Shown in pieces: positions 1 to 64,000 of a stretch of 64,000 nucleotides of DNA. Positions within the stretch are counted from its first letter, which is position 1. Each line of letters starts with the position of its first letter. Below the pieces are notes generated by a model, which worked only from the letters and a program-made list of their open reading frames with translations, did no database searches and was not told the origin of the DNA. Where the stretch lies: NCBI GenBank assembly GCA_028876335.1, contig JAGWSG010000134.1, forward strand, positions 1-64,000. Direction: 5' to 3'. Position numbers and translations under genes: made by a program. This stretch comes from Acidobacteriota bacterium (GTDB taxonomy: Bacteria; Acidobacteriota; Terriglobia; Terriglobales; Acidobacteriaceae).

Positions 1-399
<399 letters not shown>

Positions 400-406
400 A
401 CTCACG

Positions 407-1822
407 ATGGCAACCAGTGAAGTGAACGTGAAAACCGCCGGTGTTGACCCGAAAACGGGCGAGTACCGGGTTGTGGGTGAAGGGCAGACCTTCGGGTCGG
501 TCACCGAAAAGATTACGCAGATTGTGCTTACTCCGCACACGCCGCTGGGCTGGTTCGCCCTGTTCGGCATTGGCGGCGCGGGTGCAACCATGCTGCTGGT
601 CGCCGTTACCTGGCTTTTCTTGAAGGGTGTCGGCATCTGGGCAATCACCCAGCCGGTCGCATGGGGCTTTGCCATCATCAACTTTGTGTGGTGGATCGGT
701 ATCGGCCACGCAGGAACGCTGATCTCGGCCATTCTCTTGCTGTTCAAGCAGAGCTGGCGCAACTCGATCAACCGCTTTGCCGAAGCCATGACGATTTTTG
801 CTGTCGTCTGCGCCGGTATGTTCCCGCTCATCCACGTTGGCCGCCCTTGGCTCGGTTACTGGCTTTTCCCACTGCCTCTCACCATGGACGTGTGGCCGCA
901 GTTCCGTTCTCCGCTTCTCTGGGACGTCTTCGCAGTTTCGACCTACGCAACCATCTCGGTGGTCTTCTGGTACATCGGCATGGTTCCTGACTTTGGAACT
1001 CTGCGCGACCGTGCGGAGTCGAAGTTTGCCCAATATATTTACGGTATGCTCTCGCTCGGCTGGCGCGGTTCGGTGCGTCACTGGATGCGTTATGAGACAG
1101 CATCGTTGCTCCTGGCCGGCTTAGCCACTCCGCTGGTGCTTTCCGTGCACACGGTCATCAGCTTTGACTTCGCCGTCGCCGTGCTCCCAGGCTGGCACAC
1201 CACCATCTTCCCGCCCTACTTCGTTGCAGGTGCAATCTATTCAGGCTTTGCCATGGTGCTTACGCTGGCCATTCCGCTGCGCAAGTTCTACGGTCTTGAA
1301 AAGCTGGTGACGGAGCGCCACATCGACAACATGGGTAAGGTCATGCTGGCCACCGGCTTTATCGTGGCCTACGGCTACGGCCTTGAAGCCTTCATGGCGT
1401 GGTATTCGGCGTCGCACTGGGAAGCATTTATGTTCTGGAACCGCATGTTCGGGCCCATGGGCTGGAGCTATTGGGTTCTGATTACATGCAACCTTGCGAT
1501 TCCCCTTACGACACTTTGGGTCCGCAAGTGGCGCCGGAATATGACCTTCATGTTCCTGCTCTCGCTGGTTGTTAACACGGGCATGTGGTTTGAGCGTTTC
1601 GTGATTGTGGTCACCAGCCTTTACCGCGACTTCCTGCCGTCCTCCTGGGGTACGTATCGCGCCACCAAGTGGGACTACATGACGTTCGTGGGTACGCTGG
1701 GACTCTTCACTGCGCTGTTCCTGCTCTTCGTCCGCTTCCTGCCCATGATTCCGATGAACGAAATTAAATTGATGCTGCCATCGGCAAAGATCAAGCCGAA
1801 GGCCGCGGAGGCTGCAGATTAA
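407..1822 (+). CDS. actC: NrfD/PsrC-like membrane subunit of alternative complex III (ActC)
   Basis: 471-aa polytopic membrane protein of NrfD type, placed between actB and an ActD-like ORF. Confidence 0.88.
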
Positions 1823-1824
1823 CT

Positions 1825-2367
1825 ATGCCCCCTCGCGAAGGAACCTACGGCCTTCTGGCCGAATTCGATACGCCGAGCGACTTGGTACGGGCCGCTCAAA
1901 AGGCACGCCACGACGGATGGCGGCGCATGGATTGCTATACGCCCTATCCTGTCGAAGAAGCGGCTGAAGCCATCGGCTTTCATCGCAACAAGGTGCCGTT
2001 GGTTACATTGATCGGCGGGCTGATTGGCCTGTGCGCCATGTTCTCCCTTGAGACCTGGATCTCGACGCTGGCCTATCCGCTCAACATCGGCGGTCGCCCC
2101 ACCTATTCGTGGCCGGCATTTGTTGTGCCTGCGTACGAGTGGACCATTCTCTGGGCGGGCCTTTCTGCGGCCTTTGGCATGCTCGCGCTGAACGGACTGC
2201 CGAGTCTCTATCATCCTTTGTTCAATGCCCCGAACTTCCGCAATGGCGCTTCGAACGACAAGTTCTTCCTGTGCCTTGAAGCCCTCGATCCGAAGTTCGA
2301 TCTGGTCGAGACGAAAGCCTATTTGAAGACGCTCGATGCGGTTTCCGTTGTGGAGGTGGAGTACTAA
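1825..2367 (+). CDS. actD: DUF3341 membrane protein, ActD of alternative complex III
   Basis: N-terminus GLLAEFDTPSDLVRAAQKARHDGWRRMDCYTPYPVEE is typical of ActD. Its stop codon overlaps the next start by 1 bp. Confidence 0.85.
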   Translation: MPPREGTYGLLAEFDTPSDLVRAAQKARHDGWRRMDCYTPYPVEEAAEAIGFHRNKVPLVTLIGGLIGLCAMFSLETWISTLAYPLNIGGRPTYSWPAFVVPAYEWTILWAGLSAAFGMLALNGLPSLYHPLFNAPNFRNGASNDKFFLCLEALDPKFDLVETKAYLKTLDAVSVVEVEY

Positions 2368-3161
2368 TGCACGCAGTCCAACTCCAAACGAAACACTCAG
2401 GTCTTGGCCGCATCGCTGCATGCGCCGCCCTCGCTGTTCTTGGCCTAATCACAGGCTGCCGGCAGGACATGCATAATCAGCCCAAAATGTACCCGCAGCG
2501 CGGATCCAGCATGTTCGCCGATCATCGCGGCGCCCGCCCGCAGGTTCTCGATACTGTAGCCCGCGGACAATTGCATGAGGACAGCTACTTCTATACCGGT
2601 GTGATTCAAGGGCCCAATGGATACAAGGAAGAGAGCAATCTGATGCCCTTCCCTGTAACCATGGAAGTCCTCGAGCGCGGCCAGGAGCGCTTCAATATCT
2701 ACTGCACTCCCTGCCACTCGCGGGTAGGCAACGGTCTGGGTGAAATTGTGATGCGCGGCTATAAACCGGCAGCCAATTTTCACGATCAGGTGCGCATGGC
2801 GCAGCCGATTTCGCACTACTTCTATGTCATGACCCACGGCTACGGAGCCATGCCGGATTACTCGGCGCAGCTTGCACCGGTAGACCGCTGGGCAGTAGCC
2901 GCGTACATTCGCGCTTTGCAGTTGAGCGGAAATGCAACGGTCGCCGATGTTCCCGCGGGCAAGGCAATCAAGAGCCTGAAGGAAGTGGCAAAGGAAGAGA
3001 ATCTGCCGGCAAGCGATGCGGAACCCTGGGAGCTTCCAACCACCGCGGTGCAAGCGTATCCGCATACCAACGAAGGAACGCCAGCAATGGCCCCGGGCAA
3101 CCCGGCTGACCCCAAAATTTTTATTCCCGCAAGCAAACCGGCTCCAGCAGCCGCCAAGTAA
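2367..3161 (+). CDS. actE: Monohaem cytochrome c subunit ActE (lipoprotein-like N-terminus)
   Basis: One CxxCH site (YCTPCHSRVGNG), lipobox-like LITGC, and act operon context. Confidence 0.85.
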   Translation: MHAVQLQTKHSGLGRIAACAALAVLGLITGCRQDMHNQPKMYPQRGSSMFADHRGARPQVLDTVARGQLHEDSYFYTGVIQGPNGYKEESNLMPFPVTMEVLERGQERFNIYCTPCHSRVGNGLGEIVMRGYKPAANFHDQVRMAQPISHYFYVMTHGYGAMPDYSAQLAPVDRWAVAAYIRALQLSGNATVADVPAGKAIKSLKEVAKEENLPASDAEPWELPTTAVQAYPHTNEGTPAMAPGNPADPKIFIPASKPAPAAAK

Positions 3162-3175
3162 GGGTGAGAGACTGA

Positions 3176-4477
3176 ATGGCTCACGAATCACATACGAAAA
3201 CGCTCCCCGCCTCGCTCAACGCACCGTCCTTTGTTGACGGCTGGTTCAGCAAGTCACTTGTGGTGGGCGCAATTGCAACGGTCGCAGCGTTGATCCTGGC
3301 GTTTCTCGGCCAATCGCAAGATGGTCTCGGCTGGGAGCATTTCTATCGCGCCTGGGTTCTAGGCCTGGCTCTCACCTTCGGTTTCGCCGTCGGCGGTCTG
3401 GCATTGTTGATGGTGCAATACTGCTCCGGCGGTAAGTGGGGACTGCTCCTGCGCCGCCCACTTGAAGCGATGAGCCGCACGCTGCCGCTTATCTTCGTCT
3501 ACTTCCTGGTGATGGGATTCTTCTTCACCAAGAAGCTCTTTCTCTGGGCGAAATATCCTGATGCGGCTTCCACAGAATCGGCTCTCAAGGGAGGCCTGAT
3601 CACTGAACTTCAAGCACACTGCTTGAACTTCAAGCGTCCCATGCTTTCCCCGGAGATGTTCTGGATCGTGTGCCTTCTGTGCTTTGCAATCTGGGCACTC
3701 TACACGTGGCGGCTTAACAAACTCGGTGCTCTGCGAGACACACAGCCTGCCGATACGACGCCCATGTGGATCAAGAAACTGGAGAATATTTCAGGTCCGG
3801 GGTTGGTGGTCTATGCGCTTACCATGACCGCCGTCATCATCTACTGGGTCATGTCAATGGACATCACCTGGTTCTCATCGGTCTATGGCCTTCTGTTCCT
3901 GGTGGGCCAGGGATATCAGGTACTGGCACTCTCGATCATTGTGGCCATCGCGCTTTCCAAGGAAGAGCCTTTCAAGACCCTGCTGCGCCAGACCGAACAA
4001 CACGACATGGGCAAGTTCCTCTTCGCCTTCGTCATGCTGAACATCTACCTTGCCTTCGGCCAATTCCTGATCATCTGGTCGGGTAACCTGCCTGAGGAAA
4101 TTCCCTGGTACTTGGACCGAATTCGCGGCCACTGGGGCATCATCATCACTCTCGACTTCATCTTCCACTGGCTCATTCCATTCTCTCTGTTGCTGTCACG
4201 CGACATCAAACGCAACAAGAAGCGCATTGTCCGGGTTTGTCAGTGGATGATCTTTGCCAAAGCCTTTGATCTGTTCTGGCTGATTGAGCCGAACTTCAAG
4301 GACGCGGCCCGCAATTTGCATTTTTCGTGGGGAATCCTCGAATATGCAGCACTGCCGGTGGCAATGACTGCCTTCTGGTTCGCCTATTTCTCCAAACAGC
4401 TGAAGACGCGCGCACTGGTGCAGACCAACGATCCGCACTTGGCCGAAATTCTGGAGCCCGAACATGCACACGCCTGA
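3176..4477 (+). CDS. actF: ActF, second polytopic membrane subunit of alternative complex III
   Basis: 433-aa multi-TM protein, fifth in act gene order. Confidence 0.85.
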   Translation: MAHESHTKTLPASLNAPSFVDGWFSKSLVVGAIATVAALILAFLGQSQDGLGWEHFYRAWVLGLALTFGFAVGGLALLMVQYCSGGKWGLLLRRPLEAMSRTLPLIFVYFLVMGFFFTKKLFLWAKYPDAASTESALKGGLITELQAHCLNFKRPMLSPEMFWIVCLLCFAIWALYTWRLNKLGALRDTQPADTTPMWIKKLENISGPGLVVYALTMTAVIIYWVMSMDITWFSSVYGLLFLVGQGYQVLALSIIVAIALSKEEPFKTLLRQTEQHDMGKFLFAFVMLNIYLAFGQFLIIWSGNLPEEIPWYLDRIRGHWGIIITLDFIFHWLIPFSLLLSRDIKRNKKRIVRVCQWMIFAKAFDLFWLIEPNFKDAARNLHFSWGILEYAALPVAMTAFWFAYFSKQLKTRALVQTNDPHLAEILEPEHAHA

Positions 4478-5066
4478 TCCTCACGACCATAAGCCGGAAG
4501 AAATTGACGCATCCGCAGGCTATGAGAAAACTGACGTCCGAGTTACGGGCATCCTGGTCTTTCTCACCGCATTGGCCATTCTCGTCGCTGTAGTCGGGGT
4601 GCTGACTTACGGCATCGGTAAAGTTATCAATGCCCATCTGAACAAGGAAGATGGGCCTGATACCAAATGGACCAAGACTGCGGATGTTCGCGATCTGGGC
4701 GATTTGCCGAACAATCCAGCCATCCAGAAGAAGATGTCGGATATCGTCAACTCATTCCCTACACCCCGCTTGCAGCTAGACGATGGGGAGCAGGACATTG
4801 TGGATCTGCATCAACGTGAGGATCTGCTCCTCAATCACTACACCTGGGTGGATCAAGGCAAAGGAACCGTACGTATCCCCATTGAACGTGCCATGGAGTT
4901 AATCGCTCAGCGCGGATTGCCCGTGGCTCCTGCGACCACGCAGGCGCCCTTAATGACCGGCGACCATCGGCCCACCCTCACTATGCCGCTCACCAACGGT
5001 TTTGCTCGCACGGGGTATGAGCAGGAACTCGCAGCCTCTGAGGGCGAAGGCACGAGCCAGAAGTAA
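4464..5066 (+). CDS. Single-TM hypothetical protein of the act-cox locus
   Basis: Overlaps the actF stop by 14 bp. One TM helix (ILVFLTALAILVAVVGVLTYGIG) and a region YTWVDQGKGTVRIPIERAMELIAQRGLP. Confidence 0.75.
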   Translation: MHTPDPHDHKPEEIDASAGYEKTDVRVTGILVFLTALAILVAVVGVLTYGIGKVINAHLNKEDGPDTKWTKTADVRDLGDLPNNPAIQKKMSDIVNSFPTPRLQLDDGEQDIVDLHQREDLLLNHYTWVDQGKGTVRIPIERAMELIAQRGLPVAPATTQAPLMTGDHRPTLTMPLTNGFARTGYEQELAASEGEGTSQK

Positions 5067-5144
5067 TGCAAGGACGCAACCGCCATGGAGATCGTGGTTG
5101 CAGGAATTGATCACGCAAGGGAGAGCCAAGAAGGAGTCAGAATC

Positions 5145-6143
5145 ATGCAGTGCCAAAACACAATCCGGACAAACTTGCGAGGAGCCGTTGGTGTAGCTGC
5201 GGCGGCGATTGTGTTGTGCACGGCATTTCAGGCTGCTTTGCTCCGAGCTCAAGAGTCACAACAGACCCAGAAACAGAAGCAGGCGCAACAGGCCAGTAGC
5301 CCCGTTCAGGGCATGTGGAGCTATGGCAACATGCGGCGGTCCGTGGAAGAGAAGACCGAAGGTCCTGCCAATACTACACCGGGTCTGTTGTCGCATGTCG
5401 GCATCTCGCAACATCTGAATCAACAGCTGCCGCTGAATGCGCCATTCACAGATGAGTCCGGCAAACCAGTCCATCTCGGCGATTACTTCGGCAAAGTTCC
5501 AGTTATTCTCTCGCTCGTCTATTACCGCTGCCCCATGCTCTGCTCTGAAGAAATGGACGGCTTGGCAAGTGCGTTGCAGATGGTGCACTTTACACCGGGC
5601 AAGGACTTCCAGATTGTCTTCATCTCCATTGATCCAAACGAAACACCTGCAATGGCGATGCAGAAGAAAACTACGTATGTGAAGCGATACGGCAAGCCTG
5701 AAACTGCGAATGGCTGGCATTTTCTGACGGGCCCGCAGTCAAGCATTGACGCCATGGCTGCTGCCGTGGGCTTCAATTACGTAAAGCTCAAGGTGCCGGG
5801 AACCAATATCACTCAATTTGCACACGCCAGCGCCATTCAACTCTGCACGCCGCAGGGCAAAATTGCACAGTATTACATGGGTGTCGAATACTCGCCCAAA
5901 GATTTGTTGCTTGGACTGAACGAGTCCTCAAACAACAAGATTGGATCTCCGGTACAGAACATCATTACGTACTGCTACCACTATGATCCGACGACAAATA
6001 CCCACTCGCTTATCGTGGCACGAGTGGTGCAGCTGGGAGGCCTTGTGACGCTGCTTGTGCTCGGCGGTTTCATGGCCCTGATGTTCCGCCGCGACTATAA
6101 ACAAGCTCACAAGCCCATGAAAGAATCGAAGGTGAACGGATAA
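5145..6143 (+). CDS. SCO1/SenC-family copper chaperone
   Basis: YYRCPMLCSEEMDGL Cu-binding motif, signal peptide and C-terminal TM. ATG 5145 is preferred over 5085 because it has an upstream AAGGAG. Confidence 0.85.
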   Translation: MQCQNTIRTNLRGAVGVAAAAIVLCTAFQAALLRAQESQQTQKQKQAQQASSPVQGMWSYGNMRRSVEEKTEGPANTTPGLLSHVGISQHLNQQLPLNAPFTDESGKPVHLGDYFGKVPVILSLVYYRCPMLCSEEMDGLASALQMVHFTPGKDFQIVFISIDPNETPAMAMQKKTTYVKRYGKPETANGWHFLTGPQSSIDAMAAAVGFNYVKLKVPGTNITQFAHASAIQLCTPQGKIAQYYMGVEYSPKDLLLGLNESSNNKIGSPVQNIITYCYHYDPTTNTHSLIVARVVQLGGLVTLLVLGGFMALMFRRDYKQAHKPMKESKVNG

Positions 6144-6147
6144 CCGA

Positions 6148-7209
6148 ATGTCGCACATTAGTCCAGTACTATGGCAGTTCCTCGTCAAGTGGATGACGGA
6201 CTTTTCACTGTTTCCGCCTGAGGCGTCGAAGATTGCGCCCCAGATGGATGCGTTGTACTTTTTCATGGTGCTCGTCAGCCTCATTGGCCTGACCCTTGTC
6301 ATCCTTCTTGTCGTTGCCTTTTCGCTCTTGTATAACAAGCGCCGCCACCCGGTCGCGGTCCAGATCGAAGGTTCCACCCTTCTTGAGGCCACTTGGACTA
6401 TCATCCCTCTCGGCCTCTTCCTGGTGATGTTCGTCTGGGGTGCACTCATTTATTTCCGTGTTTATACTCCGCCTAATAACGCCATGAATGTATATGTGGT
6501 CGGCAAACAGTGGATGTGGAAGGCTGAGCATCCAGGCGGCCAGCATGAAATCAACGCACTGCATGTTCCCATCAATGAGCCGGTGCAAATAACCCTTATT
6601 TCGGAAGACGTGTTTCACAGCTTCTCCATTCCGGCCTTTCGCGTAAAGCGTGAAGCCATTCCGGGCCGGTACACATCTGTCTGGTTTGAGGCGACCAAGG
6701 TTGGTAAGTACCACCTCTTCTGTACGCAATACTGCGGTACGGACCACTCACATATGATCGGCTGGGTCTACGCCATGACACCGGACGACTACCAAAAGTG
6801 GCTCAATAGTTCGACCAGTGGATCATCGCTGGCACAAAATGGAGAGCGTCTGTTCGCAAGCCTCAGTTGCTCGGCCTGTCATAATTCCAGGCCCGATGCC
6901 AGAGGTCCGAACCTGGTGGGCGTCTATGGCTCCAAGCTTACTTTGACTGATGGCAGTTCCATCACGGTTGACGACGCCTATCTGCGTCAGGCGATTCTGA
7001 ACCCCTCGCAGCACGTTACTCAGGGATATGCGCCCATCATGCCCACCTATCAAGGGCAGATTAGCGAAGAAGGCGTAATCGATCTGGTGCAATACATCAA
7101 GAATCTGGACACCGATTACAGGTTGAAGCAGACTACAACCACGACGACCCTGCTGCCTGAAAGCCAAGGCAAGGCGACATCCGCAGCGAAAGGAATGGTG
7201 AAGCAATGA
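6148..7209 (+). CDS. coxB: Cytochrome c oxidase subunit II with fused C-terminal cytochrome c domain
   Basis: CuA ligands [12 protein letters not shown], plus a C-terminal CxxCH (CSACH). Confidence 0.93.
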
Positions 7210-8867
7210 GCGATACGATCGTCGTTCTTCCCGACCAGGCAACCGCACGGCTACCCAAGACCAACTACCTGAACAAGGAGAATGGTCTCCTGAGCTGGTT
7301 GCTCACTGGCGATCACAAGCGCATCGCGATCCTCTATCTGATCTCGATCACCTTCTTCTTCTTCATAGGAGGTGCGCTGGCCAGCCTCATCCGCCTGGAA
7401 TTGCTGACCCCGCAGTCTGACCTGATGGCAACGGACACCTATAACAAGGTGTTCTCTATGCACGGCATCATCATGATCTTCTTCTTCCTGGTGCCATCGG
7501 TTCCTGCCACCATAGGCAATTTCTTCATCCCGATGATGCTCGGTGCAAAAGATCTGGCACTGCCCAAGATCAACCTGCTGAGCTGGTACCTCTATATGGC
7601 TGCTGGAACACTGGCCATTTATTCGATGATCGTGGGCGGCGTAGACACCGGTTGGACATTCACCACACCGCTGTCAACGCACTACGTCAACACGCATGTC
7701 ATCACAACAGGACTGGCTGTCTTCATAGCAGGGTTCAGCTCCATCTTCACAGGTCTGAATTTCATCGTGACCATTCACAAGATGCGCGCACCCGGTATGA
7801 CATGGTTCCGTATGCCTCTGTTTGTCTGGTCGCATTATGCAGCCAGCATATTGATGGTTCTCGGCACGCCGGTTCTGGCCATTGCACTGGTGCTCATCGT
7901 CCTGGAACGCACAATTGGTATCGGCGTCTTCGATCCGACTAAAGGCGGCGATCCACTGCTCTTCCAGCACTTGTTCTGGTTCTACTCTCACCCTGCCGTC
8001 TACATCATGATTCTTCCCGGTATGGGTGTAATTTCTGAGGTGATTTCCACCTTCAGTCGAAAACGAGTCTTCGGCTACACAGCTGTGGCATTCTCTTCGG
8101 TTGCCATCGCCGTATTTGGATTCTTTGTCTGGGCCCACCACATGTTCATCATGGGCATTTCCAACTACGCGGTACTGGTGTTCTCCCTCCTCACTATGCT
8201 TGTCGCAGTTCCTTCGGCAATCAAGATCTTCAACTGGGCTTTCACGCTCTATAAGGGATCAGTCACGTTTGAGACGCCAATGCTCTACGCATTTGGCTTC
8301 ATGGGCCTGTTCACTATTGGTGGTCTAACGGGCGTATTCCTCGGAACTGCCGGAACGGACATTCACCTGACCGAGACATACTTCATCGTCGCCCACTTCC
8401 ACTTTGTCATGGTGGGCGGTATGCTCATGGCCTTCCTCTCGGGTATTCATTTCTACTGGCCGAAGATGACGGGCAGGATGTATCCGGAGAAAATCTCTCA
8501 GCTGGCCGCCGTAGTCACGTTTATCGGATTTAACTTTACGTTCTTCCCTCAATTCATCCTGGGCACACTCGGCATGCCGCGTCGTTATGCGTCCTATCCG
8601 CCTGAGTTCCAGGTTCTGAATGTTTTCTCAACCGCGGGCGCTTCCATCCTTGGTGTCGGCTATCTGCTCCCAGTGCTGTACCTCACTTGGTCACTGAAAT
8701 ACGGCGCCATTGCAGGCAACAATCCCTGGCAGGCAACAGGCCTGGAGTGGCAAACGCAGTCTCCGCCATTGACTGAAAACTTTACTGAGATTCCTATTGT
8801 GGACCACGAGGCCTACGACTACGAGTGGCTTGAGCGTCAGAAAGAAAAAGAGGTTGCCAGTGCCTGA
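7206..8867 (+). CDS. coxA: Cytochrome c oxidase subunit I (A2-type, YSHP motif)
   Basis: 553 aa. [18 protein letters not shown] and [19 protein letters not shown] overlap with coxB. Confidence 0.96.
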
Positions 8868-9618
8868 GAACACAGCCATTGCTGGTGCGACAGAGGTGGA
8901 AGGACATCACGAGCATCCGCCTTATCAGCGCCACCATTTTGAAACCATGGGCCAGCAGAACGATGCCACCAACTTCGCCATGTGGCTTTTTCTGCTCACC
9001 GAAATCATGTTTTTTGGCGGCCTCTTTACCGCCTATCTGATTTACCGGAACTGGTATTACCCGGCGTTCGTTCAGGGATCTCACCAATTGAGCATCTTCT
9101 GGGGAACGCTCAATACAGCTGTGCTCATCACCTCGAGCTTCACCATGGCAATGGGCGTATGGTGCGCAGAGATGCGCAAGAAGAGCGCCTTGGTGCTGTG
9201 CCTCGTGCTCACATTTGTTTTGGGCCTTGTCTTCCTTGGGATCAAGAGCATCGAATATCACGAGAAGTGGGAAAAGCACCACGTACCTGGGCTTCGCTAT
9301 AATCTGGATTCGTTTCTCAATCCTGCCTCAGATCATGAGGTTTATCAGGAGTATCACGATAAGCCATTGCCGCTCGACATGGCGCGACATACGGAGTTGT
9401 ACTTCTTCCTGTACTTCGCCATGACGGGTATGCACGCACTGCATATGATCATCGGAATTGGGATTCTCACGTTCATGATCATTCAAGCGCAGAGAGGGGC
9501 CTACACCACAGGACATGTAACCTTCGTGGAGAACTTTGGCCTTTACTGGCACTTTGTGGACATCATCTGGATTTTCCTGTTCCCACTGCTTTATCTGATA
9601 AGCAGACACGCGAATTGA
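8860..9618 (+). CDS. coxC: Cytochrome c oxidase subunit III
   Basis: In-frame GTG at 8860 overlaps the coxA stop by 8 bp. Subunit III pattern ends in [16 protein letters not shown]. Confidence 0.9.
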
Positions 9619-9641
9619 CAAAGGCAAACAAGGATACTGTT

Positions 9642-9950
9642 ATGAGCAATCACGCCGAAACCGAACATCATATCGTCAGTCCCAAGCTTTACGTGGTCAT
9701 CTTCCTCTCCTTGTTGTGCCTGACGGGGCTTACGGTCGCAGCTTCTTACGTTGAAATGTACAGTTTCAACGTGGTTGTTGCCTTGGGCATCGCCATCGTG
9801 AAGGCCATGCTGGTCGTGCTCTTCTTCATGCATGTCAAATACAGCAGCAAATTGACAAAGTTGACTGTCTTCTCTGGCCTGTTCACGTTCATGGTGTTGA
9901 TCTTCATGACGTTAGCAGACTACATCAGCCGCGCTTGGGGCCGCTGGTAA
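9642..9950 (+). CDS. coxD: Cytochrome c oxidase subunit IV, prokaryotic type
   Basis: Three TM segments, KAMLVVLFFMHVKYSSKL motif; follows coxC. Confidence 0.85.
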   Translation: MSNHAETEHHIVSPKLYVVIFLSLLCLTGLTVAASYVEMYSFNVVVALGIAIVKAMLVVLFFMHVKYSSKLTKLTVFSGLFTFMVLIFMTLADYISRAWGRW

Positions 9951-9980
9951 TTGGAAGAGTAAGATCCGCCGTATGTCCAT

Positions 9981-10002
9981 GAGGCCGCCTTTGGGCGGCC
10001 TC
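9981..10002 (+). terminator. Putative intrinsic terminator after the cox operon
   Basis: GAGGCCGCC-tttg-GGCGGCCTC hairpin 30 bp past coxD. The T-tract is weak. Confidence 0.6.
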
Positions 10003-10070
10003 GCTGCTTTCGATGGCCATTTCGTGTCATAAAATCGACATCCCTCGATTATTGATTGGACTTGAGATAA

Positions 10071-11543
10071 TTGCGACTAACTGAAGAGTGGGCCTTACGC
10101 GGCATCCATAATGAAGATGTCGCCCTCTCTCAGATTGGAATGGAAACGGAAGCTGCACTCCCAGAGTCATTAACCCGATTGTGCACCAACCCGCGTATTC
10201 AGGTTCGACGTGGCGGCGAAGTGCGTCGCAACGCACGCTGTGTTGTCTACTGGATGCAGCGGGCACAGCGCATCCATGAAAACCCCGCACTCGATGTTGC
10301 CATTGAAGCAGCCAATATTCTGGGCTTACCTGTTGTTGTTTACTTCTCTGTTATTTCCAACTACCCCAATGCCAATGTCCGGCATTACCACTTCATGCAA
10401 CAGGGGCTGTGTGATGTCGAATCAGATGCAGCTGAACGTGGAGTTGGATTCATCCTTCGCCGGCAACCAGATAACTCGCTCGAGGCTTTTCTTGAGGAGG
10501 TTGAGGCAGCGCTCCTAATTGGCGACGAGAACCCCTGTCGTGAGCCGGAGCGCTGGCGCAGCGTGCTTTCTCGCCGGCTCAAGCTGCCTTTCTGGACAGT
10601 AGACTCAGATGTAATTGTTCCTTCAGCCGTGTTCGGCCGAAGCTTTCATCTCCTGCACCACTTTCGCCCTCATCTCAATCGCGAACTGCCGCAATTCCTC
10701 GTGCCAGGCGCCAATCTCAAGCCACAATACGCATGGAAACCCTGGAAGGCGCTGGCCCACTTCTCTCCGAACGGCGATATCACAGAGGGCTTCAAGTCCC
10801 TTGATCGCAAAATCCGTCCGGTGGATACTTTCACGGGTGGGACGCACGCAGCACTGCGCCGTCTCGACGACTTTCTTTGCAAGGGCATTTCAGCTTACAC
10901 GCGTGAACGTAATCTGCCCGAGCGTGACGGCACCAGCCGGTTGTCTCCTTATCTTCATTTCGGACACATCAGCCCAATCACAATTGCTTTTGGAGTTCAA
11001 CGGGCCGTTGAGGCCGGAAGAGTCACGACGGAAGAGAGCACCAGATTTCTTGATCAGGTCATTGGCTGGCGTGAACTCTCTGTGCTCTTTGTTAAATACG
11101 AACCAAATTACGACACCTGGGAGTGCGCCGAACCTTGGGCCCGCAAGACTCTTATGGAGCACGCAGGAGACGTGAGGCAACGCTACGAATATGACGCGCT
11201 TGAACGGGGCGAGACCGGGGATGATCTCTGGAATGCGGCGCAGCGCCAGATGGTGGATACCGGATGGATGCACAATTACATGCGCATGTACTGGGCCAAG
11301 AAGATTCTTGAGTGGGCCCCGGACCCTGCTCGCGCGTTTGAATGGGCCGTCACGTTGAACGACCGCTACGAACTCGACGGTCGCGACCCGAATGGCTACG
11401 CCGGTATTGCTTGGTCCATCGTCGGCAGACACGATCGCCCCTGGTTCAATAGGCCGGTGTTTGGTTTGATTCGTCCGATGAGCGGCGCATCCCTTGCTAA
11501 GAAATTCGACTCCGAACTATACAAACGTACTTACCTCGGCTGA
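10071..11543 (+). CDS. Deoxyribodipyrimidine photolyase, class II-like
   Basis: C-terminal LNDRYELDGRDPNGYAGIAWSIVGRHDRPW...RPVFGLIR is a class II signature. Start uncertain: TTG 10071 or ATG 10140. Confidence 0.85.
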   Translation: MRLTEEWALRGIHNEDVALSQIGMETEAALPESLTRLCTNPRIQVRRGGEVRRNARCVVYWMQRAQRIHENPALDVAIEAANILGLPVVVYFSVISNYPNANVRHYHFMQQGLCDVESDAAERGVGFILRRQPDNSLEAFLEEVEAALLIGDENPCREPERWRSVLSRRLKLPFWTVDSDVIVPSAVFGRSFHLLHHFRPHLNRELPQFLVPGANLKPQYAWKPWKALAHFSPNGDITEGFKSLDRKIRPVDTFTGGTHAALRRLDDFLCKGISAYTRERNLPERDGTSRLSPYLHFGHISPITIAFGVQRAVEAGRVTTEESTRFLDQVIGWRELSVLFVKYEPNYDTWECAEPWARKTLMEHAGDVRQRYEYDALERGETGDDLWNAAQRQMVDTGWMHNYMRMYWAKKILEWAPDPARAFEWAVTLNDRYELDGRDPNGYAGIAWSIVGRHDRPWFNRPVFGLIRPMSGASLAKKFDSELYKRTYLG

Positions 11544-11752
11544 ATGCCTGTACCCAAGCACTTCGTCTCGGACTCACTTCGAGCTCCTTCCTTATGGCTG
11601 TTGAAGTATGGGCCGATTGATGAAAGATACGAAAGTGATGGGGTCGAGTGCGTTACGTCACACCAACTCCCATCGAGCCGTCCTAAAATGGCTCACAATT
11701 CCATCCCCGGAATCAGGTTGTTTCACGTGTCATAAATTCTTGGATTCCGCTC

Positions 11753-14700
11753 ATGTCCCCCTCAGAAGTTACGAGAGGGGAGGCGGGACATCCGGCTCGG
11801 GCGCGTGTGACAGATTCTTCAGTTTGTGTTTTCAGGCACTATTTGGCGGCTTTGCGAGTTCGCGCCGGCGCTCTTCAGGGGCAGCCGCTTCCGTGCGTAA
11901 TCACGGTGAACGTATATGCGCTCTGCATTTTCATCGGTATTGTGGCTGCATTTGCGCAGGCACAAGGTGTGCCACCAATCAAACGAACAGGTCCGGTACC
12001 TCCTCGAGTTGTGCAAGCGCAGCGATTTCTTGCGCAGCGCGGCTGGTCCGTCCGCTCACCCAATCCTTCCGGAGAATTTAGGCCCTCTGCATTGCTGCGC
12101 CCTGTGCCTTCGGATGCCTCAGCCGGCCTTGCTGCGTGGCAACCCCTGGGCCCGGAATCTGTAACCACGGCCAGCTTTGGAGCCGTGACTGGGAGAATAT
12201 CTTCCATCGCATTCGACCCCGCAGATTCGACCGGCAATCACGTGTATGTGGGCACAACTGGCGGAGGTGTCTGGGTCTCGCAGAATGCGGCTACATCGAA
12301 CCAATCCAATGTTGCTTTTACTCCTCTGACGGACACCGTTGACGTGGGCAGTTTTGCCTCCAATGCCTCGATCAGCATTGGCGCGGTTTCTGTGCAGCCC
12401 GGTGGTACCGGTGTTGTGCTCGCCGGTACCGGCGATCCAAATGACGCTCTGGATTCGTACTACGGCGGTGGCATTCTGCGATCCACCGATAACGGCTCCA
12501 CGTGGTCGGTGATCGGTGCCACCTCCGACTATCGGTGGAGCTTCGCCGGCGAAGGATTCGCTGGATTTGCCTGGAGCACGACCAATCCCCAGCTTGTAGT
12601 TGCTGCAGTCTCGCAATCCTATGAGGGTATGCTTGTGGATGCTGAGCGGGCGAGCAGCAGCTATCGAGGGCTCTATTACTCGATCGACAGCGGCGCCACA
12701 TGGTCGCTTGCACGAATCACGGATGGCGCAACGGATGTGCAGGGGCCGAACGCGGCGTTTGCATTGCCGCATGGCAATGCGGTCACGTCGGTTGTTTGGA
12801 ATCAGGTTCGCAAGCTCTTCTATGCGGCAGTGCGTTATCACGGTTATTACCAATCAGTCGATGGACAGACCTGGACCCGCATGGTTACTCAACCGGGCAC
12901 CAATCTGACCGCGGCATTGTGTCCGTCCAATCCAGGCACTACGGGTTCGGTGGCTTGTCCCATCTTTCGAGGCACGCTGGCAGTCAATCTCATCACGGGT
13001 GACACCTTTGCGTGGACCGTCGATGTAAAGAACCAGGATCAAGGAATTTGGCAGGACCCGTGTGCCATTTCAAGTGGCGCATGCGGAAACACGACAGCAG
13101 CGTTCGCGCAACGGTGGAGTACGGCAGACCTTGAGAGCAACACGGTCGAAGGCGCCGCAACTATCGTAAATGGCGACTACACTCTGGCGTTGGCTGCTGT
13201 TCCATCCGGTCAGGACACGATTCTGATGGCGGGCGATGGCGATCTTTGGAAATGCAGCCTGGCGCTGGGATGCGTGTGGCGCAATAGCACCAACGCATTT
13301 AGCTGCAGAAGTGCCCATGTTGCGCCCTACCAGCACGCATTCGCTTGGAACGCAGCCAATCCACTGGAAGTTTTCGTAGGCAATGACAGCGGAGTTTGGC
13401 GTTCTTTCGATGCCATTTCTGAGAGTGGTGCAGCGTGCGATGCGTCCGATGCCACCCACTTTCAAAACCTCAATCAGAGCCTTGGTTCGTTGACGGAAGC
13501 CGCATTTGTTGCGCAGTCGCCCGTCACGCCCTACACCTTAATGGCTGGGCTGGGCGCAAACGGAACAGCAGGAGTGAAGGCCACATCCGGTGCGGTAGCG
13601 GATTGGCCACAGATTCTTGATGGGGAAGGTGGCCCCAATGCGATAGATGCCACCGATGATACCCATTGGTTCGCTAATAACCAGGCTGGAGTCGCGATTC
13701 ATCTCTGCGCGCAGTCGTCGGATTGCACACCAACCGATTTTGGTTCAACGCCCATAGTCACGGAAGCTGACGTAAGCAATGACGGCGTAACAATGACCGT
13801 TCCCGCAAACTTCCTCATCGATCCCTTGGATAACACCAGGCTGCTGGTTGCTACGTGCCGCGTGTGGCGTGGACCCATTGATGGTTCCGCATGGAGCAAT
13901 GCCAATGCCATCAGCGGGTTTCTCGATGGCGTAAGCGGAAAACTCAGTTGCAACGGAGACGCACTGATTCGCGTGCTTGCCGCCATGCCCATTGCGGGCG
14001 GTGATGAAGTGCTCTACGCCGGAATGTATGGCCAAAACGATGGCGGCGCAACGCGCGCGGGCCATGTCTTTCGCGCTGTATACACGCCGGGCGATGGTGT
14101 TCCTGCCTGGAGCGACCTTACATTCAATCCGGTAAGCAACGAGTCAGCCGGCTTCAATGTACAGGCCCTCGACATCACATCCATCGCAATCGACTCGGGA
14201 GATACGACGGGCAACACTCTATATGTCACCGTTGGAGGCGTAGGCAATCCGACGCAGCCCATCACGACAGCCTATCAGTCAACAGATGGCGGGGCGCACT
14301 GGCAGTCGATTGCGTCCAATCTGCCAACTACTCCGGCAAATGCAGTCGTTGTCGATCCACAGGACTCGGCCACGATCTACATCGCCACGGACGTCGGAGT
14401 GTATTCAACGCGTCAGATTTCAAGCTGCACATCCGGCATCGCAAATTGCTGGTCAAAATTTGGAACGGGCTTGCCCATGGCTCCGGTTGTCAGCCTCAGT
14501 ACCTCTGCGCCAGGTTCGTCGGAAAGTGTGTTGGTGGCTGGAACTTACGGTCGTGGAGTCTGGAAGACCGGTTTATGGACTGCAGGAACGCAGCAGACCA
14601 CCGCAACCGCGACTCCTTCCTCGTTGAGTTTTGCCAGCCAGACTGTCGGCACCACGAGCGCCGCACAAACAGTTACGATTACAAATGCTGGCTCCTCTCC

Positions 14701-16993
14701 GCTTGAAGTTTCGGCGGTGTCAATCACCGGGGACTTTGCGCAATCCGGAACCTGCGCGGGCGCAACCATCAATCCTGCTGGAACTTGTACTCTGCATGTC
14801 ACCTTCACGCCTACCCAGACAGGAACTCGAACCGGCAGTTTGTCTCTCGCTGCCAACATTTCCGGGGGGCAGCTGAGCATAGCACTTAGCGGTGATGGTA
14901 CGGCAAGTTCGGCCACATTTGTGTTGTCGCCTGCGTCGCTCGACTTCGGGCAAATTCAAGTGGGCAGTACCTCGCCACCTTTCAGTATCTCGGTAAGCAA
15001 CACGGGAATATCCGCGGTTACAGTTTCGAGTCTCACTGCCACAACGCCATTTGCAATCTCCAGCAGCGCATGTGGAGCTTCTATCGCTGCCAATAGCTCG
15101 TGTCAGGTAACTGTGACGTTTTCACCCACGCAGCAGGGAAGCGTCTCCGGCACATTGACCATGGTTGACTCCGTCGGGACGCAAACGGTCTCACTCATCG
15201 GCAACGGCGCATCCGCACCCACAGATTCCCTCAGCCCCACTTCGCTCACGTTTTCTTCGACAACAGTTGGCCAGGTCTCATCCGCGCAGTCTGTTACTCT
15301 CACCAATTCAGGCGATCTGGCACTCAATACAATCTCCGTACAGATGAGCGGGCCCTTTCAGGCGACAAACGGGTGTGGAGGATCTCTTGCGGCCCACTCA
15401 AGTTGCACCATCGGTGTTGTGTACGCACCAACTCAAACCGGCACGCAAACCGGGACGCTGACAGTGACGGACACTCTGCGTTCACAAACAGTATCCCTTT
15501 CGGGAGCAGGGGTTTCGGCTGCGGCGCTGTCAGTGACTCCAACAGCGGTAAACTTTGCAACGCAGGCACTTAACGTAACCAGTAGCGCGCAAACAATCAC
15601 CGTGCAAAATACAGGAGGCTCTGCTGCAGCCAATATTGGCTTCCAGATTACGGGTTCCTTCAGTAGCAGTTTTGCGGTCAGCTCCACCACCTGTGGAACT
15701 ACGCTCGCTTCTGGTTCAAGCTGTATCGCACAGATTACATTTACACCTCAAGTCGCTGGCGCCAATTCCGCTAATTTGACTGTTTCTTCTTCCACCATCA
15801 GTGTCTCAGCCGTCCAGGTTCCACTGAGCGGAGCTGGACAGGCAACTTCCGGCATCAATGTTTCTCCCGCGCAAATGAGCTTCATAGTAGCCACTCTGGG
15901 GCAGACAAGCGCTCCACAAATTGCAACAATCACCAACTCCGGTTCGCTCACAGCCAGTGGGCTTACCCTTTCCGTCACTTCTCCGTTCAGCCTTTCGCAA
16001 AATTCATGTGGAACAAGCCTTTCCGCTGGTGCGAGTTGTACGGCAAGTGTGGTCTTCACTCCCTCTTCCAACGGCACTGTGAACGGAACATTGACAGTTG
16101 GATCTGCGACCTATAACTCCGCCATCGTCACCCTGGCCGGGAATGGCGGGCAAACCGGTTCCATAACTTTGCAACCAGCGTTTCTCAATTTCCAAGTCAC
16201 AGGCGTTGGTAAGTCAAGCGCTTCACAGACAATGACGGTGACTAACTCCAGTATCACGACGGTTACAAGCGTCACCGTGAAGGTATCCACTAGTTATCAA
16301 TTGACGAGTAATAACTGCGGCACCTCGCTCGCGCCAGGCGCCAGTTGTTCCGTTGGTATTGCCTTTGTCCCAGCTGCGGCTGGCCAGCAGAATGGTTTTG
16401 TTGCTTTTTCGGGAAACGAGTTGCCCTCCCCTGTTCAGGCTCAGTTATCCGGAATCGGATTTGATTTCACGCTGGCCGTGATCGGACCTTCCAGTCAGAC
16501 AGTCAGCAGCGGCCTGACTGCTCAATTCAATTTGCAACTCACGCCACTCAACGGTTCCTCCGGCACCTTTACTTTTTCCTGCGGTGCATTGCCATCCAAC
16601 AGTTCCTGCACTTTCAGCCCCACCAGTGAGTCAGTACCAGCCAATACAACCGGAAGCTTTGTCGTCTTTGTCAAAACCGGCGAGGCACAGGCCGCCTCAA
16701 CCAACATTCCAGGATCATTAAATAGATTGCCATTGTGGCCGACCGGATTGACGATCGCTTTCGCCTGCCTTTGCTGTCCGTTTGTTCGGCAAAGGCGTTC
16801 CCACTCGTGGCTTTTGCTTCTTGTGCTCTGCATTGGCGCCCTCGGACTTGCAAGTTGCGCAGCCGCGGGCGGCGGCTCCAAAGGCACAGTTGGCGGCGGG
16901 CCGTCCACGCCTCCAGGGACATACACCTTTACTGTTACCGCAACAGCGAATGGTCTCTCGCACAGCACAAACCTGACTCTTACCGTCGACTAA
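11753..16993 (+). CDS. Large secreted protein: BNR/sortilin-like beta-propeller, Ig-like (choice-of-anchor D) repeats, C-terminal TM insertion
   Basis: Repeated Asp-box-like segments (STDNGSTW, SIDSGATW, STDGGAHW), then about 6 Ig repeats. GTG 11906 is a plausible true start because it begins a signal peptide. Confidence 0.8.
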   Translation: MSPSEVTRGEAGHPARARVTDSSVCVFRHYLAALRVRAGALQGQPLPCVITVNVYALCIFIGIVAAFAQAQGVPPIKRTGPVPPRVVQAQRFLAQRGWSVRSPNPSGEFRPSALLRPVPSDASAGLAAWQPLGPESVTTASFGAVTGRISSIAFDPADSTGNHVYVGTTGGGVWVSQNAATSNQSNVAFTPLTDTVDVGSFASNASISIGAVSVQPGGTGVVLAGTGDPNDALDSYYGGGILRSTDNGSTWSVIGATSDYRWSFAGEGFAGFAWSTTNPQLVVAAVSQSYEGMLVDAERASSSYRGLYYSIDSGATWSLARITDGATDVQGPNAAFALPHGNAVTSVVWNQVRKLFYAAVRYHGYYQSVDGQTWTRMVTQPGTNLTAALCPSNPGTTGSVACPIFRGTLAVNLITGDTFAWTVDVKNQDQGIWQDPCAISSGACGNTTAAFAQRWSTADLESNTVEGAATIVNGDYTLALAAVPSGQDTILMAGDGDLWKCSLALGCVWRNSTNAFSCRSAHVAPYQHAFAWNAANPLEVFVGNDSGVWRSFDAISESGAACDASDATHFQNLNQSLGSLTEAAFVAQSPVTPYTLMAGLGANGTAGVKATSGAVADWPQILDGEGGPNAIDATDDTHWFANNQAGVAIHLCAQSSDCTPTDFGSTPIVTEADVSNDGVTMTVPANFLIDPLDNTRLLVATCRVWRGPIDGSAWSNANAISGFLDGVSGKLSCNGDALIRVLAAMPIAGGDEVLYAGMYGQNDGGATRAGHVFRAVYTPGDGVPAWSDLTFNPVSNESAGFNVQALDITSIAIDSGDTTGNTLYVTVGGVGNPTQPITTAYQSTDGGAHWQSIASNLPTTPANAVVVDPQDSATIYIATDVGVYSTRQISSCTSGIANCWSKFGTGLPMAPVVSLSTSAPGSSESVLVAGTYGRGVWKTGLWTAGTQQTTATATPSSLSFASQTVGTTSAAQTVTITNAGSSPLEVSAVSITGDFAQSGTCAGATINPAGTCTLHVTFTPTQTGTRTGSLSLAANISGGQLSIALSGDGTASSATFVLSPASLDFGQIQVGSTSPPFSISVSNTGISAVTVSSLTATTPFAISSSACGASIAANSSCQVTVTFSPTQQGSVSGTLTMVDSVGTQTVSLIGNGASAPTDSLSPTSLTFSSTTVGQVSSAQSVTLTNSGDLALNTISVQMSGPFQATNGCGGSLAAHSSCTIGVVYAPTQTGTQTGTLTVTDTLRSQTVSLSGAGVSAAALSVTPTAVNFATQALNVTSSAQTITVQNTGGSAAANIGFQITGSFSSSFAVSSTTCGTTLASGSSCIAQITFTPQVAGANSANLTVSSSTISVSAVQVPLSGAGQATSGINVSPAQMSFIVATLGQTSAPQIATITNSGSLTASGLTLSVTSPFSLSQNSCGTSLSAGASCTASVVFTPSSNGTVNGTLTVGSATYNSAIVTLAGNGGQTGSITLQPAFLNFQVTGVGKSSASQTMTVTNSSITTVTSVTVKVSTSYQLTSNNCGTSLAPGASCSVGIAFVPAAAGQQNGFVAFSGNELPSPVQAQLSGIGFDFTLAVIGPSSQTVSSGLTAQFNLQLTPLNGSSGTFTFSCGALPSNSSCTFSPTSESVPANTTGSFVVFVKTGEAQAASTNIPGSLNRLPLWPTGLTIAFACLCCPFVRQRRSHSWLLLLVLCIGALGLASCAAAGGGSKGTVGGGPSTPPGTYTFTVTATANGLSHSTNLTLTVD
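14600..16460 (+). repeat. About 6 tandem Ig-like (choice-of-anchor D) coding repeats of about 100 aa
   Basis: Repeating units begin with P(S/A)xLxFxxxxVGxxSxxQTVTxTNxG and contain CG..L..GSSC...V.FTP. Confidence 0.85.
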
Positions 16994-17093
16994 CCTCTGC
17001 AACGAATCGAATTCGCATTGCTCCGCCGAGCTATACTTAAGCCTTGGGCGCGCGATCCGCGTCGCCGATTCGTTGCAGAGGAAACGCCCTTAA

Positions 17094-17399
17094 ATGACGG
17101 CCAATGTGACCGACGAAGATGTGACGCGCGTGGCAGAACTTGCGCACTTGAAGCTCACTGCTGAAGAGTCCGGTGCAATGTTGCATGATCTCAATGCAAT
17201 TCTCGACTACGTTGCGCAATTGAATGAACTGGACACGAAGGACATTGCACCGCTCGCGCAGGTGAGCGAACTTCACGGAACTATGGGTGCGCTCAGGACC
17301 GATACACTCGCGGGGTCTTTGGAGCGCGCTGAAGTCATGGCGCAGGCGCCGGAGACAGATGGCGCATTTTTCAAAGTCCCCAAAGTGATTGAGCGCTAA
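17094..17399 (+). CDS. gatC: Asp-tRNA(Asn)/Glu-tRNA(Gln) amidotransferase subunit C
   Basis: VTRVAELAHLKLTAEE...LNAILDYVAQLNELDT is the GatC pattern; followed by gatA. Confidence 0.92.
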   Translation: MTANVTDEDVTRVAELAHLKLTAEESGAMLHDLNAILDYVAQLNELDTKDIAPLAQVSELHGTMGALRTDTLAGSLERAEVMAQAPETDGAFFKVPKVIER

Positions 17400-17454
17400 A
17401 CGAAACGGGCGCAAACGGCAAACGCAAAAACATTAAGGATTGACGAGCGAAAGT

Positions 17455-18906
17455 ATGAGTGCGGAATCGTACGTAGAAATGCCGAAGTCCCTGAAAGAGC
17501 TTCAGGAGGGCGTGCGCTCTGGCAGCGTAAAAGCCACACATCTTGCCGAGAATTATTTTGAGCGCATCGCAGCAGTCAATCCAAATCTGAATGTCTATTT
17601 AAGCCTCACGCGTGAGCGTGCATTGCAGCAGGCCGCAAAGGTCGATGATGCCGCGTCGAAGGGAGAGCCGCTCGGTCCGCTTGCAGGCATTCCGGTTGGC
17701 ATCAAAGACGTGCTTGTTGCAAAGGGCGCACCCGCCACCGCAGGATCCAAGATCCTGAAAGGCTATCAGCCGCCCTACGATGCAACGGCGGTCAAAAGGC
17801 TGGAAGCGGCTGGAGCTGTAATCCTGGGCAAGCTTAATTGCGATGAGTTCGCCATGGGGTCCTCCAATGAAAACTCAGCGTATGGTCCGGTGCGCAATCC
17901 AGTCGACACCGATCGCGTACCCGGCGGATCGAGTGGTGGCTCCGCGGCCGCAGTAGCAGCCAATCTGGCAGTGGCCACGCTTGGAACGGACACTGGGGGC
18001 TCCATTCGTCAGCCTGCGAGTTTCTGCGGCGTGGTCGGCGTTTTGCCTACCTATGGACGGGTTTCGCGGTTTGGCCTGATTGCCTTCGCTTCGTCGCTCG
18101 ATCGTATTGGTCCGTTTGCAGGTAATGTTCGCGACGCAGCAACAATGCTGGGCGTGATTGCTGGACATGACCCCTGTGACGCAACAAGCTCTGAAGCGCC
18201 CGTACCAGACTTCGCCGTTGAATCAGATAAGCCCGCGGATGGGTTGCGAATCGGCGTGCCGGAAGAATATTTCGCAGAGGGTCTCGACCCCGAGGTGCGT
18301 GCAAGCATTGAGAAGGGAATCGATGCACTTCGTGTGGCTGGCTGCTCCATCAAGAAGATTTCGCTCCCAACCACTCGCTATGCCATACCGACCTATTATC
18401 TGGTTGCTACGGCTGAGGCGAGCGCCAATCTGGCACGCTTTGACGGAGTACGTTATGGGCATCGCTCTTCCGAATCAACAACGCTTGCGGACATGTATAG
18501 CCATTCCCGAGACGAAGGTTTCGGTGCGGAAGTCAAGCGCCGCATCATGCTTGGAACCTATGCGCTCTCTGCCGGCTACTACGATGCCTATTACCTAAAG
18601 GCCCAGCAGGTAAGGCGTCTCCTCGCCGAGGAGTTCCTGCGCGCATTTGCTGAGGTCGACGCCATCGTCACGCCTACCTCACCCACACCCGCTTTCCGGC
18701 TGGGTGAGAAGGCCAACGATCCGCTGGCAATGTACCTCGCTGATATCTACACGGTCACTGCAAGCCTGGCTGGCATCTGCGGTGTAACTGTGCCATGCGG
18801 AGCTACCTCGACTGGTTTACCGGTCGGCATGCAGGTCCTGGCGACGCATATGAGCGAAAGCACAGCATTTTGCGTGGCACGCGCAGTTGAGGCAGCGAAG
18901 ATTTAG
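17455..18906 (+). CDS. gatA: Asp-tRNA(Asn)/Glu-tRNA(Gln) amidotransferase subunit A
   Basis: Amidase signature GGSSGGSAAAVAANLAVATLGTDTGGSIRQPASFCG. ATG 17455 preferred over TTG 17440. Confidence 0.95.
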   Translation: MSAESYVEMPKSLKELQEGVRSGSVKATHLAENYFERIAAVNPNLNVYLSLTRERALQQAAKVDDAASKGEPLGPLAGIPVGIKDVLVAKGAPATAGSKILKGYQPPYDATAVKRLEAAGAVILGKLNCDEFAMGSSNENSAYGPVRNPVDTDRVPGGSSGGSAAAVAANLAVATLGTDTGGSIRQPASFCGVVGVLPTYGRVSRFGLIAFASSLDRIGPFAGNVRDAATMLGVIAGHDPCDATSSEAPVPDFAVESDKPADGLRIGVPEEYFAEGLDPEVRASIEKGIDALRVAGCSIKKISLPTTRYAIPTYYLVATAEASANLARFDGVRYGHRSSESTTLADMYSHSRDEGFGAEVKRRIMLGTYALSAGYYDAYYLKAQQVRRLLAEEFLRAFAEVDAIVTPTSPTPAFRLGEKANDPLAMYLADIYTVTASLAGICGVTVPCGATSTGLPVGMQVLATHMSESTAFCVARAVEAAKI

Positions 18907-19146
18907 TCCGGCCCGCGCGTTAGCTTTACCCTGGCTTTCTCGCACTATTCTTCGATCTTGCAGCTGTGCAAAACCAGGGTTAGAATGGCACATACTCGGT
19001 ATCTGGCTCGCATCGAATACCACGAATAGTTACATCCCTTTTTCCTCTCCAATCTGCATTCCAATCGACGGCGCAGTGTGTGTGGTCGCGTGTATCCTGC
19101 GCAATTTGGAACACGGGCGCTCTGGCTTGCGCGAGGGGAGTAAATC

Positions 19147-19911
19147 ATGCGCTTCAACTTTTGTCTGATATTGATTGCAGTGGCCGCTGGCCTGCTTCCG
19201 GCCACACATTCGGCCACACCGCACAAAGTACACGCGGTTGCGCTTGGTCATTTTCGTACAGTTCCGTACTCCAAAACGGGTGATCCGGCAGGCGCTCTCC
19301 CCGATGAAGACTCGCTCAAAATCCGCCCCTTGGTGGTCGACGGCCGCATCAAAGAGTGGACCACCGGCGAGGTCCACGACATAACCGACCGGACATTCGT
19401 TGTGCGGCGCGTGGTTCGCATCAATGACGACCTTCCCGAAAACAGCACATCTGGCAAGGTCGCGGAAAGAGACCGCTGGGTCTGGCAGCGCGGGCCCTGG
19501 CTCCTGATTGAGAAGACCTCCGGGCGCGTAACACCTGTAAAACTGCCTGATTTCGATACTGCCGTGAGCCACGTCATCTGGTTCCGTGACTACGCTGCCT
19601 ATTGTGGCGTAACCCGCAGCGGCAAGAGCCTTTATGCGGTCGTGGCCCAGCTCACTATCCGCAAACCGGTCCTCTCCAGAAAACTCTCAAGCTTCGATGC
19701 CGAAAACCTGCCCGCATGCTCTGATCCCCAGTGGCAGCGCAAGCCTTTGCAAATCACGTTTTTCCCCACCGGTAAGCCTCCGGTAAGCTTCCAATTTATT
19801 CCAGGTTCAACCGCGCTGATTGAAGACTCCGGGGATGAAGTCGAAGGCGAGCAAACGGCGAGGACAGGCGCACAGCCGGAAACACGGGCTGACGCCCCTG
19901 CCAAGCCTTGA
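19147..19911 (+). CDS. Hypothetical secreted protein
   Basis: Signal-peptide-like N-terminus MRFNFCLILIAVAAGLLPATHSA. No family recognised. Confidence 0.65.
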   Translation: MRFNFCLILIAVAAGLLPATHSATPHKVHAVALGHFRTVPYSKTGDPAGALPDEDSLKIRPLVVDGRIKEWTTGEVHDITDRTFVVRRVVRINDDLPENSTSGKVAERDRWVWQRGPWLLIEKTSGRVTPVKLPDFDTAVSHVIWFRDYAAYCGVTRSGKSLYAVVAQLTIRKPVLSRKLSSFDAENLPACSDPQWQRKPLQITFFPTGKPPVSFQFIPGSTALIEDSGDEVEGEQTARTGAQPETRADAPAKP

Positions 19912-19953
19912 CATGCATATGTCTGCGCGTTTCTTATCAGTAGAAGGTGCGTT

Positions 19954-20014
19954 CTGAAACCTTGGGTCAAACCGAGCTTCGCGGTCGTCGCGATCGGTGA
20001 GAGGCGGGTTTCAG
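19954..20014 (+). ncRNA. Compound stem-loop in the leader upstream of yajC (candidate structured RNA)
   Basis: Nested helices CTGAAACC/GGTTTCAG, ACCGA/TCGGT and CGCG-GTCGT-CGCG. Confidence 0.4.
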
Positions 20015-20252
20015 GATCACTTTGTCGAAGAGGAACCTGATGGTTGCTGGGCAGGCGGCGGACAGTCTGCGTGTGTGGAAATGAGCCCTTACACGAGAAT
20101 GCCGAACTTTCCTTCCCTAACCTGAGCCAAGTAGGTGCGTCAGGCCAGGAAATTCCCGGAGACAGACTTCTTTTCAGGCAGCGGCGATTTGGGGCCGAGT
20201 GTGCCTGTGCCCATCGATGCTTTTGTGAGATCGGGGCGAGCAAAGGACGAAC

Positions 20253-20573
20253 GTGGGTACGAGTTTTGCACTATGGGCCGCAGCGCCCGCTCCGGCCGGC
20301 AGTGGCCTGTTCACTCTTCTGCCACTTCTGCTGATTCCGGTGCTCTATCTTGTGATGATCCGGCCGCAGCAAAAGCGGCAAAAACAATGGCAAGAGATGT
20401 TGGCAAGTATCAAGACCGGTGATAGGGTTACAACCGCCGGAGGGATTCGCGGCACAATTCTCTCCATCAAGGATGACTCGATCATCGTTCGGGTTTCTCC
20501 GGATAATTTGAAGATTGAAGTGGCCAAGAGCGCCATCGCATCGGTCACCACACAGGATGGCTCGGACTCCTGA
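20253..20573 (+). CDS. yajC: Preprotein translocase subunit YajC
   Basis: LLLIPVLYLVMIRPQQKRQKQWQEM...GDRVTTAGGIRGTI; followed by secD and secF. Confidence 0.93.
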   Translation: MGTSFALWAAAPAPAGSGLFTLLPLLLIPVLYLVMIRPQQKRQKQWQEMLASIKTGDRVTTAGGIRGTILSIKDDSIIVRVSPDNLKIEVAKSAIASVTTQDGSDS

Positions 20574-20632
20574 TTTTTAATGGATCGCATGCAAGAATGT
20601 CTCGATTTGCAACTGAAGAAGTGGAATAAAAA

Positions 20633-22252
20633 ATGAAAAAGAATTTCAAAGGCAAAGTCGCGGGAATTATCGCGGTTCTTCTGATTTGCGTTTATGGATT
20701 TTTGGGCATTCCCAAAGGGTTGAGCGGCAAGGCAATCCTTCAGTCCATTTCCAATCGCATTCACCTTGGTCTCGACCTGCAGGGCGGCGCTCACCTGATT
20801 CTTCAGGTTGAGGTAAAAGAAGCTGTTGGTGTGGAAACCGATAGCACGGTCGGCCGCCTCAACCAGGACCTGAAGACGGAAAACATCGGTGTATCGCAGG
20901 TCTACAAGCCGGACCCGCAGAAGCCCGAAGTGATCCGCATAGAGGGCACGACGGCCGAAAAGAACAGCGATGTGCGTTCTCTGCTTGATTCGAAGTATTC
21001 AAGCGAATTCGACGTCACGGGTGGTACGGACAACAACTGGACTTTGACCATGAAGCCTTCGTTCGAGAAGGCCTACGACGAAAAGGTCGTGCAACAGGCA
21101 ATCGAAACGATCCGCGACCGCGTGGATTCACTTGGTGTTGCAGAGCCAGTGATCCAGCAGTACGGACTTGGCGATAATCAGATTCTTGTCGAACTACCAG
21201 GCGTTAGCGACATGAATGAGGTGAAGCGCCTAATTTCTGAGACCGCGCGCTTGTCGATCCACGCAGTCGTCGGCGGCCCGTATCCTGACCAGCAGTCCGC
21301 GCTGGCTTCTGTCGGTGGCACGCTTCCCCCGGATGATGTGATTATGAGCGGCTCGGGCGCCATGGCGGGCGGCTCCGGCTCTGCGGACAGCTTCTACGTG
21401 CTGACGAGAACGCCGATTGTGGGCGGAGTCGACTTCCGTTCAGCTGATCCAGGCAATGACGCCAACACCGGTCAGCGTACGGTGGAGTTCACTCTCACCA
21501 ACGAAGCCGGCGACCGCTTCTACCAGTACACCAGCGCCAACATCAATCACAGTATGGCTGTGGTCCTTGGCGGACGCGTCCGTGAAGTGGCCAACATTGA
21601 AAGCGCCATTCGCGATCGTGGAGAAATTCGCGGCAGCTTCTCCCAGCAAGAGGTGATGGACCTTTCAAAGATGTTGCGCTCAGGTGCTCTGCCAGCCTCT
21701 CTACGTTATCTCGAAGATCGCACAGTAGGCGCGTCGCTTGGTGCTGACTCGGTGCGTGATGGCGTTACAGCCGCAGTGGTCGGCGTGCTAGTGGTCATGG
21801 TCTTCATGCTCATTTATTACAAGGGTGCAGGCATCAATGCTGATCTTGCCCTCTTCCTTAACCTGGTCATCCTGCTCGGTTTCATGGGGTTCAGCGGTTC
21901 GACTCTCACGCTGCCGGGCATAGCCGGAGTCATCCTTACCATCGGTATGGGCGTTGACTCAAATGTTCTGATCTTTGAGCGAATACGAGAAGAAATACGC
22001 GCTGGAAAAGCCGCTTCAGCGGCGGTTGAACAGGGCTTCGGCCACGCTTGGGTCACCATTCTGGATACACACGTTACGACGATTGTGTCCGCGGCAATTC
22101 TGTTCCTGTTCGGCACCGGCCCGGTGAAGGGATTTGCCGTTACCCTGACCTTCGGTTTGGCAGCCAACCTGTTCACGGCCGTATATGTTTCCCGACTCAT
22201 CTTCGACGCGCACCTTGCGAAGCTGAAGCCGGGCGAAATGGTATCGATTTAG
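20633..22252 (+). CDS. secD: Protein translocase subunit SecD
   Basis: LGLDLQGGAHLILQVE, and TLPGIAGVILTIGMGVDSNVLIFERIREE. Confidence 0.96.
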   Translation: MKKNFKGKVAGIIAVLLICVYGFLGIPKGLSGKAILQSISNRIHLGLDLQGGAHLILQVEVKEAVGVETDSTVGRLNQDLKTENIGVSQVYKPDPQKPEVIRIEGTTAEKNSDVRSLLDSKYSSEFDVTGGTDNNWTLTMKPSFEKAYDEKVVQQAIETIRDRVDSLGVAEPVIQQYGLGDNQILVELPGVSDMNEVKRLISETARLSIHAVVGGPYPDQQSALASVGGTLPPDDVIMSGSGAMAGGSGSADSFYVLTRTPIVGGVDFRSADPGNDANTGQRTVEFTLTNEAGDRFYQYTSANINHSMAVVLGGRVREVANIESAIRDRGEIRGSFSQQEVMDLSKMLRSGALPASLRYLEDRTVGASLGADSVRDGVTAAVVGVLVVMVFMLIYYKGAGINADLALFLNLVILLGFMGFSGSTLTLPGIAGVILTIGMGVDSNVLIFERIREEIRAGKAASAAVEQGFGHAWVTILDTHVTTIVSAAILFLFGTGPVKGFAVTLTFGLAANLFTAVYVSRLIFDAHLAKLKPGEMVSI

Positions 22253-22331
22253 CGCTGCGAACGTTTCGCGGCACAAAGCGCAATCAAGGCAGGCCGAGAT
22301 TCCGACCTGCCCCGAGGAAGGCAGAAAACAA

Positions 22332-23291
22332 GTGGAACTGTTTCACGATGTCAACATTGATTGGTTGGGGAAGAAGTGGTATTTCCTTGGCTTTTCCCTC
22401 ATTTTCAGCATTGCCGGCATTATCTCCATGGGATTGCATTGGCAAAAGATCGGTAGCCCAATTCCCTTGGGTGTCGATTTCAAGGGCGGTACGCAGATCG
22501 AGCTTCAATTCAAGCAGACGCCTGATATTCCCCGCATTCGTACCGCATTGGCACAAGCTGGGGTGAATGATGCCCAGATTGTGCGCTACGACGATCCCAG
22601 CCAAAACGAAGTCCTCATTAGTCTGCCGGAACAGCACAATGAGTCCAACCTGGACACGGGTCGGGACCAGGTCTTTACCGCCCTTCAGCAGCACTATGAG
22701 ACCCCGATCGTTCGCAACGTGCAGGTCGTCGGTCCTACCGTGGGCAAGCAACTCCAGAATAAGGCGATCCAGGCCACGCTCTATTCCATGCTGGGCATGC
22801 TCATTTACCTGTGGTTCCGCTTCCAGCTCATCTATGGCGTGGCCGCGGTCGTAGCCTGCTTCCATGACACTTTGATCACCATCGGAGCATTCGCTCTTAC
22901 AGATCGCGAGATGTCGCTGACGGTAATTGCAGCCATTCTCACTCTCGTGGGCTACTCGATGAACGACACAATCGTCGTATTTGACCGAATTCGAGAAAAT
23001 CTGCGCTTGAGCCGCCGTGAAACGCTGCTTGATGTGGTCAATCGAAGCATCAATCAGACACTTAGCCGAACCGTGCTCACCTCGGGTTTGACGTTCCTGA
23101 CCGTGCTGTCACTTTTCATCTTCGGCGGTAAAGTGTTAAATGATTTCTCATTTGCACTTGTCGTAGGTATCCTGATTGGCACATACTCTTCCATTGCGGT
23201 CGCAGCGCCTATGCTCGTCTCTTGGCAACAGTGGAGAGCCGGGAAGGGGAAGTCCGCAGTTTTACCGCCTGCAAAACGGGCTCGTGCCTGA
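22332..23291 (+). CDS. secF: Protein translocase subunit SecF
   Basis: LGVDFKGGTQIELQF, and VGYSMNDTIVVFDRIRENLR. TTG/GTG start region. Confidence 0.95.
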   Translation: MELFHDVNIDWLGKKWYFLGFSLIFSIAGIISMGLHWQKIGSPIPLGVDFKGGTQIELQFKQTPDIPRIRTALAQAGVNDAQIVRYDDPSQNEVLISLPEQHNESNLDTGRDQVFTALQQHYETPIVRNVQVVGPTVGKQLQNKAIQATLYSMLGMLIYLWFRFQLIYGVAAVVACFHDTLITIGAFALTDREMSLTVIAAILTLVGYSMNDTIVVFDRIRENLRLSRRETLLDVVNRSINQTLSRTVLTSGLTFLTVLSLFIFGGKVLNDFSFALVVGILIGTYSSIAVAAPMLVSWQQWRAGKGKSAVLPPAKRARA

Positions 23292-23332
23292 GACGCGAAT
23301 CGCTTTCATCTGCACATTTTTTGCAGCACGTT

Positions 23333-23382
23333 TTGCAAGTGTTAAGGAGTTCTGATATAGGTGTAACACGCTTACGCGTTAC
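23333..23382 (+). promoter_or_regulatory. Putative tonB promoter (TTGCAA-17-TATAGG) with inverted repeat GTAACACG-CTTA-CGCGTTAC
   Basis: -35-like 23333-23338, -10-like 23356-23361, inverted repeat 23363-23382 (7 of 8 paired). Confidence 0.45.
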
Positions 23383-23460
23383 CACTTGGATGCTCTGGAA
23401 CAATCCCCCTCTCCACGGTGTCTAAATCAAAGGTAACGAACACTCGATTCGAGGCTGGTC

Positions 23461-24183
23461 ATGTTTGAAGATTCCACATTTGAATCAAACGGAAAGATTA
23501 AGAGCAAAAGCAAATATTGGATGATGGTGACCTTCATCATCAATGGCTCCATTTTGCTTGTCCTTGTTCTGATTCCGCTGATCTATCCTGAGGCGCTGCC
23601 AAAGGCTGCCATGCTAACGGTTCTCACGGCTCCTCCGCCTCCGCCGCCTCCACCACCACCACCGCCGCCGCCAGAGGTGCATATTGTTCACGTTCAATCT
23701 GAAATGATGAACAATCAGTTGACTGCGCCCACAAAGATTCCCCACGACATCAAGATGGTGGCCGAGAAAGAAGCTCCGCCTTCCAGCTTTGGTGTGGCCG
23801 GTATGGAAGGTCTCGGGGGAGGCAGCGCAGGCGGTGTAATGGGTAGCGTATTTGGAAGCGGAAACGCCCCACAGGTAAAGGCCGCTCCGCCGAAAAAGAT
23901 AACGATTTCAGGCGGCGTTGCCGTCGGCATGTTGATTCAAAGGACTCAACCGATCTATCCGCCGATTGCCAAGGCTGCTCGCGTGCAGGGCACGGTAGTG
24001 CTGCAGGCAAATATTTCTAAGCAGGGAACCATTGAAAACCTCCGTGTGATCAGCGGCCCCGCAATGCTTCAGCAGGCCGCGCTTGATGCCGTGCGGACAT
24101 GGCGCTACAAGCCATATTTGCTCAACGGTGAACCTGTGGAAGTTGAAACCACGGTGAACGTTATCTTCACCTTGGGTGGATGA
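23461..24183 (+). CDS. tonB: TonB-family energy transducer with 14-Pro tract
   Basis: N-terminal TM, poly-Pro linker, C-terminal IYPPIAKAARVQGTVVLQANISKQGTIENLRVISGP...VRTWRYKPYLLNGEPVEVETTVNVIF. Confidence 0.92.
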   Translation: MFEDSTFESNGKIKSKSKYWMMVTFIINGSILLVLVLIPLIYPEALPKAAMLTVLTAPPPPPPPPPPPPPPEVHIVHVQSEMMNNQLTAPTKIPHDIKMVAEKEAPPSSFGVAGMEGLGGGSAGGVMGSVFGSGNAPQVKAAPPKKITISGGVAVGMLIQRTQPIYPPIAKAARVQGTVVLQANISKQGTIENLRVISGPAMLQQAALDAVRTWRYKPYLLNGEPVEVETTVNVIFTLGG

Positions 24184-24188
24184 CCTTC

Positions 24189-24219
24189 GGCCTCTTCCCA
24201 CTTTGCGTGGGAAGAGGCC
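24189..24219 (+). terminator. Strong hairpin between tonB and exbB
   Basis: Perfect 13-bp stem GGCCTCTTCCCAC-TTTGC-GTGGGAAGAGGCC. Only a short T run follows. Confidence 0.6.
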
Positions 24220-24325
24220 ATACTTTTGACCTGAATGCGTATTCCCGTAGAGCCGCATTCCCCAGCAAGCACCCGCCGCCGCGGGTTATGAAGTTTACAA
24301 GAAACTCCTTAGGAGGAACGATTCA

Positions 24326-25066
24326 GTGATTCTCGCTCAGCTCGCACATTTCGCATCTCACACGGTCTCCAGCCTGGCATTTCTTCAGGATGAACAGACA
24401 GTCAGCTTTAGCCCCATGGGCTTGTGGCAACACATGGGATGGCTGGCTAAGGCCGTCGCCATCATCCTGTTCATCGAGTCCATCTGGTCGCTGGCCGTGA
24501 TGATTGACCGTTATCTCTACTTCTCAGCGGCACGTAAGCAGTCGCGTGAGTTCGCCCCCAAAGTTGCTGGCGCTCTGAAGGATTCAAAGCTTGAAGAAGC
24601 CATCAAGATTGCCGATCGCAGCAAGAAGTCGCACCTCGCGGAAGTCGTTACTGCAGGTTTGCAGGAGTTCCGCGCATCCGCCGGCGCAGCGACGGAAAAC
24701 ACCATCGAGAGCTCGCAGCGCGCCCTTGAGCGTGCAGAAGCCATCGTGCATGCAAAGCTCAAGAGAGGCCTTTCAGTTCTCGCTACCATCGGTGCAACGG
24801 CTCCCTTCGTCGGACTTTTCGGAACGGTCGTCGGAATTCTGAACGCCTTCCAGCAGATCGCAACCCAGAAGACCTCTGGTATCGGCGCGGTTGCAGGCGG
24901 TATTTCGGAAGCTCTGGTCACCACGGCTTTCGGACTTCTCGTGGCCATCCCGGCCGTTATGGCCTTTAACTACTTCACCGGGCGCGTCGAAGCATTCGAT
25001 GTCGAGATGGACAACTCCTCGAGCGAGTTGATCGACTACTTCATCAAGCAGAGCGCAAAGCGGTAA
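24326..25066 (+). CDS. exbB: ExbB/TolQ/MotA proton channel protein
   Basis: GLSVLATIGATAPFVGLFGTVVGILNAF...GGISEALVTTAFGLLVAIPAV. Confidence 0.94.
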   Translation: MILAQLAHFASHTVSSLAFLQDEQTVSFSPMGLWQHMGWLAKAVAIILFIESIWSLAVMIDRYLYFSAARKQSREFAPKVAGALKDSKLEEAIKIADRSKKSHLAEVVTAGLQEFRASAGAATENTIESSQRALERAEAIVHAKLKRGLSVLATIGATAPFVGLFGTVVGILNAFQQIATQKTSGIGAVAGGISEALVTTAFGLLVAIPAVMAFNYFTGRVEAFDVEMDNSSSELIDYFIKQSAKR

Positions 25067-25221
25067 CAAAGCGTCTGCGGGTCTGAGCGAGACATTGATC
25101 GCGGGCGGGAATCAACTTAGAATCCTGCCCGCACTTTCCTCCCAGCCCCTGCGTTGGTGTTACTTATGCCCATCCGGAAAGCTTTTCCGGGATTAACTTT
25201 GAAAGGCACGGAGCCCAAACC

Positions 25222-25662
25222 ATGGCAATGGCAGTTCGCAACGAAGGCGCCAAGGTCAATTCCAACATCAATGTGACGCCGATGGTGGACGTGATGCTGG
25301 TGCTGCTAATCATCTTTATGGTCATCACGCCCATGCTTCAGAACAAGGTTCAGATTGACATGGCCAAGGTGAACAACCCAGTCGCAATGCCCGACGCCGA
25401 CAAGGAAGACGCGATCGTTGTGGCGGTTACCCGCGATGGCGGAGTGTACCTGGGTCGTGACAAGATCGCAGTTACTGATCTTGGACCCAAGGTGGCTGAC
25501 AGGCTCGCCGACAAACCGAGCAAGATGATCTATGTCCGCGCAGATGCTCGCGCACAGTTTAGAGCCGTCGAAGACGCGATTGACGCTGTTCGTACAGCTG
25601 GCGTCGATGAGGTCGGTCTTTTGACGCAGAAGAAAGAAGGAAATCTCGCGGGCGAAGAGTAA
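25222..25662 (+). CDS. exbD: ExbD/TolR biopolymer transport protein (copy 1)
   Basis: NSNINVTPMVDVMLVLLIIFMVITP. Confidence 0.94.
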   Translation: MAMAVRNEGAKVNSNINVTPMVDVMLVLLIIFMVITPMLQNKVQIDMAKVNNPVAMPDADKEDAIVVAVTRDGGVYLGRDKIAVTDLGPKVADRLADKPSKMIYVRADARAQFRAVEDAIDAVRTAGVDEVGLLTQKKEGNLAGEE

Positions 25663-25715
25663 GTCCCGACGATTTCCAACCAGCAATTTTTTGAGTTGAA
25701 GAGGAGTTTCAAGCT

Positions 25716-26153
25716 ATGGCAATGACAAGTGGTGGTGGCGGCGGCGGCGCAATGGGCGAAATCAACGTCACCCCGATGATCGATATTTTGCTTGTGCTGC
25801 TGATTATCTTTATGGTCATCGTCCCTGTCACGCCCAAGGGTCTCGATGCGCTTGTGCCGCAGCCGCCCAAGGAAAAGCAGAAACAGCTAAACAATGACCG
25901 TACGATCGTTGTCCAGATCATGTATCGCCCAGGCGCTTCGCCAGCCTACAAGATCAACGACACGGATGTGTCTTATCAGGAGCTTCTGCCGAAACTGACT
26001 CAGATTTACGCGAATCGCGCAGAGCGTGTCATGTTCGTGAGAGGCGATGACGACATCAACTTCTCTTATGTTGCAGATGTCATTGACATCGCGCACGAAG
26101 CGAACGTAGATCACATTGGTATCATGACACCCAAGATCCAACAGGGTCAGTAA
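25716..26153 (+). CDS. exbD: ExbD/TolR biopolymer transport protein (copy 2)
   Basis: MGEINVTPMIDILLVLLIIFMVIVP. Sequence differs from copy 1. Confidence 0.93.
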   Translation: MAMTSGGGGGGAMGEINVTPMIDILLVLLIIFMVIVPVTPKGLDALVPQPPKEKQKQLNNDRTIVVQIMYRPGASPAYKINDTDVSYQELLPKLTQIYANRAERVMFVRGDDDINFSYVADVIDIAHEANVDHIGIMTPKIQQGQ

Positions 26154-26325
26154 CTGAATTCGGGCAGGAGCGGTGAATGATTCTCACAGCTCCTGAGCTT
26201 GAAGAAGCAGCCCACTGAAGACGATGATCCGCTGCGGTATCGGAGCCTCCCTTCCATTGCCGGCAGCAATTTTAGATTCCGGGATTCGCGCCCGCGAGCG
26301 CGTCCTGAAGGAGATGAGGAAGAAA

Positions 26326-27162
26326 ATGAATGGACCCGTACGAATTACGGTTCTCGCGATCGCACTGGGAGGCTTGGTACTCTCCGTCAGTGGGTGCAAC
26401 AAGCTGGCTGCGCGCGACCAGCTGAACAAGGGAGTGGAGTCCTACAAGGCCGCCAAATACGAAGAAGCCATCGGGCACTTCCAGAAGGCAACGGAACTGG
26501 ATCCCACACTCCCCATGGCGAAAACCTACCTCGCCACTGCACTGGCGCAGAACATTGTGCCCGGTCTGGATACCCCGGAGAACCTGAAGAACGCAGATCA
26601 GGCTGTCGAGATTTTCAAGCAGGTTCTGCAGCAGGAACCTAATGACGTCAACAGTCTCAAGCAGATTGCCGGAATTTATTTCAATATCAAGAAATTCCAG
26701 GAAGCCAAGGATTGGCAAAAGAAGGTATTAGCTGTCGATCCCAAGGATCCAGAAGCTGCTTACACCATCGGCGTGATCGATTGGACGCTGGCACATGAAA
26801 ATGTGTTGAAGGCTCTGGCGGCCGTGAATATGAACGATGACGGTGAAGGCAACGTAAAAGCGCCGAAAAAGGTACTTCAGCAGATCAGTGAAGAGAATGC
26901 TCCTCTGGTGGAGGAAGCTCTCCAGTACCTCAATCAGGCAGTTGAAAATCGTGCCAACTACGACGATGCAATGTCCTATCTCAACCTAGTCTATCGCCGG
27001 AAGGCGGATGTGGATTACGCCGATCCCTCCGCAGTGAAGAAGGACGTCGACGCCGCCAAGGACTGGAGCGCGAAGGCAATGGGCGCTCGTAAGGCGAATG
27101 AAGCCAAGAAGAATGCCGGACCTGGTGGAATCACCATGGACTCCAGTGGTCATTTCAAATAG
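26326..27162 (+). CDS. TPR-repeat lipoprotein
   Basis: Lipobox LSVSGC and TPR repeats (AAKYEEAIGHFQKATELDPTLPMAKTYLATAL). ATG 26326 starts the signal peptide. Confidence 0.85.
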   Translation: MNGPVRITVLAIALGGLVLSVSGCNKLAARDQLNKGVESYKAAKYEEAIGHFQKATELDPTLPMAKTYLATALAQNIVPGLDTPENLKNADQAVEIFKQVLQQEPNDVNSLKQIAGIYFNIKKFQEAKDWQKKVLAVDPKDPEAAYTIGVIDWTLAHENVLKALAAVNMNDDGEGNVKAPKKVLQQISEENAPLVEEALQYLNQAVENRANYDDAMSYLNLVYRRKADVDYADPSAVKKDVDAAKDWSAKAMGARKANEAKKNAGPGGITMDSSGHFK

Positions 27163-27189
27163 AACGCGGCTAGATTGCTACTGTTCACA

Positions 27190-27220
27190 GAGAGCCTCCG
27201 CCTGGCGGAGGCTCTCTTTT
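27190..27220 (+). terminator. Intrinsic terminator after the TPR gene
   Basis: GAGAGCCTCCG-cctgg-CGGAGGCTCTC followed by TTTT. Confidence 0.85.
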
Positions 27221-27504
27221 CTGGGTGGTACCATCCCCCGCGAGCGTCTCTTCCGATGGACCTCTGTGCAATTACCTTAACTGACGGTGAGCGAGAAACA
27301 AGGACTGTCAGACCACTATGCCCACCTGGATTGGCATGACCATGTCCTCGCTCAAACTGCAAAAAAGCGATCAGGTTCGGTGTGAATATCGATAAAATCA
27401 CGCAAAAACTTGCACGTTTCAACGCGATTCTGTGCCCGATCGCTGGAAGCTCCATGTCCGTAAATCTATCCTTAAAGTTCTGTAAGTGATTACTTATCAA
27501 TAAG

Positions 27505-27830
27505 TTAATCAAATAAGGGCCTCCCTCAATTTCGCCTGGAATATGTACCGACTCAGGGAGGGGGTGGGTAAGGCTCCGTGATTCTCCAACAAGTAAGAAG
27601 GAAGGCCTCCGTAGTGAAGCCTATTGCCGGAGGACTGCGCCCGAGGGACTCCAGAACCATTGTGCGCTAAAGCGAACAATTGATTGGCAAAGGGAAGTGG
27701 CAAATGGGCAAACGAGCGCGGAGATATGGCCCTGAAGTGATGAAGACGGCTCGAAGCTAAGAAACGACCTCCGCCGGCGAATGCGGAACAGCACAGATCC
27801 CAGATGGAAGTTACTCCATCTGGGATAGAT
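27505..27830. ncRNA. Candidate structured non-coding region between convergent genes
   Basis: No supportable CDS. Stems 27520-27526/27555-27561, 27606-27611/27628-27633, and a perfect 12-bp stem 27797-27808/27815-27826. Confidence 0.3.
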
Positions 27831-27846
27831 AGTGCCTGTTAAGCGG

Positions 27847-28923
27847 CTATTTCCCGCCGTCTTTAAGGATCTGTTCAGCGTAGTAATTTCGTATTTTGGC
27901 CTGGTTCTGCAGAACCTCGAAGTAAGCGTTCTTCAGTAACTGCGCGTGGCTCTGGCGCAAATACTGCCGAATCGACTGCTGCACGCGCGGATCCTTAAGC
28001 TCCCGCTGTCCGGCCGGTTCACGAGAGAAGAGCTTATAAATCACAAACCCCTTGAGGCGCTTGCTCGTTCCAGTGCTGTCGTAAACAGGAATAATGTCGG
28101 TAATATCGCCCGGCTTCAGTTTGCTGATTGCGTTGAAGACATCCGGTTGTGAACGCAGAACTGATTCGCCGACAAATCCCATATCGCCTCCGTTGGAAGC
28201 ATCATTGGGGTTTTCAGAGAAATTCATTGCCACCGCGCCAAAGTCCTCACCGCTGCGCAACCGGTTATAGAGGATCTGAATCTTCTTGCGCGCGTCTGCT
28301 TCGCTTGATGCCTTACTATTCTGCAGGTTGCCGGTAGTTTGCGATGGGCTGGGCGTGACTACAATTTCAGCCAGATGATACTGAGGTTGAATGAAGTTGT
28401 AGTCTGCTTTATGCGCGTTATAGTAGTCGGCGATGTCTGTATCGGAGATGTTGATTTTTGACTCAATCTCCTTGTTCATCAGCTTTTCGTAGGTGAGAGA
28501 ACGCCGAATATCGCGCTTCAGGTCGTCTACCGTCAGGTTTCTCTGCTTCAGCTGCTTGTCCCACTCTTCTTGCGTGAACGGGGCTTTCATATCCGTGAGC
28601 CGCGCGTTCACGTCCTCGTCAGACGCCGCAAGGTGGAGCTTGGCCGCCTGCTGCTGGATGATTTCATCCTGAATCATCTGCTGGAGGACCTTCAGCTTCA
28701 TGATCCTGGCCTGCTCCGGAGTAGGCTCTTCCGGCGTGTCGCCTAGGTTTGCCTTATACAGCCTCTCCACATCGGCCTGCATGATGTTTTTGCCGTTGAC
28801 TGTGGCCATGACATCCGGCCCAGGAGACCGATGGCAACCGCCTATAGTAGCCACAAGCATGGCTGCTATAAACGCATACGAGGCAAATTGGAATCTCTTG
28901 AAAATACGGCAATCGGGCTGCAA
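27847..28923 (-). CDS. SurA/PpiC-like peptidyl-prolyl isomerase lipoprotein
   Basis: ATIGGC lipobox, SurA_N-like region and parvulin core (EIVVTPS...FGAVAMNFSENPNDASNGGDMGFV). Confidence 0.88.
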   Translation of the reverse strand: MQPDCRIFKRFQFASYAFIAAMLVATIGGCHRSPGPDVMATVNGKNIMQADVERLYKANLGDTPEEPTPEQARIMKLKVLQQMIQDEIIQQQAAKLHLAASDEDVNARLTDMKAPFTQEEWDKQLKQRNLTVDDLKRDIRRSLTYEKLMNKEIESKINISDTDIADYYNAHKADYNFIQPQYHLAEIVVTPSPSQTTGNLQNSKASSEADARKKIQILYNRLRSGEDFGAVAMNFSENPNDASNGGDMGFVGESVLRSQPDVFNAISKLKPGDITDIIPVYDSTGTSKRLKGFVIYKLFSREPAGQRELKDPRVQQSIRQYLRQSHAQLLKNAYFEVLQNQAKIRNYYAEQILKDGGK

Positions 28924-29178
28924 CGAATCTTCTCCCAGGGGGCAATCTTGGCCCTAGTCCTTCAGGATAAATCCCTGGGACCGGGTACGGGTACCAAGCC
29001 TCACAATTAGAGCGGTTCCTCAAATACCTTAGACCTTTGAAATTTGTGCGGGGTGGCCATTTCCAGGCGAATCAGCCACTCGTATAAATTCCTTTGGTTT
29101 TGGCAATTCGGGAACCGTTCGAAGGCGACTCCAAGGGGACCGGCAAATAAGTGTCCAGCCGGTCCGTTCTTGCCCAAA

Positions 29179-30114
29179 TCAGCGCCCTTTTGTGGCGGGT
29201 TCAGGAGCCTTTGGATCAGCTGGTGGCTGTTCGCCTGCGGCGCGTAGCGCGCGGTCGATGACCAGCCAAAGCTGTTCCTTTGGAATCGCTCCATTTACCC
29301 TTTCTCCGTCGATGAAAAGTGCCGGCGTGCCGTCCACGCCCAGAGCATCTGCCTCATGAGCAGACTCTTTGATCTTGGTTTCATCCTGCTTTGTAATGCA
29401 TTCGTCGAGCTTGCCACTGTCGAGCTTTGCCTGTGTACCCTGCTCGCGCGCAAGCCGGTCGAGTGTTGAAAAGCTCTTCGCGAGATTGCGATCAGGCCCG
29501 GTAATCTCCTGGCCGTGGCTATGCAGATAGTCGACGTAAGCCCAGTACGCATCGCCACTCTGTGATGCAAGGCAATTCGCGTCCACTGCGGCGTGCATCG
29601 CCCATGGATGCAGATCAGTCAGCGGGTCATCCTTATAGATGAAGCGAACCTTGTCTCCGTAATGCTGCAGAGTGTCCGGGAAGAGCGATTCATGCATGCG
29701 GGCACAGAAGGGGCACTCCAGGTCGTCGAAATTGATGACCGTCACTTTTGCGGCAGGATTCCCACGAATTGGCCGGCCGGAAACATCGATGTTCATGGCC
29801 GGGTTCTTCGTAAGGTCGAAGGTCTCAAGGCGCGCCAGCGTCTTGTCATCCTTGGAAAGCAGGAAGTGAACAACAGTCGATTTCGAGCCCCGACTCAGAG
29901 TCACCGGCAGATCGTCGAATCCCGAGATCTTGCTGGGAGTGCGTGCGCCAATCTGAATCGTAAAATCCTGGGGCACATTGAATTGGCTACGCACCATGAC
30001 CTCAATGCTACGGTGCAATGAGGAGTCATTCGGAACCGCGGTTCCGGGTTGAGCCTTGCATCCAACAGCCAGGCAAAGTGCGAAAAGAAGTGGCCAAATG
30101 TAGTTCTTAGACAA
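29179..30114 (-). CDS. DsbA/DsbG-like thiol-disulfide oxidoreductase
   Basis: Thioredoxin-like DsbA domain with CPFC active site (NFDDLECPFCARMHESLF), and GVDGTPALFIDGERVNGAIP. Confidence 0.87.
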   Translation of the reverse strand: MSKNYIWPLLFALCLAVGCKAQPGTAVPNDSSLHRSIEVMVRSQFNVPQDFTIQIGARTPSKISGFDDLPVTLSRGSKSTVVHFLLSKDDKTLARLETFDLTKNPAMNIDVSGRPIRGNPAAKVTVINFDDLECPFCARMHESLFPDTLQHYGDKVRFIYKDDPLTDLHPWAMHAAVDANCLASQSGDAYWAYVDYLHSHGQEITGPDRNLAKSFSTLDRLAREQGTQAKLDSGKLDECITKQDETKIKESAHEADALGVDGTPALFIDGERVNGAIPKEQLWLVIDRALRAAGEQPPADPKAPEPATKGR

Positions 30115-30231
30115 GCCTGATATTTCCTCTATGCAAAAGGATACTCCACCTGAGCCCCTGTTCCATTCTCAAGCAGGTGGCGCAATACATTACTGATGAG
30201 TGGACGTATGTGGAGGCAAAAGGCAACCGGC

Positions 30232-32784
30232 TCAGTACGCTGGCGGCAGCGTGGGATCCCGGAACACCGTGTTGGAGCGCCGGATATCTCCTACCGAGCC
30301 GAAATTTGCCAGAGTAAAGCTGTAAAGGTATTGTGTTTCGTCGCGGACAGTGCCAAGCACAAAACGGCGGTACCCAAGGCTGAGGCCACAGCAGTTCCAG
30401 TTGTAGATGGCCTGTACGCCGGCATACTGCAGGGCGCCGTTGACGAAATCGTATCCGCCGTTTGCCGCCAAATTGAAGCCTGCCCTATTGGGTTGACCGA
30501 TATTGATAAAAGGCTGGATCTGCTGGCTCTGGATAATCGAAGCTTCGCTGCCCTCTTCGTCCACGGCATTCAAAAGAGAGTGTCCAACGCCGATGGTTGT
30601 ATTGCCCCAACTGTATCCTGCGTAAAGATTATCGGCACCAATCCGGCCCATGCGGGGGTCGTAATCCATATCCCATTCAAGACGCAGATTTTGAATTGCC
30701 TCAAAGCGTAACCGCGAAATGATGGGCGAGAGGTTGCGTCCTGTCGTGAGGAAAGAAATTCCTGTCAGGTCGAGTGCGGGGTCAAAAATATTGCGTCTGT
30801 CGGGAATGAGCGCGCCACCGAATTTGGGGTCGATGAAGAATTTTTGTGCAACCTGCCAGCTTGCCCACTCCCTCTGCAGCTGCGGGCAGTTGGTGTCCCC
30901 CTTTGCAATGTCGCATTTCACTTGCTCAATGGGGCGTGCATAGAGCCTTTGCGTGAGGGAGTAGCCAACTTCATTTGTGTTGGTGGCGGTGTCCGTGGTG
31001 TCAACAAAGAGCACGTTGTGCGCCTTTACGCCGATGCCGCCGACGAAGTTATACGTAATCTCGGGTTCAATTACGTGACGTAGTCTGCGGTTCCAGCGAT
31101 GAATCAGAAAATCTCGTTCGAGCGCCGGAGGCCGCATGTCCACCGAGGCTTCAATGTCGCTGCGGCTGAGTGGATCGTGACTGATCGTGGGTGTGCCGCT
31201 GTTTGAGCCCGTTAAATCGGGGTTCTGGCTTCCGGTATAGAAGGTCTCGCGCAAGGCAGCTTCAGGAATAACGCTCCATCCGGCCCCCACAAGCGGTACG
31301 GAAATGTGCGGATACAGGTCGAATCGGCCCACATTGCGTGCGTGGAAGCCAGGTTCCGAGCGGTTCAAATAACTCATGGAAGAGCCGAGGCCCCAGTAAA
31401 CCGAAGTTTGCCCAAGTGGGCGGTCCAGAGCGTCAAAGCGCAGACTCGGCAGGTGGATGATGCGCACTTCATCGCCGGAAGAGGAACTCGCAAAATTTTG
31501 CAGTCTGCTCAGGTAGGCCGATGGAATGTAGCCCTTTGAATCATTCGTGACCGAAATCGTGCTTTTGACTTCGGAGCTTACGGCCTGCTCGTAGTTGTCA
31601 TTGAATACCAGCTTGTAGACATACCTCGACAGATACTCAACGTCTGCGGCCATGTGCGTAGAAGGAGAAAAGTCACGCCGCCCCAGCGCGGCGATATCCA
31701 TTCCGCCCTGATTGACCGTGCCGGTTGCCGGTGGCGTGGCCGCAATGCCGCGGTCCAGCAAGGCATTCCAGCGCACGTTCAGGAAGTCGAGGCCGGCACC
31801 GCGATAGCGGAAATCCCCGTTTGGCGCAAATCCACGCTTGGAGAAGTATTCCGCACCGATCACCATATCCATGCTTCGATTGAGCACGAAATATGCCTGC
31901 TCGCCGAACGTGAAGCCCTTAATGGTGGAGTTGCTAAGCACTGGGATCAGCAGACCGCTTTCCCTTCCTGTTTCATCGACCGGATGACGCAGGTATGGAA
32001 TGTAAAAGACAGGCACTCCAAAGAGCTTGAACACTGTATTCTTAGCAGAGGCTTTTCCATCGGCAACGTCAATGGAATGCGCGATCAGTTGCCAGTCCGG
32101 GCGCGGCAACCTGCAGTTGGTCATTGTGCCGTCAACCACTTTGTAACGGCCCTCGCCCAACTGGAGAAGCACGCGGCCGGAAAACAGAAACGGATTCGGC
32201 GTTGAGAAGACCGCGGTGCGTCCCGCGCGCCGGATGCCCATTGTGCCTTGAACATCAAAGAAGCGGGCCGTATGCATATTGAGCCGTACTTCACCATGCA
32301 AAGCACTGAGCGAGATGTCTTCCGCTCCTCCCGTGACATGGATGTGCCCGTCAGCCGTGAGGTCGGTGGTTGCTTTGTTGTAAGAGACCTTATCCGCGGT
32401 GAGGGTGTAGCCACCGTAATGCACTTCCACATTTCCGCTCAACGTCCAAACATTGTTGACGTACGTTTGCAGATCGGCTTTCACCACCTGAGGCACACCT
32501 ACACTCTGTGGCGGTTGTGGCTTTGCAATGGGCAGCAATTCCTGCCCTGGGTCGTCGGGAAGAGAATCGGCTTGCTGGCCTGGAGATTTCACCTGTTGAC
32601 GATCTGGTGATGGGGGTAACGCAGTGGTAAACCCCTGTCCGTCAACTTGAAAGTGACAGAGGACCAACAGCGTGATAAACACGAAAGTGCGAGGGCGCAT
32701 TCCGGAACCAAAGGCCAGCATAGCAAATAGAGGCCTCATTCTCTGGGACACGAACCGAGAAACGTGGTTAGCAGAGATGTTCAC
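30232..32784 (-). CDS. lptD: LPS-assembly protein LptD
   Basis: 850 aa. OstA-like N-domain (SGNVEVHYGGYTLTADKVSYNKATTDLTADGHIHVTG), long beta-barrel, C-terminal YNWNCCGLSLGYRRF. Confidence 0.9.
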   Translation of the reverse strand: MNISANHVSRFVSQRMRPLFAMLAFGSGMRPRTFVFITLLVLCHFQVDGQGFTTALPPSPDRQQVKSPGQQADSLPDDPGQELLPIAKPQPPQSVGVPQVVKADLQTYVNNVWTLSGNVEVHYGGYTLTADKVSYNKATTDLTADGHIHVTGGAEDISLSALHGEVRLNMHTARFFDVQGTMGIRRAGRTAVFSTPNPFLFSGRVLLQLGEGRYKVVDGTMTNCRLPRPDWQLIAHSIDVADGKASAKNTVFKLFGVPVFYIPYLRHPVDETGRESGLLIPVLSNSTIKGFTFGEQAYFVLNRSMDMVIGAEYFSKRGFAPNGDFRYRGAGLDFLNVRWNALLDRGIAATPPATGTVNQGGMDIAALGRRDFSPSTHMAADVEYLSRYVYKLVFNDNYEQAVSSEVKSTISVTNDSKGYIPSAYLSRLQNFASSSSGDEVRIIHLPSLRFDALDRPLGQTSVYWGLGSSMSYLNRSEPGFHARNVGRFDLYPHISVPLVGAGWSVIPEAALRETFYTGSQNPDLTGSNSGTPTISHDPLSRSDIEASVDMRPPALERDFLIHRWNRRLRHVIEPEITYNFVGGIGVKAHNVLFVDTTDTATNTNEVGYSLTQRLYARPIEQVKCDIAKGDTNCPQLQREWASWQVAQKFFIDPKFGGALIPDRRNIFDPALDLTGISFLTTGRNLSPIISRLRFEAIQNLRLEWDMDYDPRMGRIGADNLYAGYSWGNTTIGVGHSLLNAVDEEGSEASIIQSQQIQPFINIGQPNRAGFNLAANGGYDFVNGALQYAGVQAIYNWNCCGLSLGYRRFVLGTVRDETQYLYSFTLANFGSVGDIRRSNTVFRDPTLPPAY

Positions 32785-32895
32785 ACCGCCCCCGCCTCAT
32801 GGAATTTGTCTGCAGTATTTTGACGGCCGTGACGAAGATTGAATACCGAGTGCAGAATCGGTGAGCGCATATGCGCCGGAAGGATTTAAAGAACA

Positions 32896-34158
32896 TTGAG
32901 CAATCGGGCAATCCAGTCCGCGACACTCCCTGATTGGAAACAGGAAGTGAATCGCCGGCTTGCGGAACGCAAAAACCGCAAGGATGCCTCCGTCTCGCAG
33001 CCACCCGCGGAATCGAAAAGCCACCTTCCTGCCAATTCACGCGGAGCGCAGGCGGCGGCTCGCGTTGCCGCGCGATATGCCAAAGCTCCTAGTTTTAATG
33101 AAATGCAGACTGCCGAAGCCCGCATGGCGTTGCGCGCTGCTGAGACAGCCACACGCGCAGCACTGGAGGCGCAGGCTGTGGCGCAAATGGCGCTTGCACA
33201 GCTTGAGGTGGAGCCCGAGGAAGAAGGTGAAGCCCCATTCCTGACAGAGGCAATCGCGCATCCGGAGATTCTTGAATCCGCCAGGCCAACGGTAAAGTTT
33301 GAAGCCGACGCCCAGGTGTACATTGCGCGCGAACGAGAATTCCAGCACGAAGACCTGCGTTACTCGTCCGGCTCCGCAAGCGAGGAAAATGAGCCCAAGT
33401 GGAATTGGGAAGAGTTCGGCAGAGGCAAGGCCGAGCAACCACCTGCTCCATCAGTGAATACCGTTGAACCCGTACAGAGTATTCATGCGAATCTGATTGA
33501 ATTTCCGCGCGAGATTGTGGCTACCCGCCGCGTGCGTCCGCACATTGCGGGCGAGGCGGTGGACTCCGCAGGCCAGTTGAGCATTTTTGAAGTGGACCCA
33601 GGCACGATTTCAACTGTGCCGGAAACCCCGGCGGAGCCCGCAGATCAGGATTCCAGCTGGCAAGGGCCTGAGTGGTCCGGCATAGAACTGGATGAACAGC
33701 CGGAATTCGAGCACGCTGCCGCGGTGGACGAAGCCGCGTTGCCCTTGCAATTGGATCTTGCGCCGTGGAACCTGCGTTTGATGGCTTCGCTCGTGGATTT
33801 CGCTCTGATTGTGGGCGTGCTCTGCGCGGCTGTTGCTGCTGCTGCGCGTTTTATGCATCCTGCTCTTTCCATGCGCACGAGTGAAATTGTTGGCGCAATT
33901 TTGCTGGCAGGGTCAGCAGCCGCGTACCACTGGTACTTCCTGGTGAAGAGAAGAGCGACACCGGGCATGCACTATGCGGGCATTAGCCTCTGCACGTTTG
34001 AAGACGAGCGCCCGACGGAAGAGCAACTGCGCGCTCGATTTGTAGCGACTTTGCTCTCGGTCGTCCCCATGGGTCTTGGACTCGCGTGGGCGATCTTCGA
34101 CGATGACCATCTCAGCTGGCATGACCGGCTTTCGCGAACCTACCAGCGCAGATTCTAA
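32896..34158 (+). CDS. RDD-family membrane protein with long N-terminal low-complexity region
   Basis: C-terminal APWNLRLMASLVDFALIVG...RRATPGMHYAGISLC...LSWHDRLSRTYQRRF. Confidence 0.8.
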   Translation: MSNRAIQSATLPDWKQEVNRRLAERKNRKDASVSQPPAESKSHLPANSRGAQAAARVAARYAKAPSFNEMQTAEARMALRAAETATRAALEAQAVAQMALAQLEVEPEEEGEAPFLTEAIAHPEILESARPTVKFEADAQVYIAREREFQHEDLRYSSGSASEENEPKWNWEEFGRGKAEQPPAPSVNTVEPVQSIHANLIEFPREIVATRRVRPHIAGEAVDSAGQLSIFEVDPGTISTVPETPAEPADQDSSWQGPEWSGIELDEQPEFEHAAAVDEAALPLQLDLAPWNLRLMASLVDFALIVGVLCAAVAAAARFMHPALSMRTSEIVGAILLAGSAAAYHWYFLVKRRATPGMHYAGISLCTFEDERPTEEQLRARFVATLLSVVPMGLGLAWAIFDDDHLSWHDRLSRTYQRRF

Positions 34159-34210
34159 GTCCGCTAAGGCGGAAAAACTCCAGATTTTACTAGCGGTATC
34201 GAACGCAGCC

Positions 34211-35110
34211 TTACCAGGTGAGGGCGCGCAGTGCGCTTACGCCGGCGCCAATAAGCGCAACATCGTCATCGGGAGGCAGCACTTCCAATGAGTAGCGAAG
34301 AAGCGGACTCATTTTGACCATTGTTTCCAGGTGTCCGCGCAGTACATCGAGTTCCAGGAAGCCGACATTGTGCCCCGTGAAATAGAACTTTCCCGGACCG
34401 GCAAGATGGATGAAAGAGGATGTTGCCGCGGCTAATGCGCGATGCCACAAATCCACGAAGTCACGACAGCGTACGTCGCCCTTTTTTGCATTTGCAAAAA
34501 CTTCCTCCGGCTCCATATCCAGAAAGCGCATGCGCATGGCCCGGTAGCCCATGATGCCTTCCAGATGTCCCACACCACCGCAGCCACAGTAGCGTTCCTT
34601 CGGATCGAGCGTGACCGTAATGTGGCCACCTTCCCAAACGCCCTCTGCATACGGCCAGCGTCCGTAACCAATGCCGTTGCCAATGGTCCACACGCGGGTA
34701 AGTTTGTTCAGGTGCCCATGCTTTGCCGCCACACCCGCAGCAATGGCATCCGCATCATTCGCAATATGGACCGGGGTTTCAATTCCATTAGACTTGAGAA
34801 CCTGTGTGAGGTGTTCTGCGAGCCGCATCCCCTTCAGCTGGGGAAGATTCGGTGATTCCTCCACGACTCCGTTTCGGATAACACCGGGAACGGCTACTCC
34901 AATTCCGTCGATGGGGCTTGCGCCATTTCTGCTTAACGTGGAAATCTGTCCCGCGATTTTTTCGACAAGTTCACTGCCGGGAATCGCAATCAAGGCATCC
35001 AGCTCGGCCTTGTCCGTGGGATATTGAAGCGTATTTCCAGTGGGCTTTTGGTCTTCCAATCGTCCCGCAACAATGTGCTCGGTCAATACAACGCCGATCG
35101 CGGTGCTCAA
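34211..35110 (-). CDS. ROK-family sugar kinase/regulator-like protein
   Basis: Zn motif CGCGGVGHLEGIMGYRAM; GVAVPGVI; IANDADAIAAG. Confidence 0.85.
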   Translation of the reverse strand: MSTAIGVVLTEHIVAGRLEDQKPTGNTLQYPTDKAELDALIAIPGSELVEKIAGQISTLSRNGASPIDGIGVAVPGVIRNGVVEESPNLPQLKGMRLAEHLTQVLKSNGIETPVHIANDADAIAAGVAAKHGHLNKLTRVWTIGNGIGYGRWPYAEGVWEGGHITVTLDPKERYCGCGGVGHLEGIMGYRAMRMRFLDMEPEEVFANAKKGDVRCRDFVDLWHRALAAATSSFIHLAGPGKFYFTGHNVGFLELDVLRGHLETMVKMSPLLRYSLEVLPPDDDVALIGAGVSALRALTW

Positions 35111-35133
35111 GGGAACCTCCTATGCTGCCACTG

Positions 35134-36537
35134 TCAGGCCTGATAACGGTGCAGGCGGCCAAGGCCATTGAAAGCGGCCACTTTATAGCACTCCGCCAGG
35201 GTGGGATAGTTAAATACGGTGTCTACAAAATAGTCCACCGTGCCTTCCAATGTCATCACCGCTTGGCCAATGTGGATCAACTCAGCTGCGCCTTCGCCAA
35301 TGATGTGTACGCCAAGTACCTTTCTGGTGTCGCGATGAAAGATGAGCTTGAGCCGTCCCGTGGTGTCGCCGCGAATCTGGCCGCGTGCCGTCTCGCGATA
35401 GTAGGCCATGCCGACTTCATATGGCACGTCTTCATCCGTCAGTTGCTCCTCGGTCTTTCCGATGAAGCTGATTTCAGGAATGGTGTAGATGCCGTACGGG
35501 TAAAAGCTTGGATTCGAGGTGGTGGCGTGGTCGTCAAAAACACGAGCCGCCGCAATGCGCCCCTGCTCCATGGAAACCGATGCCAGCGCGGGGAAGCCGA
35601 CGACATCACCGACAGCGTAAATATGAGGGACTTTGGTCTGATAGTGCTCGTCGACCGGTATGCGTCCGCGATTATCCGCTTCCAGTCCCGCCGCGGCTAG
35701 ATTCAATTCGTCCACATTGCCCTGCCGTCCAACGGCATAGAGAAGCGCATCGCCTGAGACTTTTTTCCTGCTTATGAGATTTGCGACTACAGTGCCGTCA
35801 GGCAGCTCTTCGACACTGTCCACTTCTTCGCCGAGCCTCATGGTCACTCGACTGTCGCGCAGATGGTAGCTGAGTGCTTCCACAATCTCCTGGTCAGCAA
35901 ACTCAAGTAGTTTTGCACGCTTTTCAATCAGAGTGACGCGCACGCCGAGAATTGCGAACATGCATGCGTACTCGACGCCGATGACACCTCCACCCACCAC
36001 AATGAGCGATTTCGGCAAGACGGGTAAATCAAGAACCTGGTCGCTGTTGACGATGGTTCGTCCGTTGATGGGCACTTTTGGTGAGGATGCGGGCCGTGTG
36101 CCGACAGCGATGATAATGTGGTCCGATTCAAGAGTTGTATCCGCCTGCGGGCCCTCCACGCGAACCTTGTTCGGATCGACAAAACGCGCAATACCATGCA
36201 CCACATCGATTCCGTTGCGTGAGAGCTGGGCCTCGGTTACGTCCACTTCCGTGCGGATGACGTTTTGCACGCGGAAGGCAAGATCAGCCATTGTGATCTT
36301 TTCCTTCACGCGGTAGTTCATTCCATAAACCGTCCGGTAGTTGTAACCGGAAAGATGAAGAACCGCTTCACGCATGGTCTTCGACGGGATTGTTCCCGTG
36401 TTGATGCAGACTCCGCCCACCACAGACCGTGCCTCCACCACCGCCACACGCTTTTTCATTTTTGCGGCGGCCACAGCGGCACGCTGGCCAGACGGTCCTG
36501 AACCAATTACGGTCAAGTCGTATTGGACAGCGCTCAT
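35134..36537 (-). CDS. sthA: Soluble pyridine nucleotide transhydrogenase (SthA-like flavoprotein)
   Basis: GGVCINTGTIPSKTMREA matches SthA rather than lipoamide dehydrogenase because the second redox Cys is Thr. Confidence 0.88.
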   Translation of the reverse strand: MSAVQYDLTVIGSGPSGQRAAVAAAKMKKRVAVVEARSVVGGVCINTGTIPSKTMREAVLHLSGYNYRTVYGMNYRVKEKITMADLAFRVQNVIRTEVDVTEAQLSRNGIDVVHGIARFVDPNKVRVEGPQADTTLESDHIIIAVGTRPASSPKVPINGRTIVNSDQVLDLPVLPKSLIVVGGGVIGVEYACMFAILGVRVTLIEKRAKLLEFADQEIVEALSYHLRDSRVTMRLGEEVDSVEELPDGTVVANLISRKKVSGDALLYAVGRQGNVDELNLAAAGLEADNRGRIPVDEHYQTKVPHIYAVGDVVGFPALASVSMEQGRIAAARVFDDHATTSNPSFYPYGIYTIPEISFIGKTEEQLTDEDVPYEVGMAYYRETARGQIRGDTTGRLKLIFHRDTRKVLGVHIIGEGAAELIHIGQAVMTLEGTVDYFVDTVFNYPTLAECYKVAAFNGLGRLHRYQA

Positions 36538-36969
36538 GCGAAAGACTCCAGGGAATTGGCGGATTGGGGGATTTCTCAGCGGGCCACTCTTGCGGAACGC
36601 AATTGCGAAATGCCCTCAACCGGAGGCTAACATAGTGAGCCTCCGGGGCGATTGAACGATCAACATTTCCAGTTCTAAAGGACTGAATCGGAACACTTCG
36701 AAAGTTGTGTTCCTGTAGGCTTCCCAAGTATCCAACTCCTTTCAGTCGACCGACATTGTTCGCCGTTCTTCGCCTTGAATGGATACGCGGAGGTTTCCGC
36801 GGCAGAAAGCCGGCATCCGAAATTTCAATGGGCAGTGTAAGCTGTGCGATGCAACAATAGGTTTTGTTCCATGCGAAGGCCTTTGTACCCTAATCACGCT
36901 GCGTCTGGCTGGCCAATGGAAAGCCAGATTGGGCGTTTTGTCTCGGGAATTGGCGGCTCATTCCCGTTG

Positions 36970-38739
36970 ATGCGAAAGTCTGATCGGCCTGCGGTTTTCT
37001 TTGTCCGGTCCCTGGTAGTGCTTCTTGCAGTCGTGGCCGGAGCGGGCACAATCGCATCGCCGCAGACCAAACTCCCCGCGTCAAAAACAGCCACTCAATC
37101 GAAAACCGGGACAGTAAACCAGAAGAGGCCAGCGGAGATTCATCCATTCCATTTTGAAAACATTCAGCCGCATTCCGGTGTGAATTTTGTTCTCAATAAC
37201 AGCATCAGTCCCTATCGTTACTCGATCGAAACGATGCTCGGCGGCGTCGCGCTCTTCGACTACAACAACGACGGACTGCTCGACATCTTCTTTACCAACG
37301 GAGCGGCGATTCCTTCGCTTGAAAAGACGGGGAAGCAATATGTAAACCGGCTCTACCGTAACAACGGAGACGGAACGTTTACCGATGTTACGGAGAAGGC
37401 AGGCCTGGCCGGCATCGGCTACTCGATGGGCGTTGCGGCCGCGGATTACGACAACGACGGGTACGTGGATCTTTATGTGACCGGGTACAACCGCAATCAG
37501 CTTTTTCACAATAACGGCAACGGCACATTTACAGACGTGACGGAAAAGGCCGGCGTCAGCGGGGTGATTCCCGGCTACGGCAAGGCCTGGGGCCAGACCG
37601 CCGGCTGGTTTGATTACAACAACGACGGGCGGCTGGACCTGCTGGTGATCAATTATCTCGATTACGACATTAAGACCGCGGCCCATTGCGAACAGTCCGG
37701 TGTGACTGCCTATTGCACTCCGCTCAGTTTCAAAGGAACGCCGAACATTCTGTATCGCAACAACGGCGATGGTACATTTACTGATGTCTCAAAGCAGTCC
37801 CACGTGGCGGACTTTGTGGGCAAGGGGATGGGTGTTTCGTTCGCGGACTACGACAATGATGGTTTTACCGATGTCTTCATCTCCAATGACACATTTCCAA
37901 ACTTTCTGCTGCACAACAACAGAGACGGGACATTTTCTGAAGTCGCGTTGCAGGCCTCTGTTGCGTACAACGGCTTTGGCAGTGTGGTTGCGGGAATGGG
38001 CACAGATTTTCGCGACATCGACGACGATGGCAAGCCGGACATTTTTCAGACGGCGATGTTCGGTGAAGGATATCCGGTATACAGAAATCTTGGGAACGGC
38101 GAGTTTCTTGACATGAGCGGTGCATCAAGACTCGCCGCTCAAACAACGCGGGTCACTGCCTGGGGCGCGGGCATTTTCGATTTCGACAACGATGGTCGGA
38201 AAGATCTCTTCACGGCAAACTCCGACATCCTTGATAACTCAATGGAAATCGCTCACCGGCCGTTCAAACTGCCCAGTGGAATTTTTCGCAATATAGGCAA
38301 TTTCACGTTCGATGATGAGAGCCGCTTTGCCGGTGAGGATTTTGCCGTACCGGAAGCCCACCGGGGGGCGGCCTTCGGCGATCTGAACAATGATGGCAAA
38401 GTGGATATCGTAGTCACCAACCTGAATGGTCCGCCGCAAATTCTGATGAATCACGCAAAGACCGCCAATCACTGGATCATTCTCAATCTTGTGGGAACAA
38501 AGTCCAACCGGGACGGACTAGGCACGAAGATCAAACTCACTACTGCCGCTGGAGTCCAATACAACCACGCCACAACGGCAGTGGGGTATAACTCGTCTAG
38601 TGATAAACGCGTGTACTTTGGGCTTGGTCTGGCGGACAAAATCCAAAGCATTGAGCTCGCGTGGCCCAGCGGCATAAAGCAGACACTGAAGGACGTGAAA
38701 GCCGATCAGATCCTGACCGTGACGGAAAGCACCAAGTAG
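36970..38739 (+). CDS. Secreted FG-GAP/VCBS repeat protein with C-terminal ASPIC/UnbV domain
   Basis: Many DxNxDG loops (DYNNDGLLDIFFTNG). C-terminal IELAWPSGIKQTLKDVKADQILTVTE. Signal peptide starts at ATG 36970. Confidence 0.85.
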   Translation: MRKSDRPAVFFVRSLVVLLAVVAGAGTIASPQTKLPASKTATQSKTGTVNQKRPAEIHPFHFENIQPHSGVNFVLNNSISPYRYSIETMLGGVALFDYNNDGLLDIFFTNGAAIPSLEKTGKQYVNRLYRNNGDGTFTDVTEKAGLAGIGYSMGVAAADYDNDGYVDLYVTGYNRNQLFHNNGNGTFTDVTEKAGVSGVIPGYGKAWGQTAGWFDYNNDGRLDLLVINYLDYDIKTAAHCEQSGVTAYCTPLSFKGTPNILYRNNGDGTFTDVSKQSHVADFVGKGMGVSFADYDNDGFTDVFISNDTFPNFLLHNNRDGTFSEVALQASVAYNGFGSVVAGMGTDFRDIDDDGKPDIFQTAMFGEGYPVYRNLGNGEFLDMSGASRLAAQTTRVTAWGAGIFDFDNDGRKDLFTANSDILDNSMEIAHRPFKLPSGIFRNIGNFTFDDESRFAGEDFAVPEAHRGAAFGDLNNDGKVDIVVTNLNGPPQILMNHAKTANHWIILNLVGTKSNRDGLGTKIKLTTAAGVQYNHATTAVGYNSSSDKRVYFGLGLADKIQSIELAWPSGIKQTLKDVKADQILTVTESTK

Positions 38740-38747
38740 ATCCGGGC

Positions 38748-41700
38748 TTATCGGGCTTCGGTCAGCGCATCCGTAGCTTTGCTCATCTTGGCAGTTCGTT
38801 CAAGTTTGTCCCAGTTAAAGGGCTTGCCGTCAATCGCACGCTTCAGCGTCTTGAAGAGCACGATGGAAAATACCTGGCGGTAAGCAAAGCGCTGCAGCCA
38901 GATATGGAAGAGCAGCCAGCCATCACCTTTATTGGCCGGATGCCTGCGCTCAAGTGAGAACGCGATTGTCGAGGTCACAAAGTCGATCAGCAGGAAGGTA
39001 AGGAAGTAGGCCAGCAGCTTCATGAAGCTCGCCGCAGACGCCGCCTCGGGGTGATAATGCCGATCGACCAGATACTGCACAATTCCGCCAAGGAACATGA
39101 GATCAATAAACGGCGAAACCAGAGGGAGCAGCATCTGAAAGATGAGGATGTTAGGCAGTGCGAACAGTCCCATGGCCTTGTTGCGCACAAAGGCGAGCCG
39201 ATGCTTCCAGACGGCCTGCAAAATGCCGAATGACCAGCGGAAGCGCTGCCGCATCAAACCCTTTGCATCGATAGGCGCTTCAGTGAAGGCCAGAGCCCTG
39301 TCTTCATACACCACACGATAGCGCTGCTCCAGCAAATTCATGGTAAGGTCGGCATCTTCCGCCACCGTATTCAAGGGGTAGCCGCCAGCCTTCTTGACTG
39401 GTGCAGTGCGCCACGCACCAATTGCGCCTGGCACCACAGTGACGACGTGGAAGAGATCCATTGCACGGCGTTCAAAGTTCTGGCTGGTGATGTATTCCAA
39501 CGCCTGCCACCGCGTCCACAGATTCACGCGGTTGCCCACTTTTGCGTTTCCGGCAACAGCACCGATACGAGCATCTTCAAAATGCGGAATCAGTTTCGAG
39601 ATCGCATCCGAAGCAATTACCGTGTCCGCATCAATGCCGACATAAAACTCTTCGTTCAAGTGTTCCAGTGCAAAGTTCAGCGCGGCTGCTTTGCCACCGT
39701 TTGGCTTGGTCAGCACTTCCACGCGTCCTTCGGCAATCTCGGCCCTGTAAGCCTCGCGTGCCACGCGAACCGTGTCGTCTTTTGATCCATCGTCAATCAC
39801 AATCACGCGCAGATGCGGGTAATCGGAATTCAACACGGAACGAACCGTGCGAACAATGACCTTCTCTTCGTTATATGCAGGAACAAGCACTGCCACCTGA
39901 GGCGCAAAGCCTTCCGAGGCATTGCGGTGGGGACGGCGCAATCGGTCGATGATGGCGAAAAGTCCTACGAGGACAAGTCGCGCGCTCATCAGAATGTCGC
40001 CGATAAAGAAGACGCCAACAATGAAAGTGCCGATCATTGAAAGCATTGAGAAGGCAATTGAATCAGGGATTGCGCGCACATACTGCCAGAATGTGAGCGC
40101 GGGCATGACCTGCGCCGTAGTTTTCCCCATCAGTGCGGAAACGGGAACAATCTTGTATCCGTGTGCACGGAGAGTGTCGATCAGAACAGGCAATGCCGCA
40201 ATTGTCGCGGAACGGTTTCCGCCGCCATCGTGCATCAGGATGATTGAGCCGCGGAGCTGCGGCCGCGTCTTCATCTCATTAAGCGTATCCAGCACCGTCT
40301 GCGTAATTTCCTGCGGCGACTTGTGGACACGCTCGTCCCAGTCATTCGTGTCAATTTTATTGCCGATGATAGTGAAGCCGAGTTGCTGCACATGGAAGAC
40401 CGGCGCGGCCTGATCGTCGGTGTCCGGCTCTTCGTCAATGTCGTACGGCGGTCTGAAGTAAAGTGGCTCAACGCCCAGCTTGCTGGCGAAGAGACGTTCC
40501 GTCAGTTTGACTTCCAGATCGAGCTGGCGCTGCGAGATTTCGCTGATGTCAGGATGCGTGTAGGTGTGATTGCCAATCTCATTCCCTTCACGCTCAACCC
40601 GTTGCATCAGCCCAATGTTTTCCTGGGCCTCATCGCCAATCATCATGAACGTAGCCTTCACGTTCTTCTGTTTCAAAATATCCAGGATCTTCGGCGTCCA
40701 ACGCGGATCGGGACCATCATCGAATGAAATTGCAACCTCATTGGGCTTATATCCGTAATATTCAACCGTGCAAGGGCGCGGATACACATCCATGTGCTCG
40801 TGGACGATGAGCTTCTTGCGGGGATCGGGTTCATCCGGATCGGCTTGTACAGTGCGCTTTCCGGGCTTTGGCAGGCCGGTTACGCGCAGAATATCCCCTT
40901 CGCCTTCCTGGTCCACCTCGTGACCCGGCTGAACGTTCCCAAGCGAAGTTAAGGCGGTCGGAAGCATGGGGCGATCCCAGATGCTCCACAGGGAACTGTC
41001 TTCAGACCCCAATCTCCACAGCGCAAAGGTTTGCAGCCCTAGCTCGCGCGCAGCACGCATTTCATTCAGCACAGTCACGCCGTCAAGGAACCAGACCACA
41101 TGCTTCTGGTTTGCGTCTTCATCAATGTATTCAAAGTGCGGATTCAGTGATGTCTGGTCCAGATCAAGATCGGCGTTCGCGTCAGAGGCGCGCTGCCACG
41201 CCTCCGACACAGTCAGATCCTCAGTGTTAACGACTTCAGGCTTTTCCGCTCGATGACCGCGTTTCGGCTTCTGCGGAATCGACAGGGTCCAGTCATATCC
41301 ATAACTACCCAGTGCACATATGAGCTTCTGCTTCGGGACAGCTTTCAAAGCCTTGGTTAGATTCGCAACGAACCATGCCTGGCTTGCAATAGGTCCAGGA
41401 TCGCTTTCGACCTCATGCTGGTCATAGTTCATCAGCACAAGTCCGTCGGCATTGGCGGCCATCTGCTTCAGTTGCGCAGCCGGTGTGGAGACCGGAACGT
41501 TGATGTAGAGGCGAAGATTGCGTTTTGAGAGACTCGCGTAAAGCTGCTGGATAAAAGTGAGGTAGTCGGGAACGGCGCTATCCGGAAGACTTTCAAAGTC
41601 CAATGAGATGCCGGGGTAAACCCAGTCACCCTTATCGGTGCGATACGTGGTGAGGAAGACAACGATCTCGTCAATCAGCTGAGTCCGCTGGTCAGCATTG

Positions 41701-42299
41701 GCCAGTACCTGTGAGAAGTTAGCATCCCATTTCTGCACAGAAGAGTCGAAATTGTCCAGGTGGGGAAAGACTTCAGTGTCTTCATGGGCCGCCGCAATCG
41801 CACGTTTGATCCGGTTCAGATCATCCGGGTCATGCACTGTGTTTCCATCAACGATGCGATAGCTTCTGTGGCTTTCGTTGTTGATTCCCAGAAGATGCGG
41901 GTTGGAACTCGTGGAATGAAGCCATGCGGGAAAGAGGATATCGATTTGATGAACGTGCTGCTTGAAGGACGAATAACTGGCTTCGTCATAGGGCACGTAA
42001 TAGGCGGCTCGCAGCCCTTCACCGCTGTTGAAGGGAATTTCGGAGGCTTTCCGTTGGGTTTTGCGATGACTTGGATGCACGGGGTGCCCATACCGCGTCA
42101 CAGCGGTGTTATCGCGGATTGCCCTGTAATTGTGTTTCGGTGACGGTAGCAGCAATTCGGGCAGCGGATTGCTGCGCAGCACATTGAAAATAAACCCGAT
42201 CAGCACCAGGGTAATGACAACGGCGGAAATATCAATCAAGCGACGAAGCCGCTTCCAGCGTTTGCGCTCAGGGTCGAAGAATATCTGATCTTCCGGCAT
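38748..42299 (-). CDS. GH18-like / polysaccharide deacetylase (CE4) / GT2 glycosyltransferase fusion
   Basis: 1183 aa. GH18 motif GISLDFE, NodB motifs SFDDGPD and HTYTHP, GT2 motifs VPAYNEE, DDGS, DADT and QRFRW. Confidence 0.92.
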   Translation of the reverse strand: MPEDQIFFDPERKRWKRLRRLIDISAVVITLVLIGFIFNVLRSNPLPELLLPSPKHNYRAIRDNTAVTRYGHPVHPSHRKTQRKASEIPFNSGEGLRAAYYVPYDEASYSSFKQHVHQIDILFPAWLHSTSSNPHLLGINNESHRSYRIVDGNTVHDPDDLNRIKRAIAAAHEDTEVFPHLDNFDSSVQKWDANFSQVLANADQRTQLIDEIVVFLTTYRTDKGDWVYPGISLDFESLPDSAVPDYLTFIQQLYASLSKRNLRLYINVPVSTPAAQLKQMAANADGLVLMNYDQHEVESDPGPIASQAWFVANLTKALKAVPKQKLICALGSYGYDWTLSIPQKPKRGHRAEKPEVVNTEDLTVSEAWQRASDANADLDLDQTSLNPHFEYIDEDANQKHVVWFLDGVTVLNEMRAARELGLQTFALWRLGSEDSSLWSIWDRPMLPTALTSLGNVQPGHEVDQEGEGDILRVTGLPKPGKRTVQADPDEPDPRKKLIVHEHMDVYPRPCTVEYYGYKPNEVAISFDDGPDPRWTPKILDILKQKNVKATFMMIGDEAQENIGLMQRVEREGNEIGNHTYTHPDISEISQRQLDLEVKLTERLFASKLGVEPLYFRPPYDIDEEPDTDDQAAPVFHVQQLGFTIIGNKIDTNDWDERVHKSPQEITQTVLDTLNEMKTRPQLRGSIILMHDGGGNRSATIAALPVLIDTLRAHGYKIVPVSALMGKTTAQVMPALTFWQYVRAIPDSIAFSMLSMIGTFIVGVFFIGDILMSARLVLVGLFAIIDRLRRPHRNASEGFAPQVAVLVPAYNEEKVIVRTVRSVLNSDYPHLRVIVIDDGSKDDTVRVAREAYRAEIAEGRVEVLTKPNGGKAAALNFALEHLNEEFYVGIDADTVIASDAISKLIPHFEDARIGAVAGNAKVGNRVNLWTRWQALEYITSQNFERRAMDLFHVVTVVPGAIGAWRTAPVKKAGGYPLNTVAEDADLTMNLLEQRYRVVYEDRALAFTEAPIDAKGLMRQRFRWSFGILQAVWKHRLAFVRNKAMGLFALPNILIFQMLLPLVSPFIDLMFLGGIVQYLVDRHYHPEAASAASFMKLLAYFLTFLLIDFVTSTIAFSLERRHPANKGDGWLLFHIWLQRFAYRQVFSIVLFKTLKRAIDGKPFNWDKLERTAKMSKATDALTEAR

Positions 42300-42337
42300 C
42301 GTTTTACAATGATCCCACGCAAGAGACTATTGCGGGA

Positions 42338-43792
42338 ATGGTATACAGTTTGAATCGTATGGAAGCAGAGGCGTCGAGTCAATTTCAAGAGACTCCCTTG
42401 CTACGCTGGCGCCTTGTCGATTGGGTAATCCTATGGGCTGCAGTTGTTTGCGGCTTGCTGTTGCGCCTTTGGTTTCTTAAATCAATCTTCGCAGCCAATG
42501 GCGATACCCTCATCTACGGCGATATAGCTGCAAACCTGCTTACCAGGGGAAAGTACGCGGTCACCAGTTTGGATGGAGTGTTGCACTCCACTCTGATTCG
42601 CCTGCCCGGCTATCCATACTTCCTGGCGCTCTGCTTCTCGATTTTCGGCAAGGGCAACTACGTCGCGGTTGCGTTCGTTCAGATCGTGCTCGATCTTCTT
42701 ACGGCCCTGCTGATTGGCGATACCGCACGGCGGCTGGCGCCGCCTCCGATGCGCCGCATCGCGCTTCAGGGCACAGTCTGGCTTGCGATGGTTTGCCCTT
42801 TCACCGCTGCTTATGCGGTGATCCCACTTACGGAAGGGCCAACGCTGTTTTCGATAGCCCTGGCAATGTGGGCCGCGACTTGCCTTGCTCAAAAGCCACG
42901 TTGGACTTCGGCGCTTACTCTTACTCTTGCTCTCGTGTGGGCCGCATTACTTCGCCCGGACGGAGTACTGATCTCTGTGGTTCTGGTGCCGGCGCTGCTC
43001 CTGCAGTTGAAGGGCAACTTCACCCCCAAAGTGCTGCGCATTGTTACCGTCAGCATTGTGTTGGGTGTGATTCCGTTTGTTGCATGGACCTGGCGCAACT
43101 TCGAGATCTTCCATGTATTTCAGCCGCTGGTGCCAAAGTCTGCAACGGATCCCGGAGAGCCGGTGTATGGAGGGTGGGAGCGTTGGGTGAAGACCTGGAG
43201 TCTGGACTTTGCAACTACGTATTCAATTTATTGGGAGGTGCAAGGGGAAAAGCTCGACATCGACCTGCTGCCGTCCCGCGCATTCGACTCGGATGCACAA
43301 TACCGCCGAACGCAGGCTCTTGTCGATGCATACAATGCGGGAGGTTATTCGCTCAATGCATCCCTTGATGCGGGCTTTGCGAAACTCGCCGCCAATCGTA
43401 TCGCGGCCCATCCGCTGCGCTATTACGTACTGCTGCCGTTGGGACGTGTTGCGGACATGTGGTTTCGGCCGCGTGTCGACAATCTCAATATCGATCTGGA
43501 CTGGTGGGTGTATGAGAACCACCCGCACGAGACGATCTTGAGCTGGAGCTATGCACTGCTCAATGTGCTGTATCTTGCAGCTGGAATCGCGGGGATGTTC
43601 CTGCGCCCGCGCTTTTGGAAAGCAATGCTCGCATACTTCCTTCTGCGCAGCGCCCTGCTGGCCACCGTGGCAGCGCCGGAAACGCGCTACACGCTCGAGT
43701 GCTTTCCGATGCTGTTCCTTTTGGGCGGGCTAGCGATTGCACACCGGTGGATGAAGATGCGTACAGCCATCTCAGCTCAGCGAACGATGTAA
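42338..43792 (+). CDS. ArnT/GT39-like membrane glycosyltransferase
   Basis: Polytopic membrane protein with PMT/ArnT-like topology (NGDTLIYGDIAANLL...LIRLPGYPYFLAL). Confidence 0.75.
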   Translation: MVYSLNRMEAEASSQFQETPLLRWRLVDWVILWAAVVCGLLLRLWFLKSIFAANGDTLIYGDIAANLLTRGKYAVTSLDGVLHSTLIRLPGYPYFLALCFSIFGKGNYVAVAFVQIVLDLLTALLIGDTARRLAPPPMRRIALQGTVWLAMVCPFTAAYAVIPLTEGPTLFSIALAMWAATCLAQKPRWTSALTLTLALVWAALLRPDGVLISVVLVPALLLQLKGNFTPKVLRIVTVSIVLGVIPFVAWTWRNFEIFHVFQPLVPKSATDPGEPVYGGWERWVKTWSLDFATTYSIYWEVQGEKLDIDLLPSRAFDSDAQYRRTQALVDAYNAGGYSLNASLDAGFAKLAANRIAAHPLRYYVLLPLGRVADMWFRPRVDNLNIDLDWWVYENHPHETILSWSYALLNVLYLAAGIAGMFLRPRFWKAMLAYFLLRSALLATVAAPETRYTLECFPMLFLLGGLAIAHRWMKMRTAISAQRTM

Positions 43793-44535
43793 TGTGTCTT
43801 GCTGTCTGTCGGCAGTTTGAACGCATCCGATGGCAACGAGTGATTCATCTTTATGTTGAAGTACACGCTGACGCGATACTGTCCCGCACCTTCGTCGAAG
43901 ATCTGCTTCAGGCTGATGCCACGATCCAAATCCATCCAAAGAGTCACTTTTGGAAGGTTCTTTCGTATTGCGGGGTCTTTGGGGACCAACTCAAGCTTCT
44001 CTGTCTTTACTCCGTCCAGCGTTTCAGAACCTAGATCTCTGATGTCCCATTTCTCAGCCAGTTCTTTGCCGCTTGCTCCAAACCCAAGACCAAACCAATT
44101 CTCATATTGGCTCAACTTGGTCAGCGTCGTTACCTGGTTCGTGAGCTTTTCATACATGCGAATGGCGCCGTTCTGGCAACAGACCACGACTTTCGGTACG
44201 GATTTCCCGTTTACTTCGTCAATGTGCAGTCCCATTTGAAAGTGGTCGCTCTTGCGATCGAAATAGACGGTCCCCTTCTGGACATCTTTGTCAGGAATGG
44301 GATCGGTAACGTAGGAGTCGAACTCAAAGTCTGCTGAGAAAGTATGAAAATTCGCAGCGGCGACATCCAATTTTTGCAGAACCTGCTTTACATCGTCGGC
44401 AGCCTGCGCGTGGCGCGCAACCGCCAGCAAAGCCGTACATCCCAGCGCGATCGTCAGGAATCTGCGCAAATACATTCTCTTCACCTCTGCTTTAACCCAA
44501 AACCGGCGCTCTGGTTGCGGTGCTGCTTTTCGCAT
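43777..44535 (-). CDS. LolA-like outer-membrane lipoprotein carrier/sorting protein
   Basis: Signal peptide, ADDVKQVLQKLDVAAANFHTFSADFEFDSY and LolA-like beta pattern. Confidence 0.75.
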   Translation of the reverse strand: MRKAAPQPERRFWVKAEVKRMYLRRFLTIALGCTALLAVARHAQAADDVKQVLQKLDVAAANFHTFSADFEFDSYVTDPIPDKDVQKGTVYFDRKSDHFQMGLHIDEVNGKSVPKVVVCCQNGAIRMYEKLTNQVTTLTKLSQYENWFGLGFGASGKELAEKWDIRDLGSETLDGVKTEKLELVPKDPAIRKNLPKVTLWMDLDRGISLKQIFDEGAGQYRVSVYFNIKMNHSLPSDAFKLPTDSKTHYIVR

Positions 44536-44559
44536 GCGTCCTGCGAAGTATCGAGTTTG

Positions 44560-44928
44560 CTATCGATGCGCCCAGATCTTCCAGACAAGCTTTCCGTCGC
44601 TGTCGGTTGCCGTTTCCCAGCGATCCACTGAAACCGCATCTCCCGTTACCGGCTCGATGGCCTTTCGCAACAGCTTGCGCGTTTCCTGCACGCCGGCGCC
44701 CTCGGGAATCGCTACATCCGATGCGTGCAGCGAGACGATCATGCCATGTCCGCTGCTGACTACCTGGATTGGATGCTGGGGCCCGGCCATACGGCTGGGT
44801 TTTGCGCCGTAATCCCAAACCCACGGCGTGACAAAGATAAACACCAGAATCAGTGTCACCATCACGTCGTAGTGAAAACTGCCGCGAGGGTAGGTCCAGT
44901 AGAAATAACTTTTGAGTGTCTTATTCAT
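44560..44928 (-). CDS. Hypothetical single-TM protein
   Basis: 122 aa with TM segment VMVTLILVFIFVTPWVW, directly downstream of serS on the same strand. Confidence 0.7.
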   Translation of the reverse strand: MNKTLKSYFYWTYPRGSFHYDVMVTLILVFIFVTPWVWDYGAKPSRMAGPQHPIQVVSSGHGMIVSLHASDVAIPEGAGVQETRKLLRKAIEPVTGDAVSVDRWETATDSDGKLVWKIWAHR

Positions 44929-44935
44929 TGCAACC

Positions 44936-46264
44936 CTACTTTGAAATTGCTTCCAGGCCGCCCATGTAAGGCTTCAGCGCCTCTGGAATTCTTACGGAAC
45001 CATCTGCCTGCTGATAGTTCTCGAGAATTGCCAGCCATGTGCGTCCAACGGCGAGCCCGCTGCCGTTCAGCGTGTGGACAAATTCATTCTTGGCCTTCAG
45101 GCCGCCTGGTTTGAAGCGGATATTCGCACGCCGTGCCTGGAATGATTCGAAGTTCGAGCAAGATGAAATTTCGCGATATACCTGCTGACCGGGCAGCCAC
45201 ACTTCCAGGTCGAACGTCTTGGCGGAGGAGAAGCCTGTGTCGCCGGTGCAGAGAAGCATCCGGCGGTAGGGGAACTCCAGCGCTTCAAGAATCTCTTCCG
45301 CGTTGCGCGTCAGCTTTTCGTGTTCGGCGTCGCTGTCTTCCGGCTTGGTGAACTTTACCAACTCCACCTTTTGAAACTGGTGCTGGCGGATGATGCCGCG
45401 TGTGTCCTTGCCTGCCGCACCGGCTTCTGCACGGAAGCATGGCGTGTAGGCCGTCAGACAGATGGGTAGGCGCGCTTCCTCCAGAATCTCATCGCGATAG
45501 AGATTCGTTACCGGCACTTCCGCAGTAGGGATCAGCCAATGATCGTTGTCTTTGTATGCACCAGCTGCAGCGCTCTCGGCGTCGGCATCCGAGCAACGGA
45601 ACAGATCATCGGCGAACTTCGGCAACTGGCCGGTTCCATACAAGCTCTTGGAATTCACCATGAACGGCGGAAGCACCTCGGTGTAGCCGTGCTGCTGCGT
45701 GTGCATGTCGAGCATAAAGCTGATAAGAGCCCGCTCCAGGCGGGCACCCGCGCCCATGTAGACCGCGAACCGAGCGCCACTCAGCTTGGCTGCGCGCTCC
45801 AGATCCAGAATTCCCAGGCCCTCGCCAATTTCCCAGTGCGGCTTTGGCTCAAAATCGAAATTACGCTTTGTGCCCCATGTCTTTATAACGACGTTATCCG
45901 CCTCGGAAGTCCCCGCGGGCACCTCGTCGCGCGTAAGGTTCGGCACGCGGGCCAGCGACTGGCGCAATTCCTCGTCAAGAGCGGTGGCAGCCGTGTCCAA
46001 CTCGTCCAGCTTATCTTTAAGCGCGCGGGTTTCATCCATCACCGCGGCGGCTTCGTCGTTCTTGCCGGCCTTCTTGAGGGCGCCCACCTGCTGCGATAGC
46101 TCATTACGCCGGGCTTTCAGTTGTTCGGCTTGTGTAATCGCCTCGCGGCGGCGCTGGTCAAGTGAGTGGAAGTTCCCCAGCAGCGCCTCAGGGTCCGCCC
46201 CGCGCGCACGCAACTTTTCTTCCACTTTTCCGAGGTTCCCCCGGACGAAATTCAGGTCAAGCAT
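44936..46264 (-). CDS. serS: Seryl-tRNA synthetase
   Basis: [22 protein letters not shown] start, class II motifs [30 protein letters not shown] and [19 protein letters not shown] at 46264. Confidence 0.96.
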
Positions 46265-46277
46265 GACTCTTATCAGT

Positions 46278-47681
46278 TTAACTGACCGGGGTTGCAGACC
46301 TGCTATCTTCGTGCCGCGGCTCGGCTTCCTCAATTTCCCGCCATCCTGGCAGCCGCTGGTCACCCGTAATGAGCCGCGCGCCGCGGGTAAAGGTGAAGTA
46401 CGACCATACCCAAGCCATGAATACCGAGATACGGTTGCGGAAGCCAATGAGGAAGAAGATATGCACAACCAGCCATGTAACCCACGCGGGCAGGCCGCTC
46501 ATGTGCGAGCGGAAGGGCCATTTGACGTTGGCCACAGCGGCCATGCGGCCGATGGTGGCCATGTCACCTTTGTCAAAGTAGCGGAAGCTGGGCCGCTTCT
46601 CACCGCGCAAATCCGCTGCAATCAATCGCCCAACGTGGTCGCCCATCTGCATGGCGGGCTGCGCCACGCCGGGCACTTGCCTGCCGTCCTGCTCCAAGTG
46701 TGCCAGGTCTCCCAGTACAAAAATCTCGTTGTGATCCGGCGGGTTAAGGTGTTCATTCACGATGACGCAGCCGCGCTTATCGAGTGGCGCACCGAGCATT
46801 TTGCCAAGAGGAGAGGCCGATACACCCGCAGCCCAAAGCGTCACTACAGCTTCGAGCTTTCCTTCCAGAGTGTTGGCACCTCGAACGTCTCCTGTAAATT
46901 TCGCTTCCACCCATCCGGGGCCGACGCCATTTACGTGGGTCTCCGTGTGAACCTCCACTCCGAGCTTGGCCAGAGAGGCCTCAGCCTTGGCGGATAAGTC
47001 AGGCGGATAGGCAGCCAGCACGCGTTTGCCCGCATCCAGCAGAATGACGCGCGCCTTCGACGGATCGATGTGGCGGAAGTCGTGGCGCATATAGAGCTTC
47101 GCAATATCGCTGATGGCTCCGGCCAGTTCAACCCCCGTGGGACCGCCGCCAATCACCACAAAGTTAAGCGGCGGATGCGTTCCCTGCTCCTGCTTCTCGC
47201 GCTCGGCCAGCTCAAAGGCCAGAAGCACGCGCCTGCGAATCTCAATGGCGTCTTCGATCGACTTCAATCCCGGTGCCTGCGCGGCCCACTCATCATGGCC
47301 AAAGTAGGAGTGTGTGGCGCCGGTGGCCAGAACAAGGTAGTCATAGCCGATGGCCGCGCCCGATTTCAGGCTCAATTCGCGCTTCTCGGAATCGATGGCG
47401 GTCACTTCATCCATCAGCACCTGTGTATTCGATTGGCCACGGAAAATAGTGCGGATGGGCTGCGCAATGTCAGCCGGAGACAGCACGGCCAGAGCCACCT
47501 GGTAAAGCAGTGGCTGAAAGGTATGGTGATTGCGCCGGTCGATAACGGTTACGTCCACAGGCAAATCCTTCAGTGCTTTTGCCGCATGCAATCCGCCAAA
47601 GCCTGCGCCTACGATTGCCACGCGTGGCCTGCCGCCGTGGTTTTGCGTCGGAGGAGTCAGGGGACGTCCGATTTGATTCAT
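46278..47681 (-). CDS. ndh: Type II NADH dehydrogenase-like FAD-dependent oxidoreductase
   Basis: [18 protein letters not shown]...[23 protein letters not shown] at 47681. Confidence 0.9.
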
Positions 47682-47783
47682 ACCACCTCCCTCTATTGTT
47701 GATGCTCCACAAGGTGCGAGGGTCACAAAGCTTGTCTCAGTTAGCGCAATCGGCGGCACTCCCGTTGCTACCATTGAGATTGC

Positions 47784-48905
47784 GTGACGGCGTTTATGCC
47801 GTTATCTGAGCCGAAGGGATTTTCTCCTGTGCCGCAAAATCTTGCCACGAACCTTATCATCGATGCCCATCTTGACCTTGCCTGGAACGCGCTCAGTTGG
47901 AACCGGGATCTTCATCTGAAGGTTGCGCAGATGCGCACATCAGAAGCAGGTATTGAAGGCAAGTCGCGTGGGCGGAATACGGTCAGTTTTCCGCAAATGC
48001 GAGAAGGACGCGTGGGTGTTTCGATGGTGACGCTTCTGGCACGTGCGAATCCTGAGGGGCGCTCCATTCTGGACTTTCGCAACCAACAGAGTGCTTCGGC
48101 CGCCGCACAGGGTCAGCTCGCCTGGTACCGGCTTCTTGAGGAAGAAGGCGTGTGCCACCTGATTAACGATTTGAACGCGCTTCGTGCGTCGACTTCGGCA
48201 TGGAAGGCGGGAAGTGGAGACGCGCCACTCGGATTCATACTGAGCATGGAGGGGGCTGATCCAATTATTTCCCCCTCACATGCAGAGTGGTGGTATCGCG
48301 CCGGATTGCGCGCCGTGGGGCTGGCGCATTATGGGCCGAGCGCGTATGCCAACGGAACGGCATGCGAGGGCGGGCTGTTTCCCGCAGGCAGAGAACTGCT
48401 GCGGGCGATGGAAGAGCTCGGTATGATTCTCGATCTCACGCATCTTGCCGACGAGGCTTTCTGGGAGGCGGCGAAACTCTTCCGTGGCCCGGTACTGGCC
48501 AGCCACAACAATTGCCGCGCCATTACGCCGCATCAGCGCCAGTTCTCAGACGATCAAATCCGCTTGCTCATTGAGCGTGACGCCGTAATTGGCACGGCTC
48601 TTGATGCGTGGATGCTCGTTCCCGGTTGGACGCAGGGGACGGGGAACGGGCCACGCGTGACGCTGGAGTCGGCCGTGGAGCACATTGATCACATCTGCCA
48701 GATTGCCGGCACATCGCGTCATTGCGCCATTGGCAGCGACCTGGATGGGGGCTTTGGCACCGAGCAGGGACCGGAAGATCTGGACACAATTGCAGACTTG
48801 CAGAGTCTCGGGCCGCTGCTGGCTGCGCGCGGCTACTCGGCAGAAGACGTGGAAGGCATCTTCCACGGCAACTGGCTGCGCTTCTTTGAGCGCGCCTGGG
48901 CGTAA
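47784..48905 (+). CDS. Membrane dipeptidase (peptidase M19)
   Basis: IDAHLDLAWN, GMILDLTHLADEAFWEA, VLASHNNCRAITPHQRQFSDDQI, AIGSDLDGGFG. Confidence 0.88.
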   Translation: MTAFMPLSEPKGFSPVPQNLATNLIIDAHLDLAWNALSWNRDLHLKVAQMRTSEAGIEGKSRGRNTVSFPQMREGRVGVSMVTLLARANPEGRSILDFRNQQSASAAAQGQLAWYRLLEEEGVCHLINDLNALRASTSAWKAGSGDAPLGFILSMEGADPIISPSHAEWWYRAGLRAVGLAHYGPSAYANGTACEGGLFPAGRELLRAMEELGMILDLTHLADEAFWEAAKLFRGPVLASHNNCRAITPHQRQFSDDQIRLLIERDAVIGTALDAWMLVPGWTQGTGNGPRVTLESAVEHIDHICQIAGTSRHCAIGSDLDGGFGTEQGPEDLDTIADLQSLGPLLAARGYSAEDVEGIFHGNWLRFFERAWA

Positions 48906-48932
48906 AGGCCCACAATCTGTAGCGGCACGCAA

Positions 48933-51854
48933 TCAAGGATGAATCTCAATCGCAATCGGCAGAGAACTCGCATTGCCTGTTGTTGCGGTTGCCACGGTGT
49001 TGGTGGCCACACCGGGAATGGATGCAGGGGTGAAGACAACCAGTCCGGAATTGTCTGACGTCGCCGTGGAAACCTGCGTGGCCAGCAAGGGGGACGCGGT
49101 GCAGCGGCCATGCGGCGGGCACGGCGGAGCCCAGGCGTAGAGCGACTGATAGAGCGTCACCGTGCCACCTGCCATGGGATTGCCGTTGAGGTCATGCACG
49201 CGAAGCACAATCTGGCTGGGAGTGCTCGAGACAGCAACGGACTGTGTGGTGCCGCTGACGGCTTTCACGGTGGCAAACTCCGGCCGCGCGCCAAGCACGG
49301 TGAAATCCGCGCAATTTGCTGTGCCGTTCACGCACGCCGTGGCTGTACTCAGCACTCCTTCGGTTCGCGGAGAGGCAGTGAGCATTTTGGTTGCGATGCC
49401 GCTTGAGCTGCTTGTTGAAGTAGAGCCTCCCTGCACCGTAATGTCGCATCCGCAGTTCGAATCCCACGCGACCATTTGTCCGCTCACCGGTGTTCCGTTG
49501 TTCAAAACGATGGCTTCGGTCGTCCAGTTGACCGAAGCGCCGGTTGCGACGGAGAGGAACGGAGTGAGCGCCGTTAGCACCGGCGCGCTGCCGCCCGTGA
49601 AGTGCGCCTGCAGACTCGCGTTGTTGGTGAGAGAAGCCGTCACGACCGCGGGCGAGGTGTTGAGCGCCGTGACTGTCATGGTGGCCAGCCCGTCGCCGGT
49701 TGCTGTTACCGAGCACACCGTGGAGCCGCAACCGAGGGTCGCCGATCCGCTGGTGACCGAATACGTCACGGTTACCCCGCTGGCCGGTACAAGGGATGCA
49801 TTCAAAGCCTGTACAGAGAAGGGAAGCGGCACGCCAACGGAGACTGTATTCGAAGGGGCAGTGACAAGCGTGAGCGAGTCGCCTGTGCCGGCGTCATAAC
49901 TGATGCCGCCAGTGATGATTGCCGCCGCGGAATAAAGGGGAAGATCGTCGACTTCAACGTCTGCCGAACCTGCAGCTGTCACGGCCGGTGCGATTGCCGT
50001 GATTTCTGTGGGCGAAATGCTTGTAACAACGGCCGGCCTGCCGCCTACGGTCACCGTGTCCTGCGAGCGAAAACCTGTTCCGCGAATCACGATCGGGCCG
50101 CCGCCCAGGGGCAGGTGCTCGGGTTGCACGGTGTCGGCATAGAGCAGCCAGCCGGTGTAGAGATAGTCGGGCCGCCCGTCTCCGCGCAGATCGGCAATAC
50201 CGATGCGCACGATATCGTCTGAAGCTGTGCTTACCTGCAGCCAGCTCTCACCGGTGGCGAAACCGTTGAATCCTGGTACCCAACCCACCGCGGGTGAGCC
50301 TGTTGTGTCGAGCGCATCCCACACGCCGAGAGAGGGCATGGCTCTTGAATTGCTCGGGATGCCGTTCTCATTGAGTGCCTGCGTGACCAGCGTGAAGGTA
50401 CGGTTGGCACGCACTGGAAAGAGGAACCAGTCGGTCTGTTCCACTTGACCAATGCGGCCTGTCCAGAGCCCACCCTGCGGCAAGGGCCGCGGGCTGTTCT
50501 CCGTTGCAATTGCATCCTGCGATCCGGTCGCTGCCGAGTCGGAGATGGGTACATCGAGTGTCTGGGTTGAACCCGGTGTCATGTTGGTCACAGTCAAAGT
50601 CGGCATGGTGCCGGAGGGGCTCGGTGAACCGTCCACATAAGGGCCAACAGCATTGTTCATGATGTAGAGCGGATTGATGGCTTCAAATGTGATCTGATAG
50701 GTCGCCGTCGTCATGCCCGGCGGTAAAGGCATATAGCTCAGATCAAAAAAGCCCTGTTGGCTCGGGTCCGTTCCGCCCCACTTGGAGTAAGGCACGCCGC
50801 TGGAATCCTGCCATCCCGTCACCGGATTACCGTGCTTGCCGCGAAACGTCGCCCCGCTGACCGCCGTGATCGTGTACTCGTAGAGCGGATTCCCGTTCGC
50901 GTCCAGCGGTCGTGCCACAACGTTCACACCCTGCATCCCCACGCCGGTGCGGAACTTGAGAGTTCCGCTGATCGAAGCCGTGTTTGCCGCCGTCAGCTCC
51001 TTCCCGGGGAAGCTGGAGAGATTCGTCGCCGTGATCGGGTAGATGCGGTTGAGTGCCGCAATGTCATCAAGCCGCAATTGCGTCGGGTTAGGGATGCAAT
51101 TCCCGCCACTGTTGCCGCATGCGCCGCTGATGGGCTGCATCACCGGCCAGCCCTGCGTGCCGTTCGGCATGCCGTTGGTAGCCGCGCCGTCGTTCACCTG
51201 TGAGTAGCCAAGGCCAAGAATGCGCCCGAAGGCGCGCTCCAGCTCAAAGCCAATCATGGTCAACTGGCTCGCCGTGCCCGCGCAGCGCCCGTTGACCAGG
51301 ATGACAGCGTGACTCACGGTGGCATCGGTGTTGATGCCGTCCATCCAAAACCAGACGCCGTTGAACTGGCAGCTTGTCGGGTCGCTGGCGCCTGTGCCGA
51401 AAAGCGCGTCGGTAACCGAGCCGTCGGTGTCAAAGACCACGCCGACGGGGTAGTTGGTTGCCGATGGCGTCATGTCCGAAGGTGCGGCGAAGACCTTGTT
51501 CCCCGCCACGGTATTCAGGCCGCTCACATCTTCGTTGAGCGTGCCCTTGTCGGTCAGCGTCACTCCGGCGGTCGGAACTGCGCTCCAAATAGCCGCCGCT
51601 GCGTCCACCATAGCCACGGCCTGTGCATTGCTCACGCTGGCGTTCAGCGGTCCCTGGTCCACGTAGTAATTAAGCGCACCGTTTCTCCAGTGGACCGGCT
51701 GGCCAATCACGGCGGGATCAAAATAGCTGGAGCCGGCGATGTACTTGGGGCCTCCGGCAAGCGCGGAAGCAGGGCACAGCGTAAGTGTGAATCCAAACAT
51801 TAGAAATGACTTAGAAAGCCAGACTTTTGTCTTCCTGTGGAGGCAGTGGGACAT
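48933..51854 (-). CDS. Secreted multi-domain protein with matrixin-like degenerate N-domain and IPT/Ig-like domains
   Basis: 973 aa. Signal peptide, matrixin-like region, then IPT/TIG-like (GGGPIVIRGTGFRSQDTVTVGG) and bacterial Ig-like segments. Confidence 0.8.
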   Translation of the reverse strand: MSHCLHRKTKVWLSKSFLMFGFTLTLCPASALAGGPKYIAGSSYFDPAVIGQPVHWRNGALNYYVDQGPLNASVSNAQAVAMVDAAAAIWSAVPTAGVTLTDKGTLNEDVSGLNTVAGNKVFAAPSDMTPSATNYPVGVVFDTDGSVTDALFGTGASDPTSCQFNGVWFWMDGINTDATVSHAVILVNGRCAGTASQLTMIGFELERAFGRILGLGYSQVNDGAATNGMPNGTQGWPVMQPISGACGNSGGNCIPNPTQLRLDDIAALNRIYPITATNLSSFPGKELTAANTASISGTLKFRTGVGMQGVNVVARPLDANGNPLYEYTITAVSGATFRGKHGNPVTGWQDSSGVPYSKWGGTDPSQQGFFDLSYMPLPPGMTTATYQITFEAINPLYIMNNAVGPYVDGSPSPSGTMPTLTVTNMTPGSTQTLDVPISDSAATGSQDAIATENSPRPLPQGGLWTGRIGQVEQTDWFLFPVRANRTFTLVTQALNENGIPSNSRAMPSLGVWDALDTTGSPAVGWVPGFNGFATGESWLQVSTASDDIVRIGIADLRGDGRPDYLYTGWLLYADTVQPEHLPLGGGPIVIRGTGFRSQDTVTVGGRPAVVTSISPTEITAIAPAVTAAGSADVEVDDLPLYSAAAIITGGISYDAGTGDSLTLVTAPSNTVSVGVPLPFSVQALNASLVPASGVTVTYSVTSGSATLGCGSTVCSVTATGDGLATMTVTALNTSPAVVTASLTNNASLQAHFTGGSAPVLTALTPFLSVATGASVNWTTEAIVLNNGTPVSGQMVAWDSNCGCDITVQGGSTSTSSSSGIATKMLTASPRTEGVLSTATACVNGTANCADFTVLGARPEFATVKAVSGTTQSVAVSSTPSQIVLRVHDLNGNPMAGGTVTLYQSLYAWAPPCPPHGRCTASPLLATQVSTATSDNSGLVVFTPASIPGVATNTVATATTGNASSLPIAIEIHP

Positions 51855-52191
51855 CGAGTGCGTTCCTCTGCCGAAGAACTGGCGATTTATGGGCCATTGT
51901 GGGCTAAAAATAATGAGAAATATCTAACCACCGGCGCGCTGCCCCCAACGGGCATCCGAGCAAAAACGCTCTGTCACTCAAAAATCAGCCTGTCAATGGT
52001 ACTGGAGTACTTCCGTCACTCTCATGGCATATGCCCTAAGTGATTTCAAAGCTTTGGTTTGCGCTCAAAATGCTGATTGATTGAGTAAGATGGGTACTAC
52101 CCGAGCAAGTTACTAAAGCTGCTCTACCAGGGAGCCGCTGCATGACTGCCCTTGAGGGGATTGGGCAGGGGAGGACATCATCGCTTCGCAA

Positions 52192-53661
52192 TTGAGACTG
52201 GGCGATCTGCTGATTCGCGCCAAACTGATTACCGAGAAGGACGTTGCCAGGGCGCTCGAGCGCCAGGCAGAACATGGTGGGCGCCTCGGCGACAATCTCG
52301 TGGCCATTGGCGCGATTCAGCCCAAGCAACTCGAAGCGTTTCTCCGGCGCATTCCGGGTGAGCCGGCAGATATCCGCGCCACCGGCATCGACGAGATTGA
52401 CCTGATGGCCATGCTGCTGAAGCTGATCTATCGCGATCGGCTTGAGACTACCCGCCAGTTCATTGATGCCATCAAGCTTCCGTACCACATTGTCCTTGAT
52501 CTGATTCAGATGGCGATCAACCGCAATCTGTTGCAGACGCTCGGCTCACGTTATTCTGATAACCCCATCGACCTCAGCTACACCTTCACCGATTCGGGCC
52601 GCACCTGGACACTCGACGCCCTTTCGCGTCTTCGCTATACCGGTCCGGCGCCCGTAACACTGGAGGATTTTTCTGAGCAGGTCAGCCTGCACAAACTCAC
52701 CAACGAACTGATCACCTTTGATCGCCTGCGTAAGGGAATGCATGGACTCACGTTCGATGACAGCATGCTGGAGCAGGTGGGCCCGGCTCTCAACTCCGGC
52801 CGCTCCATACTGCTTTATGGGCCTCCAGGCAATGGCAAAACCTCCACTGCGCTGCGTATCACCAACATCTTCCACGACGTGATTTACGTGCCGTATTCGG
52901 TGATTGTCGAAGGCCAGATTATCCGCATTTTCGATCCAAGCATCCACATCAGGATTGATCCGACCGAGATTGCAGACGATCCCGAAGTCTCAATCATGCG
53001 CCGCGAGCAATATGATGCCCGCTGGGTGCCATGCAAGCGTCCCTTCGTCGTGACAGGCGGAGAACTTACGCTTGAGATGCTCGACCTGCGTTACGACGAA
53101 ACCGGCCACTACTATGAGGCGCCTCTACACGTGAAAGCCCTCGGCGGGACGTTCATCATCGACGACTTCGGCCGCCAGATTGTCAGCCCCACACACCTTT
53201 TGAATCGCTGGATTGTGCCCCTGGAAAGCAAAATTGACTATCTGAAGCTGCACACCGGCAAGAGTTTCAGCATTCCGTTTGAAGAGCTGGTCATCTTCTC
53301 CACCAATCTTGAACCGGAAGACCTGATGGATCCGGCCTTTCTGCGCCGCCTTCCATACAAGATTGAAGTGGGATCTCCGTCGCTCGAAAGCTTCAGAACC
53401 ATCTTCAAGAAGGAAAGCGAACGGCAGGGAATGGAGCTGCCGGACGACATCTTCAACCTCATTGTGGACAAGCTTCAGAATGAAAAGAAGATGGACTTTG
53501 GCGCATACATGCCGCGATTCATCGTCGATCAAGTGGTGGCCGCATGCCGCTTTCTTGACCAGCCCGCGCATTACGAGCCGCGTTTCATTGAGTACGCACT
53601 CGACAACCTGCGCGTAAAGACCAAAGCAACCAAGGGTCCGACTTCAGCACGCGTTTCCTGA
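52192..53661 (+). CDS. MshEN (GspE N-terminal) domain fused to AAA+ ATPase
   Basis: N-terminal LRLGDLLIRAKLITEKDVARALERQAEHGGRLGDNLVAIGAI; Walker A GPPGNGKTS. True start may be just upstream. Confidence 0.87.
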   Translation: MRLGDLLIRAKLITEKDVARALERQAEHGGRLGDNLVAIGAIQPKQLEAFLRRIPGEPADIRATGIDEIDLMAMLLKLIYRDRLETTRQFIDAIKLPYHIVLDLIQMAINRNLLQTLGSRYSDNPIDLSYTFTDSGRTWTLDALSRLRYTGPAPVTLEDFSEQVSLHKLTNELITFDRLRKGMHGLTFDDSMLEQVGPALNSGRSILLYGPPGNGKTSTALRITNIFHDVIYVPYSVIVEGQIIRIFDPSIHIRIDPTEIADDPEVSIMRREQYDARWVPCKRPFVVTGGELTLEMLDLRYDETGHYYEAPLHVKALGGTFIIDDFGRQIVSPTHLLNRWIVPLESKIDYLKLHTGKSFSIPFEELVIFSTNLEPEDLMDPAFLRRLPYKIEVGSPSLESFRTIFKKESERQGMELPDDIFNLIVDKLQNEKKMDFGAYMPRFIVDQVVAACRFLDQPAHYEPRFIEYALDNLRVKTKATKGPTSARVS

Positions 53662-53674
53662 TGCACTGACCTCC

Positions 53675-53716
53675 ACCGCTCCCGGCGCAACCACGCTGGG
53701 GGCGGTCTTCTTTTTT
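53675..53716 (+). terminator. Intrinsic terminator after the AAA ATPase gene
   Basis: ACCGC-t-CCC ... GGG-g-GCGGT followed by CTTCTTTTTT. Confidence 0.7.
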
Positions 53717-53795
53717 CTGCGGGGTGCTTCATCGGAGAGACGATGAAGTCTCGCACGCATCCTGTCGTACGCGATGCGAGCGGGTCTGACGGCGA

Positions 53796-53993
53796 TTAGA
53801 TCTCGGGGTAGAAATCGAAAAACGCATCCAGGCTCTGCTTCAACTGGTTTTCAATTTCTTCGCGCGATCCCTCAAGCACATGCATGGTCACGTGCGCATC
53901 ATTGCCATTGGTGAGCTTGAGCGTAGCGTCGTGAATTTCTTTTACTTCGCCTTCGGGCAGCAGCCGCATTCCATACACAAGAGTCAAATTCGC
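53796..53993 (-). CDS. Small hypothetical protein
   Basis: MANLTLVYGMRLLPEGEVKEIHDATLKLTNGNDAHVTMHVLEGSREEIENQLKQSLDAFFDFYPEI. Confidence 0.6.
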   Translation of the reverse strand, partial: ANLTLVYGMRLLPEGEVKEIHDATLKLTNGNDAHVTMHVLEGSREEIENQLKQSLDAFFDFYPEI

Positions 53994-54082
53994 CATAGTC
54001 CTCATCATATCTGCATGCCGTTTGTGCGTGCTGTGGACGCGATATTGCCTTCAGCCCGTTACAATCGACACGAGATAACAAC

Positions 54083-55030
54083 ATGAGTGAGACACGCGAT
54101 ACCGTCATCCTTGGTTCCGGCTGCTCCGGACTCACCGCTGCCATTTACACCGCACGCGCCGGCCTCAAGCCGCTGGTTCTTGAAGGGCATGAGCCCGGAG
54201 GCCAGCTTTCCATCACCACGCTGGTGGAAAACTTTCCCGGCTGGCCGGACGGCATTCAGGGACCGGAACTGATTGACAATATGAAGAAGCAGGCCGCGCG
54301 GTTTGGCGCCGAGTTCAAACTTGGCCACCTGCACGCCGTCGATCTCAACGTGCACCCCATCAAACTCGAGACCTCCGTCGGCGAGATCCGCACCCGTACG
54401 CTCATCATTGCCTCGGGGGCAAGCGCGCGCTGGCTCGGTTTGCCCAGTGAGCAGGCACTTATCGGGCATGGCGTTTCAAGTTGCGCCACATGCGACGGCT
54501 TCTTCTTCCGCGATAAGTCGATTGCTGTTGTGGGCGGCGGCGACTCCGCGATGGAGGAAGCGCTTTTTCTCACGCGCTTTGCAAGCAAGGTCACGTTGCT
54601 TCACCGGCGTGATGCCTTCCGCGCGAGCAAGATTATGCTGGACCGCGCCATTGCTCACCCCAATATTGAACTGCGCACCAACTGCGTGGTCGATGAAGTT
54701 CTCGGCGTCGAAGAGAAATCCGTCAAAGGCCTTGCATTGCGTGACACGAAGACAGGGGAGAAGAGCACGCTTCCGGTCGAGGGATTGTTCCTTGGTATTG
54801 GTCATGAACCCAATGCCAAAATGTTTTCCGGTCAGCTCGATCTTGACGATGACGGCTACATCAAGACGCGCGACAACGTCTTCACCACATTCCACGGGCA
54901 GGTGGTGAACGGCGTGTTCGCATGCGGAGATGTGCAGGACCGCCGCTACCGCCAGGCCATTACGGCGGCGGGCACGGGCTGCATGGCTGCTCTTGAGGTG
55001 GAGAAATATCTCGAAGAGCACGGCCATTGA
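54083..55030 (+). CDS. trxB: Thioredoxin-disulfide reductase
   Basis: SSCATCDGFFFRDKSIAVVGGGDSAMEEALFLTRFA; GACGDVQ-like C-terminal FAD motif (GVFACGDVQDRRYRQAITAAGTGCMAALE). Confidence 0.92.
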   Translation: MSETRDTVILGSGCSGLTAAIYTARAGLKPLVLEGHEPGGQLSITTLVENFPGWPDGIQGPELIDNMKKQAARFGAEFKLGHLHAVDLNVHPIKLETSVGEIRTRTLIIASGASARWLGLPSEQALIGHGVSSCATCDGFFFRDKSIAVVGGGDSAMEEALFLTRFASKVTLLHRRDAFRASKIMLDRAIAHPNIELRTNCVVDEVLGVEEKSVKGLALRDTKTGEKSTLPVEGLFLGIGHEPNAKMFSGQLDLDDDGYIKTRDNVFTTFHGQVVNGVFACGDVQDRRYRQAITAAGTGCMAALEVEKYLEEHGH

Positions 55031-55058
55031 TAAGCCCTAATCTCTAACGAGGTCGGTC

Positions 55059-55601
55059 ATGCCCCAGATCTTTCCCGGTCGCTTCGCCGCAAAAATGGAG
55101 GGCCCCTTCGTGGTCTTCCTCATTGGCATGCGCATCAATCGCCTGTTTGCCTTTCGGCAGTGGATGCAAGTCGCCAGGGCCATGCCGCCAATGATCAAAG
55201 AGCTCATGCGGCAACCAGAACTTGGACTGCTTCACGTTGAAAATGCAGTCTACTGGCCAGGGGCACTCATCATTCAGTACTGGCGTAGCTTTGACCAGCT
55301 GCATGCATACGCGCATGACCGCAACGCCGCGCATCTGCCAGCCTGGGCGGAGTTCAATCGCCGCATCGGTAATAACGGAGCCGTCGGCATCTGGCATGAG
55401 ACCTATGTTGTTCAGCCCAATTCCTTCGAATCCATCTACGCCAACATGCCGCGATTCGGGCTGGCGCGCGCCGGCGGGCACGAGCCCGTAATCGGCCGCA
55501 TCAATTCCGCGCGTCGCCGCATGGGAATGGCGGATGATCCGACGGTGGAAACACCCCAGCTGGCTCCGCAGCCCTTGGCCAGGAACGCGCCCAATCCATA
55601 G
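55059..55601 (+). CDS. DUF4188 / monooxygenase-like family protein
   Basis: Dimeric alpha/beta-barrel-like sequence MEGPFVVFLIGMRINRLFAFRQW...LQYWRSFDQLHAYA. Confidence 0.7.
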   Translation: MPQIFPGRFAAKMEGPFVVFLIGMRINRLFAFRQWMQVARAMPPMIKELMRQPELGLLHVENAVYWPGALIIQYWRSFDQLHAYAHDRNAAHLPAWAEFNRRIGNNGAVGIWHETYVVQPNSFESIYANMPRFGLARAGGHEPVIGRINSARRRMGMADDPTVETPQLAPQPLARNAPNP

Positions 55602-55752
55602 GCGTCCTCGTTTAGCCATGGAAGCAACTCGCCCATACGCCCCCTGCAGAAAATTTCCAGCTTTCAGTGCACACTGGTCTATGGGAAGCCTGCGGCATCT
55701 GGCCCATGCAGCCCAGGGGACCAATTTTTGCCTACCCTGTCTCTATGTCCCA

Positions 55753-55798
55753 TAACTTCCTTAGAATCAAATATGGTGCGGTAACTCTTTTAGAATCA
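55753..55798 (+). repeat. Two degenerate direct repeats, 29-bp period
   Basis: TAACTTCCTTAGAATCA (55753-55769) and TAACTCTTTTAGAATCA (55782-55798), 14 of 17 identical. Confidence 0.75.
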
Positions 55799-55850
55799 GA
55801 TACGAGATAGATATATACCTCACTCAACTCTTGTGAAATCATGCACATAC

Positions 55851-55872
55851 GGGATAGGGTGGGGTAGGGGGG
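55851..55872 (+). other. Canonical G-quadruplex-forming motif
   Basis: GGG-ATA-GGG-T-GGGG-TA-GGGGGG. Confidence 0.7.
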
Positions 55873-55874
55873 TA

Positions 55875-56038
55875 CCTCAAAACGGGGGGTATAGACCGGG
55901 CGGAAGTCAGACTTCCACCTGGCCGCTCTAAGTACAGTCCGCCCTGCTAGTAATTCAAACTCAGAACTCCGTTGTCCGAACATGAAACGTGACGGCGGCT
56001 CCGGAACGCATGCAGATCATAGAAACTCCGTTTTGAGG
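55875..56038. repeat. Inverted repeat arms CCTCAAAACGG / CCGTTTTGAGG
   Basis: Perfect 11-bp arms at 55875-55885 and 56028-56038 flanking the palindrome GGAAGTC-A-GACTTCC (55902-55916). Confidence 0.65.
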
Positions 56039-56135
56039 CGAGCACATAGGAGAATGGTTGACAAACCGGCGATGGAGAAACGCAGCTGTATGCCATGCGC
56101 AGTGCACCCGGCCTGGATGAGCAATCTGCGCCGGA

Positions 56136-56465
56136 TCAGAATGTGTGAAACGCAAAAAACACTGCGCCAATGAGCATCACACCGGACACAGCGTGGTTCC
56201 ATTTCAAGTGAGATCCAAAGTAGAAGGTTGTGAATACGGCGAAGACCGTAATTGTGATGACCTCTTGAATCACCTTGAGCTGCACCGGCGTAAAGCGGCC
56301 ATATCCAATGCGGTTTGCGGGTACCTGAAAGCAGTACTCGAGAAATGCGATCATCCAGCTGACCACAATCACCTTCCAGAGAGGTTGACTCTCAAACTTC
56401 AGGTGACCGTACCAGGCGATCGTCATGAAAATGTTGGAGCAAATCAGAAGCAAGATGGTCCACAT
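56136..56465 (-). CDS. DMT/DUF486-family small membrane protein
   Basis: MWTILLLICSNIFMTIAWYGHLKF...WMIAFLEYCFQVPANRIGY. The listed ORF extends further upstream, but Met at 56465 fits the family start. Confidence 0.8.
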   Translation of the reverse strand: MWTILLLICSNIFMTIAWYGHLKFESQPLWKVIVVSWMIAFLEYCFQVPANRIGYGRFTPVQLKVIQEVITITVFAVFTTFYFGSHLKWNHAVSGVMLIGAVFFAFHTF

Positions 56466-56521
56466 CCAACTATTAGATGCCAGGTTGGCCCGCGTATCCT
56501 GTTGAAGAACTATATTGTGAG

Positions 56522-57241
56522 ATGAACTTTCTAGCTGAAAACTTGGCCCGGGTTGAAGACCAGATAGCCACGGCATGTAGCCAGGCCAACCGCTCCCGCA
56601 GTGACGTTGAACTGATGGCTGTCTCCAAGACCTATCCTGCGGAAGTAATCATCGAGGCTGCTGCGCTTGGCCTGAACGTTTTCGGCGAAAACCGCGTGCA
56701 GGAATTCATGTCGAAGTCGTTGCAACTCGAACAACTTCGTTTCAGTTCCGGAGGATCTGCACGGTTCCACCTTATCGGCCACCTGCAGTCCAACAAATCT
56801 GCCCGCGCGGCGGAAATCTTCGATGCTGTCGACAGCGTGGACTCACTAAAGCTTGCCGAGCGCTTGAACGAAGCAGCCGGTAAACTTGGCAAGCACCTGC
56901 CCATCTTGCTTGAAGTGAAGCTGAGCCCGGAGGAAACGAAGGAAGGCCTGGAACCGGAATCGCGCGATGCTGCTGAGCTGCTGGAGCGCCTTCCGGATTT
57001 AGCGCATATTGAAGTTCAGGGACTGATGACCATTGCCCCATGGGGCGCGCCGGACGAAATCACGCGCGCTTGCTTTCGCTCTTTGAGAGAGTGGCGCGAT
57101 CGCTGGGCCGCGGCTCATCCACGTCTCAATTTGCCGGTGCTCTCCATGGGTATGAGCGGCGACTTTCCGCTTGCCATTGCAGAAGGCGCAACGCGCATAC
57201 GCGTTGGCACGGCGCTGTTCGGCAAGCGGGTAAAGCGCTAG
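56522..57241 (+). CDS. PLP homeostasis protein, YggS/PROSC family
   Basis: LMAVSKTYPAEVI, FGENRVQEF, FHLIGHLQSNK, LSMGMSGDFPLAIAEGATRIRVGTALFG. Confidence 0.94.
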   Translation: MNFLAENLARVEDQIATACSQANRSRSDVELMAVSKTYPAEVIIEAAALGLNVFGENRVQEFMSKSLQLEQLRFSSGGSARFHLIGHLQSNKSARAAEIFDAVDSVDSLKLAERLNEAAGKLGKHLPILLEVKLSPEETKEGLEPESRDAAELLERLPDLAHIEVQGLMTIAPWGAPDEITRACFRSLREWRDRWAAAHPRLNLPVLSMGMSGDFPLAIAEGATRIRVGTALFGKRVKR

Positions 57242-57259
57242 CTCGGTGTTATTCGACGA

Positions 57260-59920
57260 TTAGCAGGGTGGCCGAATCTCACTCGACGTTCCGCCGGCTG
57301 CCGGAATATAGCACTTGCGCGTGTAATCCATCACCATGCGATCCGCGTTAAAGCGCCAGCCCAGTGTGCGGATGGTGCGCTTCATGCGCTTGATCCAGCC
57401 TCGGGGTAAACCATCTTCATCGCGCTGGTAATAGAGCGGAATTACCTCGTCATGCAGCGTGCGGTACAGCGCTTCGCCGTCGCGCGCATCATGCACATCC
57501 ATGCGTGAGTGCGTGCGTCCATTGCCAATGGCAAAGCCATTCAAGCCGTCGTACGCCTCGGCCCACCAGCCGTCCAGCACAGAGAGATTGAGACCGCCGT
57601 TGAGAACCACTTTTTGCCCGCTCGTGCCGGAAGCCTCAAGCGGCCTGCGCGGATTGTTCAGCCAAACGTCGACACCCTGCACGAGGAAGCGGCCCACATT
57701 AATGTCGTAGTTCTCAATGAAGACAAACTTATCGGCAAACTCCGGATCACGCATCATTTCCGCGATCTGTTGCAGAACCATCTTGCCGGGTTCGTCGTGC
57801 GGATGCGCCTTGCCTGCGAAGAGGAATTGGACTGGCCGTTTGGCGTCGTTCACAATCTTTGCCAGCCGCTCGATATCGGCGAGAACCAGATTCGCGCGCT
57901 TGTAGGTTGCGAAGCGCCGCGCGAAACCGATCGTGAGCGCGTCCGGTGAGAGCACGTGCGAGAGTTCGTCGAGTGTCTCCTGGTCCTCCTTGCGCCGCGC
58001 CGCCTGTTCCACTGCGCGCCGGCGTGTGAACTCAATCAGCCGAGATTTGAGCGTAAGGTGCGTCTCCCACAGCTCGGCATCTTCGACATTCTCGATGCCT
58101 TCCCACGTCCGTGCGGCGCTGCTGCGGCTTTGCCACCCAACACCAAGATGGCGGTCATAGAGACGGCCCATCTGCGGAGCAAGCCATGAGGGGACATGCA
58201 CGCCGTTGGTGATGTGGCCAATTGGCACCGCATCCTGCGATTTGTCTGAGTACAAATCCCACCACATGGCGCGTGAAACCTCGCCGTGCAAGGAGGAGAC
58301 TGCATTGGCGCGGCGCGAAAGCTTGAGGCCCAGCACGGTCATGCAGAAAGGTTCGCCGTAGTCTGTGGGCTGCACGCGGCCAAAGCCCATCAGATTTTCA
58401 TGGGTGATGCCAAGCTCATCACGCAGCGGTCCAAGATGTTCCTCGATCAGTTCGGCGGAAAAACGGTCATGCCCGGCAGGCACCGGCGTATGCGTTGTGA
58501 AAATCACTTCGCGTGGAATCATGCTTGCGGCAGCCTCGAAGCTGATTCCCTCTTCGGCCATGCGCGTGCGAATCGCTTCAAGCACCGCGAAGCCGCTATG
58601 GCCTTCGTTCAGATGAAGCACGCCGGGAGAGATGCCCATGGCTTTCAGTGCGCGGAATCCGCCCACGCCAAGCAACAGCTCCTGACGAATACGGGTTCTG
58701 CCATCTCCTCCGTACAGGCGCGAAGTAAGCTCGCGATCTTCCGGTGCATTGCCTTCCACATTCGAGTCGAGCAGTAGCAGATCACAGCGGCCCACCTTGA
58801 TGCGCCAGACTTTGGCCTTGATGGATCCGCTGCGCGTCTGGATTTCGATGACAACGGGTTGACCGGCCGGATCAATGGCCAATTGCATGGGGCAGTGACT
58901 GACGTCGGTGAGCAGGTATTCCTCGCGCTGCCAACCGGTTTCATCCAGCCGCTGCAGAAAGTAGCCCTGGCCGTAGAAAAGGCCGATGCCGACGAGAGGA
59001 ATATCCAGATCAGATGCGCTCTTGATATGATCGCCCGCGAGAACGCCAAGGCCGCCCGAGTAAATCGGCAGTGACTCATGCAAACCGAACTCCGCCGAGA
59101 AGTACGCCACCGGCCGAGGCCGAATGACACCCGCGTGCTCCGCTCCCCACGTGCGGTCGTCTTTCAGATATTCCTGATGGCGGCGATAGACGTAATTGAT
59201 GCGGCTGTGGAGTGAGAGCTCAGTCGCCCGCCGCTCAATCTCCGCCAACGGCAGTTCGGTCAGCAGTGCAATCGGATTCTGGTTCAGCTCACGCCAGCGC
59301 ACCGGATCGAGGTCACGGAAAAGCGAAACGCACTCATCGTCCCAGCACCACCAGAGATTGTGCGCAAGCGACCAGAGCTTTTCCTGCAACGGAGCAATAA
59401 ATCGGTCCAGCGTTCGCGCCTGCCGCACAACCGGCGCAACCTGCTTGGCGGCCTCGGTCAGCATCTCAATCTCGCTGTCGCTGAAGTCGCGCGACTCAGT
59501 GGTTTGCACAACCAAGACACCCTGCAGCACGCCTTTATCGATCAGCGGAACGCCCAGAAACGATTTGTAAATCTCTTCGCCCGACTCTTTGAAGAACTTG
59601 AAGCGCGGATGCCGCGAAACGTTTTCAACCGCCACCGGCTGAACCAGCTCGGCAACCAGGCCAGCCAGACCTTCATTCAAAGGCATGCGCAGTGTGCCGA
59701 TGCAGCGAGGGTCAAGACCGACCGTTGCGGCAAGCACCAGATTCGAGCGATCGGGCTCAAGCAAATATGCCGAACACACATCGGAACGGAAGCGGGATGC
59801 AATCAGCGCAACCACGTTCATCAACGTATTCGCGGAATTGGTTGAATCGCGAGTCAGATTGGCAATTTCTTCTATTGTCAGCACTGTGGTCGCCTCTGGA
59901 GTTTCAAATCCCATTGCCAT
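57260..59920 (-). CDS. glgP: GAF domain fused to alpha-glucan phosphorylase (GlgP-like)
   Basis: N-terminal PtsP-like GAF (VCSAYLLEPDRSNLVLAATVGL...FLGVPLIDKGVLQGVLVVQ), then DUF3417/phosphorylase with TNGVHVPSWLAP, AYDGLNGFAIG. Confidence 0.9.
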   Translation of the reverse strand: MAMGFETPEATTVLTIEEIANLTRDSTNSANTLMNVVALIASRFRSDVCSAYLLEPDRSNLVLAATVGLDPRCIGTLRMPLNEGLAGLVAELVQPVAVENVSRHPRFKFFKESGEEIYKSFLGVPLIDKGVLQGVLVVQTTESRDFSDSEIEMLTEAAKQVAPVVRQARTLDRFIAPLQEKLWSLAHNLWWCWDDECVSLFRDLDPVRWRELNQNPIALLTELPLAEIERRATELSLHSRINYVYRRHQEYLKDDRTWGAEHAGVIRPRPVAYFSAEFGLHESLPIYSGGLGVLAGDHIKSASDLDIPLVGIGLFYGQGYFLQRLDETGWQREEYLLTDVSHCPMQLAIDPAGQPVVIEIQTRSGSIKAKVWRIKVGRCDLLLLDSNVEGNAPEDRELTSRLYGGDGRTRIRQELLLGVGGFRALKAMGISPGVLHLNEGHSGFAVLEAIRTRMAEEGISFEAAASMIPREVIFTTHTPVPAGHDRFSAELIEEHLGPLRDELGITHENLMGFGRVQPTDYGEPFCMTVLGLKLSRRANAVSSLHGEVSRAMWWDLYSDKSQDAVPIGHITNGVHVPSWLAPQMGRLYDRHLGVGWQSRSSAARTWEGIENVEDAELWETHLTLKSRLIEFTRRRAVEQAARRKEDQETLDELSHVLSPDALTIGFARRFATYKRANLVLADIERLAKIVNDAKRPVQFLFAGKAHPHDEPGKMVLQQIAEMMRDPEFADKFVFIENYDINVGRFLVQGVDVWLNNPRRPLEASGTSGQKVVLNGGLNLSVLDGWWAEAYDGLNGFAIGNGRTHSRMDVHDARDGEALYRTLHDEVIPLYYQRDEDGLPRGWIKRMKRTIRTLGWRFNADRMVMDYTRKCYIPAAGGTSSEIRPPC

Positions 59921-60292
59921 CCGTCCATCCTCATATTCAGGTTTTCGTTGCGGTTAGTACTTTTGCCTCTAATGAAGTGACTCCTATGCCATCCTCTTCC
60001 CGAAGTTGAAGAGTTGGAACCTATCCAGTTTGAACCTTGTAATGAATGTGCGGGTACAAATTGAAGTCCGCGTTTGGTTACCAGTCCGAACAGAGAATTT
60101 CTGCCGCAAAATCGGGGCCTGGCCGGATCCGACTCTGACAATGAATTAGCAGCGAGACCCATCACATGGGTTTGGACGTGCTGTATACGGATTGGTTCAG
60201 GCTCCACGCTGTGAAGCACTGCTTTGATGTGACGATACCATCAAACAGGCTTCCTGAGAAATCAGGACGACATAAGGATTTAGCCGCCCTGC

Positions 60293-60937
60293 TCAACCAA
60301 GGAGCGGCAGGAATCTGCGCAACTGCTCATCGTATTGCTCTATGCGGCCAGAAAGAATGTCGTAATACCATCCATGTACCGTGAGCCGCCCCTCATCAAC
60401 GGCATGCTTCACCGAAGGCTGCACCTGCAAATTGCGCAACTGAGCCACCACATTGCCACGGATAAGCGAAGCTAATTCGGCGCTGTCGCCGTCGGCGGGG
60501 TTCAGTGGCTGGCGATGCGCGAAGGCGGCTTCTACATGGTTGAGCCAGCGGCTGGCCTTCGGCAACGACTCGACCGCTTTTTTATCAAGCGCAGCCTTCA
60601 TGGCGCCGCAATCGGAGTGTCCACAAAGAATCGCGTGGCGGACGCGGAGAACTTCAACAGCATACTCAATGGTGGCAGTGCAGCCGTCTACGTCGTGACT
60701 CGTGACGGGGACAACGTTCCCGGCGTTTCGTGTGATGAAGAGATCACCGGGCCCTGTATCGAGCATCAAGTCGGGCACAATGCGCGAGTCCGAGCAAGTG
60801 ATGAAAAGCCAGCGCGGGGCCTGCTGCTCGGCAAGCAAGTGAAACTGATTTCTGCGAAGCGGAAAGATATCGTCAAGGAAATGCTTGTGACCTTCAATGA
60901 GCTTCTTCATGGCTGTTCGATATCCTCCTTGCTTCAC
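60293..60937 (-). CDS. Beta-class carbonic anhydrase
   Basis: ITCSDSRIVPDLML, ITRNAGNVV, ILCGHSDCGAMKA. Confidence 0.95.
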   Translation of the reverse strand: MKQGGYRTAMKKLIEGHKHFLDDIFPLRRNQFHLLAEQQAPRWLFITCSDSRIVPDLMLDTGPGDLFITRNAGNVVPVTSHDVDGCTATIEYAVEVLRVRHAILCGHSDCGAMKAALDKKAVESLPKASRWLNHVEAAFAHRQPLNPADGDSAELASLIRGNVVAQLRNLQVQPSVKHAVDEGRLTVHGWYYDILSGRIEQYDEQLRRFLPLLG

Positions 60938-60959
60938 AAGGGTATTGGCGGTGGCCTAA

Positions 60960-61298
60960 TCAGTTCTTTGAGTGACTGGACTGGCGGCCATTGACCAGGA
61001 CGATGAGTTCGGCAACTTCACAATGCTCTTCAACCGGGTGACGAAGCTTGAGCTTTCCGTTGATCCGATAGCGATTGCGGCGGCCATCGCGCTCGATGTC
61101 GATGTAGCCTGCCTGTGCGAGATCATCGATGATCCGCTGCACCGCTCGCTCGGTAATCCCAACCATCGCTGCGAGATCCCTCATGCGGACTTCCGCGTCG
61201 CGTGCGATGCAGAGAAGTACGTGAGCGTGGTTGGAAAGGAATGTCCACGAGGCCACATTTGCCGCTTTTTTAACGCTCGGCATAAATACGACTTGCAT
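60960..61298 (-). CDS. Winged-helix transcriptional regulator (MarR/ArsR-like)
   Basis: VRMRDLAAMVGITERAVQRIIDDLAQAGYIDIERDGRRNRYRING. Start could also be Met at 61283. Confidence 0.85.
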   Translation of the reverse strand: MQVVFMPSVKKAANVASWTFLSNHAHVLLCIARDAEVRMRDLAAMVGITERAVQRIIDDLAQAGYIDIERDGRRNRYRINGKLKLRHPVEEHCEVAELIVLVNGRQSSHSKN

Positions 61299-61322
61299 TA
61301 CACGACTTAAATGTCGTATATT
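61287..61322 (+). promoter_or_regulatory. icd promoter with overlapping operator-like inverted repeats
   Basis: TTGCAT (61293) -18 bp- TATATT (61317). ATACGAC/GTCGTAT arms 61287-61293 and 61313-61319. Inner ACGAC-TTAAAT-GTCGT 61302-61317. Confidence 0.65.
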
Positions 61323-61380
61323 TCCTTTCGTGAATCTAGTTCGAGTTTACAACAGTATGAAAACGAGAGGAGACCAAGCA

Positions 61381-62892
61381 ATGTCAGCGCTTGTCGAAGT
61401 ACCGGCACCGGGAATTCAGCACGCAGCGGAAGCTGCAACCAAAACGATAGTGACAGTCGCACACGGGGATGGAATCGGGCCGGAAATCATGCAGGCGACA
61501 CTCCGCGTTCTTGACGCAGCAGGAGCAGCGCTGGAGTATGAGCCGATTGAACTTGGAGAGAGAATCTACCTTCGCGGCGTGACTGCGGGAATAGAACAGG
61601 AAGCCTGGGATTCAATCCGACGTAACCGCGTGTTGCTGAAGGCTCCGATCACGACCCCACAAGGAAGCGGCTACAAAAGTCTTAACGTGACGCTGCGCAA
61701 AGCACTCGGTCTTTATGCGAACGTGCGACCCGCAGTTGCATACTCTCCGTTTGTCCATACGCGGCATCCAGGGATGAATGTGGTGATTATTCGAGAGAAC
61801 GAGGAAGACCTCTATGGAGGTATCGAGCATCAGCAGACCGACGAAGTGGTACAGTGCCTCAAACTCGTCAGCAGGCCAGGGTGCGAACGGATTATTCGGT
61901 ACGCCTTTGACTACGCTCGGCGTAATGGGCGCAAAAAGATTACGTGCATGACCAAAGACAACATCATGAAGAAGACTGACGGACTCTTCCACAAGGTCTT
62001 CGATGAGGTTGCCGTGGAATACCCGGAAATTCACAGTGAGCACATGATCATCGACATCGGCGCAGCACGCCTTGCCGATTCGCCCGAGATGTTTGATGTG
62101 GTTGTGACACTGAATCTGTACGGAGATATCATCTCCGACATTGCCGCGCAGGTGGCTGGTTCAGTCGGACTGGCGCCTTCAGCCAACATCGGCGAAAGTG
62201 CGGCTATGTTCGAAGCAATTCACGGTTCGGCGCCGCAGATTGCCGGCCAGGGCATTGCGAACCCCTCCGGTTTGTTGCTCTCGGCAGTTATGATGCTGGT
62301 CCATGTCGGCAAGCCGAGTGTCGCAGAAGTGATCCACAATGCATGGCTACGGACGATTGAAGACGGAATTCATACTGCGGATATCTATACGGAAGGCGTG
62401 AGCCGAAAGAAGGTGGGAACGCAGGAGTTTGCCGCAGCCGTCATCGAACGGCTGGGAATGGAGCCAAACACTTTGGTGCCGGTTCGCTACCGCGAGACTG
62501 TAAGCACTCTAGTAGAAGCAAAATTGGCAACCGCGGCATCGCGCGATATTTCGATGACAAAGGAACTGGTTGGGGTGGACGTCTTCGTGCACTGGAAGGG
62601 CTCGGATGCACAGGAGCTGGCGCGGAATCTGAAGCTGGCTGAGACCGCAACCATACCTTTGGAAATGATTACCAATCGGGGCGCGAAGGTATGGCCGAAC
62701 GGATTGCCAGAGACATACTGCACAGATCACTGGCGGTGCCGCTTCCATGCTGCGAGTGGCGAGGCCGTCGATCCTCGCCAGGTGTTTAAGCTCCTGGAGC
62801 AACTTCACGAACGGGGAATTGAATGTGTAAAGACGGAGAACCTTTACACCTTTGACGGGAAGCCTGCTTACTCGCTTGGCCAAGGCCAATAG
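61381..62892 (+). CDS. icd: Isocitrate dehydrogenase (isocitrate/isopropylmalate DH family, long form)
   Basis: VAHGDGIGPEIM, IIRENEEDLYGGIEH, NLYGDIISDIAAQVAGSVGLAPSANIG, with a 150-aa C-terminal extension. RBS GAGGAG upstream of ATG 61381. Confidence 0.9.
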   Translation: MSALVEVPAPGIQHAAEAATKTIVTVAHGDGIGPEIMQATLRVLDAAGAALEYEPIELGERIYLRGVTAGIEQEAWDSIRRNRVLLKAPITTPQGSGYKSLNVTLRKALGLYANVRPAVAYSPFVHTRHPGMNVVIIRENEEDLYGGIEHQQTDEVVQCLKLVSRPGCERIIRYAFDYARRNGRKKITCMTKDNIMKKTDGLFHKVFDEVAVEYPEIHSEHMIIDIGAARLADSPEMFDVVVTLNLYGDIISDIAAQVAGSVGLAPSANIGESAAMFEAIHGSAPQIAGQGIANPSGLLLSAVMMLVHVGKPSVAEVIHNAWLRTIEDGIHTADIYTEGVSRKKVGTQEFAAAVIERLGMEPNTLVPVRYRETVSTLVEAKLATAASRDISMTKELVGVDVFVHWKGSDAQELARNLKLAETATIPLEMITNRGAKVWPNGLPETYCTDHWRCRFHAASGEAVDPRQVFKLLEQLHERGIECVKTENLYTFDGKPAYSLGQGQ

Positions 62893-62954
62893 GGTGTTTG
62901 CAATCTGCTACGATGGCGCGGATGGATACATGTCCGCGCCGCGGAGGTTGCACC

Positions 62955-64000
62955 TTGATTCGGTCCCGAACACTTGCCATATTCTTGATCGCCGGCAGCA
63001 TCGCACTCACTCTTTCCGCACAGACTGTCGACACAATTGACACCGCCCAGAAGGCGCGTATCGACCAGATTGCCGAGCAGGTAATGCAGCAGCGCGGCGT
63101 TCCTTCGGCATCCGTTGCCGTTGTAAAGGGCGGAAAGCTGGTTTACACGCACACGTACGGGCTGGCGCACATTGACCCAGACAAGCCTGCAACGCCGGAA
63201 ATGCGTTATTCGATTGGCTCTATCTCAAAGCAGTTCACTGCGGCGGCCATTCTGCTTTTGCAGCAGGAAGGCAAGCTGACCCTGGATGACGCTGTGGGCA
63301 AATATGTTCCGGGATTGACGCGCGGCAACGAGGTTACGATTCGTGAGATTCTGAGCCACACCTCGGGTTATCAAGACTACTGGCCGGAAGACTACCTGAT
63401 GACGCCGATGATGAAACCGGCAACGGCACAGTACATCATCGACACATGGGCGAAAAAGCCGCTTGATTTCGAACCAGGCACGCAGTGGCAGTACTCGAAT
63501 ACGAACTTCGTGATTGCCGGGCTGATTGTGGAGAAGGTGAGCGGCGAAAAGCTGATGGACTTCCTCGAAGAGCATGTCTTTCACAAGCTGAAGATGCATT
63601 CTGTGTGGGATTCAGATGAAGAAAAGCTGACTTCAACCGATGCCACGCCGTATATTCGTGCAGCTCTTGGCCCGCTGCGTCCTGCGCCCAAAGAAGGCCG
63701 CGGCTGGATGTTTGCCGCAGGTGAACTTGCAATGACGCCGCACGATCTGGCCTTGTGGGACATCAGCCTAATGGACCAGTCAGTGCTCTCTAAAGACAGC
63801 TACAAGCAGATGTTTACCGAAGTGAAGCTGAAAGACGGCAAGGGAACGCACTATGGCCTTGGCGTGGAAGTGACGGATCTCGACGGACACCGCGCGATTG
63901 AGCACTCGGGAGAAGTGACTGGCTTTGTCTCGGACAATGTAGTGTTGCCTGACGACGGTGTGGCTGTTGCCGTAACAACCAATCACATGGCGGGCGGCGC
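62955..64000 (+). CDS. Serine hydrolase, beta-lactamase/class C PBP family (truncated by window end)
   Basis: Open frame absent from the ORF list because it has no stop: signal peptide, SIGSISKQFTAAAILLLQQEGKLTLDD (SxxK), and YSN (QYSNTNFVIAGLIVEKVSG). GGAGG 7 bp before TTG 62955. Confidence 0.85.
   Translation, partial: MIRSRTLAIFLIAGSIALTLSAQTVDTIDTAQKARIDQIAEQVMQQRGVPSASVAVVKGGKLVYTHTYGLAHIDPDKPATPEMRYSIGSISKQFTAAAILLLQQEGKLTLDDAVGKYVPGLTRGNEVTIREILSHTSGYQDYWPEDYLMTPMMKPATAQYIIDTWAKKPLDFEPGTQWQYSNTNFVIAGLIVEKVSGEKLMDFLEEHVFHKLKMHSVWDSDEEKLTSTDATPYIRAALGPLRPAPKEGRGWMFAAGELAMTPHDLALWDISLMDQSVLSKDSYKQMFTEVKLKDGKGTHYGLGVEVTDLDGHRAIEHSGEVTGFVSDNVVLPDDGVAVAVTTNHMAGG

Follow-up and report, generated by a model that had tools for sequence, protein, structure and literature searches.

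The N-terminal lipoprotein signals that serve as substrates of Lgt and LspA combine a basic n-region, a hydrophobic stretch, a small residue followed by cysteine and a Gly/Ser-rich tether. All of these recur in the protein described here, but internally, after a TM helix and near the C terminus: the lipoprotein-like signal lies at residues 1679-1702 of 1746, and the protein carries its own N-terminal signal peptide elsewhere. Two families of C-terminal sorting signals also resemble it. PEP-CTERM signals, the substrates of exosortase, share a TM helix followed by basic residues near the C terminus, but there is no PEP-like motif here, and exosortase was not found in this genome (PF09721 has no match in its 91% complete assembly). 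In the MYXO-CTERM/myxosortase system, the C-terminal tag has an invariant cysteine, predicted to be lipidated, ahead of a single TM helix and an Arg-rich cytoplasmic part, and is cut off after the cysteine (PMC11980579). The C-terminal position, invariant cysteine, TM helix and Arg-rich part are thus shared, whereas Cys1702 of the protein described here follows the second of two helices, sits in a lipobox-like context and has an Ig hairpin beyond it.

The closest described entity is a catalogue entry, the NCBIfam profile NF058595 ('lipo-invert putative C-terminal anchoring domain', or invert_tail). The protein reaches 68.8 bits with this profile (E = 4.7e-19, protein search), covering profile positions 4-112 of 113, and because this exceeds the curated cut-off of 37 bits, the kind is already catalogued. 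By profile match, the terminal segment is an invert_tail domain as listed by NCBI; it has the C-terminal position, TM pair, basic loop and cysteine of that domain, matches nearly its whole length, and no difference from it was established. In the literature searched, we found neither a paper that mentions NF058595 or invert_tail by name nor a tested mechanism for the device.

We analysed a 64,000-nucleotide stretch of acidobacterial DNA (the window), in which the tail protein is encoded between a DNA photolyase gene (10071-11543) and gatC/gatA (17094-18906). Its features, in window coordinates, are:

11753-16993, + strand: whole open reading frame, 1,746 aa; translation probably begins at a more internal codon, such as the GTG at 11906, judging by the position of the signal peptide
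11906-11962, + strand: probable N-terminal Sec signal peptide of the signal peptidase I type (VNVYALCIFIGIVAAFAQA before QG), without a lipobox, by direct reading
12080-14572, + strand: Vps10/BNR-like repeat (propeller-like) region with approximate boundaries, from a weak Pfam match to Sortilin-Vps10 (E 8e-4 over residues 839-908), with BNR scoring below its cut-off
14585-16450, + strand: six choice-of-anchor D/ASH Ig-like repeats (NCBIfam NF012200, 5e-86, six stretches; Pfam ASH, 8e-39)
16463-16678, + strand: N-terminal half of the split Ig-like domain (residues 1571-1642), modelled by AlphaFold2 as seven strands
16658-16987, + strand: NF058595 invert_tail match, 75.8 bits on the six-frame genome and 68.8 bits on the protein
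16727-16786, + strand: TM1, LPLWPTGLTIAFACLCCPFV, residues 1659-1678, a likely stop-transfer helix by hydropathy and the positive-inside reading
16787-16807, + strand: basic loop RQRRSHS, residues 1679-1685, predicted to be cytoplasmic from loop charge in 112 members
16808-16855, + strand: TM2, WLLLLVLCIGALGLAS, residues 1686-1701, resembling the h-region and lipobox of a lipoprotein signal, from comparison of homologues
16856-16858, + strand: Cys1702, invariant lipobox cysteine and putative lipidation and LspA site, the sole invariant column in an alignment of 89 sequences
16859-16915, + strand: Gly/Ser-rich linker, residues 1703-1721, by direct reading
16916-16990, + strand: C-terminal beta-hairpin completing the Ig domain in the AlphaFold2 model, strands 1722-1732 and 1735-1745, at the protein end

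The last domain therefore runs from Ig strands through a linker, TM1, the loop, TM2 ending in LAS-Cys1702 and the Gly-rich linker to two final strands and the stop codon. That an Ig-like domain is interrupted near the C terminus had been proposed from the DNA letters, and the peptide is indeed in frame in the open reading frame at 11753-16993, with its segments exact. The segment proposed as its extent, 16709-16993, stands, but the whole split domain is larger, its Ig part beginning at about 16463.

Whether the two flanks belong to one fold had been set beforehand as a possible refutation of the original prediction, which took the segment beyond the hairpin for the missing final strands. In an AlphaFold2 model built with 89 sequences, strands from 1571-1642 and 1722-1745 form a single Ig sandwich with a pLDDT of 96-98 in both halves, and the pLDDT falls to about 55 through most of the insert. 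Matches to Ig-like domains found with Foldseek cover the entire query. A divergent second member likewise has strands on both sides, at a lower pLDDT of about 86-94, with two helices predicted. The arrangement is mirrored at the sequence level by an uninterrupted homologous Ig domain, residues 1-79 of which are matched by the N-terminal half here and which aligns to several split domains as two pieces flanking the insert (for example, query residues 2-76 and 61-102 in G023:C54). As modelled, the flanks of the hairpin make one Ig fold.

This fold bears on whether the tail could be a separate small lipoprotein gene with an internal start in the loop, fused to its neighbour by annotation only. 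In-frame ATG, GTG or TTG codons do occur in or near the loop in 55 of 112 members (ATG in 20), but the other half has none there, among them the window's copy by direct reading, the frame is open throughout, and in the model the tail supplies precisely the strands that the upstream Ig domain lacks. We regard a separate gene as scarcely credible.

Lack of recurrence in homologues had been named as the other possible refutation, and a profile search found the pattern widely. Among 247 genomes sampled from the phylum, all 26 that belong to the window's family have copies, with up to about 18 NF058595 matches per genome, and there are few convincing cases outside that family. Within the class, families f76 and f77 carry the tail in nearly every sampled genome, and f2, f75, f78, f79 and f80 are mostly without it. 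The sole named relative found with a single-protein query comes from a Granulicella MAG, which agrees with a placement in Acidobacteriaceae. Another genome of the same genus (G007) has a syntenic orthologue (L204), 55% identical overall and with a photolyase gene just upstream (L160/L204), that retains the anatomy even though TM1, the loop and TM2 are just 17-38% identical. Judged from these sequences, the split domain is not a product of chance or of a frameshift.

Not every NF058595 match outside the main families, weak or above the cut-off, shares this architecture. Two that rank among the best outside the window's family were set aside: in L034 the Ig domain is uninterrupted, and L033 resembles the lipoprotein signal of an N terminus, the profile thus matching even an apparently true signal of that kind. 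A convincing member (L014/L043 in G216, 81 bits) occurs in another class of the phylum. The tail also varies in form. Short members with open frames of about 314-345 aa (L004, L024, L086, L132 and G000:C71:9013-9366) have an aromatic-rich sequence in place of the Gly linker after the cysteine (for example, SPLYYYKNHGPPTN in L004), and a subfamily comprising L030, L077, L095, L103 and L137 is almost without a Gly linker at this point (for example, CAGGYFALSPKTYSITVTG in L030).

The lipobox-like LASC had been read from the window's copy alone, and comparison strengthens that reading: LAS-Cys1702 follows a basic region and a hydrophobic stretch, an arrangement that recurs in homologues. Statistics on the loop, TM1 and TM2 come from 112 non-redundant members spread over several families of the class. 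The cysteine is invariant in all of them and always preceded by G, A or S. It is the only invariant column of the 89-sequence alignment, in which 89 of 89 sequences have G, A or S before it where TM2 composition predicts about 26, and the strict lipobox [LVI][ASTVI][GAS]C is found in 32 of 89 against 6.3 expected. The third position before the cysteine is looser than in the textbook lipobox. In the class's other families, all 20 members examined show the same invariant cysteine preceded by G, A or S. Because the profile used to find the 89- and 20-member sets itself contains the cysteine, we also used the uninterrupted Ig domain as a Cys-free query, and in the interrupted domains that it retrieved TM2 ends in G/A/S-Cys in 12 of 12. 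Automatic assignment placed W or P before the cysteine in 2 of the 112 members (L060 and L102), apparently by picking cysteines of TM1; the sites read directly have Gly.

The surroundings of the cysteine are similarly uniform across the 112 members. TM2 is about 18 residues long. The loop is net positive, with a median charge of +4, and contains acidic residues in just 6 members. Almost every cysteine is followed by G, S or A and none by Asp, the residue by which lipoproteins avoid Lol in E. coli. In the chains that were read, the protein ends 35-56 residues past the cysteine, just beyond the last strand. Cys1702 might instead have a non-lipid role, such as a disulfide or a metal contact, and the N-terminal half of the Ig domain does bear a Cys pair of its own (SCGALPSNSSC). 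We consider this very improbable, as Cys1702 ends a hydrophobic helix, always follows G, A or S and is mostly succeeded by Gly/Ser-rich sequence, and the 89-sequence alignment holds no invariant partner cysteine.

Taking sequence and model together, we think it probable, though well short of certain, that the last Ig domain contains an internal lipoprotein signal acting as a C-terminal anchor, with a generic Lgt/LspA site and TM1 serving only to return the chain to the membrane's inner side. The N-terminal signal peptide would export the protein until TM1 halts transfer and sends the chain back to the cytoplasm, where the basic loop would remain. TM2 would then re-insert oriented like a normal signal peptide, bringing the lipobox cysteine to the periplasmic face, where ordinary Lgt and LspA could act on it, and the last two strands, past the cysteine, would pair with strands of this Ig domain that precede the hairpin. 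We rate the odds that Cys1702 is lipidated as good, and those of cleavage by LspA as moderate. If LspA cuts before the cysteine, a short lipidated peptide would stay with the large ectodomain through the shared Ig fold, with no covalent bond between them; without a cut, a hairpin anchor with a lipidated cysteine would carry the Ig domain. The topology, the attachment by the fold and any outer-membrane destination are likewise inferred.

In the fuller version, ordinary LspA cuts within the last Ig domain and beta-strand complementation alone keeps the lipidated C-terminal peptide attached, in many proteins per genome; this is conceivable but on balance doubtful. No precedent for LspA acting on an internal signal was found in the literature searched. 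A dedicated second LspA was rejected, as each of the 11 genomes sampled from the window's family encodes just one, and any processing would therefore use the general enzyme. Most members begin with an ordinary signal peptide and, as far as read, show no convincing lipobox there. Mutual exclusion between an N-terminal lipobox and the tail was nonetheless given little weight, because comparison proteins without the tail are nearly as poor in such motifs (1 of about 11). One protein without invert_tail, L203 (G254:C35), has a lipoprotein-like signal at its N terminus (YACGGGGGSS) as well as an Ig domain that is uninterrupted.

Cleavage is where the main competing explanation parts from the internal lipoprotein signal. 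The hairpin may be an inner-membrane anchor that holds the Ig domain and stays uncleaved, possibly with a lipid on Cys1702. A pair of plausible TM helices joined by a positive loop fits such an anchor, an uncut chain requires no non-covalent clasp, and across the 112 members we found neither a conserved motif in TM1 nor a conserved cut site ahead of it. An invariant cysteine preceded by a small residue is, however, a combination common to LspA substrates, and an invariant cysteine with only G, A or S as its neighbour would be needless for a plain hairpin. We judge the uncleaved anchor unlikely, while giving it real weight.

The internal lipoprotein signal also leaves a release problem. After a cut by LspA, TM1 and TM2 would still tie the large piece to the inner membrane. 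Lipidation by itself therefore fails to explain release to the outer membrane, which would need a second cut. One way around this is sorting by two cuts, in which TM1 is a signal of the exosortase, rhombosortase or myxosortase type that is cut on the outside, and the lipidated tail alone carries the ectodomain to the outer membrane. A TM helix followed by Arg-rich residues does have the shape of a CTERM signal. Against it, there is no conserved motif ahead of TM1 in the 112 members, and exosortase is missing from the window's genome and several tail-rich genomes but present in tail-free ones, a distribution that differs from that of the tail and led us to reject exosortase as the partner enzyme. 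Two-cut sorting is accordingly improbable in our view.

Elsewhere in the window, on the - strand, a 1,183-aa protein (38748-42299) joins GH18-like, polysaccharide deacetylase and family 2 glycosyltransferase domains, and a 973-aa protein (48933-51854) with TIG and Big_1-like Ig domains is possibly another surface protein.

As read from their sequences, many surface-type proteins in these bacteria end in this device. If the internal signal proposed here is processed, it would be an exception to the textbook rule that lipoprotein signals are N-terminal, and it would provide a predicted anchor for a large set of proteins secreted by acidobacteria.
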